Shown here piece by piece: positions 1-33,210 of a stretch of 33,210 nucleotides of DNA. Where the stretch lies: positions 1-33,210 of the forward strand of contig JAPKZA010000287.1 in NCBI GenBank assembly GCA_026394015.1. Direction: 5' to 3'. Position numbers and translations under genes: made by a program. Each line of letters starts with the position of its first letter. The stretch's first letter is position 1. The notes beneath the pieces were generated by a model, which saw only the letters and a list, made by a program, of their open reading frames with translations, searched no databases and was not told where the DNA came from. The DNA comes from Acidobacteriota bacterium (GTDB lineage: Bacteria; Acidobacteriota; Terriglobia; Bryobacterales; Bryobacteraceae).

Positions 1-173
1 CGACGTCGAGGCACGTCGATCGCATCGGGCTCAGAGCCAGCTAGCGCGATCAGACGCTGATGGGCCGCTAATGCCTCGAGGCCAAGTCTGACGGTCTCGG
101 TATCCGTGGCAGCATCGCACGCTAGCCTCTCCTGTTGGAGGAGCTGATCGTCGACGTTCAGCGTTCTTTTCAT
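1..173 (-). CDS. vapB: VapB-family antitoxin, 5' part only (cut by window edge)
   Basis: The minus strand encodes an open frame of 57 codons starting MKRTLNVDDQLLQQ and still open at the window edge. The N-terminal beta-strand (RTLNVDDQLL), the middle helix (TDTETVRLGLEALAAHQRL) and the IALAGSEPD segment match the VapB antitoxin family (PF09957), where this ribbon-helix-helix-like region binds DNA and the C-terminal tail neutralises a PIN-domain VapC RNase. About the last quarter of a usual 65-80 residue VapB lies outside. The start is the ATG at 173-171; two nearby upstream ATGs (177 and 181) are out of frame. A vapC toxin gene would be expected just beyond the left edge on the same strand, which is inference. 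The gene lies downstream of the chemoreceptor with about 70 bp between them. Confidence 0.8.
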   Translation of the reverse strand, partial: MKRTLNVDDQLLQQERLACDAATDTETVRLGLEALAAHQRLIALAGSEPDAIDVPRR

Positions 174-242
174 ACATCCATAGTTACCAAATTCATATGG
201 ACGACTTTGGAGTTTTGGTGATGGATGACGGGAGCGGGGAGA

Positions 243-1628
243 TTAGGCTCCTTGGCCGACGAGTTCCTGGAGGCGACTGACCATGTGGAACATGGTTTGC
301 GATTGGGCGTTGAGTTGTTCGCTGGCGGAAGCGCACTCTTCGGCCTGGGCAGCGGAGCGCTGGTTGCTCTGTTCCAGTTGCTGGGCGGCCGTGGAGATCT
401 GGCTGATGCCGCGGGCTTGTTCGGCGCTGCCGGCGTGGACGGTGTCAATGAGGGATTTGACGCGTTTGGTGCTCTCGGTAATAGCGTGGATGGTGGTGAC
501 GACCTGGCCAACCTGCGCGTTCCCTTCTTTGGAGCGGCGGATGGATTCCTCGATGAGTTCCGCGGTGTCCTTCGCGGCTTGAGAGGAGCGCTGGGCGAGG
601 TTTCGGACCTCGTCGGCGACGTTGAGCGCGAGGATGTTGGTTTGGAAGGAGATGTTTTCGATGACGGCGATAATGCGGGAGATTTTGGAGCTGGATTCAC
701 CGATCTCTTTCATGGAGGTGATCATTTTTTCCAGGGTGTGATTGGCTTCGTTAACCTGGCCATCGACAACGGTCATGAAGTTGGCGACTTCTCGGGCGCT
801 TTCTACGTTGCCCTCGGTAGTGGCGCTGAGTTGGTGGCTGGAGGCGGAGGTTTGTTCGAGAGCGCTGGCTTGTTCGGAGGTTGTGTTGGCGAGGAGTTGG
901 CTGGAAGCGGAGATGGACCCGGCGGCGCTCGTGACTTGGCGGGCACCGTTGCTGAGTTGGTGGACGATTTCGGAGACAGTGCGATCCATGCGACCGGTGC
1001 TGCGAACGATGAGTTGGGTGAGGAAGGCACCGACAAGGGCAGTGAAGGCAAGAAGCGCCCAATTGCGATTCGTGGCGAGCCGTCCGGTTTCGAGGACAGC
1101 CGCAACGGAGGCCTGCGCGGCCGATCGACTGGATTCGCGAGCCTCGACGATGGCGGCGGAGAATTGCTTGAACGTGGGGGCGCAATCGGCGTTGAGCAGG
1201 GTGACCAGTTCCGCGGACTTCCCTTCCCGACTCAGCTGAAGGGCCCGATCGACGATGAGAACATAGCGTCCGTAGGCGTGCCGGATGGCGGCAAGGCGGC
1301 GACGATCGTCGTCGGAGGTGAGGGTTCGCTCAAATTCAGGCAGAGTGGTTTCCAAATCGCGTCGGAGCACCCGAATGGCGGCCTCGGGGGCTTGCTTGGC
1401 TTCGAGAGTCGGCTGATGGCCATGGAGCAGGACCTGAATCCGCAATTCACGGGCGGTGGCCTCGATTTTACCGGTGTAGTAGAGACCGGGAACGTGCACG
1501 GAGGCTACGTCTTCAAGGCCATGGCCTATTTGGCTCATGGAGTAGGCCATGGGGAGGCCGATAACGGCCGAGAGTAAAACTAATATGATTGCTAAGCTGT
1601 GAATTCGTTGTCCTTGCGTCCAGTTCAT
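243..1628 (-). CDS. Methyl-accepting chemotaxis protein with hairpin-tip deletion
   Basis: This is a transmembrane chemoreceptor of 461 residues. I chose the ATG at 1628 because GAAGGGA sits just upstream; an open frame continues upstream to 1733 but that part resembles nothing. TM1 spans about residues 9-29, a helical periplasmic region of about 160 residues (probably 4HB_MCP) follows, TM2 is about 190-208, and then comes a long Ala/Ser/Gln-rich cytoplasmic coiled coil. No clear HAMP domain is seen. The signalling core is recognisable as SFQTNILALN and VADEVRNLAQRSSQAA, but these are directly joined at N336-V337. Family members have about 17 residues here (the EAARAGE..G.GFAV tip) which form the hairpin turn and contact CheA, CheW and neighbouring receptors. 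No CheR/CheB pentapeptide is seen at the C-terminus. Coupling to a kinase is therefore doubtful. Confidence 0.9.
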   Translation of the reverse strand: MNWTQGQRIHSLAIILVLLSAVIGLPMAYSMSQIGHGLEDVASVHVPGLYYTGKIEATARELRIQVLLHGHQPTLEAKQAPEAAIRVLRRDLETTLPEFERTLTSDDDRRRLAAIRHAYGRYVLIVDRALQLSREGKSAELVTLLNADCAPTFKQFSAAIVEARESSRSAAQASVAAVLETGRLATNRNWALLAFTALVGAFLTQLIVRSTGRMDRTVSEIVHQLSNGARQVTSAAGSISASSQLLANTTSEQASALEQTSASSHQLSATTEGNVESAREVANFMTVVDGQVNEANHTLEKMITSMKEIGESSSKISRIIAVIENISFQTNILALNVADEVRNLAQRSSQAAKDTAELIEESIRRSKEGNAQVGQVVTTIHAITESTKRVKSLIDTVHAGSAEQARGISQISTAAQQLEQSNQRSAAQAEECASASEQLNAQSQTMFHMVSRLQELVGQGA

Positions 1629-1689
1629 GCGTTGCGTCCCTTCGGGTAAGTACCCTGTGCGGGTCATATCGCTGGAAGCGTCAACAGCT

Positions 1690-1711
1690 TTAGCGATTGT
1701 TCGGTCGCTAA
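1690..1711. repeat. 7-bp inverted repeat upstream of the chemoreceptor
   Basis: TTAGCGA (1690-1696) and TCGCTAA (1705-1711) form a perfect inverted repeat with an 8-nt loop, about 60 bp upstream of the preferred chemoreceptor start. On the plus strand it is followed by GG and six T, which looks like a terminator, but no plus-strand gene ends here. An operator or 5' UTR hairpin for the chemoreceptor is equally possible. Confidence 0.35.
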
Positions 1712-1786
1712 GGTTTTTTCCTGAGCGCGACATTTTTCGCTTTAGGCCAAAAGTTTTGCCCAGTACCCGCCGATGTATGGACTAGT

Positions 1787-2317
1787 ATGTCGGTAGACGC
1801 ATTTCTCTGGGTTCTTTTGCCTGTGTTCATCGCGGCCGGTTCCTCTTTGCTCTCTTTCTTCGTCATGCAGGCGAAGCTGGATGTAGCGGTCTCGCAAGAG
1901 AGGGAGATTATCGCGAAGCTCCAGGCGCAGCTGCAGGCGCAACAACAGTCGGTCGAGGACAAAGTCCATGCGGCCGAAGAGGGGGCTAAGCGTACCTCCT
2001 TTGACAACTTCCTCGCCGATATTCGGGTGGAAGAACGGCATTACGTTCGGGAATCGAAATCCTCGTCGTCCACCAAGAAAGCGATGGTGTTGCAGGAGCG
2101 GATTTATTTCCGGAACCTTCCGCTGTCGAATTGGGTGGAGCATGAAATGACGGTGGAAGAAGGTGGCGACCTGGTTCGACTGGCGAAGGCCGCGTCGGTG
2201 TTCAGTGGGGCCCTCGCGGCACCTGGCGAAACCGACGATCTTCCATCGGATGTGCCGATGCAGGTTGGGCCACGACTGGTGCGGAAAGAACCGTCCGGTG
2301 GCCTTCTGGTTGGTTAA
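1787..2317 (+). CDS. Membrane-anchored coiled-coil hypothetical protein
   Basis: This is a 176-residue protein that I do not recognise as a named family. Residues 5-27 (FLWVLLPVFIAAGSSLLSFF) form one N-terminal membrane anchor. Residues about 33-66 are rich in Gln, Glu, Lys and Leu and should form a coiled coil (QLQAQQQSVEDK). A more polar globular part follows, with RVEERHYVRES and ERIYFRNLPLSNWVEHE. It stands alone on the plus strand, divergent from the chemoreceptor. Its last 39 codons overlap, tail to tail, the end of the minus-strand epimerase gene, so the annotated C-terminus of one of the two may be a late extension. The start has no strong Shine-Dalgarno sequence. Confidence 0.7.
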   Translation: MSVDAFLWVLLPVFIAAGSSLLSFFVMQAKLDVAVSQEREIIAKLQAQLQAQQQSVEDKVHAAEEGAKRTSFDNFLADIRVEERHYVRESKSSSSTKKAMVLQERIYFRNLPLSNWVEHEMTVEEGGDLVRLAKAASVFSGALAAPGETDDLPSDVPMQVGPRLVRKEPSGGLLVG

Positions 2318-2963
2318 GGGCTCCGACGGCGCGGATCTGGGGGACGGGAAGTGTTTGGATGGACAGGGGCGGGTTTTCGACGGCCCAAACGAGTGCTGCC
2401 ACCATTTCGTCTTTCGTGACCAATCCGAGGCGGAGGGCTCCGGCCCGCCAGCGCTGGCTCTGTTCGGCGGCTTTATAGAGGGGCAAGAGGAGATAGGGCC
2501 ACCAGTGCCCCTCGCCTAGGACATACCAAGGCCGAAGGATCGAGACGGGGAGTCCGGAGAGAACCAGACGCCCCTCGCATCGTCTACGCACTTCGATGTA
2601 ACTTCGCATGATGGGCGCTGGATGGGCGACGCTCAGATAGACGAAGTGGCTGACCTGACTTCGACGCGCGACGGCCAACGACTCCTCGAATGACCGGCCA
2701 TCGACGGCTTCGAACTGCTTGCCCTTCCAGGGTGCGGGGTGGGAGGTTCCGGTGAGGTGGACGAAGGTATCTCCAGGTCCCACTTCGAACTCAAACGAAC
2801 CACTGGAGAGGGGATCGCCTTCGACGGGCAGGGACCCAGGAGGGACACGGCTGCGGGAGCGGGGTCGGTACAGACATTTGACCGAGTGTCCGCGCCGGAG
2901 AAGTTCCGCGATCATCGGCCGGCCGAGGTAGCCGGTGCCGCCGCTCACAAATACGTTTGCCAT
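2202..2963 (-). CDS. NAD(P)-binding SDR-type epimerase/dehydratase-like protein
   Basis: This 253-residue protein has an N-terminal Rossmann dinucleotide-binding motif (FVSGGTGYLG, residues 5-14) of the extended or atypical short-chain dehydrogenase family. Further family features are the strand FVHLTGT, the core FVYLSVAHP, and SYIEVRRRCE, where the usual Tyr-xxx-Lys pair has Arg for Lys. A substrate-side motif, LPVSILRPWYVLGEG, follows. The substrate is unknown; relatives are annotated as nucleoside-diphosphate-sugar epimerases. The fold appears complete near PVPQIRAVG, so the last 38 or so residues look like read-through into the region that overlaps the convergent plus-strand gene (2202-2317). 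It lies 29 bp downstream of the TIGR03437 protein gene on the same strand and may be co-transcribed with it. Confidence 0.82.
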   Translation of the reverse strand: MANVFVSGGTGYLGRPMIAELLRRGHSVKCLYRPRSRSRVPPGSLPVEGDPLSSGSFEFEVGPGDTFVHLTGTSHPAPWKGKQFEAVDGRSFEESLAVARRSQVSHFVYLSVAHPAPIMRSYIEVRRRCEGRLVLSGLPVSILRPWYVLGEGHWWPYLLLPLYKAAEQSQRWRAGALRLGLVTKDEMVAALVWAVENPPLSIQTLPVPQIRAVGALNQPEGHRTVLSAPVVAQPASAHPMEDRRFRQVPRGPH

Positions 2964-2992
2964 GGCTACTCTCCCTTACGAGAGCGAGGCGA

Positions 2993-5113
2993 TTATGGAT
3001 TGGGCTGCCGGACGGAAATCGACTGGGGTCCGCTGCACGCTGACCCGGCGCAGATGACGAGCGAGGTCGTCAGCGTCTGCAAATCGGCGGGGACCGCGGC
3101 ATTTACCTGCTGGACTCCGATTAGGCCTGGAGCAGGGCCGGCGTATAGGGGCGTCTGGGGGGACCGATCGTGGATGAGTACGGTTACCGAAGGGCCGTCC
3201 AAACCGGTCAAAAAGAGCTGGACGACGCTGCCGGAGTCGGCTGGATTGGCGGCGGTGTTGGCTGAATTGTCCTGGTTGAGAATTGCTCCGGGGAAGATGC
3301 CGGGATTCGTGGTCGCCAGCGGAACGGCGACGGGCACGGACTGGCGGCCGTCGACGATGACGATGGCCTGGGCGCTGGACCGTCCGACCAACTCGGTGGG
3401 GACCTGGAAGTTGATTTGGCGGGAATCGGCGAACAGGATGCGGCCTTCGAGGCCGTCCATCGTCAGCCGGGTGGCGGTGCCGGTCAAGTTGCGGCCGAAG
3501 AGGGAGCCCAGGGAGCCGGGCACCAGCGGGCCGGGTTGGAAGGCTCCGTGGCTGATGGCGTTGATTTCGGGGTTGGGGGTGGCCGGGGGCAAGGTTAGGT
3601 TGCGGGCCACCATGCGTACATTGGCCGAGCGGGTGCCGGCGAGCGGTCCGCCGTCAATGACCAATGTCGCTTCGTAGGTTCCCGGGGGGAACCCGTTTCC
3701 AGCGACGGCGTCGAGCCGGACGGTGGCATTGTTGAGCCCGTTTTCGGGGTCGAAGCGGAGCCATCCGGTGCCGCTGCGGTAGATCACTGACGCGGTCCAG
3801 GAAAGCACGCCGCCGCCGTCGTTCAGGACGCGAATGAAGCGGGTTTGTCCGGTGGAGCCGATGATGACGTCATAGGTGAGATCGGGCGAGTCGACCGTGA
3901 GACGGGGAAACAGATTCGAGTTGCAGTCGCCGAGGGCGTTGCAATCGGTGGGCGGCGCGATCTCTTGGAATCGCGGTACGGGGGCGGTCGAGCTGGGGCT
4001 GGCGACCGTTGATACGGGCCCGAGGCTTAAACTGAGGTCGGCGCGGATGGAGCCGCCGTCGGGCCGCTGCTCGAGAATGAGGAAGGTGGGGATTTGGACG
4101 GACTCGCGGAGATTGGCGACACTGTCCATGACTTCGAAGGCGGCGACGCCGGATCCGTTTGTGAGGGTGACCTCGGCGAGTTGATCGAAATCGATGGTCC
4201 CGACGCCTCCACTGGGGGTGAAGAGCGGCACGCCGCCGGCGCCGGAGTTGTCGGTGTTGGTGACGCGGGAGAGGAGGAGCTGTCCGTTGCCGGCGGAGAA
4301 ATATCTTCCTCCGCTGATGGGCAGGCCGAGGTCGCCGGCGGAGGTGGGGATGGCTCCGCTGGAACCGACGGCGACCGCGGGGGTGAACACGCGGGCTCCG
4401 ACGGGAAAGCCGGCGTAGCGAACGAGGATTCGTGTTCCGACATCGGTCTGCGGGCCTTTGCGCTGAAACGAGTCGGAGAAACCTTCGGTGATGCGGACGG
4501 AGGCGTAACGGACGCCGCGGCGGATGAACTCGGGAAAGCTGACGGTTTCTGGCAGTCGCGACTGGGTGCAAACGAAGGTGGTGGAGTAGGAGGCGAGAAG
4601 CCCGCGCTGGGTGATGCCGACGGTAAACGGCGCGTTGTCGGTGCGGATTTGGCCGGCGGTGACGGTGGCGAGGGCGACCCGAATGGGCTGTTCGGGATTA
4701 TTCGGGGGAGCGATGCGGAGGTTGGTGATGCGCAGGACGGCGGTCCCGGTGGAGGACAAGTTGAACTGGACGCTGGGGAAGGTGACTTGGTTAGAGGCCG
4801 TCGCGAAGGCTTGGGTGTTTAAGATCGCTTCGCCGGATCCGCTGCTGGCGGTGAGGATGATGTCGAGTGCTCCGTTGGGGAGCGTCTTGTTCGTGATGGG
4901 GCCGGAGAATGAGATCAGGGTGAGTTCGCCGCGAATGGTGGCGGCGGGGGCGCCGCCGGAGCAGTTCAGCAACATGTCGCCGACGCGTTCGCTTAAACCT
5001 TCGGTCCGGACGATGGTGGGTACCGCGGTCGCCAGGCAATTCACGCCGCTGGCAGGCTGCGCCAAGGCCGCCAGAGCCGTAACAATCAGGAGCAATGCAA
5101 CTTTCAGACGCAT
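2993..5113 (-). CDS. Secreted BACON/TIGR03437-domain protein
   Basis: This 706-residue exported protein starts with a clear signal peptide (MRLKVALLLIVTALAALAQP). The N-terminal half is Ser/Thr/Gly-rich beta-structure with few recognisable motifs. Residues about 405-504 resemble a BACON-like Ig-fold domain (LTYDVIIG, GGVLSWTASV, WLRFDPENG, PPGTYEATLVI). Residues about 507-706 match the Solibacter C-terminal domain TIGR03437 (AISHGAFQPGPLVPGSLGSLFG, ADSRQINFQVP, PGIFPG, VQLFLTGL, GLIGVQQVNAAVP). This domain is strongly expanded in Solibacter-type genomes, and its function is unknown. I took the ATG at 5113; the frame is open to 5932 but that part is antisense to nadA and has no family resemblance. 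It is divergent from nadA. Confidence 0.88.
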   Translation of the reverse strand: MRLKVALLLIVTALAALAQPASGVNCLATAVPTIVRTEGLSERVGDMLLNCSGGAPAATIRGELTLISFSGPITNKTLPNGALDIILTASSGSGEAILNTQAFATASNQVTFPSVQFNLSSTGTAVLRITNLRIAPPNNPEQPIRVALATVTAGQIRTDNAPFTVGITQRGLLASYSTTFVCTQSRLPETVSFPEFIRRGVRYASVRITEGFSDSFQRKGPQTDVGTRILVRYAGFPVGARVFTPAVAVGSSGAIPTSAGDLGLPISGGRYFSAGNGQLLLSRVTNTDNSGAGGVPLFTPSGGVGTIDFDQLAEVTLTNGSGVAAFEVMDSVANLRESVQIPTFLILEQRPDGGSIRADLSLSLGPVSTVASPSSTAPVPRFQEIAPPTDCNALGDCNSNLFPRLTVDSPDLTYDVIIGSTGQTRFIRVLNDGGGVLSWTASVIYRSGTGWLRFDPENGLNNATVRLDAVAGNGFPPGTYEATLVIDGGPLAGTRSANVRMVARNLTLPPATPNPEINAISHGAFQPGPLVPGSLGSLFGRNLTGTATRLTMDGLEGRILFADSRQINFQVPTELVGRSSAQAIVIVDGRQSVPVAVPLATTNPGIFPGAILNQDNSANTAANPADSGSVVQLFLTGLDGPSVTVLIHDRSPQTPLYAGPAPGLIGVQQVNAAVPADLQTLTTSLVICAGSACSGPQSISVRQPNP

Positions 5114-5137
5114 AGGCTTCTCTAACGGAAGGATACA

Positions 5138-5173
5138 ATGAAGAGAGACGGGCGACGTCCGGTGTTTCAGTAA
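5138..5173 (+). CDS. Possible 11-codon leader ORF upstream of nadA
   Basis: An ATG at 5138 is preceded by GGAAGGA (5127-5133), the best Shine-Dalgarno sequence in this intergenic gap. It opens the peptide MKRDGRRPVFQ and stops at TAA 5171-5173. The nadA ATG follows six bases later, in the same frame, and has no good ribosome-binding site of its own. This could be a leader peptide that feeds ribosomes to nadA by reinitiation, or a former N-terminal extension now cut by a stop codon. Only sequence supports it. Confidence 0.3.
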   Translation: MKRDGRRPVFQ

Positions 5174-5179
5174 ATTTCT

Positions 5180-6112
5180 ATGGCGACCCTTACGACCAGC
5201 ATTGCTGATGAGATTCTTTCGCTCAAACGAGAGCGGAACGCGGTGATTCTTGCGCATCACTACCAGGAAAGCGAGATCCAGGAGTTGGCCGATGTGATCG
5301 GCGACAGCCTGGAGCTGGCTCGGAAGGCGAAAGAGCTGGAATGCGAGGTGATTGCTTTTTGCGGTGTCTGGTTTATGGCCGAAACAGCGAAAGCATTGAA
5401 CCCTGCCCGGACGGTGATTGTTCCTGATCAGAACGCCGGCTGTTCGCTGGTGGATAGCTGCCCGGTGGACATGGTGCGTGCGTTTAAGCGCAAGTACCCG
5501 GACCACGCGGTCGTGAGCTACATCAACACGTCGATCGAAGTGAAGGCGGAGAGCGACATTATCTGCACGTCTTCGAACGCCGTGAAGATCGTGAATTCGA
5601 TTCCCGCCGATCAACCGATTCTGTTCCTGCCGGACATTAATCTGGGCAATTACGTGAAGAAAGAGACCGGACGGACGAATATGCGGATCTGGCAGGGGGC
5701 TTGCATTGTCCACACGACGTTTGCCGCCCGGAAGGTGACGGAGGCGCGGATGGCGCATCCGGAAGCGATGGTGGTGGCGCATCCGGAGTGTCCTGGGGAT
5801 GTCCTGCTGCAGGCTGAGTTCATCGGTTCGACTTCCGCGCTGATCAAGTACTGCGTGGAGAGCGAACGGAACTCTTTCATCGTGATGACCGAAAGCGGGG
5901 TGCAGCATTCGCTGCGGAAGTTCGCTCCGCACAAGCAGTTTTATTTCGTGACGAACGAGAATTGCAATTGCAGCGAGTGCCCTTACATGAAGATGAATTC
6001 GCTGGAGAAGTTGCGGGATTGTCTCGAGTCGGTGAGCCCGCGGGTGGAGCTTAGCCCGGAACTGATGGAACGCGCCCGCCTGCCAATCGAGCGCATGCTC
6101 GCGGTTAAGTAG
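5180..6112 (+). CDS. nadA: Quinolinate synthase NadA
   Basis: NadA condenses iminoaspartate with dihydroxyacetone phosphate to quinolinate in de novo NAD synthesis, using a [4Fe-4S] cluster. The 310 residues are full length. Motifs are AHHYQ (25-29), GDSLELA, FMAETAK, NAGCSLVDSCP, PDINLGNYV, GACIVH, HPECP, GSTSALIKY, TESGVQHSL and CSECPYMKMN. By comparison with archaeal NadA, the likely cluster ligands are C88, C175 and C267. The partner enzyme nadB is in this window but 18 kb away on the other strand. The stop codon directly abuts the moaA start, so the two should be co-transcribed. The start lacks a good Shine-Dalgarno sequence; see the leader ORF just upstream. Confidence 0.96.
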   Translation: MATLTTSIADEILSLKRERNAVILAHHYQESEIQELADVIGDSLELARKAKELECEVIAFCGVWFMAETAKALNPARTVIVPDQNAGCSLVDSCPVDMVRAFKRKYPDHAVVSYINTSIEVKAESDIICTSSNAVKIVNSIPADQPILFLPDINLGNYVKKETGRTNMRIWQGACIVHTTFAARKVTEARMAHPEAMVVAHPECPGDVLLQAEFIGSTSALIKYCVESERNSFIVMTESGVQHSLRKFAPHKQFYFVTNENCNCSECPYMKMNSLEKLRDCLESVSPRVELSPELMERARLPIERMLAVK

Positions 6113-7111
6113 ATGTCAGAAGCACCACTGTTGGACACGTTCGGTCGGCTCCACGACAACCTCCGCATTAGCGTGACGGATCGTTGCAATATTCGCTGCT
6201 TTTACTGCATGCCCGAAGACGGGGTGAAGTTTATGCCGCGACAGGAGATTCTTTCGTTCGAAGAGATCGCTCGCGTGGCGCGGGTGGCGGTTTCGATGGG
6301 CGTCCGCAAGCTTCGACTGACCGGCGGCGAGCCGTTGCTGCGCAAGGATCTGCCGGTGCTGATCGAACAGTTAATGGCGATTCCTGGCGTCGAAGATATT
6401 GCGTTGACGACGAACGCGGTGCTGCTGGCCGACCAGGCGGCGGATCTGTACAAGTCCGGCCTGCGGCGGTTGAACGTTCACCTGGATACGCTGGACCGGG
6501 ATCGATTTTTTCAAATTACGCGCCGGGATGACTTTGATAAAGTCATGGGCGGGATCGATACGGCACTGGGACTGGGCTTTGGGCCGATCAAGATTAACGC
6601 GGTGGCGGTGAAGAATCTGGTGGAGCCGGACATCGTACCGCTGGCTCGTTTCGGTCGGGAGCGGGGCATCGAAATCCGCTACATCGAGTTTATGCCGCTG
6701 GATGCGCAAGGCATTTGGGACAAAGCGAAGGTGCTGCTGCAGGACGACATGCTGCGACTGCTGGCGGCGGAGATTGGTCCGCTGGAAGAGATTCCGGACC
6801 GCGACCCACGGGCCCCGGCCAGCGAGTACCGGTTCGCCGACGGGGTTGGCCGGGTTGGGTTCATCAGTTCGGTGAGCCACCCGTTTTGCCTGAACTGCAA
6901 TCGGATTCGACTGACTTCGGACGGGAAGCTGCGGTATTGTCTTTTCGCGATTGAAGAGACGGACGTGAAGGGCCTGCTGCGGGGTGACGCTTCGGACGAT
7001 GATATCCGGGCGACCATTCGGGAGACGGTAACCCGGAAGTGGATCGGCCACGAGATCAACACACAAAAATTTGTGGCGCCCCCGCGGCCGATGTATTCGA
7101 TCGGCGGCTAG
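6113..7111 (+). CDS. moaA: GTP 3',8-cyclase MoaA (molybdenum cofactor)
   Basis: MoaA is a radical SAM enzyme that, with MoaC, converts GTP to the pyranopterin precursor of molybdenum cofactor. The 332 residues are full length. The N-terminal radical SAM cluster motif is C25-x3-C29-x2-C32 (CNIRCFYC). TGGEPLLR is the SAM/glycine-rich motif. The C-terminal second cluster is C259-x2-C262-x13-C276 (FCLNCNR...LRYC). The protein ends YSIGG, keeping the C-terminal Gly-Gly that is functionally important in this family. It starts immediately after the nadA stop. fdhD, 4 kb downstream, serves molybdenum-dependent formate dehydrogenases, so the context fits, although no Mo-enzyme is encoded here. Confidence 0.97.
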   Translation: MSEAPLLDTFGRLHDNLRISVTDRCNIRCFYCMPEDGVKFMPRQEILSFEEIARVARVAVSMGVRKLRLTGGEPLLRKDLPVLIEQLMAIPGVEDIALTTNAVLLADQAADLYKSGLRRLNVHLDTLDRDRFFQITRRDDFDKVMGGIDTALGLGFGPIKINAVAVKNLVEPDIVPLARFGRERGIEIRYIEFMPLDAQGIWDKAKVLLQDDMLRLLAAEIGPLEEIPDRDPRAPASEYRFADGVGRVGFISSVSHPFCLNCNRIRLTSDGKLRYCLFAIEETDVKGLLRGDASDDDIRATIRETVTRKWIGHEINTQKFVAPPRPMYSIGG

Positions 7112-7112
7112 C

Positions 7113-8162
7113 TTACTTCAGGCCCATGATGCGGCGGTTGCGCTTGGTATCGGTGGCGCCGCCGGCGAAATCGTCGAAGGCTTTTTTCGGCACATCGATC
7201 AGATGCGAAGCGATGAACGGCGCGCCTTCGGCGGCCCCTTGCACGCTGTCTTTGAAGCAGCATTCCCATTCGAGAACGGCCCAGCTGGAGTAGCCGGCCG
7301 CGGTCATCCGAGAGAAGACCTGCTTGAAGTCGACCTGCCCGTCGCCGAGGCTGCGGAAGCGGCCCGGCCGTTCCTTCCAACCGAGGTAACCGCCGTAGAC
7401 ACCCGCTTTGGCGGAGGGACGGAACTCGGCATCCTTAACGTGGAAGGCCTTGATGCGGCTGGCATAGAGGTCGATGAAGCCGACGTAGTCCATGCACTGG
7501 AGGATGAAGTGGGAGGGGTCGTAGTTGATGTTGACGCGGGCGTGGTTGCCGGTGGCTTCGAGGAACCGTTCAAAGGTCGCACCGTCGAAAACGTCTTCGC
7601 CGGGATGGAGTTCGTAGGCGAAATCGACGCCGTGCTGATCGGCTAGATCGAGGATGGGTTTCCAGCGTTTGGCGAGTTCTTTGAAGCCTTCTTCGACGAG
7701 GCCTTCGGGGCGCTGGGGCCAGGGGTAGAGGGTGGGCCAAAGCAGTGCGCCGGTGAACGACGGCGATACTTTCAGGCCCAAATTGGCGGAGGCTTTAATG
7801 ACGAGCTTGAGTTGCTTGATGGCCCATTCGCTGCGGGCTTTCGGGTCGCCTCGCACTTCGGGCGCGGCGAAGCCGTCGAAGAGTTCGTCATAAGCGGGAT
7901 GGCTGGCTACAAGTTGCCCCTGCAGATGCGAGGCAAGTTCGGTGATTTCCAAGCCATTGGTTTGGCCCTTGAGGTCGTCGCAATAGGTTTTCGACTCGGC
8001 GGCCTTCTTCAGGTTCATGATGCGGCTGTCCCAGGAAGGAAGCTGCACCCCGACGTAACCGAGCGATTTGGCCCACTCCGTAATCGCGGGAAGCGAATTG
8101 TACGGCGCCTCGTCGGACATAAATTGAGCAAGAAATAGGGCTGGCCCTTTGATCTGTGGCAT
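7113..8162 (-). CDS. Sugar phosphate isomerase/epimerase (xylose isomerase-like TIM barrel)
   Basis: This 349-residue protein belongs to the AP-endonuclease-2/xylose isomerase-like superfamily (PF01261). Seen motifs are GPALFLAQF, SLGYVGVQLPSWD, VDFAYELHPGEDVFDG, VNINYDPSHFILQ, RIKAFHVKDAE and AVLEWECCF, which carry the expected Glu, Asp and His metal ligands. The substrate is unknown; close relatives sit in inositol or sugar catabolism clusters. I chose the ATG at 8162 because the conserved IKGPALFLAQF segment lies before the next Met; the frame continues much further upstream but that part is antisense to the repair fusion gene. It is convergent with moaA (1 bp apart) and divergent from the repair gene. 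A second, different TIM-barrel protein lies on the other side of that gene. Confidence 0.9.
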   Translation of the reverse strand: MPQIKGPALFLAQFMSDEAPYNSLPAITEWAKSLGYVGVQLPSWDSRIMNLKKAAESKTYCDDLKGQTNGLEITELASHLQGQLVASHPAYDELFDGFAAPEVRGDPKARSEWAIKQLKLVIKASANLGLKVSPSFTGALLWPTLYPWPQRPEGLVEEGFKELAKRWKPILDLADQHGVDFAYELHPGEDVFDGATFERFLEATGNHARVNINYDPSHFILQCMDYVGFIDLYASRIKAFHVKDAEFRPSAKAGVYGGYLGWKERPGRFRSLGDGQVDFKQVFSRMTAAGYSSWAVLEWECCFKDSVQGAAEGAPFIASHLIDVPKKAFDDFAGGATDTKRNRRIMGLK

Positions 8163-8258
8163 ACCCTGACAGCGTACGCCAAATCGTCGCGTCCTGCACA
8201 AGGGCGGAGATTGTTGATGTCCGAAAACGGCTCGTGACGGTGCTGGAAATCGCTTATT

Positions 8259-10040
8259 GTGAGGGAGGTGACTCTCGATCCTCTGCTGTGCCAACAGGTC
8301 CGCCGCGCTCGCGATGCTCGTTTCGACGGTAAGATTTTCATTGCGGTGACCTCCACCGGGATCTACTGTCGGCCGGTCTGTCCGGCACCGTCGCCGAAGG
8401 AATCGAATGTGGTTTATTTCGCGTCGGCGTATGGGGCGGAGGAGGCCGGCTTTCGGCCTTGTTTGCGTTGTCGTCCGGAGACGGCTCCGGGGACGACGGC
8501 TTGGCTGGGGACTTCGCAAACGGTTTCGCGGGGCCTGCGGCTGATCGAGGGCGGGGCTCTCGATACGGGGAGTGTGGATGCTTTGGCGGACCGCCTGGGG
8601 GTGACCGGAAGGCACCTGCGGCGGCTTTTTGTTGAGCATTTGGGAGCTTCGCCGGTGCGGATTGCGCAGACGTTGCGGATGCAGTTTGCCAAGCGGTTGA
8701 TTGACGAGACCACGATGCCTCTGACGGAGATTGCGTTCGCGGCTGGCTTCGGGAGCGTGCGTCGGTTCCATGCGGTGGTGCAGGCGCTGTACGGGCGGGC
8801 GCCGAGCGAGCTGCGCAAGGTTCACCGTCCGGCGTCAGCGTTCCGGCTGGCAGTGCGGGAGCCGTTCGATTGGGCGAGTATTCTCGGGTTTCTACGAGCG
8901 CGGGCGATCCCGGGGGTCGAAGAGGTCGACGAGACGATGTATCGCCGTTGGTGGGCGGGGGCGGAGATCACGATCCGCTTTCAGGCGCCGCATTTGCTGA
9001 TTTCGATGGAAGGGGCGAGCCCCGGCCAACGGCTCGATATCCTGCGCCGGGTGCGCCGCTTGTTCGATGTAGCGGCGGACCTTGACGTGATCAACGCGAC
9101 GCTCTCGCTGGACCCTTTGCTGCGGCCGCTCGTGCTGGCGCGTCCTGGCTTACGGGTGCCGGGGGCGTGGGATCCATTTGAGATTGGCGTCCGGGCCATT
9201 TTGGGCCAGCAGGTAACGGTGGCGGGGGCGCGGACGCTGGCGGGGCGTTTGGTGGCTGCGTATGGGCAGATGCCGACCGCGGAGCAGTTGGCGGAGGCTG
9301 ACCTGTCGAGTATCGGACTGCCGGGGTCGCGTCAGGAGACGTTGCGGGCGTACGCGCGGGCGGTGTTGGCTGAGAACGAGACGCTAGAGAATGTGCGGGG
9401 GATCGGGCCGTGGACGCGGGATTATTATGCGATGCGGGCGTTGGGGGAGCCGGATGCATTTCCGGCCGGTGATCTGGTGCTGCGCAAGGCGACCGGCCTG
9501 AATGAGAAGCAGCTGCTCGTGGCGGGCGTACGCCGCGTTGCACATTTGGCGAGGCCAGTCGTGAGGATTCGGCACCGGTTGTCGACGCCGATTGGTGCGC
9601 TCGTACTGCTCGGGACGCCCGCGGGGCTGAGCGAGATTCGCTTTCCTCATGCGGCCGCGGTGGAGGACGCGAGCGATGGCGAACTGCCCGAGGCGGCCGC
9701 GGAGATCGAGGCCTATTTCGCGGGCAGGTTGCGGGAGTTCACCGTCCCGCTGGCACCGGTGGGTACGCCATTCCAACATCAGGTTTGGCGATTGCTGCGC
9801 GAGATCCCTTTCGGAGCAACGACAACTTACGGTGCTTTGGCGCAGCGGCTCGGGAAGGCGAACGCGGCGCGCGCGGTGGGGTTGGCCAACGGATCGAACC
9901 CACTGCCGATCATCGTTCCGTGCCATAGGGTGATCGGATCGGACGGGAAGTTGACAGGCTTCGCGGGCGGGTTGCCGATGAAGGCCTGGCTGCTCGACTG
10001 GGAGCGGCACTGCAACTTCTTCGGCGCTGACGGAGAATAG
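8259..10040 (+). CDS. Ada-AlkA-Ogt fusion: alkylation regulator, DNA glycosylase and alkyltransferase
   Basis: This is a 593-residue three-part DNA alkylation repair protein. Residues 1-80 form the Ada zinc domain, with ligands C37, C41, C68 and C71 (YCRPVC...CLRC); C37 corresponds to the phosphotriester methyl acceptor. Residues about 95-175 form an AraC-type DNA-binding domain. Residues about 185-420 are AlkA-like 3-methyladenine glycosylase with the HhH region (GIGPWTRDYYAMRALGEPDAFP) and catalytic Asp at D405. Residues 435-593 are O6-alkylguanine-DNA alkyltransferase with acceptor C555 in PCHRVIG. The last AlkA helix is missing in this frame but is visible in the next frame (WRAYAALHIWR then TGA at 9562), overlapping a GTG at 9561 that starts the Ogt part. 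The fusion thus looks created by a small deletion near 9519. The start is GTG 8259. Confidence 0.92.
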   Translation: MREVTLDPLLCQQVRRARDARFDGKIFIAVTSTGIYCRPVCPAPSPKESNVVYFASAYGAEEAGFRPCLRCRPETAPGTTAWLGTSQTVSRGLRLIEGGALDTGSVDALADRLGVTGRHLRRLFVEHLGASPVRIAQTLRMQFAKRLIDETTMPLTEIAFAAGFGSVRRFHAVVQALYGRAPSELRKVHRPASAFRLAVREPFDWASILGFLRARAIPGVEEVDETMYRRWWAGAEITIRFQAPHLLISMEGASPGQRLDILRRVRRLFDVAADLDVINATLSLDPLLRPLVLARPGLRVPGAWDPFEIGVRAILGQQVTVAGARTLAGRLVAAYGQMPTAEQLAEADLSSIGLPGSRQETLRAYARAVLAENETLENVRGIGPWTRDYYAMRALGEPDAFPAGDLVLRKATGLNEKQLLVAGVRRVAHLARPVVRIRHRLSTPIGALVLLGTPAGLSEIRFPHAAAVEDASDGELPEAAAEIEAYFAGRLREFTVPLAPVGTPFQHQVWRLLREIPFGATTTYGALAQRLGKANAARAVGLANGSNPLPIIVPCHRVIGSDGKLTGFAGGLPMKAWLLDWERHCNFFGADGE

Positions 10041-10045
10041 AATTC

Positions 10046-10915
10046 ATGGCAATTGCACTCGATGATTTAGAAGTTGGCCTGATGTTCTGGGGCGACACCG
10101 AACCGTTAAAAATGATCCGCGCCGTGAAGTCGCTGGGCATTCGCTGCGGCCACCTGGGGTTTACCGGAGCGGTGGATTTGACCGGCCTGGGCGAAGTGTA
10201 TGAGAAGGCTCTGGCGGATGAAGAGTTCGTGGTGACGGCCGTTTTTGCGGCCTACAACGGGGAGAGCTACGCCGACATCCCAACGGTGGAACAGACGGTG
10301 GGCTTTATCCCCGTGGCGTTTCGGGCGGAACGCGAGGCCCGTACCTACGAAGTGATCGATGCGACGGCGGCGATGGGCGTGTCGATCTTCGCCTGCCATA
10401 TTGGCTTTGTCCCCGAGGACCACAACCACCCCGACTACATCGCCGTCCGCGAGATGGTCCGCCGGATTTGTGACTACGCCGCCAAGTACGACATCGTCTT
10501 CGCATTGGAAACGGGCCAGGAGCCGGCGGAGTCTTTGCTGCACTTCCTGGAAGATGTTGAGCGGCCGAATCTGAAATTGAACTTCGACCCGGCGAACCTG
10601 ATCCTTTACGGGACGTCGGAGCCGATTGCGGCCTTGCAGCTGGTCGGCCATCATGTAGTTTCCGTTCACGCGAAGGACGGCAATTGGCCCGATAAGTCGA
10701 AGCCCGGCACATTGGGTACGGAGATGCCGTTGGGACAAGGGTCGGTTGGTATGGCCGATTTCGTCAATACCCTAAAGGCGATCGGCTACAAGGGCGCGCT
10801 GACGATTGAACGGGAGGTCTCGCTCGAACAGGACATGAACGATCGGCATCAGGCGAAACTGGCCCACGTCGATGACATCAAGGCCGCGATCGGCTTGCTG
10901 CAAAGTCTTCGGTAG
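10046..10915 (+). CDS. Second sugar phosphate isomerase/epimerase, TIM barrel
   Basis: This 289-residue protein is another xylose isomerase-like TIM barrel (PF01261) and is not closely similar to the one at 7113-8162. Motifs with probable metal ligands are FALETGQEPAE, LNFDPANLILYG, VSVHAKDG, PLGQGSVGM and GALTIERE. The substrate is unknown. The ATG follows the stop of the repair fusion by five bases and fdhD starts three bases after its own stop, so the three genes form one transcription unit. Nothing in the sequence explains why a sugar-type isomerase sits between repair and formate dehydrogenase maturation genes. Confidence 0.9.
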   Translation: MAIALDDLEVGLMFWGDTEPLKMIRAVKSLGIRCGHLGFTGAVDLTGLGEVYEKALADEEFVVTAVFAAYNGESYADIPTVEQTVGFIPVAFRAEREARTYEVIDATAAMGVSIFACHIGFVPEDHNHPDYIAVREMVRRICDYAAKYDIVFALETGQEPAESLLHFLEDVERPNLKLNFDPANLILYGTSEPIAALQLVGHHVVSVHAKDGNWPDKSKPGTLGTEMPLGQGSVGMADFVNTLKAIGYKGALTIEREVSLEQDMNDRHQAKLAHVDDIKAAIGLLQSLR

Positions 10916-10918
10916 GCC

Positions 10919-11731
10919 GTGCCGATTAAGCAGGTTCCGGTGGTGCGGTGGGAGGGGGGTCGGTCGCAGTCGGCGACCGACTCGCTGGGCGTCGAGGAGA
11001 CGCTGGAAGTTCGGGTGGAATACTCGTTCAAGGATCGCCGCGAGATGGCGACGCTGGGCCTGACGCTTTGTACTCCAGGCGAGGAGGTGGACCTGGCTTG
11101 CGGACTTCTTTACGCGGAGGGCTGGGTTTCGACGGCGGCGGATATCGCCGCGATTCATCCGCAACCGGGCTCCGTGGTGGTTTCGCTGCGGCCGGGCATT
11201 GAGCCGGCCGGGGCGGCGCGGCGGCACCTGATTCGGACGTCGGCATGTGGGCTGTGCGGTCGGGAGGAGCTACCGGCGATGGTCGAGCCTTCGGCGGCGG
11301 TGGAGGCGACGATGTCGATTGATTTGCTCTATGAGCTGCCATTGCGGCTGGCCGCGGCGCAACCCGCTTTTCAAAAAACCGGGGCTCTGCATGCCGCCGC
11401 GCTTTTTTCGATGGAGGGTGAGTTGTTGGCCCTGCGCGAAGACATCGGCCGCCATAACGCGCTCGACAAACTGATCGGTCGGTGCCTGCAGGACGACGCG
11501 TTGCCGCTGACTGGACACTTAGTGCTGCTGAGTGGCCGGGCAGGTTACGAATTGTTACAAAAATGTGCCGCCGCGCAGACTACTCTTGTTGCCGCCATAG
11601 GAGCTCCTTCCACTATGGCGGTCGAACTTGCGCGGCGACAGAACATCACTCTTATTGGCTTCCTGCGTAATGAGCGATGCAATATTTACACACACCCGCA
11701 TCGCATTGTGAAAAATGTTCCTGGTGTGTAG
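10919..11731 (+). CDS. fdhD: Formate dehydrogenase accessory sulfurtransferase FdhD
   Basis: FdhD passes sulfur from a cysteine desulfurase to the bis-MGD molybdenum cofactor, which formate dehydrogenase needs for activity. This 270-residue protein has the conserved CxxC pair at C110 and C113 (TSACGLCG). Other family segments are LACGLLYAEG, FQKTGALHAAAL, REDIGRHNALDKLIG, SGRAGYELLQKC and NITLIGFLR. It starts with GTG at 10919, three bases after the previous stop. No formate dehydrogenase subunit is encoded in the window, so its client must lie elsewhere. moaA, 4 kb upstream on the same strand, serves the same cofactor pathway. Confidence 0.95.
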   Translation: MPIKQVPVVRWEGGRSQSATDSLGVEETLEVRVEYSFKDRREMATLGLTLCTPGEEVDLACGLLYAEGWVSTAADIAAIHPQPGSVVVSLRPGIEPAGAARRHLIRTSACGLCGREELPAMVEPSAAVEATMSIDLLYELPLRLAAAQPAFQKTGALHAAALFSMEGELLALREDIGRHNALDKLIGRCLQDDALPLTGHLVLLSGRAGYELLQKCAAAQTTLVAAIGAPSTMAVELARRQNITLIGFLRNERCNIYTHPHRIVKNVPGV

Positions 11732-11741
11732 TTTAAATCGG

Positions 11742-11901
11742 TATAGTTTTCCTAAGTAAGTACTCCAAGCCCTCATTTTACGGGCCATTGACAGGGCTTG
11801 CAAGTCATGGGCCAATCGCCGCGCGCGGCGGCCTAGGCTATCCGCACTAGTCACTTACTTACTGAGTTTCCGGGTCGTTTTGAGTAAGGCACTAAAAGTG
11901 C
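11742..11901 (+). ncRNA. Candidate structured leader RNA upstream of the DUF1800 operon
   Basis: The 240-bp gap between fdhD and the DUF1800 gene is noticeably structured. A possible -10 (TATAGT, 11742-11747) lies just before TAAGTAAGTACT (11753-11764), which pairs with AGTCACTTACTTA (11849-11861) as a 12-bp helix with one bulged C. Inside it are CAAGCCCT/AGGGCTTG (11766-11773/11793-11800) and a GC-rich hairpin (GGCC 11810-11813 and GCCGCGCGCGGC 11818-11829 closed by GGCC 11830-11833). A further hairpin, GCACT-AAA-AGTGC, is at 11889-11901. A closing helix around two inner helices is the plan of many riboswitches and small RNAs. I recognise no known class. A small inverted-repeat element is an alternative. 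Confidence 0.4.
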
Positions 11902-11971
11902 TAGTACTGCCGAAACCACTCATTGGCGAGAGGTCTATAACCGACTACTCTCACAAGTGACAGGAGACCGC

Positions 11972-14900
11972 ATGAAACTACACTGGACACGAATACTGAC
12001 GTTCCTAACTCTCGCCGCGGGCATGATGCCATTGCGGGCCACCACGCCGGGCGCACTTCCCGGCGAGGGACTTTATGGGCTGTACTTCAATAGCAACGAC
12101 CTTTCGGGCTCGCCGATTATGCGACGCACCGACCGGCAGATCGACTTTGCCTGGGGCGCTGGTTCCCCGGGGGAGGGCGTTCGCACCGACAACTACTCGG
12201 TCCGCTGGACCGGGTTTCTGGAGGCCCCGGTGACGGGGAACTTTACGCTCTCGACTCTGAGCGACGACGGCGTTCGTCTCTGGATCGACAACGAAAAGGT
12301 GATCGACAACTGGACCGATCATTCGCCGACGATCAACCGTTCGAAGGCGCTGGCGCTGACGGCGGGCAAGCGATACAAGGTAAAGCTGGAGTACTTCGAA
12401 CGGGTTGGCGGCTCGACGATGAAGCTTTCGTGGTCGTACCCCGGCCAAGGCGATCAGGTGATTCCGCAGGTGCGGCTCTATTCGCCGGATGAGATTTTCT
12501 ACCTCTCCGATCTGCCTTGGGTGAGCGCGAAGGGCGGCTGGGGCCCGGTGGAAAAAGATCGGAGCAATGGCGACATGCCGGCGGGCGATGGCAAGACGCT
12601 GACGATCAACGGCCTGAGGTTTGCGAAGGGTCTGGGGACGCATTCCTACAGCGAGATCGTCTACAACCTGGACCGCAAGTACGATGAGTTTTATTCGACG
12701 ATTGGGGTGGACGACGAGGTCGGCAAGAGCGGTTCGGTGGTCTTTGAAGCCTACGTGGACGGGGTGCGGGCTTATCAGAGCCCGGTGATGCGGGGCACGA
12801 CGGGGGCTCGTTTTGTGCGGGTGGACCTGACCGGGCGGCAGCAGTTGCGTCTTGTGGTGACCGACGGCGGCGATGGCCTGGGGTTGGACCATGCGGACTG
12901 GGCGGACGCGCATGTGCTGCTGAACCCCGGCGGGGTTCAGGCTCCGCCTCCGGCGGTGGAGTTGGATCCGTTTCTGAGCGATATTCCGTGGAAGAGCGCT
13001 AAGAACGGCTGGGGCCCGGCGGAGCGCAATATGAGCAACGGCGAACAGGCGGCTGGTGATGGGAAGACGTTGACGATCGGCGGGCGGAAGTTTTTGAAGG
13101 GCCTGGGGGTTCATCCGGCGAGCGAGATCGTCTACACGACTGGGAAGGCGTATAAGAAGTTTGTGGCGGAGATTGGGGTGGACGATGAGGTGTCGGAGCG
13201 GGGCACGATCGTGTTTACTGTGCTGGGCGACGGGAAGAAGCTTTTCGACAGCCCGATGCTCACGGGCAAGATGCAGGCGATGCACGTCGAGATTGATGTG
13301 ACCGGGGTGCAGGAGTTGACGTTGAAGGCCGATGGCGGGAGCGACGGCATCGGTAGCGACCACGCGGACTGGGCCGAGGCGCGGGTGTTCCGGACCGGCA
13401 CGGTGACCCCGCCGCCGCCGGTTCCGCAACCTCCGACGGTGCCGACCGGGTTGGCGGCTGTCGCGGGCGATAAACAGGTGAAGCTGACTTGGACGGCGGT
13501 TACGGGCGCGCTGACGTATAGCGTGTACCGGTCGACGTCGTCGAATGGACAGTCGAACACGGCGCTGGCCAAGGACTTGGCGGCGGCGACGTTTACGGAC
13601 TCGAACCTGACGAACGGCACGGCGTATTTCTACAAAGTGGTGGCGGTGAATGCGGTGGGGACGAGCGCTCGATCGGCCGAGGTGAGCGGGACGCCGCAGG
13701 CGCCGGTGTCTCCGCCTGCGGTGGTGCCTCCGGGTGATGTATCAGCGCTTCGGCTGCTGCGCCAAGCTACCTGGGGCCCTACTCCGGCTTTACTGGCGCG
13801 GGTGAAGCAGGTGGGGGTGGACGCTTTCCTGGAAGAACAATTTGCCGCTGCTTCCAGCACCTACCCGGACGCACTTCTGCGGGAAGGCTCGGTGGAACCG
13901 ACGCAGGAGCGCTTCTACCGCAACGCGCTGGTGGGTGAGGACCAACTGCGGCAGCGGGTCGCCTTTGCCTTGAGTCAGATCCTGGTTGTGTCAGCGGTGG
14001 AGGTGGATCGTCCCGACGCGTTCGTGCCTTACATCCGCATTCTGCAGGAAGGGGCTTTCGGGCGGTTCGATCAGCTTCTCCGTCAGGTGACGCTGAGCCC
14101 GGCGATGGGCGAATACCTGGACATGGTGAACAACAAGAAGGGTGATCCGGCAAAGGGCACCATGCCGAACGAAAACTTCGCTCGGGAAGTGCTGCAGTTG
14201 TTTACTCTCGGTTTGGCGCAGCTTAACCCGGACGGTTCGACCAAGAACGGCACCAACGGTCAGCCACTGCCGACCTATGGGCAGGAGGATGTATTGGAAC
14301 TCGCTCGGGCGTTCAGCGGTTGGACGTATGGCGATGCCCGGGCGGGGTCGCCGACGGACCTGAATCCGGAGCGCTACGACCGGCCGATGGAGCCGGTGGA
14401 GCGGTTCCACGATACGGGGCAGAAGCAGTTTCTGGGTGCCACGCTGCCACCTAATCAGACGGCGACACAAGACCTGGACGGTGCTTTGGCGATCATCCTG
14501 CGGCATTCGAATGTCGCTCCGTTTATCTCCAGGCAGCTGATCTTGAAGCTGGTGACAAGCAACCCCAGCCCGAGGTATATCTCGGAGGTTGCGGCCACGT
14601 TTACCAGTTCGGGCGGCGATCTGAAAGCTGTTGTGAAACGGATCCTGACGCACGATGAAGCAAGGCTGGTTGGTTCGGCGGATGGCAAATTGCGCGAGCC
14701 GGCACTGTTTATCACTTCGCAGCTTCGGGCGCTGGGTGCCAATGTCGCCGACCATCCTTTCATGAGCGATCTGTCGGCCGACATGGGCCAGCGGATCTTC
14801 TATTCGCCGTCGGTGTTCAACTACTTCTCGCCGACGTTCCGGATTCCGGGTACGACTTTGACGGGACCCGAGTTTCAGCTCTACACGACGGCCACCGGCA

Positions 14901-15166
14901 TGATTCGCGCCAACTTCGTCGCCCAACTTCTCGGCGGCAACTTTGGAGACGACGTCAAGATCGACTATGCGCCATGGATTGCCGTGGCGGCCGACGCCGG
15001 GGCGCTCGTCAACCGCATCGACATCCAGATCATGGGAGGCACGATGTCCGCACCCATGCGCGCGGCGATGCTCGACGCCATCAACAGGTCCCCGAATGCG
15101 AAGGAAAAGGTGCTGACCGCACTTTATATCGCCTTTACTTCGTCGCAGTACCAGATTGAACGCTAG
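11972..15166 (+). CDS. Secreted PA14-NPCBM-NPCBM-FN3-DUF1800 protein
   Basis: This 1064-residue exported protein has a signal peptide at residues 1-23 and a PA14 carbohydrate-binding-type domain at about 30-170 (GEGLYGLYFNS, TLSDDGVRLWIDN, KVKLEYFE, MKLSWSYPG). Two NPCBM-like domains follow at about 177-320 and 334-474. They are clearly duplicates: WVSAKGGWGPVEKD and WKSAKNGWGPAERN; GDGKTLTI; KGLGTHSYSEIVY and KGLGVHPASEIVY; DHADWA in both. An FN3 domain spans about 488-579 and DUF1800 about 588-1064 (LLRQATWGP, NENFAREVLQLFTLGL, ARAFSGWTY). DUF1800 proteins are nearly always paired with DUF1501 proteins, as here, and the biochemical role of the pair is unknown. The ATG at 11972 with ACAGGAG upstream is preferred over a GTG five codons earlier. 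Confidence 0.92.
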   Translation: MKLHWTRILTFLTLAAGMMPLRATTPGALPGEGLYGLYFNSNDLSGSPIMRRTDRQIDFAWGAGSPGEGVRTDNYSVRWTGFLEAPVTGNFTLSTLSDDGVRLWIDNEKVIDNWTDHSPTINRSKALALTAGKRYKVKLEYFERVGGSTMKLSWSYPGQGDQVIPQVRLYSPDEIFYLSDLPWVSAKGGWGPVEKDRSNGDMPAGDGKTLTINGLRFAKGLGTHSYSEIVYNLDRKYDEFYSTIGVDDEVGKSGSVVFEAYVDGVRAYQSPVMRGTTGARFVRVDLTGRQQLRLVVTDGGDGLGLDHADWADAHVLLNPGGVQAPPPAVELDPFLSDIPWKSAKNGWGPAERNMSNGEQAAGDGKTLTIGGRKFLKGLGVHPASEIVYTTGKAYKKFVAEIGVDDEVSERGTIVFTVLGDGKKLFDSPMLTGKMQAMHVEIDVTGVQELTLKADGGSDGIGSDHADWAEARVFRTGTVTPPPPVPQPPTVPTGLAAVAGDKQVKLTWTAVTGALTYSVYRSTSSNGQSNTALAKDLAAATFTDSNLTNGTAYFYKVVAVNAVGTSARSAEVSGTPQAPVSPPAVVPPGDVSALRLLRQATWGPTPALLARVKQVGVDAFLEEQFAAASSTYPDALLREGSVEPTQERFYRNALVGEDQLRQRVAFALSQILVVSAVEVDRPDAFVPYIRILQEGAFGRFDQLLRQVTLSPAMGEYLDMVNNKKGDPAKGTMPNENFAREVLQLFTLGLAQLNPDGSTKNGTNGQPLPTYGQEDVLELARAFSGWTYGDARAGSPTDLNPERYDRPMEPVERFHDTGQKQFLGATLPPNQTATQDLDGALAIILRHSNVAPFISRQLILKLVTSNPSPRYISEVAATFTSSGGDLKAVVKRILTHDEARLVGSADGKLREPALFITSQLRALGANVADHPFMSDLSADMGQRIFYSPSVFNYFSPTFRIPGTTLTGPEFQLYTTATGMIRANFVAQLLGGNFGDDVKIDYAPWIAVAADAGALVNRIDIQIMGGTMSAPMRAAMLDAINRSPNAKEKVLTALYIAFTSSQYQIER

Positions 15167-15184
15167 CCTCAGGAAGACAAAATC

Positions 15185-16537
15185 ATGAACTCAAGAAGAA
15201 ACTTTCTCCGTAACTGCTGTTCCCTCGGTGCCGCCGGGGCGAGCGTCCATCTCAGCCGGTTGGGGCTGATCAGCGCTCACGCGCAATCGATCCCCACGCC
15301 GAACTACAAGGCTCTCGTTTGCATCTTTCTGTTTGGGGGCAACGATGGCAACAACACGATCATCCCGCTTTCGGCGGGGGGCTACAGCGCCTATCAGGCG
15401 ATGCGCCCGAACATCGCGTTAGCGGCGAATACGCTGCGCCCGGTGAGTGCGGCGGGGGTGCCCTACGGGCTCCATCCGCGGCTGCAGAACATCCAGGCGC
15501 TGTACAACGCCAATAAGGCGGCGATGGTCTTCAACGTCGGGATGCTCGTGCAGCCGACGACGAAGGCCGCCTTGCGGAACGGGACGGCGGCGGCGCCGCG
15601 GAACTTGTATTCGCATTCGGATCAGACGCTGCAGTGGCAGACCTCGAACCCGATGGGGCCGGGGTTGGGCTGGTGCGGCCGGGTGGCGGATGTGATGAGC
15701 AATCAGAACGCGACCACGTTTCCGCTGAGCGTGAGCGTGCAGGGTAACGCGGCTCAACTGCAGGGGTTGAATACTCGCCCGATTAACCTGAGTCCGGGGG
15801 CGCAGTTTGGTCTACGCCGGTTTGGGGACGGGCGGGCGATGGATGCGCGGGAGGCCGGCTTGCAACAGGTGCTGACGTTTGATACCGGCATGCAGATGAT
15901 CGCGGCGGCCAGCGGGGTGATGCAGCGGGCGGTGACGGGGGCGCAGGAGATCAACCGGGCGTTGCAAAGTGGGGGAGCGCTGACGACGGTGTTCCCGCAG
16001 ACGAACCTGGGTCGGCAACTCGAGCAGGTGGCGAAGGTGATGCAGGTGCGTTCGCAACTCGGGATGAACCGGCAGATTTTTTTCTGCGGGATGGGCGGCT
16101 TCGATAACCATAGCGACCAGTTGCCGAGTCACGACAACCTGATGGGGCAGATCGATGCCGCGGTGCAGGCGTTCTATACGGCGACGGGTGAGCTGGGGGT
16201 GGTCGATAACGTCACTACGTTTACCGAGTCGGAGTTTGGGCGGACGGGCAATCCGTCATCGAGCAACGGCAGCGATCACGCCTGGGGCAGTCACCACTTT
16301 GTGCTGGGCGGGAAGGTGAACGGCGGGCGGGCGTTTGGGACGTTTCCGACGCTGGAATTGCAGGGGCCGGACGATGCGGGGAACCGGGGGCTTTGGATTC
16401 CGACGTCATCGCTGGAGCAGTATGCCGCGACTTTGGCATCCTGGTTCGGGGTAGGTGCGGGGGACGTGCAGAACGTGTTCCCGAACCTGAGGAATTTCTT
16501 GGCATCAACGCAGAACATGGGCTTTCTGCGAGCCTGA
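15185..16537 (+). CDS. DUF1501 protein with Tat signal peptide
   Basis: This 450-residue protein belongs to the DUF1501 family, which is distantly related to the sulfatase/alkaline phosphatase superfamily. The N-terminus carries a twin-arginine signal (RRNFLRNCCSLGAAGASVHL, cleavage probably after SAHA), so it should be exported folded. Conserved segments are CIFLFGGNDGNNTIIPL, GLHPRLQNI, NVGMLVQPT, RNLYSHSDQTLQWQ, CGMGGFDNHSDQ, TFTESEFGRT and DHAWGSHHFVLGG; the Asp/His-rich last motifs are typical of the family. It starts 18 bp after the DUF1800 gene with AGGA as ribosome-binding site. The pair probably works together at the cell surface, and the window offers no substrate. Confidence 0.93.
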   Translation: MNSRRNFLRNCCSLGAAGASVHLSRLGLISAHAQSIPTPNYKALVCIFLFGGNDGNNTIIPLSAGGYSAYQAMRPNIALAANTLRPVSAAGVPYGLHPRLQNIQALYNANKAAMVFNVGMLVQPTTKAALRNGTAAAPRNLYSHSDQTLQWQTSNPMGPGLGWCGRVADVMSNQNATTFPLSVSVQGNAAQLQGLNTRPINLSPGAQFGLRRFGDGRAMDAREAGLQQVLTFDTGMQMIAAASGVMQRAVTGAQEINRALQSGGALTTVFPQTNLGRQLEQVAKVMQVRSQLGMNRQIFFCGMGGFDNHSDQLPSHDNLMGQIDAAVQAFYTATGELGVVDNVTTFTESEFGRTGNPSSSNGSDHAWGSHHFVLGGKVNGGRAFGTFPTLELQGPDDAGNRGLWIPTSSLEQYAATLASWFGVGAGDVQNVFPNLRNFLASTQNMGFLRA

Positions 16538-16547
16538 GACCCTTATA

Positions 16548-16574
16548 AAAGGGGGCCGCCAGGCGGCCCCCTTT
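16548..16574. terminator. Strong bidirectional terminator
   Basis: AAAGGGGGCCGCC (16548-16560) and GGCGGCCCCCTTT (16562-16574) form a near-perfect 12-13 bp GC stem with A/T ends on both sides. It sits between the convergent ends of the DUF1501 gene (stop 16537) and the Dabb gene (stop 16582), so it can end both transcripts. The U-tract is short in both directions. Confidence 0.85.
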
Positions 16575-16581
16575 ACGACTA

Positions 16582-16962
16582 CTACTTGTTGGTGATATCG
16601 AAGGTGGTGCTTTCTTCGCGGATGTCGAGGTAGGTTTTGTACCATTCCTTCTGCGCCGGGCTGTCCGTGTAAGCCTTCAACGCTGCTTCGTCCTTGAACT
16701 CCATCACGAATGCGTTGGCCTTGCCGCCTTGCACCTTGATCGACTCGGTCCAAACGCGGACGATGCCCTTGTACTTCGCGGGCAATGCCTGCACGCCGTC
16801 CAGAGCCGCCTTAATCTGCTCGGGCTTGGTGCCCGCTTTCCACTTCACGGTCACGACATGAATTACCGTGGCCGGGGCGGTTTTCGAAACCGCCGCTTCC
16901 ATGTTCGTCGCACCGACGGTCAGCATCAACGCCGCCAGGGCGATCATCAAAAATTGCTTCAT
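16582..16962 (-). CDS. Secreted Dabb-domain (stress-responsive A/B barrel) protein
   Basis: This 126-residue protein has a signal peptide (MKQFLMIALAALMLTVGA, cleavage near MEAA) followed by a ferredoxin-like dimeric alpha/beta-barrel domain of the Dabb family (PF07876). Seen features are VIHVVTVKWKAGTKPEQ, the EQIKAALDGVQALPAKYKGI helix and a C-terminal DSPAQKEWYKTYLDIREES segment. Dabb proteins are mostly cytoplasmic and poorly understood, so the exported form is notable. I chose the ATG at 16962 because AGGAGA lies about nine bases upstream. The start overlaps the stop of the upstream membrane-protein gene as ATGA. It is the last gene of the long minus-strand run that begins at nadB and is followed by a strong terminator. 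Confidence 0.85.
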   Translation of the reverse strand: MKQFLMIALAALMLTVGATNMEAAVSKTAPATVIHVVTVKWKAGTKPEQIKAALDGVQALPAKYKGIVRVWTESIKVQGGKANAFVMEFKDEAALKAYTDSPAQKEWYKTYLDIREESTTFDITNK

Positions 16963-17393
16963 ATGCTTGCTTCTCCTCGCTTGATCGAATGTCGTCCGGC
17001 CAGCAAACCGGACCAATGCTCGCAGATTAGGATGGAATTTGCTGGGTTCTGCGGATGATATTTGATTAGCGCATTGCCAATCAGTAAATGAGCTTGGGCC
17101 GGCAAGTGGGCTTCCAACTGGCCGATGTCCTGGGAGGTGGAATAGCTCACGCCGGCGATTTGATAGGAGTAGTGCAGGGTGTTTTCGTCTGCTTGCTCCA
17201 CCGTGGCTTCTCCCATGCGGCCCACTACGTGGATCCGAATCCGGCGACGGCGTTCTAACTCGTTCGGGTTACGCCGGGCTCGAACCGCGCCGACCAGTAT
17301 CCAAGCGCCGACCCCAAGGGCAGCCACGCCTACTACCGCGACGGGCACAAGCCATGAGGTCTGTGCCAGTCGCGGTAGCCAGGAAAGAAGCAT
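16959..17393 (-). CDS. Small hypothetical membrane protein
   Basis: This 144-residue protein has one strong transmembrane segment near the N-terminus (VPVAVVGVAALGVGAWILVGAV), followed by a basic stretch (RARRNPNELERRRRIR) that should face the cytoplasm. A soluble beta-rich region follows (GEATVEQADENTLHYSYQIAGVSYSTSQDI, NALIKYHPQNPANSILI). The pattern resembles DUF3592-like proteins, where a membrane anchor precedes a small beta domain, but I am not certain. The ATG at 17393 follows the upstream aldolase stop by nine bases; a TTG two codons earlier is possible. It overlaps the next gene by four bases (ATGA). Confidence 0.65.
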   Translation of the reverse strand: MLLSWLPRLAQTSWLVPVAVVGVAALGVGAWILVGAVRARRNPNELERRRRIRIHVVGRMGEATVEQADENTLHYSYQIAGVSYSTSQDIGQLEAHLPAQAHLLIGNALIKYHPQNPANSILICEHWSGLLAGRHSIKRGEASI

Positions 17394-17402
17394 AAGCAAA
17401 AA

Positions 17403-18050
17403 CTACTGCGCCAACGATTTCGCGTGGTCTTTCAAAAACTGTTCGAGGCCGCGATCGGTGAGCGGATGGTTGAACAACATGTCCAAAGTCTTGAACGGGA
17501 TGGTGGCCACGTCGGCACCGGCGAGGGCGGCGTCGAGGAAGTGGATCGGGGTCCGGATGCTGGCGGCCAACACCTGCGTTTTGAAATCGTAGTTGGAATA
17601 AACGGCGACGATCTGTTCGATCAGATCCATGCCGACGTGGCCGATGTCGTCCAAGCGGCCGACAAAGGGGCTGACCAGATAGGCCCCAGCCTTGGCGGCT
17701 AGAATGGCCTGCGGGGCGGAGAAGCAAAGCGTCACGTTCGTGCGAATGCCTTCGCTCGACAGAGCCTTGCACGCCTTGATGCCTTCCCGAATCAAGGGCA
17801 ACTTCACCACAATGTTCTTGTGGATCTTGGCCAGCTTGAGGCCCTCGGTGATCATGGCGGCGGATTCAATCGCCACCACTTCCGCGGAGATGTCGCCGTC
17901 GATGATGTCGCAGATCGCCTTGACCTGCTCTTCGATCGGCTTACCTTCCTTCGCGATCAGCGAAGGGTTAGTCGTTACGCCGTCCACGATGCCCCAGTCG
18001 GCACCTTTCCTAATCTCGTCCAGGTTGGCGGTATCCAGAAAAATTTTCAT
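17403..18050 (-). CDS. fsa: Transaldolase / fructose-6-phosphate aldolase family
   Basis: This 215-residue protein is the short single-barrel type of transaldolase (TalC/Fsa group). The N-terminus [15 protein letters not shown], the TTNPSL motif (26-31), the Schiff-base lysine K83 in [31 protein letters not shown] and VLAASIRTP are all typical. Relatives transfer a three-carbon dihydroxyacetone unit in the pentose phosphate pathway or split fructose-6-phosphate; sequence alone does not separate these activities securely. The gene lies nine bases after the fumarylacetoacetate-hydrolase-family gene, within the long minus-strand run. Confidence 0.93.
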
Positions 18051-18059
18051 GGTGATTTT

Positions 18060-18854
18060 TTATGCTTCCGAGGTAATTGGGTTTTCGAGAGCGCCCACGC
18101 CATCGATCACGATGCGGACCGAGGAACCCGGTCCCATGGCGCCTACGCCAGGCGGGGTGCCAGTAGCGATGAGATCGCCCGGCTCAAGTGTCATAAATTG
18201 ACTGACATAGGCAAGTATATCACCCAGGTCGAAAATCATATCCGTAACGGGGCCGTCCTGCTTCTTCTCGCCGTCGAGAAAAGCCTGTACGCGCAAGCTG
18301 TTTAAGTTGACCTCGTCGGCCGGAACCGCCCATTGTCCGACGGGGCAAAAGGTGTCGAAGCCCTTGCCACGGGTCCACTGGCCGTCTTTTTTCTGCAGGT
18401 CACGGGCGGTTACGTCGTTGACGCAGGTGTAGCCGGCGACGTAGTCAGCCCAGTCCTGCTTTCGCACGTTACGCGCTCGACGACCGATGATCACGCCTAA
18501 CTCGGCTTCGTAGCTCACGAGAGTGGACAGAGCGGGATAGACGATCTTGTCGCCGTGGGCGATCAGGGAGCTCGGCGGTTTGAGGAAGATCAAGGGCTCG
18601 GTGGGGACGGCGTTGCCGAGTTCCTTGGCATGATCGGCGTAGTTGCGCCCGACGCAGACGATCTTGGAGGGCGATACCGGGGGCAGGAGCCGTACGGAAC
18701 CCAGGACGTGGGTGGTCCCGCGGCCGAACTTAAAAAGAGCGGGGACTTCGGATATTGTCTCCCCTTCGAGCACGCCGTAGCGCACTCCCGGATGGCTGTC
18801 GGATGCCGTCGGGGGCGTCGACTTATCCAAACTAAAACGAACAAACTTGGTCAC
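18060..18854 (-). CDS. Fumarylacetoacetate hydrolase family enzyme
   Basis: This 264-residue protein is a member of the FAH family (PF01557), metal-dependent hydrolases, decarboxylases or isomerases acting on diketo-acid compounds. Recognisable segments are KIVCVGRNYADHAKELG, EPLIFLKPPSSLI, the metal-binding SYEAELGVIIGR, AGYTCVNDVTARDLQ, GKGFDTFCPVG and the terminal GDLIATGTPPGVG. The exact substrate cannot be told; oxaloacetate tautomerase or acylpyruvase activity is usual for this subgroup. The start overlaps the end of the upstream lipoprotein gene by four bases and the aldolase follows nine bases later. Confidence 0.93.
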   Translation of the reverse strand: MTKFVRFSLDKSTPPTASDSHPGVRYGVLEGETISEVPALFKFGRGTTHVLGSVRLLPPVSPSKIVCVGRNYADHAKELGNAVPTEPLIFLKPPSSLIAHGDKIVYPALSTLVSYEAELGVIIGRRARNVRKQDWADYVAGYTCVNDVTARDLQKKDGQWTRGKGFDTFCPVGQWAVPADEVNLNSLRVQAFLDGEKKQDGPVTDMIFDLGDILAYVSQFMTLEPGDLIATGTPPGVGAMGPGSSVRIVIDGVGALENPITSEA

Positions 18855-19750
18855 GGCGTTGTGATCTCCACAGGTTGTGATTTCGAACTTTCGTTGCCGC
18901 GGAGGTCCACGGCGGAAACAGAGTAAACGTACTTCTTCCCACTTTCGGCGGTGCGGTCGGTGTAGGCCGGCACGTCGACAGCGGCGGCCAGGACCTGGCC
19001 ATCGCGCCAGACGCGATAGTGTTTAAAATCGGGCTCTAGGCTGCGTTCCCAGGAGAGTTCGATCGTGTTTGTGCTGGCGATCACGCTGAGCGCCTTCGGA
19101 GCCAGCGGCGGGAACGTATCGATGTTGGTGACGGCGACCTCAGTGGTTCTTTCGCTGGCGGCGCGCTGTGCTCCGGCCTTGGCCCAGGCTTCCAGCTGAT
19201 AGCGGTAGCTTTTGCCGACCTCAGCACCGGTATCGAGATATCCGGGCTTGTCGACTTCGGCCAGCGGCAGCCCATCCCGGAAGATCGACCAGCCATCGCC
19301 GGGCCCGCTCCACGTCAAGGCTACTCCGCCTTCGGCCGAGAGCGCGGCGAACCCAGCAGGAGTCGCCACGGTGGGAACGACCTGCCGGAGCACGACGTTC
19401 GACCACTCCGAGTAGCGGCCCTTGGCGTTCTGCAGGCGCACCATGAAGGCGATCTCGCGGCCCAGCCACTCGGCTACCACTGGCTCTTCCGCTTCGACCA
19501 CGCCCGGCGCGCGGGCCGCCACGGGGATCGGCACATCGCCGCCTCGCAACTCCACGGTGACCTGCTTGACGGGCAATTTCTCGGTGGTCAGGTCCGGGAT
19601 CGTGAACCGCAGTTTCATCCGAGCGCCCACCTGCTCGGCTTTCAAATCGATAATCCGCATGGGAATGTTCAAGGCCGGGGGCATGGGGTCGCCGACGTAT
19701 CCGCAACCCACCATTCCCAACCAGCCTAGCAATACCCAAGCGGAGCGCAT
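18851..19750 (-). CDS. Fibronectin type III lipoprotein
   Basis: This 299-residue protein has a short signal peptide ending in a lipobox-like MVGC (Cys 16), which suggests lipid anchoring. At least two FN3-type beta-sandwich domains follow, with the typical repeats VALTWSGPGDGWSIFRDG...YRYQLEAWA and IELSWERSLEPDFKHYRVWRDG...YVYSVSAVDLRGNES. Function is unknown. Its ATG overlaps the hslU stop by one base (TAATG), so translation is probably coupled to the HslVU protease. A surface lipoprotein tied to a cytoplasmic protease operon is more likely a transcriptional convenience than a functional link. Confidence 0.8.
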   Translation of the reverse strand: MRSAWVLLGWLGMVGCGYVGDPMPPALNIPMRIIDLKAEQVGARMKLRFTIPDLTTEKLPVKQVTVELRGGDVPIPVAARAPGVVEAEEPVVAEWLGREIAFMVRLQNAKGRYSEWSNVVLRQVVPTVATPAGFAALSAEGGVALTWSGPGDGWSIFRDGLPLAEVDKPGYLDTGAEVGKSYRYQLEAWAKAGAQRAASERTTEVAVTNIDTFPPLAPKALSVIASTNTIELSWERSLEPDFKHYRVWRDGQVLAAAVDVPAYTDRTAESGKKYVYSVSAVDLRGNESSKSQPVEITTP

Positions 19751-21120
19751 TACAAGATGTACCGGGTGAGATCCTGATCTTTTACGATTTCGGCGAGTTG
19801 CTTCCGTACGTACTCGGCGTCGATTTTCACCGTTTTCTTCTTCAGGTCCGGACCTTCAAAGCTGATCTCTTCGAGTACCTTTTCGAGGATGGTGTGCAGT
19901 CGCCGCGCGCCGATGTTTTCGGCCTGCGCGTTCACCACCGCGGCGAAGCGGGCCAGTTCGACGAGTGCATCTTCGGTGAAGCTGAGCTTGATGCCTTCGG
20001 TATCGAGAAGAGCTTGGCTTTGCTTGATCAAAGCATTTTTCGGCTCTTTCAGAATTCGAATGAAATCCTGCTCGGTGAGCGATTTCAATTCGACGCGGAT
20101 GGGAAAGCGCCCCTGCAGTTCGGGGATCAGATCGCTGGGCTTGGAGACGTGGAACGCTCCGGCGGCGATAAACAGAATATGGTCGGTGCGGACGAAGCCA
20201 TAACGGGTGTTCACCGTCGTGCCTTCGACGATCGGCAGAATATCCCGCTGTACGCCTTCGCGGCTGACGTCCGGCCCCTGGCCGCCTTCGCGTCCGGCGA
20301 TCTTGTCGATTTCGTCGAGGAAGATCATGCCATTGCGCTCGACCCGCTCGATGGCGACTCGTTGCACCTGATCCATGTCGATCAGCTTAAGCTCTTCTTC
20401 TTCGACGAGGTAATCGAACGCTTCACTGACACGCATTTTGCGCTTCTTGGTTCGGCTGCCAAACAAGGTGGGCAAGAACTCTTTCAAGCTGACGTCCATG
20501 TCGTCGGGGCCGGGGCCGCCGAAGTCCATCATGGGCGCCCGGTCCTTGACATCGATCTCGACCATTTTGTCGTCGAGCTTTCCGGTGCGGAACTTTTCCC
20601 GCATTTTTTCGCGCGCTTTTTCGTCCGACTCGATCTCCACCGCTTCGGCCTGGGGCGGCATCAGCAGGGGCAATAGACGGTCTTCGGCGAAGCGTTCAGC
20701 ACGGTCGGCGACGTCGTCGAGCCGTTCTTCCCGCACCATGTCGATGGAGATTTCGACGAGGTCGCGAATCATCGATTCCACGTCGCGACCGACGTATCCG
20801 ACTTCGGTGAACTTGCTGGCTTCCACCTTGAGGAAGGGCGAATTGGCGAGCTTGGCGAGACGGCGGGCGATCTCCGTTTTGCCGACGCCGGTTGAGCCGA
20901 TCATCAGAATGTTTTTCGGCATGAGGTCTTCGGCCATGTCCGGGTCGAGCTTCTGGCGACGCACCCGATTGCGCAGGGCGATGGCGACGGCCTTTTTGGC
21001 GTCGGCTTGGCCGATGACATACTTATCCAATTCCCGGACGATCTCGCGCGGGGTGAGTTCATCGAGCAGGGGGGCTTCGCCATCGGCATGGGCCCCGTGT
21101 TGCGGCAGGTAGATGACCAT
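19750..21120 (-). CDS. hslU: ATP-dependent protease ATPase subunit HslU
   Basis: HslU is the AAA+ unfoldase that feeds substrates into the HslV peptidase. The 456 residues are full length. Motifs are [17 protein letters not shown] (N-terminal), Walker A GSTGVGKT, the pore loop GYVGRDVE, the inserted I-domain (about 145-245), Walker B with [30 protein letters not shown], sensor [12 protein letters not shown] and the C-terminal RYIL that docks into HslV. The usual Pro in the Walker A loop (GPTG) is Ser here, which should be tolerated. The start overlaps the hslV stop by one base and the stop overlaps the lipoprotein start by one base. Confidence 0.97.
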
Positions 21121-21659
21121 TAGCCCAGCTCCTCGAACACGCAGTTATGGTTCGTATAGATGCAGATGTCGCCGGCGATCTTCATCGCCTTTTCGACGAT
21201 CTGGCGGGCCGACAGTTCGGTGTTCTCCATGAGCGCGACGGCCGAACAACGGGCGAACGAGCCGCCGGAGCCGATGGCCATCACGTCATCGTCTGGTTCG
21301 ATGACGTCACCGTTGCCGCCCAGCAGATAGATCTTTTCGCTGTCGGCGACGAGCAGGAGCGCTTCCAGATGGCGCAACACCTTGTCGGTGCGCCAGTCTT
21401 TGGCCAGTTCCACCACGGCGCGGTCCAGCTTGCCGTTGTGCTGTTCCAGCTTCGTTTCAAAGCGGGCAAACAGCGAGAACGCGTCTGCCGTTGAGCCTGC
21501 AAAGCCAGCCATGATCTTGCCGTTGTACAGCATGCGGAGCTTTTTGGCGTTCCCCTTAAGCACCTCTGAACCCATGGTCACTTGACCATCGGCGGCCATG
21601 ACGACCTTTCCTCCCCGGCGAACCGCCAGGACTGTCGTCGATCGAATCCGTTGAGACAT
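21120..21659 (-). CDS. hslV: ATP-dependent protease peptidase subunit HslV
   Basis: HslV is the proteasome-like threonine peptidase that forms two hexamer rings and is activated by HslU. This is a 179-residue protein. The catalytic Thr that becomes the N-terminus is T8 (start MSQRIRS then [11 protein letters not shown]), so a short propeptide must be removed. Other family features are [44 protein letters not shown] and AIGSGG. I prefer the ATG at 21659 to the TTG at 21671. The start has only a weak Shine-Dalgarno sequence, and a -10-like TAGAAT lies about 20 bp upstream. It is first of the tightly overlapped hslV-hslU-lipoprotein group. Confidence 0.96.
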
Positions 21660-21733
21660 GAATCTAACCAACTATTCTACCGTGCCTAGCCGAGCAGCGC
21701 CGCAAGGGCCGCGGAAACGAGCCGATGGAGGAT

Positions 21734-23461
21734 TCATTGACCATCGAGAGCAAGGGCCACGATGGCATTGTCCAGCGGCCCGAGAGCGGGATCGTGCCCT
21801 CCGGCGGCGATCACGACGTACTGCTTCCCCTTGTGTTGAAAGCTCATCGGCGTGGAGCGAGCGCTGGCGGGGAGTTTCCCTTGCCAGACTTCCGCCCCGG
21901 TTTTCAGATCAAATGCCCGGAAGGTGGGGTCCAGCGCGGCGCCGATGAACAGCAATCCCCCGCCCGTCGCCAGAGGCCCGCCCAGGTTGATCGGCCCTAA
22001 CGGCGCGCGCCAACGGATATCCCCGGTTCGCGTATCGACGGCCACCAGCGACCCCCACGGTGGCTTCACGCACGGCCGCCCGTCAGCGGCGCGAAACAAC
22101 TCCCGCGCCATGCCGTATGCCGACCCCTTCTGAGCCGTCATTTCGACTCCCTCCAGCCGCCGCCCTTTTTCCCCGGCGAACTCCGCCCGCGGAATCAGCC
22201 GGATGATCGCCGGCAAATGGTTCACCGGCGCGATCAGTAGATTTTCTTCCGGGCTCCACGCCAGCCCGCCCCAATGGAGGCCACCGATGTTGCCCGGGAC
22301 GACGAGCGAGCCTTTGACCGATGGCGGGGTGAAGACTCCTTCGTTCCGCAACTGGCCCATGCGCTCGGCACAGGCGGCGTCCAGAGGCACCGCGGTATGC
22401 GGCACGAGGGACGGCGGTTTGGTGGGGAACGGTTGGGTGGCCGACGCGGTTTCCACATCGCTTTTGGGTACGGGCCGTTCCTCCACCGGAAACAGGGGCC
22501 TCCCGGTGGCGCGGTCCAGGAGGAAGACGTGGCCCGTCTTGGAGCCGACGGCCACGGCGGCCTTTCCCTTCACGGTGTATAGCTCCGGAGGGCTGGCGAC
22601 ATCGTAGTCCCAGATGTCATGGTGGACGGTCTGGAAGCCCCAAACCAGCTTCCCGGTTTTGGCTTCCAACGCGACGACCGAGTTGGCCCATTCATTCTTC
22701 CCGGGTCGTTCTCCGCCATAGTAGTCATGGCTGGCCGAACCGGTCGGCACGAAGACGAAGCCGCGCTGGGGATCGACGCGGATCAGGCTCCAGGCGTTGG
22801 CACCACCGAGCCGGCCCTCGGTTGGGTGCCAGGTCCAAACCAGCTTGCCAGTCTTGGCATCCCACGCCCGCACTTCGCCGGTCGGCGCATCGACTCGGTT
22901 GTTATCCGCAATAGCGGAACCGGTGATGACGAGGTTTCCGATCACCGCGGGGGGCGAGGTCTGTTCGTACTCGCCGCGATATTCGGGTCCGCGCCGCAAC
23001 CCCTTGGTTAGATCCGGCGGAACGAACCCAGTGCTGGGATTTCCGGTCAAGGCATCCAAGGCCACCAACTGCGCGTCAATGGTCGCGACAAAAATGCGGT
23101 CTTTCCAGACCGAGACACCGCGACTGGTGAAGTCGCCGTAGTTGCCGTTCCGGTCGATGGCGATCTGCCGCTCCCATCGAACCTTGCCGGAATCCGGTTC
23201 CAGAGCGACCACTTTTCCGAAGGGCGAGGAGACGTAGAGCAGCCCATGGGCATAGACGGCGGTTGCCTCAAACGCCGGAGCACGGCCACCGGCCGGCAGC
23301 GCCGTCAAAGGCTCGCCCGTCCGGTACGTCCAGGCCACTTGTAATCGTTGGACGTTGCCCGTATTCACTTGCCGAAGAGGCGAATACTCACCCGCCCAGA
23401 CGTTGGCCGTAAGCAGTAAGGTTACGGTACAAAAGATCCGCATATTCGGAGTTTGCGCCAT
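21734..23461 (-). CDS. PQQ-dependent dehydrogenase (glucose dehydrogenase-like)
   Basis: This 575-residue exported quinoprotein has a signal peptide in the first 24 residues (MRIFCTVTLLLTANVWA), then beta-propeller W-motif repeats typical of PQQ enzymes: LQVAWTYRTGEP, GKVVALEPDSGKVRWE, GEVRAWDAKTGKLVW, WANSVVALEAKTGKLVWGFQTVHHDIWDYD, GSLVAVDTRTGDIRW and RAFDLKTGAEVW. The HHDIWDYD segment and overall layout match membrane-type glucose/quinate dehydrogenases, but no cytochrome domain or multi-helix anchor is present. The usual N-terminal W.xYGGD..G.RYSPL block is shortened: the signal peptide runs directly into GEYSPLRQVNTGNV. Start ATG 23461 has GGAGG four bases upstream. The substrate is unknown; it needs periplasmic PQQ, and no pqq genes are seen here. 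Confidence 0.92.
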   Translation of the reverse strand: MAQTPNMRIFCTVTLLLTANVWAGEYSPLRQVNTGNVQRLQVAWTYRTGEPLTALPAGGRAPAFEATAVYAHGLLYVSSPFGKVVALEPDSGKVRWERQIAIDRNGNYGDFTSRGVSVWKDRIFVATIDAQLVALDALTGNPSTGFVPPDLTKGLRRGPEYRGEYEQTSPPAVIGNLVITGSAIADNNRVDAPTGEVRAWDAKTGKLVWTWHPTEGRLGGANAWSLIRVDPQRGFVFVPTGSASHDYYGGERPGKNEWANSVVALEAKTGKLVWGFQTVHHDIWDYDVASPPELYTVKGKAAVAVGSKTGHVFLLDRATGRPLFPVEERPVPKSDVETASATQPFPTKPPSLVPHTAVPLDAACAERMGQLRNEGVFTPPSVKGSLVVPGNIGGLHWGGLAWSPEENLLIAPVNHLPAIIRLIPRAEFAGEKGRRLEGVEMTAQKGSAYGMARELFRAADGRPCVKPPWGSLVAVDTRTGDIRWRAPLGPINLGGPLATGGGLLFIGAALDPTFRAFDLKTGAEVWQGKLPASARSTPMSFQHKGKQYVVIAAGGHDPALGPLDNAIVALALDGQ

Positions 23462-23474
23462 GTCGCCTCCGCAA

Positions 23475-24261
23475 TCAATAACCAGAGTAGGCGCTCTCTA
23501 CCTCTAGCCGTCTCCGCGCGGCGTTTTCCGCCACCCCATCCAGCGCTTGGCTCAGATCCGCTTCCGGGTTCGCCTGCCACCAATCGATCGCTCTCTGCCG
23601 TAGCGAATCGAGCGCTACCTCCGGATGGCTCGTTCGCCGACAGGCCGCCTCGTAGCGGCCTGTCGGATTCAGCAGAATCCCAATCGGTTCGCCAGCCACC
23701 CTCGCTGCCCCGCCTCTCTCCGTTCCGCGGTCAACGATTGCAAGGGCTCCGGCCCGATGGCTGGTTGCTTCTCTCCTGGCAGCAGGATCCGGGCGGACAG
23801 CAGAGAAACAACGTCAGCCCAAGCGGCTGGCTGAAGGCGGAACTGGGTCACAACTCCCGTTACCGGCCGCGCCCATGACTTTTCTCGCCATTGGTTTAGC
23901 GCGGGGTGCACGAGCTGCAACTGCTCGCGCGCCGCAAACACGCTGGTCCATTCGTCGGCCTCGTTGTAGCGATATTCGGCAGTTGGGGCGCTGGAAACTT
24001 CGAGGGTCCGGGAAGGACTCCGCGGCCATTCGAGCGTCGGCGGCACCTCGGCGTCGTCACGTGCCGCAATGGCTGTACGCCATCGGCCCACCGCAGAAAC
24101 GGCAGGATTGTGGACTCCTTTTCCCCCAATGCTTGCGCCAAGCTCTGCGTGGTGTGCGGCTCCACGATGCCGCGGGTTAGGTTCTCCCGGAGGATGAGCT
24201 TCCACTCCGCTCCCGCCTCGCTCAGCACCAAAGGCAGATCCGCCATGGGACGCAATTGCAT
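23475..24261 (-). pseudogene. Broken hypothetical gene spread over three frames
   Basis: A strong ribosome-binding site (GGAGG) and ATG at 24261, five bases after the nadB stop, open a good-looking frame (MADLPLVLSEAGAEW, RGIVEPHTTQSLAQALGEKES, ILPFLRWADG) that turns poor after about 24080. A second frame carries the plausible middle (ARDDAEVPPTLEWPRS, EADEWTSVFAAREQLQLVHPALNQW, WADVVSLLSARILLPGE) until a stop at 23669. A third, 23699-23475, carries the end (PIGILLNPTGRYEAACRR, ALDSLRQRAIDWWQANPEAD). I recognise no family. The pieces read as one protein of about 260 residues with two frameshifts, or as a gene followed by a small overlapping ORF (GTG at 23699). A perfect 12-bp palindrome lies next to the second break. 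Confidence 0.5.
23637..23666. repeat. Perfect 12-bp inverted repeat, REP-like
   Basis: CCGACAGGCCGC (23637-23648) and GCGGCCTGTCGG (23655-23666) are exact inverted copies around a six-base loop. There is no T-tract, so it is not a classical terminator. Its place at the end of the second reading frame of the broken gene, upstream of the PQQ dehydrogenase, would suit an extragenic palindromic element or a transcript-stabilising hairpin. No second copy is apparent in this window. Confidence 0.6.
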
Positions 24262-24266
24262 CGTCT

Positions 24267-25757
24267 TTACCTCCTGATCAAGAAGGAATCTACCGCTTCC
24301 TCTTTCCCCGGGAAGTCGCTCCGGTAGTGCCCACCCCGGCTCTCTTTCCGCGCCAGCGCGGCTTCTGCAATGAGCAGCGCCACCTGATACATGCTGCGCA
24401 ACTCATAGTCCAAACGCCCGGGCTGCTTCCGCTTCTCAATGGGAATGGACCGCAAAAGCTCCAACGCCTTCCCTAGTCCAGCTCCGTCCCGCGTAATGCC
24501 GCAATATTCCCAGGTAATCGCCCGCAGATGGCTCTCGCTGATGGCCGGGAATCGCTCCGGCAGGGGGGCCTCTCCTTCCGCTTTGGTCGCCCCTAGACCC
24601 TTCATTGCTTCCGCTGCCCTGGCCCCGAACACCACCCCTTCCAGCAAGGAATTGCTCGCCAGGCGATTCGCTCCGTGCACGCCCGTGCACGCCACCTCGC
24701 CGGCGGCGAACAACCGCCCGAGGGTCGTGCGGCCGTCGAGGTCGGTTTGGACACCGCCCATGGCGTAGTGCGCGGCGGGATGGACGGGCGCCGGTTTTTC
24801 TCGCAGATCCAGGTTGTAGAGCAGGCAGGTTTCAAAAATGCGGGGGAAATGGGTTTCCATCGTGCCCGGCGCAAAATGGGTCATGTCCAAAAACATATGG
24901 GGTGCCCCGGTCCGGGCCATCTCGCGAACAATCGCGCGGCTGACGACGTCCCGCGCGGCCAGTTCGTCCTGGAATCGCTCCCCGGCCGCGTTCCGCAGAA
25001 TCGCCCCATCTCCTCGCAACGCTTCCGACAGCAAGAACCGTGGTGCCCCGTCCAAGTGCAGCGCCGTAGGATGGAACTGCACGAACTCAATGTCCTGAAT
25101 CGCGGCTCCGGCGCGGTAGCTCATGGCCACGCCGTCGCCGGTCGCCACATCGGGATTCGTGGTTTCTTTATAAACCCGCCCTAAGCCGCCGGTGGCCAAC
25201 AGCACCGCTCGCGCGTAGATGGGAATCTGCTGTTCATGCCGGGCATCGAACGCCAGGACTCCCCGGACTTCTCCGTCGTGCAGCAAGAGATCGGTGACGG
25301 CTGCGAAACTGAGGAACCGGAGATTCGCCATCGAGGCGGCCTTGCGATACAGCGCCCGGGAAATTTCGCGCCCGGTGGAGTCGCCGTGGGCATGGAGAAT
25401 CCGATTCCGGGAATGCGCGCCCTCCCGGCCAAAGACCAGCTCGCCGCCTTCGCGGTCAAACTCGGCGCCCCAGCCGAGCAACTCCTCAATCACGCGGGGG
25501 CCTTCGGCGACGAGGGTGCGCACGGCTTCGACGTTACACAACCCATCGCCGGCCAGGAGCGTGTCCTGTTCGTGCAGGGCGACGCGGTCGTCGTCACTGA
25601 GTGCCGCCGCGATGCCTCCCTGAGCGTATTCGCTGGCGGATTCGTGCAGCGTATCCTTTGCCAGAACCAACACTTGGCCGACTGAGGCCAAGGTGATCGC
25701 CGCGCGCAAACCCGCTACGCCGGCGCCGATTACGAGGAAGTCCGTTGTGATCTTCAA
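24267..25757 (-). CDS. nadB: L-aspartate oxidase NadB
   Basis: NadB is an FAD enzyme that oxidises L-aspartate to iminoaspartate, the substrate of NadA. The 496-residue protein shows the FAD-binding DFLVIGAGVAGLRAAI (residues 6-21), SASEYAQGGIAAAL, RNRILHAHGDSTGREI, LLATGGLGRVY, the substrate region FVQFHPTAL, HYAMGGVQTDLDGRTT and GEVACTGVHGANRLASNSLLE. The C-terminal helical domain is somewhat short compared with the 540-residue enterobacterial form. The only sensible start is TTG at 25757; no in-frame ATG lies before the FAD motif. It is the first gene of a long minus-strand run and is divergent from aroB, with only 22 bp between the two starts. Confidence 0.96.
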   Translation of the reverse strand: MKITTDFLVIGAGVAGLRAAITLASVGQVLVLAKDTLHESASEYAQGGIAAALSDDDRVALHEQDTLLAGDGLCNVEAVRTLVAEGPRVIEELLGWGAEFDREGGELVFGREGAHSRNRILHAHGDSTGREISRALYRKAASMANLRFLSFAAVTDLLLHDGEVRGVLAFDARHEQQIPIYARAVLLATGGLGRVYKETTNPDVATGDGVAMSYRAGAAIQDIEFVQFHPTALHLDGAPRFLLSEALRGDGAILRNAAGERFQDELAARDVVSRAIVREMARTGAPHMFLDMTHFAPGTMETHFPRIFETCLLYNLDLREKPAPVHPAAHYAMGGVQTDLDGRTTLGRLFAAGEVACTGVHGANRLASNSLLEGVVFGARAAEAMKGLGATKAEGEAPLPERFPAISESHLRAITWEYCGITRDGAGLGKALELLRSIPIEKRKQPGRLDYELRSMYQVALLIAEAALARKESRGGHYRSDFPGKEEAVDSFLIRR

Positions 25758-25779
25758 GCCCTATGGTACAAGAAATTGA

Positions 25780-26835
25780 GTGCCCTCCCACGTCGTAACT
25801 ACCGCTACCCAGACCTATAGCTGCACCGTCCGAAACGGCATCTCTGCAAAGATTCGGGATTTTCTACCCTCCGGCGCGGGCAAGGTGTTCGTCGTCACGA
25901 CCCCGGACGTCCACGCTCTGTACCCGGATCACCTGGCGGGATTCGAAGTTCTGCACTTCCCGGGCGGCGAACCGAATAAGCGCCTGACGGTGCTCGAATC
26001 CCTGGCGGACCAGATGCTGGCGCGGGGCGCGGACCGGTCGAGTGTCGTGGTCGCCTTCGGCGGGGGCATCTGTGGCGACGTGGGCGGATTTCTGGCGGCG
26101 ATCTTCATGCGGGGGGTGCCGGTGATTCAGGTTCCTACGACTTTGCTGGCCCAGGTGGACGCCGCGGTGGGCGGGAAAACGGGGGTGAACCTGCAGGGTG
26201 GCAAGAACCTGCTGGGTTCCTTCCATCAGCCGCATGCTGTTCTGATCGACCCGGCGGTGCTGCGCTCGCTGCCCCCACGCGAGTACCGCGCTGGTCTTTT
26301 TGAAGTCATCAAACACGGGATCATCGCCAGCCCCGAACTGTTCGCCATCCTGGCCGATCGCTCGGCGGACGTGCTGGCGCAGCACCCGGAAGTTCTTGAA
26401 AGGATCATCGACGAAAGCGTCCGCATCAAGGCCGGCGTCGTTTCGGCTGATGAGAAGGAGGGCGGCCTACGCCGCATTCTGAACTACGGGCACACGCTGG
26501 GCCACGCCCTGGAAGCGGAGACGAACTACTCGGTGCTGCTGCACGGAGAGGCGGTGGCTTACGGCATGCTCGCGGCGGGGCATCTCGCCGTGATCACCGG
26601 TCATTTGGCCCCCGAAGTTGCCGCCGAACTCAGCCGGGTGATCCATCTTTACGGCCCTCTGCCCGCCCTCGTCGGCATTACGCCGGAAGCGCTGGCCGGC
26701 CATATCTACAAAGATAAGAAAACGATCCAGGGTCAAACGCACTTCGTCCTCGCCACGGCGATCGGGCAAACGGAAATTGTTCGGGGAATCCCCCACGCCG
26801 ACGTGGTAGCCGCGGCGGCCGCGGCTCTAGCATGA
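25780..26835 (+). CDS. aroB: 3-dehydroquinate synthase AroB
   Basis: AroB cyclises DAHP to 3-dehydroquinate in the shikimate pathway, using NAD and a divalent metal. The 351 residues are full length: FPGGEPNKRL, the NAD-binding FGGGICGDVGGFLAA, PTTLLAQVDAAVGGKTGVNL, KNLLGSFHQP, metal-site FEVIKHGII, ILNYGHTLGHALE and LLHGEAVAYGM. The start is GTG 25780 with no clear Shine-Dalgarno sequence. The stop overlaps the ubiE start as ATGA. The later pathway gene aroA lies at the right edge of the window on the other strand. Confidence 0.96.
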   Translation: MPSHVVTTATQTYSCTVRNGISAKIRDFLPSGAGKVFVVTTPDVHALYPDHLAGFEVLHFPGGEPNKRLTVLESLADQMLARGADRSSVVVAFGGGICGDVGGFLAAIFMRGVPVIQVPTTLLAQVDAAVGGKTGVNLQGGKNLLGSFHQPHAVLIDPAVLRSLPPREYRAGLFEVIKHGIIASPELFAILADRSADVLAQHPEVLERIIDESVRIKAGVVSADEKEGGLRRILNYGHTLGHALEAETNYSVLLHGEAVAYGMLAAGHLAVITGHLAPEVAAELSRVIHLYGPLPALVGITPEALAGHIYKDKKTIQGQTHFVLATAIGQTEIVRGIPHADVVAAAAAALA

Positions 26836-27557
26836 ACCAGGGCACCACCCCGCCCGGCGCTCGCACCGAGGAGGAGGCAGCGAAGTGGGTCCGCGGCATG
26901 TTCGCTGACGTGGCTCCCCGTTATGACCTTCTGAATCGCGTTTTATCCTTGCAGATTGATCAGCTTTGGCGCGCGCATACGGTCAGGCGGGTCCGATCTT
27001 ATCTGGAGGACCCGGCGGCCCGCATTCTGGACCTCTGCTGCGGCACTGGCGACCTGCTGTTGGCGCTGGAGAAGGTCCGTAAGGGCCCGGTTCTGGGCTC
27101 GGATTTCTGCCATCCGATGTTGACCGCTTCGCAGGCGAAGCGGTCCCGCTCCCCGCTCTTTGAAGCCGACGCCCTGTCGTTGCCGCTGGCCGACTCCTCG
27201 CTCGACCTGATCACCTGTTCGTTCGGCTTCCGTAACTTCGCCAATTACCGCAAAGGCATCGCCGAACTTTATCGCGTGCTGCGCCCGGGCGGCACCGCCG
27301 CTATCCTCGAATTCTCGACGCCGCCGAACGCGGCGTTTCGTTCCGTTTACAATTTCTACAGCCTCCGGATCCTTCCCCGGATCGGTGCGCTGATCAGCGG
27401 GCGCCGCGACGCCTACACCTATCTGCCGGAATCGGTTCGGAAGTTTCCCGGCGCCGAAGCTCTCGCCGCCGATTTCCGTTCCGCCGGGTTTTCCGATGTC
27501 ACATTCGATCGCCTCACGTTCGGCATCGTCGCTCTCCACCTCGCTCGTAAATCATGA
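26832..27557 (+). CDS. ubiE: Demethylmenaquinone C-methyltransferase UbiE/MenG
   Basis: This 241-residue SAM-dependent methyltransferase performs the C-methylation of demethylmenaquinone in respiratory quinone synthesis (probably menaquinone in this lineage). Family features are VRGMFADVAPRYDLLNRVLS, the SAM motif ILDLCCGTGDLLLAL, LFEADALSLPLADSSLD, CSFGFRNFANYRKGIAELYRVLRPGG and LEFSTPPN. The YTYLPESVRKFPGAEALA segment is the UbiE C-terminal signature. It overlaps aroB by four bases and the downstream YIP1 gene by four bases, so the three are one unit; chorismate from the aroB pathway is also the menaquinone precursor. Confidence 0.95.
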   Translation: MNQGTTPPGARTEEEAAKWVRGMFADVAPRYDLLNRVLSLQIDQLWRAHTVRRVRSYLEDPAARILDLCCGTGDLLLALEKVRKGPVLGSDFCHPMLTASQAKRSRSPLFEADALSLPLADSSLDLITCSFGFRNFANYRKGIAELYRVLRPGGTAAILEFSTPPNAAFRSVYNFYSLRILPRIGALISGRRDAYTYLPESVRKFPGAEALAADFRSAGFSDVTFDRLTFGIVALHLARKS

Positions 27558-28228
27558 ACTCCGTCCTCGCCATTCTCAACATTTTCATTGATCCGGCGGC
27601 TTCGGTCCGCTACCAACGGGCCCAGGGGAAACTCGCCTGGCTGCCACCGATTCTGCTGGCGGCCGCGATCTCCGCTGGAGTCTCCCTGGTGTTGCGACCG
27701 TTTTTCGAACAAGCGATGTATAACGACCTGCTCGACAAGATGAGTGCGGAGAAGGCTCGGGAGGCGATGGCTTTCGCCAGTGGCACGCTTACGTTTTCGG
27801 CGGTCATGACCCCGGTCATGCTGGCGATCATGCTGGCGATCAGCTCAGCGCTCGTGCTTGGTTTCAGTACGATCGCTGGCGTTCGCGCGGTGTTCACCGA
27901 CGTGTTCACTCTTCTCGCCCACTGCGCCTTGATCCCCCTTACCGCGCAAGTGGCCCAGTCGGTGGTGGTCAAGCTTCGCGGCGAACTCACCTCGATGGCC
28001 GGAATGCAGCCCGCCTTCGGTATCGACCTGCTGCTTGGTGACGATGCCCCGCGGCTTCTTCAGGGCCTGCTCAACTATTTTTCGTTTTTCACCCTGTGGT
28101 ACATCGTGATCCTGGCGTTCGGCTATGCGGCCCTGACCGGGGTCTCCAAGGCGAAAGCCTTCGGCGTTACCTGCCCGGTATGGGTCCTCGGCCTGATCTT
28201 CGCCGTGGTCGGTTCCCTGGCCGGTTAG
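27554..28228 (+). CDS. YIP1-family integral membrane protein
   Basis: This 224-residue protein has about five hydrophobic segments ([89 protein letters not shown]) and the layout of the Yip1 domain (PF04893), with an N-terminal [12 protein letters not shown] segment. Bacterial YIP1 proteins have no settled function. The start overlaps the ubiE stop as ATGA. The stop overlaps the end of the small minus-strand gene by four bases. Confidence 0.85.
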
Positions 28229-28392
28229 CTCCCTCCGTCTTCGGTCAGAGGGTCGGCTTTGTACTTCGGCTTCTTGCGTTTGTCCTTGGGTTCAATGGGC
28301 TGGGAGGCCTTCACAATCCCGACGACATTCCGCGCTACGCGTCGGACGGTCTTGCCGATGTCTGGGGGCTTGGGTTTCTTCCGGGTTGCCAT
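28225..28392 (-). CDS. Small basic hypothetical protein, 55 residues
   Basis: This short frame starts [16 protein letters not shown] and ends [11 protein letters not shown]. It is rich in Lys, Arg and Pro ([27 protein letters not shown]), has no membrane segment, and may bind nucleic acid; I recognise no named family. Codon use is clean with G/C third positions. No Shine-Dalgarno sequence is seen; instead TATTAT (complement of 28399-28404) lies only seven bases before the ATG, so a leaderless transcript is possible. It is divergent from tatA, sharing the -10 region, and ends tail to tail with the YIP1 gene with a four-base overlap. Confidence 0.6.
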
Positions 28393-28397
28393 ATGGT

Positions 28398-28426
28398 TAT
28401 AATAGAGTTGTAAATTCCAAAGGAGG
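28398..28426 (+). promoter_or_regulatory. tatA promoter -10 and ribosome-binding site
   Basis: A consensus -10 TATAAT at 28398-28403 is followed by AAAGGAGG at 28419-28426, four bases before the tatA ATG. The -35 position (about 28375-28380, TTTCTT) is weak. The same A/T core read on the minus strand gives TATTAT for the divergent small gene. Confidence 0.6.
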
Positions 28427-28430
28427 CCGT

Positions 28431-28610
28431 ATGAGAGGATTTGGCTGGCAAGAATTATTGGTCATCCTGGCTATTGCTGCATTGCTGTTCGGCGGGAAGA
28501 AGATTCCCGAAGTGGCAAAAGGGCTCGGCGAGGGTATCAAAAACTTCAAGAACGCTCTCAAAGGCGACGAAAAGGTTGCAGAGCAGCCCGAAGAAAAGAA
28601 GCCGGCGTAA
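28431..28610 (+). CDS. tatA: Sec-independent translocase protein TatA/TatE
   Basis: TatA multimers form the translocation element of the twin-arginine pathway, which exports folded proteins such as the DUF1501 protein in this window. The 59 residues show one short membrane helix with a polar Glu at its start ([15 protein letters not shown]), the FG hinge ([10 protein letters not shown]), an amphipathic helix ([17 protein letters not shown]) and a charged tail (EQPEEKKPA). I chose ATG 28431 because of the strong AAAGGAGG site. No tatC or tatB is next to it, so it stands alone as in many Acidobacteriota. A strong terminator follows. Confidence 0.95.
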
Positions 28611-28662
28611 GGCTTCCTCTGGTCGCCCGCACTTTGGGCGGAACGGAATCGGTAATAAAAAG

Positions 28663-28694
28663 AAACCCCGCTGGATCAACCAGCGGGGTTTTTT
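28663..28694. terminator. Bidirectional rho-independent terminator
   Basis: AAACCCCGCTGG (28663-28674) and CCAGCGGGGTTT (28680-28691) form a 12-bp stem with loop ATCAA. Six T follow on the plus strand (28689-28694) and CTTTTTATT follows on the minus strand. It ends tatA and the convergent HU gene. Confidence 0.95.
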
Positions 28695-28729
28695 AAGTTT
28701 TGGAATTGGAGGAGACGGACCGAACCGAA

Positions 28730-29074
28730 CTACTTCGCGGCTTTCTCAGCCTTCGGTGCTGCCACTTTTTCTTTCTTCGGCGGCACAATGGCGTCTTTGA
28801 CGGCCTTGGCTACCCGAAACTTCACGACCTTCTTGGCCGGAATCTTGATCGTCGCGCCCGTGGCAGGGTTCCGACCCGTGCGCGCCTTCCGCTCCTGGCG
28901 GACCAGACGGCCCAGACCAGGCAGAACGGCCACACCGTTCTTCTTGGTTTCTTTGATGGCGATATCGGCGTACAGAGTCACCAATGCTTTCGCCTGCTTC
29001 TTGTTGATCCCTTCAACTCCCTCGACGAGGGCCGCGACCAATTGGGTCTGCGTCATGCGTGTTACGACAGCCAT
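28730..29074 (-). CDS. HU-family DNA-binding protein with Lys/Ala tail
   Basis: This 114-residue histone-like protein has a core of about 95 residues with the HU/IHF fold: MTQTQLVAALVE, INKKQAKALVTLYADIAIKETKKNG, VLPGLGRLVRQERKARTGRNPATG (the DNA-binding arm) and IKIPAKKVVKFRVAKAVKDAI. A low-complexity tail (PPKKEKVAAPKAEKAAK) extends it, like the basic tails of some actinobacterial HU. I chose ATG 29074 because AAGGAG lies five bases upstream; a longer frame to 29128 has no support. It is a single gene with its own likely promoter and a strong terminator, convergent with tatA. Confidence 0.93.
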   Translation of the reverse strand: MAVVTRMTQTQLVAALVEGVEGINKKQAKALVTLYADIAIKETKKNGVAVLPGLGRLVRQERKARTGRNPATGATIKIPAKKVVKFRVAKAVKDAIVPPKKEKVAAPKAEKAAK

Positions 29075-29146
29075 GTTGCTCCTTTTCTGATTCTTCCGGA
29101 GAATCGAAATCAGGTTAAAACGTTTCAATCATTTGTATGGTGAAAT

Positions 29147-29174
29147 GTTCTAATTGATCCCTTTGCAGTTGCAA
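29147..29174 (-). promoter_or_regulatory. Possible promoter of the HU gene
   Basis: On the minus strand TTGCAA (29174-29169) and TAGAAC (29152-29147) are 16 bases apart, a fair fit to -35 and -10 boxes. A small hairpin, GATTCT-TCCGG-AGAATC, lies in the 5' UTR between this promoter and the HU ribosome-binding site. The elements are weak individually. Confidence 0.3.
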
Positions 29175-29256
29175 TCATACGGCAGCCGCCGCATCGAAGT
29201 AAAGGAAAAAACAGTACTAGATGCCCACTTTTTGAACTTTTTACGGCAACACCCTC

Positions 29257-29829
29257 TTGAAACCCCTAATTTTCGGCCTCTTGGCCCTTCTTACTCTCTC
29301 CGGAGCCCCACAGGATGCGCTTCCGCGTGTCGTGCTCTCGACGCCGCTCGGGGAGATCATCCTCGAAATCGATACCCGATCCGCGCCTGTGACCGCCGCC
29401 AACTTCCTCCGCCACGTCGACGCCGGGCTCTACGATCAGGGCCGCTTTCATCGGACCGTCCGCCCGGATAACCAGCCTACGAGTCCCATCCGCATCGAAG
29501 TCGTCCAGGCGATGGCTCGCGAAACCAAGACCTTTCCGCCGATCCGGCTGGAGCGAACCTCCGTGACCGGACTGCGCCATCAAAACGGGACCATTTCGAT
29601 GGCTCGTGAAAAGCCCGACTCCGCCTCGCACCAATTCTTCATATGCCTGGGCGACCAGCCCGAACTCGATTTCGGAGGGCGGCGCAACCCGGACGGGCAG
29701 GGCTTTGCGGCCTTTGGCCGCGTCGTCTCCGGCCTTGAGGTCGTACGCCGCATTCAAGCTGCGCCGGCGGAAGCGCAGCGCCTCGCTCCGGCCATTCCTA
29801 TCGTCAGCGCCCAGCGTATTGCGCCGTAG
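29257..29829 (+). CDS. Exported cyclophilin-type peptidyl-prolyl isomerase
   Basis: This 190-residue protein of the cyclophilin family catalyses cis-trans isomerisation of X-Pro bonds. A hydrophobic leader (KPLIFGLLALLTLSGAPQ) suggests export. Conserved parts are VVLSTPLGEIILEID, APVTAANFLRHVDAGLYDQGRFHRTV with the catalytic Arg in the FHR motif, GTISMAR, SASHQFFICLGDQPELDFGG and GFAAFGRVVSGLEVVRRI. The only in-frame start after a stop is TTG 29257, which has no Shine-Dalgarno sequence. An ATG at 29221 in the same frame stops after four codons (TGA 29233), so the true 5' end is uncertain. It is convergent with the antiporter gene, three bases apart. Confidence 0.88.
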   Translation: MKPLIFGLLALLTLSGAPQDALPRVVLSTPLGEIILEIDTRSAPVTAANFLRHVDAGLYDQGRFHRTVRPDNQPTSPIRIEVVQAMARETKTFPPIRLERTSVTGLRHQNGTISMAREKPDSASHQFFICLGDQPELDFGGRRNPDGQGFAAFGRVVSGLEVVRRIQAAPAEAQRLAPAIPIVSAQRIAP

Positions 29830-29831
29830 GT

Positions 29832-31244
29832 TCATGCGACCACCGTAGCATCGCTGTCTCCGGCCTTTACCCTTAGGATCCGTAGATCCTCCCCGTCCGC
29901 CAATACCTGCAACGTATCTCCCGCCCGTAATTGGGTGTCCCCCCGCGGCACGACATATTCTTCGTCCCTGATCACCAGAACTACCAGCGCGCTCTTGGGC
30001 AAACCCAAATCCATAATCCGCCGTCCCGCCATCACCGCCCCGGAGTTTACGGTGATTTCCGTCATCACTGGCTTCGTCTGTGTCGTTACGGGAGCGACCA
30101 ACGCCAAACGCTTCGCCAACCACCCAAGCGTGGTTCCCTGTACCAGTACCGACGTCAGCACCACGAAGAAGACGACGTTGAAGTACAGCTCCGCATTCGG
30201 CATCTTCGCGAGCAGCGGAAACGTCGCCAGCACGATGGGCACCGCCCCCCGCAACCCGACCCAGCCCACAAGGGTTTTTTGTTGCCACGTCATTTTTGCC
30301 AGCGCCAAGCTAACAAACACCGCCACTGGCCGCGCCGCCAGAATTAAGAACAAAGAGATCGCAACGGATGGCCCCGCCACCGCCCAGAGCCGGGACGGAA
30401 AACAGAGCAGGCCGAGCGTGAGAAACATACTGATTTGGGCCAGCCACGCCACGCCATCGTGAAAGCGGACCAAGCTTGCCTTGTGCGCGAAAGAAGCGCG
30501 GTTCATCACGACGCCGGCCACATACACGGCTAAGAAGCCGCTGCCCTGCACGAGCATCGTCCCGCCGAAAACCCCGAGCGCAATCGCCACCGTCACTACC
30601 GGGTAGAGCCCCTCGCTCGAGAGTCGAAGGCGGTTGAGCGCCCAGACGCCGAGGCGGCCGCCGGCTAACCCGAGCAGTAAGCCGAGTACCATCTCCATTG
30701 CGAAGCCCCCGAGCGACTCGCCCCAGCCCACCCCCGGCACGGTAAGGAACCGAATGAGGGCAACGGTCAGAAACACCGCCATGGGATCATTGCTGCCGCT
30801 CTCCAGCTCCAGTAACGGCCCTAGCCTGGCCCGTAGCGCGATGCCGCTTGTGGCCAATACCGTGAAAACTGCCGCGGCGTCCGTTGAGGCCAGGATTGAT
30901 CCCAACAGCAGCCCCTCGCCCAGCGAGATCCCCAGGATCAGGCTGGCAAACCAGCCCGCCAGAAACGCCGCTACAATTACCCCCACGGTCGCCAGCGACA
31001 CGGCACGCCACAGGAGCCCCCGAACATGCTGCCACGACGTCCCCAGTCCGCCCGCAAACAAGATCAGCGAGAGCGAAACGACGCCGACGTTCTGGGCGAG
31101 GCCGGCGTCGTTGAAGGCGATCCTGCCCGGCCCTTCCTCCCCCGCCAGCATCCCCAATCCCGCAAACAGCACGAGCGCTGGAATCCCAAAGCGGGAGGAG
31201 ACCTTACTGGCAGCGACGGCGGCAAGAAGCAGCAGGGAAAGCAA
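29832..31244 (-). CDS. K+/H+ or Na+/H+ antiporter, CvrA/NhaP2 type
   Basis: This 470-residue protein has about twelve membrane segments of the CPA1 sodium/proton exchanger family, with conserved GSILASTDAAAVFTVL, LELESGSNDPMAVFLT and VGLRGAVPIVLATFPLL. A soluble C-terminal part (about 395-470; VMAGRRIMDLGLPKSALVVLVIRDEEYVVPRGDTQLRAGDTLQVL) is a TrkA-C/RCK_C regulatory domain. This combination is typical of the cell volume regulation protein CvrA/NhaP2. The nominal start is TTG 31244, but an upstream CTG (preceding LPQILVLLSLLLL) would restore a more usual N-terminus. An inverted repeat covers the start region. The gene lies 54 bp downstream of the histidine kinase on the same strand. Confidence 0.9.
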   Translation of the reverse strand: MLSLLLLAAVAASKVSSRFGIPALVLFAGLGMLAGEEGPGRIAFNDAGLAQNVGVVSLSLILFAGGLGTSWQHVRGLLWRAVSLATVGVIVAAFLAGWFASLILGISLGEGLLLGSILASTDAAAVFTVLATSGIALRARLGPLLELESGSNDPMAVFLTVALIRFLTVPGVGWGESLGGFAMEMVLGLLLGLAGGRLGVWALNRLRLSSEGLYPVVTVAIALGVFGGTMLVQGSGFLAVYVAGVVMNRASFAHKASLVRFHDGVAWLAQISMFLTLGLLCFPSRLWAVAGPSVAISLFLILAARPVAVFVSLALAKMTWQQKTLVGWVGLRGAVPIVLATFPLLAKMPNAELYFNVVFFVVLTSVLVQGTTLGWLAKRLALVAPVTTQTKPVMTEITVNSGAVMAGRRIMDLGLPKSALVVLVIRDEEYVVPRGDTQLRAGDTLQVLADGEDLRILRVKAGDSDATVVA

Positions 31245-31282
31245 TACTAGGATTTGTGGAAGCAGCCTGGCTTTAGTATTGC
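31241..31282. repeat. 9-bp inverted repeat spanning the antiporter start
   Basis: GCAATACTA (31241-31249) and TAGTATTGC (31274-31282) are perfect inverted copies with a 24-base loop. On the antiporter mRNA one arm contains the TTG start codon, so folding would hide it. It may be an operator or a translational control hairpin; only sequence supports this. Confidence 0.45.
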
Positions 31283-31298
31283 GTACTCTTCGGCAGGG

Positions 31299-31940
31299 CT
31301 AGCCGCCGGTGCCCGGCAAAGTGATCGTGAACTTAGCTCCGCGCGACTCCCGATTCTCGGCGGTCACCTCTCCGCCGTTCTCTCGCACGATGGAGGAAAC
31401 AATATGGAGCCCCAGTCCTGTGCGGCTTCGGCTTCGTTTTGTCGTGAAGCGGGGTTCAAAGATATGCGGCAGAATCTCTTCTGGAATACCCGGGCCGTTG
31501 TCCGCCACCGTAATCACCAGCGCCTCGCCCGCTCGCCGCGCCCGGATTTCAATCACGGCTTCATCCGGCTTCATCTGCACCGCGTTGAGAAACAGGTTCA
31601 CGAACACCCGTTCCCACGCGCCCGGAGCACCGGGCAAGCGCAGCCCCGGCTCAATTTCACTATTCCAAACGACCGTCGCGGCCCGGGTCACCTGTAAGAA
31701 GTCGTCGGCATGGAGAATCGCGTTGTCCAGGACGCCTTGCACGTCTCCGGAATCGCGCGCCGTCTCCGACAGGCTCTCGACGATCCGTCCACCGCGCGTC
31801 ACGCACCGTCGAATCGTGCCCGCCAAGCGGGCCCATTTCGGGTCTCGGCCCAATAGCTCCGCCGACTCCGCCAGCGTTTCGAACACGTTGTTCAAATCGT
31901 GCGCTAGTCCGGCGACGGTCAGCTCCGTATCGCGTTCCAC
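31299..31940 (-). CDS. Sensor-less histidine kinase
   Basis: This 213-residue cytoplasmic protein consists of little more than a kinase core. The phospho-accepting H-box is GLAHDLNNVFETLAESAELL near the N-terminus (residues 11-30). The N-box is WERVFVNLFLNAVQ, the G1 box VADNGPGIPEEILPHIFEPRFTTK and the G2 box TGLGLHIVSSIVRENGGEV. No sensor, PAS, GAF, HAMP or membrane segment is present, and no response regulator is in the window. The start is GTG 31940, one base after the aroA stop, so translation is coupled to aroA. Input could come from a partner protein. Some of these short HDLNN-type kinases lack autokinase activity. Confidence 0.88.
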   Translation of the reverse strand: MERDTELTVAGLAHDLNNVFETLAESAELLGRDPKWARLAGTIRRCVTRGGRIVESLSETARDSGDVQGVLDNAILHADDFLQVTRAATVVWNSEIEPGLRLPGAPGAWERVFVNLFLNAVQMKPDEAVIEIRARRAGEALVITVADNGPGIPEEILPHIFEPRFTTKRSRSRTGLGLHIVSSIVRENGGEVTAENRESRGAKFTITLPGTGG

Positions 31941-31941
31941 C

Positions 31942-33210
31942 TCAGCCCCGAATCCGCGCCACGGTATCGTAGAACTCGGCGTAGGACACGCTGGCCGCTT
32001 CCGCTTCGTTCACCGTCGTCTCGCCATCGGCGAACAAGCCCGCGACCGCAAACGCCATGGCAATCCGATGATCCCCGAACGAATCGACTTCCGCGGCGCG
32101 AAACTGCTGTTTGCCCGGAATTCGGAACCCGTCGTGTGCAGTATCGATCTCAATCCCCATGCGCCGCATGTTCTCGGCGACGGTCGCAATCCGGTCCGTC
32201 TCCTTCACGCGCAGTTCGCCCGCGTCCCGCACGGTCAGCCCTTCTTCGCTCATCGCGCCCAACACGGCCAACACCGGGATCTCATCAATCAACGCGGCCG
32301 TCATGCCCTTCTCAATTAGTCCACCTTGAAACCGGCTCGCCTGTACCTGTAGATCGCCGATCAACTCGCCGCCGGAAGACCGCATATCCAGCACCTTGAT
32401 CTGCGCGCCGCCGCTGACCAGAAAATCGATTAACGCCGTCCGTGAAGGGTTGAGCCCCACGTCATATAGAATCAAGTTCGATTCCTTGGCCAGAATCGCC
32501 GCGACCAGGAAGAAGGCCGCGCCGGACAGATCGCCGGGTACGAGCAGCTCCCGTCCAGTCAACGCCGCACCACCGGTGATGGAGACGGTCGTCCCCCGGG
32601 CCTGGATATCGGCCCCGAACTCCTTCAGCGCCAGCTCGGAATGGTCCCGCGTCTTGTGGGATTCCCGCGTCACGGTGGTTCCGTTCGCGTACAAACCGGC
32701 AAAGAGGACGCAACTTTTCACCTGCGCACTGGCCACTGGCAGGGTGTAATCAATGGCCTGGATATCCGCGGTGCCCTGAATCTCAATCGGAGGATAGGTC
32801 CCGTCGACGGCCGAAATCTTCGCTCCCATCAACTCGAGCGGGGTAATGATCCGCTTCATCGGTCGCCGCGCGATGGAGGAATCGCCTTCCAAACGGCTCA
32901 AAAACGGCTGTGCCGCTAGAATGCCGCTCAGCATGCGAATGGTGGACCCGGAGTTTCCGACGTCCAGCGTCTTTTCCGGTGCCGAAGGAGTTTCCGACGT
33001 CCAGCGTCTTTTCCGGTGCCGAATAGCCCCGGAGCCCCTTCCCGTGGACCTTGATCTCGGTGCCGGCCCGCTCTACGCCGACTCCCAGCGTCTCCACACA
33101 ATTTAGGGTGGAGTGCGGATCGGCGCCGGTGGAAAAATTCCGTAGCGTCGACGTCCCCTCCGCAATGGATGCCAGGATGGCGAAACGGTGAGAAATCGAT
33201 TTGTCACCCG
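31942..33210 (-). pseudogene. aroA: 3-phosphoshikimate 1-carboxyvinyltransferase AroA, frameshifted, N-terminus outside window
   Basis: AroA (EPSP synthase) joins PEP to shikimate-3-phosphate. The first part, read from the right edge, has GDKSISHRFAILASIAEGTS, NFSTGADPHSTL and GYSAPEKTLDVGNS. The second part, in another frame (32934-31942), has MLSGILAAQPF, GDSSIARRPMKRII, ASAQVKSCVLFAGLYA, SHKTRDHSE, RVKETDRI and GDHRIAMAFAVAGLF. Between them a 37-bp tandem duplication shifts the frame; translation of the first frame runs off into nonsense and stops at 32783. Deleting one copy gives VGNSGSTIRMLSG, the canonical family sequence. All other catalytic regions seem intact, so this is a very recent change, a reversible switch, or an assembly error. 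The histidine kinase follows one base after the stop. Confidence 0.92.
32950..33023. repeat. Perfect 37-bp tandem duplication inside aroA
   Basis: The 37 bases at 32950-32986 (beginning GGAGTTTCCGACG and ending GGTGCCGAA) are repeated exactly at 32987-33023 with no spacer. Because 37 is not a multiple of three, the duplication breaks the aroA frame. Perfect identity of the copies argues for a recent origin by slippage or for an assembly error. Confidence 0.97.

Follow-up and report, generated by a model that had tools for sequence, protein, structure and literature searches.

In mycobacteria, the A domain of Ada is described as fused to AlkA, and Ogt is a separate protein homologous to the B domain of Escherichia coli Ada (PMC7432924). 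E. coli Ada itself is described as carrying N-Ada20 and C-Ada19 in one chain (PMC4437013), and a natural nonsense mutation has been described in ada/alkA of Mycobacterium isolates (PMC1891112). The window analysed here is a whole contig of 33,210 nucleotides (JAPKZA010000287.1) from an Acidobacteriota bacterium, the genome of which comprises 7.9 Mb in 574 contigs and is 97% complete. Relatives of this bacterium show the same division of parts as the mycobacterial Ada-AlkA and Ogt set in that account, whereas in the window the AlkA stop codon is bypassed, Ogt is read in the same frame and the end of AlkA is lost. Like E. coli Ada as described, the locus places a sensor/activator and an O6-alkylguanine transferase on one predicted polypeptide, but a truncated AlkA lies between the two halves of this putative chain. 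The presumed inactivating change in the ada/alkA gene likewise recalls that of the Mycobacterium isolates, except that the latter is reported as a nonsense mutation and the former would be a frame-changing deletion. No natural Ada-AlkA-Ogt fusion appears among the literature titles listed, although a published example may exist outside that list. The features of the locus, with one further feature of the same contig, are as follows.

8259..10040, plus strand: joined Ada-AlkA/Ogt open reading frame, 593 amino acids (sequence, Pfam), with an alternative in-frame GTG start at 8268
8289..8480, plus strand: Ada_Zn_binding, phosphotriester sensor, residues 11-74 (Pfam)
8583..8819, plus strand: HTH_18, AraC-type DNA-binding domain, residues 109-187 (Pfam)
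8841..9173, plus strand: AlkA_N, residues 195-305 (Pfam)
9189..9491, plus strand: HhH-GPD glycosylase domain, residues 311-411; residue 405 corresponds to E. coli Asp238 (Pfam, alignment)
9515..9519, plus strand: site lacking 23 nt relative to five same-genus relatives, its position uncertain by a few bases (alignments)
9520..9564, plus strand: abandoned AlkA C-terminal frame, WRAYAALHIWRGQS, then TGA at 9562-9564 (amino acids as in the closest relative)
9551..9554, plus strand: Shine-Dalgarno-like GAGG, 6 nt upstream of the ogt GTG (read from the sequence)
9561..10040, plus strand: Ogt, with a GTG start in frame with the fusion (Pfam)
9579-9758, plus strand: Methyltransf_1N (Pfam)
9768-10007, plus strand: DNA_binding_1 (Pfam)
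31942..32934, minus strand: frame piece of aroA, the gene start lying beyond the contig end

The frame at 8259-10040 contains no internal stop codon, Ada-AlkA running on into Ogt, and Pfam found the domains of both proteins in it in the order Ada metal-binding sensor, HTH_18, AlkA_N, HhH-GPD and two Ogt domains, all above gathering scores; the continuous fusion frame proposed in an earlier sequence-only reading is thus borne out. The domain set of an Ada-AlkA protein (Ada_Zn_binding, HTH_18, AlkA_N and HhH-GPD) is present in a single chain, as is that of an Ogt-type O6-alkylguanine-DNA methyltransferase (Methyltransf_1N and DNA_binding_1, with intact PCHR at residue 554 and the arginine finger RAVG at residue 538). 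The Cys pairs of the sensor domain are kept (CRPVCP at residue 37 and CLRCRP at residue 68), and so are the conserved residues of this domain, of the HTH, of AlkA as far as residue 419 and of both Ogt domains.

Alignment with five same-genus relatives (G011, G017, G008, G016 and G015) revealed one clean gap, at about 9515-9519 of the window. From a conserved anchor to the TGA, the window has 71 nt and all five relatives have 94 nt, a difference of 23, and BLAST, run separately against the closest relative, G011, likewise gave a 23-nt gap, at 9515; the loss of about 23 nt estimated earlier agrees with both counts. In the relatives, AlkA ends in RAEAWRPWRAYAA.H.W and its TGA lies within ATGA, the ATG of which opens the ogt reading frame, while the overlap in the window is GTGA; the ogt start codon is thus GTG in the window versus ATG in the five relatives and in a sixth genome, G009. 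Since the 23 nt are absent ahead of the four-base overlap, the AlkA frame bypasses its stop codon and is read on into Ogt, and the GTG at 9561, being codon 435 of the fused frame, is in frame with it. The sequence-only reading had placed the shift at 9519, with TGG at 9520 leading through WRAYAALHIWRGQS to a TGA at 9562 overlapping the GTG at 9561, and these coordinates are exact. It had also supposed that the RAExWRP segment is missing and that two overlapping genes were ancestral, and comparison with the relatives upheld both suppositions. A programmed frameshift that would restore the AlkA end was considered and rejected, since a shift at 9519 yields the abandoned tail but the WRP residues preceding it are still missing.

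Sixty relatives (18 of the same genus) and 396 genomes of the phylum (that of the window included; E 1e-80 or better) were searched, and the junction was examined at 41 Ada-AlkA loci, 12 from the relatives and 29 from the phylum. The motif W[RS]P[WF]R.YA stands in frame at the AlkA tail in 40 of the 41, the exception (L044) running off its contig, and is therefore no chance match at the junction. Within the stretches examined, Ogt lies downstream on the same strand at 30 of the 41 loci, and at none of these 30 is AlkA continuous with it. A continuous fusion shared by relatives, named earlier as an observation that would speak against a recent deletion, was thus looked for and not found among the 30, and a natural fusion family common to the relatives was rejected. 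One locus, L012, gave a long single-frame BLAST match, but a stop at 2968 parts the two genes. In 14 further phylum genomes with a match, outside the 41 loci, the listed matches end at or before residue 430 and none extends into Ogt.

The damage to the AlkA end that had been suspected was confirmed. With invariance defined from 27 aligned sequences, all 61 invariant positions and 46 of the 48 nearly invariant ones are kept before the break (up to residue 419), and six invariant and five nearly invariant positions after it are lost in the fused frame. In E. coli AlkA, Asp238 and Trp272 are both called catalytic in one account (PMC7051996) and are both included among the ligand-recognising residues in another (PMC12785776). 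Alignment of E. coli AlkA with an intact relative places Asp238 at residue 405 and Trp272 at residue 438 (counted from the alignment); the fused frame retains the Asp238 equivalent, while the Trp272 equivalent and five other invariant tail positions are absent. Of the catalytic Asp and the last helix W[RS]P[WF]R.YA...W expected of an Ada-AlkA protein, the helix with its Trp272 equivalent is therefore missing. In AlphaFold models, the intact relative has helices at 416-426 and 430-440 (pLDDT 95 for 421-430 and 93 for 431-440), whereas the fused protein has one helix at 416-430 followed by low-confidence structure (pLDDT 47 and 28 for the same blocks). In the fused model, the Ogt half is of low quality as well (block pLDDT 24-90), which may reflect a thin, mixed alignment in that region, and the model therefore says nothing on how the halves pack. 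Because the fused frame lacks both the last AlkA helix and a counterpart of Trp272, the glycosylase is predicted to be dead, and AlkA activity has probably been lost from the fused protein; the earlier proposal that the product would also excise 3-methyladenine is not supported.

By contrast with AlkA, Ogt could still start at its own GTG, judging from the Shine-Dalgarno-like GAGG upstream; the corresponding site reads GGAGAGG or GGAGA in three relatives. Other repair genes are encoded elsewhere in the genome. A Tag-type glycosylase matches family positions 5-113 of 177 in a reading frame that looks complete, and an AAG-type glycosylase matches positions 1-178 of 181 with one TAA inside and possibly a shortened end. 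An Ada of the E. coli type has sensor and Ogt matches in one open frame of 330 aa. No second Ada-AlkA copy was found in the same genome, where the other matches are partial and at most 44% identical. As for the age of the break, the abandoned 14-codon tail has six substitutions relative to G011, none of which changes an amino acid in the old frame, an outcome that six random substitutions gave in a fraction of 5e-5 of 200,000 simulations. Together with the 61 of 61 conserved positions, this indicates that the gap postdates nearly all divergence from G011 or is not in the organism; on this sequence evidence, the frame-changing event appears to be either very recent or not real.

Within the genus, the locus occurs with the same neighbours in seven genomes, that of the window included (G001, the contig of which starts within ogt, is not counted); the search of relatives gave no close Ada-AlkA match in 11 other same-genus genomes. 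The four neighbours (moaA, two xylose-isomerase-like TIM barrel genes and fdhD) keep their full length in every one of the seven, as does ogt. Of the six congeners with the locus, two have a damaged ada-alkA and none a damaged ogt. In G009, ada-alkA is cut to about 110 nt, consisting of the first codons, an apparent middle piece and the last codons, after which ogt follows; in this remnant (L098 3957-4073) the ATGA overlap is kept and ogt has its own ATG. In G015, the HTH segment is gone from Ada-AlkA in frame, as inspection of the translation showed, and what remains is the metal-binding domain and AlkA in roughly 345 aa (L097 1-1080 on the reverse strand, and also L016). Damage to ada-alkA in three of seven genomes versus none of 28 neighbours gives a Fisher P of 0.005, in a test picked after the data were seen, with non-independent genomes and the window's own case counted. 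With ada-alkA damaged and the neighbours and ogt whole, constraint appears to be relaxed on ada-alkA alone.

Several further peculiarities of the locus were observed. In G011 (L034 4324-4990), about 670 nt lie between ada-alkA and a full ogt and form two repeats of about 338 nt, 96% alike, each made of an alkA tail, an ogt head and decayed pieces; the first ogt frame after AlkA there belongs to a decayed copy, and the junction has been rearranged in that genome as well. Third codon positions have G 0.57 and C 0.19 in the window (8259-9518) versus G 0.13 and C 0.67 in G011 (L034 2995-4251), despite which the two Ada-AlkA proteins are 91% identical. Nucleotide identity to this closest relative is 76-79% at the locus versus 85-89% in the compared stretches of contigs C40 and C230, and the composition may reflect an inversion of the region relative to replication.

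The assembly contains other breaks of frame. In galU (contig C40 47226-48049; L127 7226-8049), far inside its contig, 88 nt are absent and the frame is broken relative to three relatives; each half of the protein is 96% identical to G011. In aroA, which encodes EPSP synthase, an exact 37-nt tandem duplication at 32950-33023 of the window, 187 nt from the contig end, breaks the frame relative to G008, G016 and G015, to which the DNA alignment adds G017. This duplication is likely an assembly artefact, and for broken aroA and galU genes in a free-living organism, assembly would be an easier explanation than biology. At the edge of contig C31 of the same assembly (bases 5-129; L187) there is a second aroA start, 76% identical, which may come from another organism. 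N gaps of 25-78 nt number nine in the own-genome stretches read versus one in the stretches of five relatives, and the only comparable one of the nine spans 40 nt versus 5 nt in two relatives, so that gap sizes in this assembly are unreliable. Exact tandem duplications (units of 13-120 nt) number six in 566 kb of the own genome, including two that adjoin each other in a single tract, versus one in 845 kb of five relatives; three exact ones, the 37-nt duplication and others of 20 and 15 nt on other contigs, lie within about 350 nt of contig ends. Of 100 gene clusters tested, 86 were intact, ada-alkA itself being scored among the intact ones and aroA falling outside the tally; of the remaining 14, only galU had a frame break that lacked an N run and was seen against two or more references. 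Automatic counts of frame breaks are noisy because opposite-strand long reading frames and N-terminal extensions give false breaks; the frame-break evidence rests on galU (three references) and aroA (three references, four in the nucleotide alignment), and a rough Fisher test (3/100 versus 1/303, P 0.049) used hand-picked counts and carries no weight. Indels of at least 15 nt relative to the closest relative are few in the aligned blocks of four contig pairs, and the relatives are not break-free themselves, G016 having a frame break relative to five references. A possible further deletion was observed in contig C340 of the own genome.

A real and recent 23-nt loss-of-function deletion in ada-alkA, running AlkA into ogt, is regarded as the somewhat more probable origin of the fused frame. 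In this mechanism, a deletion just ahead of the overlap would take the AlkA frame past its stop into Ogt, and out-of-frame sequence would replace the last AlkA helix with its six invariant residues, among them the Trp272 equivalent, abolishing the glycosylase. The phosphotriester sensor and the O6-alkylguanine transferase would remain, the latter in the long chain, as free Ogt started from the GTG at 9561, or both. The loss of AlkA could be tolerated because the genome encodes two other 3-methyladenine glycosylases, of the Tag and AAG types, and a second Ada, of the E. coli type, and it would be one of several separate ada-alkA losses in the genus, with ogt kept. The damage to ada-alkA in two of six congeners, against none to ogt, favours such a gene loss, whereas the absence of any amino-acid change in the abandoned tail counts against it, as would be predicted for a break absent from the organism itself. 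With AlkA otherwise fully conserved, ordinary overlapping ada-alkA and ogt genes from which 23 nt were lost at a contig join or during gap closure are a weighty alternative, to which we give slightly less than an even chance. The galU and aroA frame breaks and the short N gaps favour such an artefact and make the earlier proviso about reads at the 23-nt gap a serious one; the unreliable gap sizes and the duplications, commoner than in relatives and in part close to contig ends, favour it as well. Unlike the aroA break, however, the gap lies 9.5 kb inside its contig, the window has no N run, most of the gene clusters tested are intact, large indels are few in the aligned blocks, and two further congeners also have structural damage in ada-alkA.

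A fused enzyme maintained by selection, in which one chain would sense methyl phosphotriesters, regulate and repair O6-alkylguanine around a dead or altered AlkA, is very unlikely, although no stop interrupts the frame, both the sensor and the Ogt motifs are retained, and the GTG in place of the ATG of ogt in relatives would fit a relaxed need for a separate start. Against it stand the absence of fusion at all 30 loci with Ogt downstream, the E. coli-type Ada already in the genome and the low-confidence structure predicted past residue 420; the residues before the Ogt start, moreover, are an out-of-frame reading of a still-conserved tail and show no sign of adaptation. It is equally improbable that the deletion created an E. 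coli Ada-like chain in which the dead glycosylase serves as a linker, observed here just as it arose. A real and recent loss of AlkA is therefore favoured over an assembly artefact, and none of the three readings describes a new kind of system.

If the break is an artefact, the locus is a caution, since automatic annotation would call a new three-activity repair enzyme from a frame-broken assembly. If the deletion is real, it would be one more loss of Ada-AlkA with Ogt spared, in a genus where ada-alkA appears to be dispensable, and an example of how overlapping stop and start codons may make accidental fusions easy.
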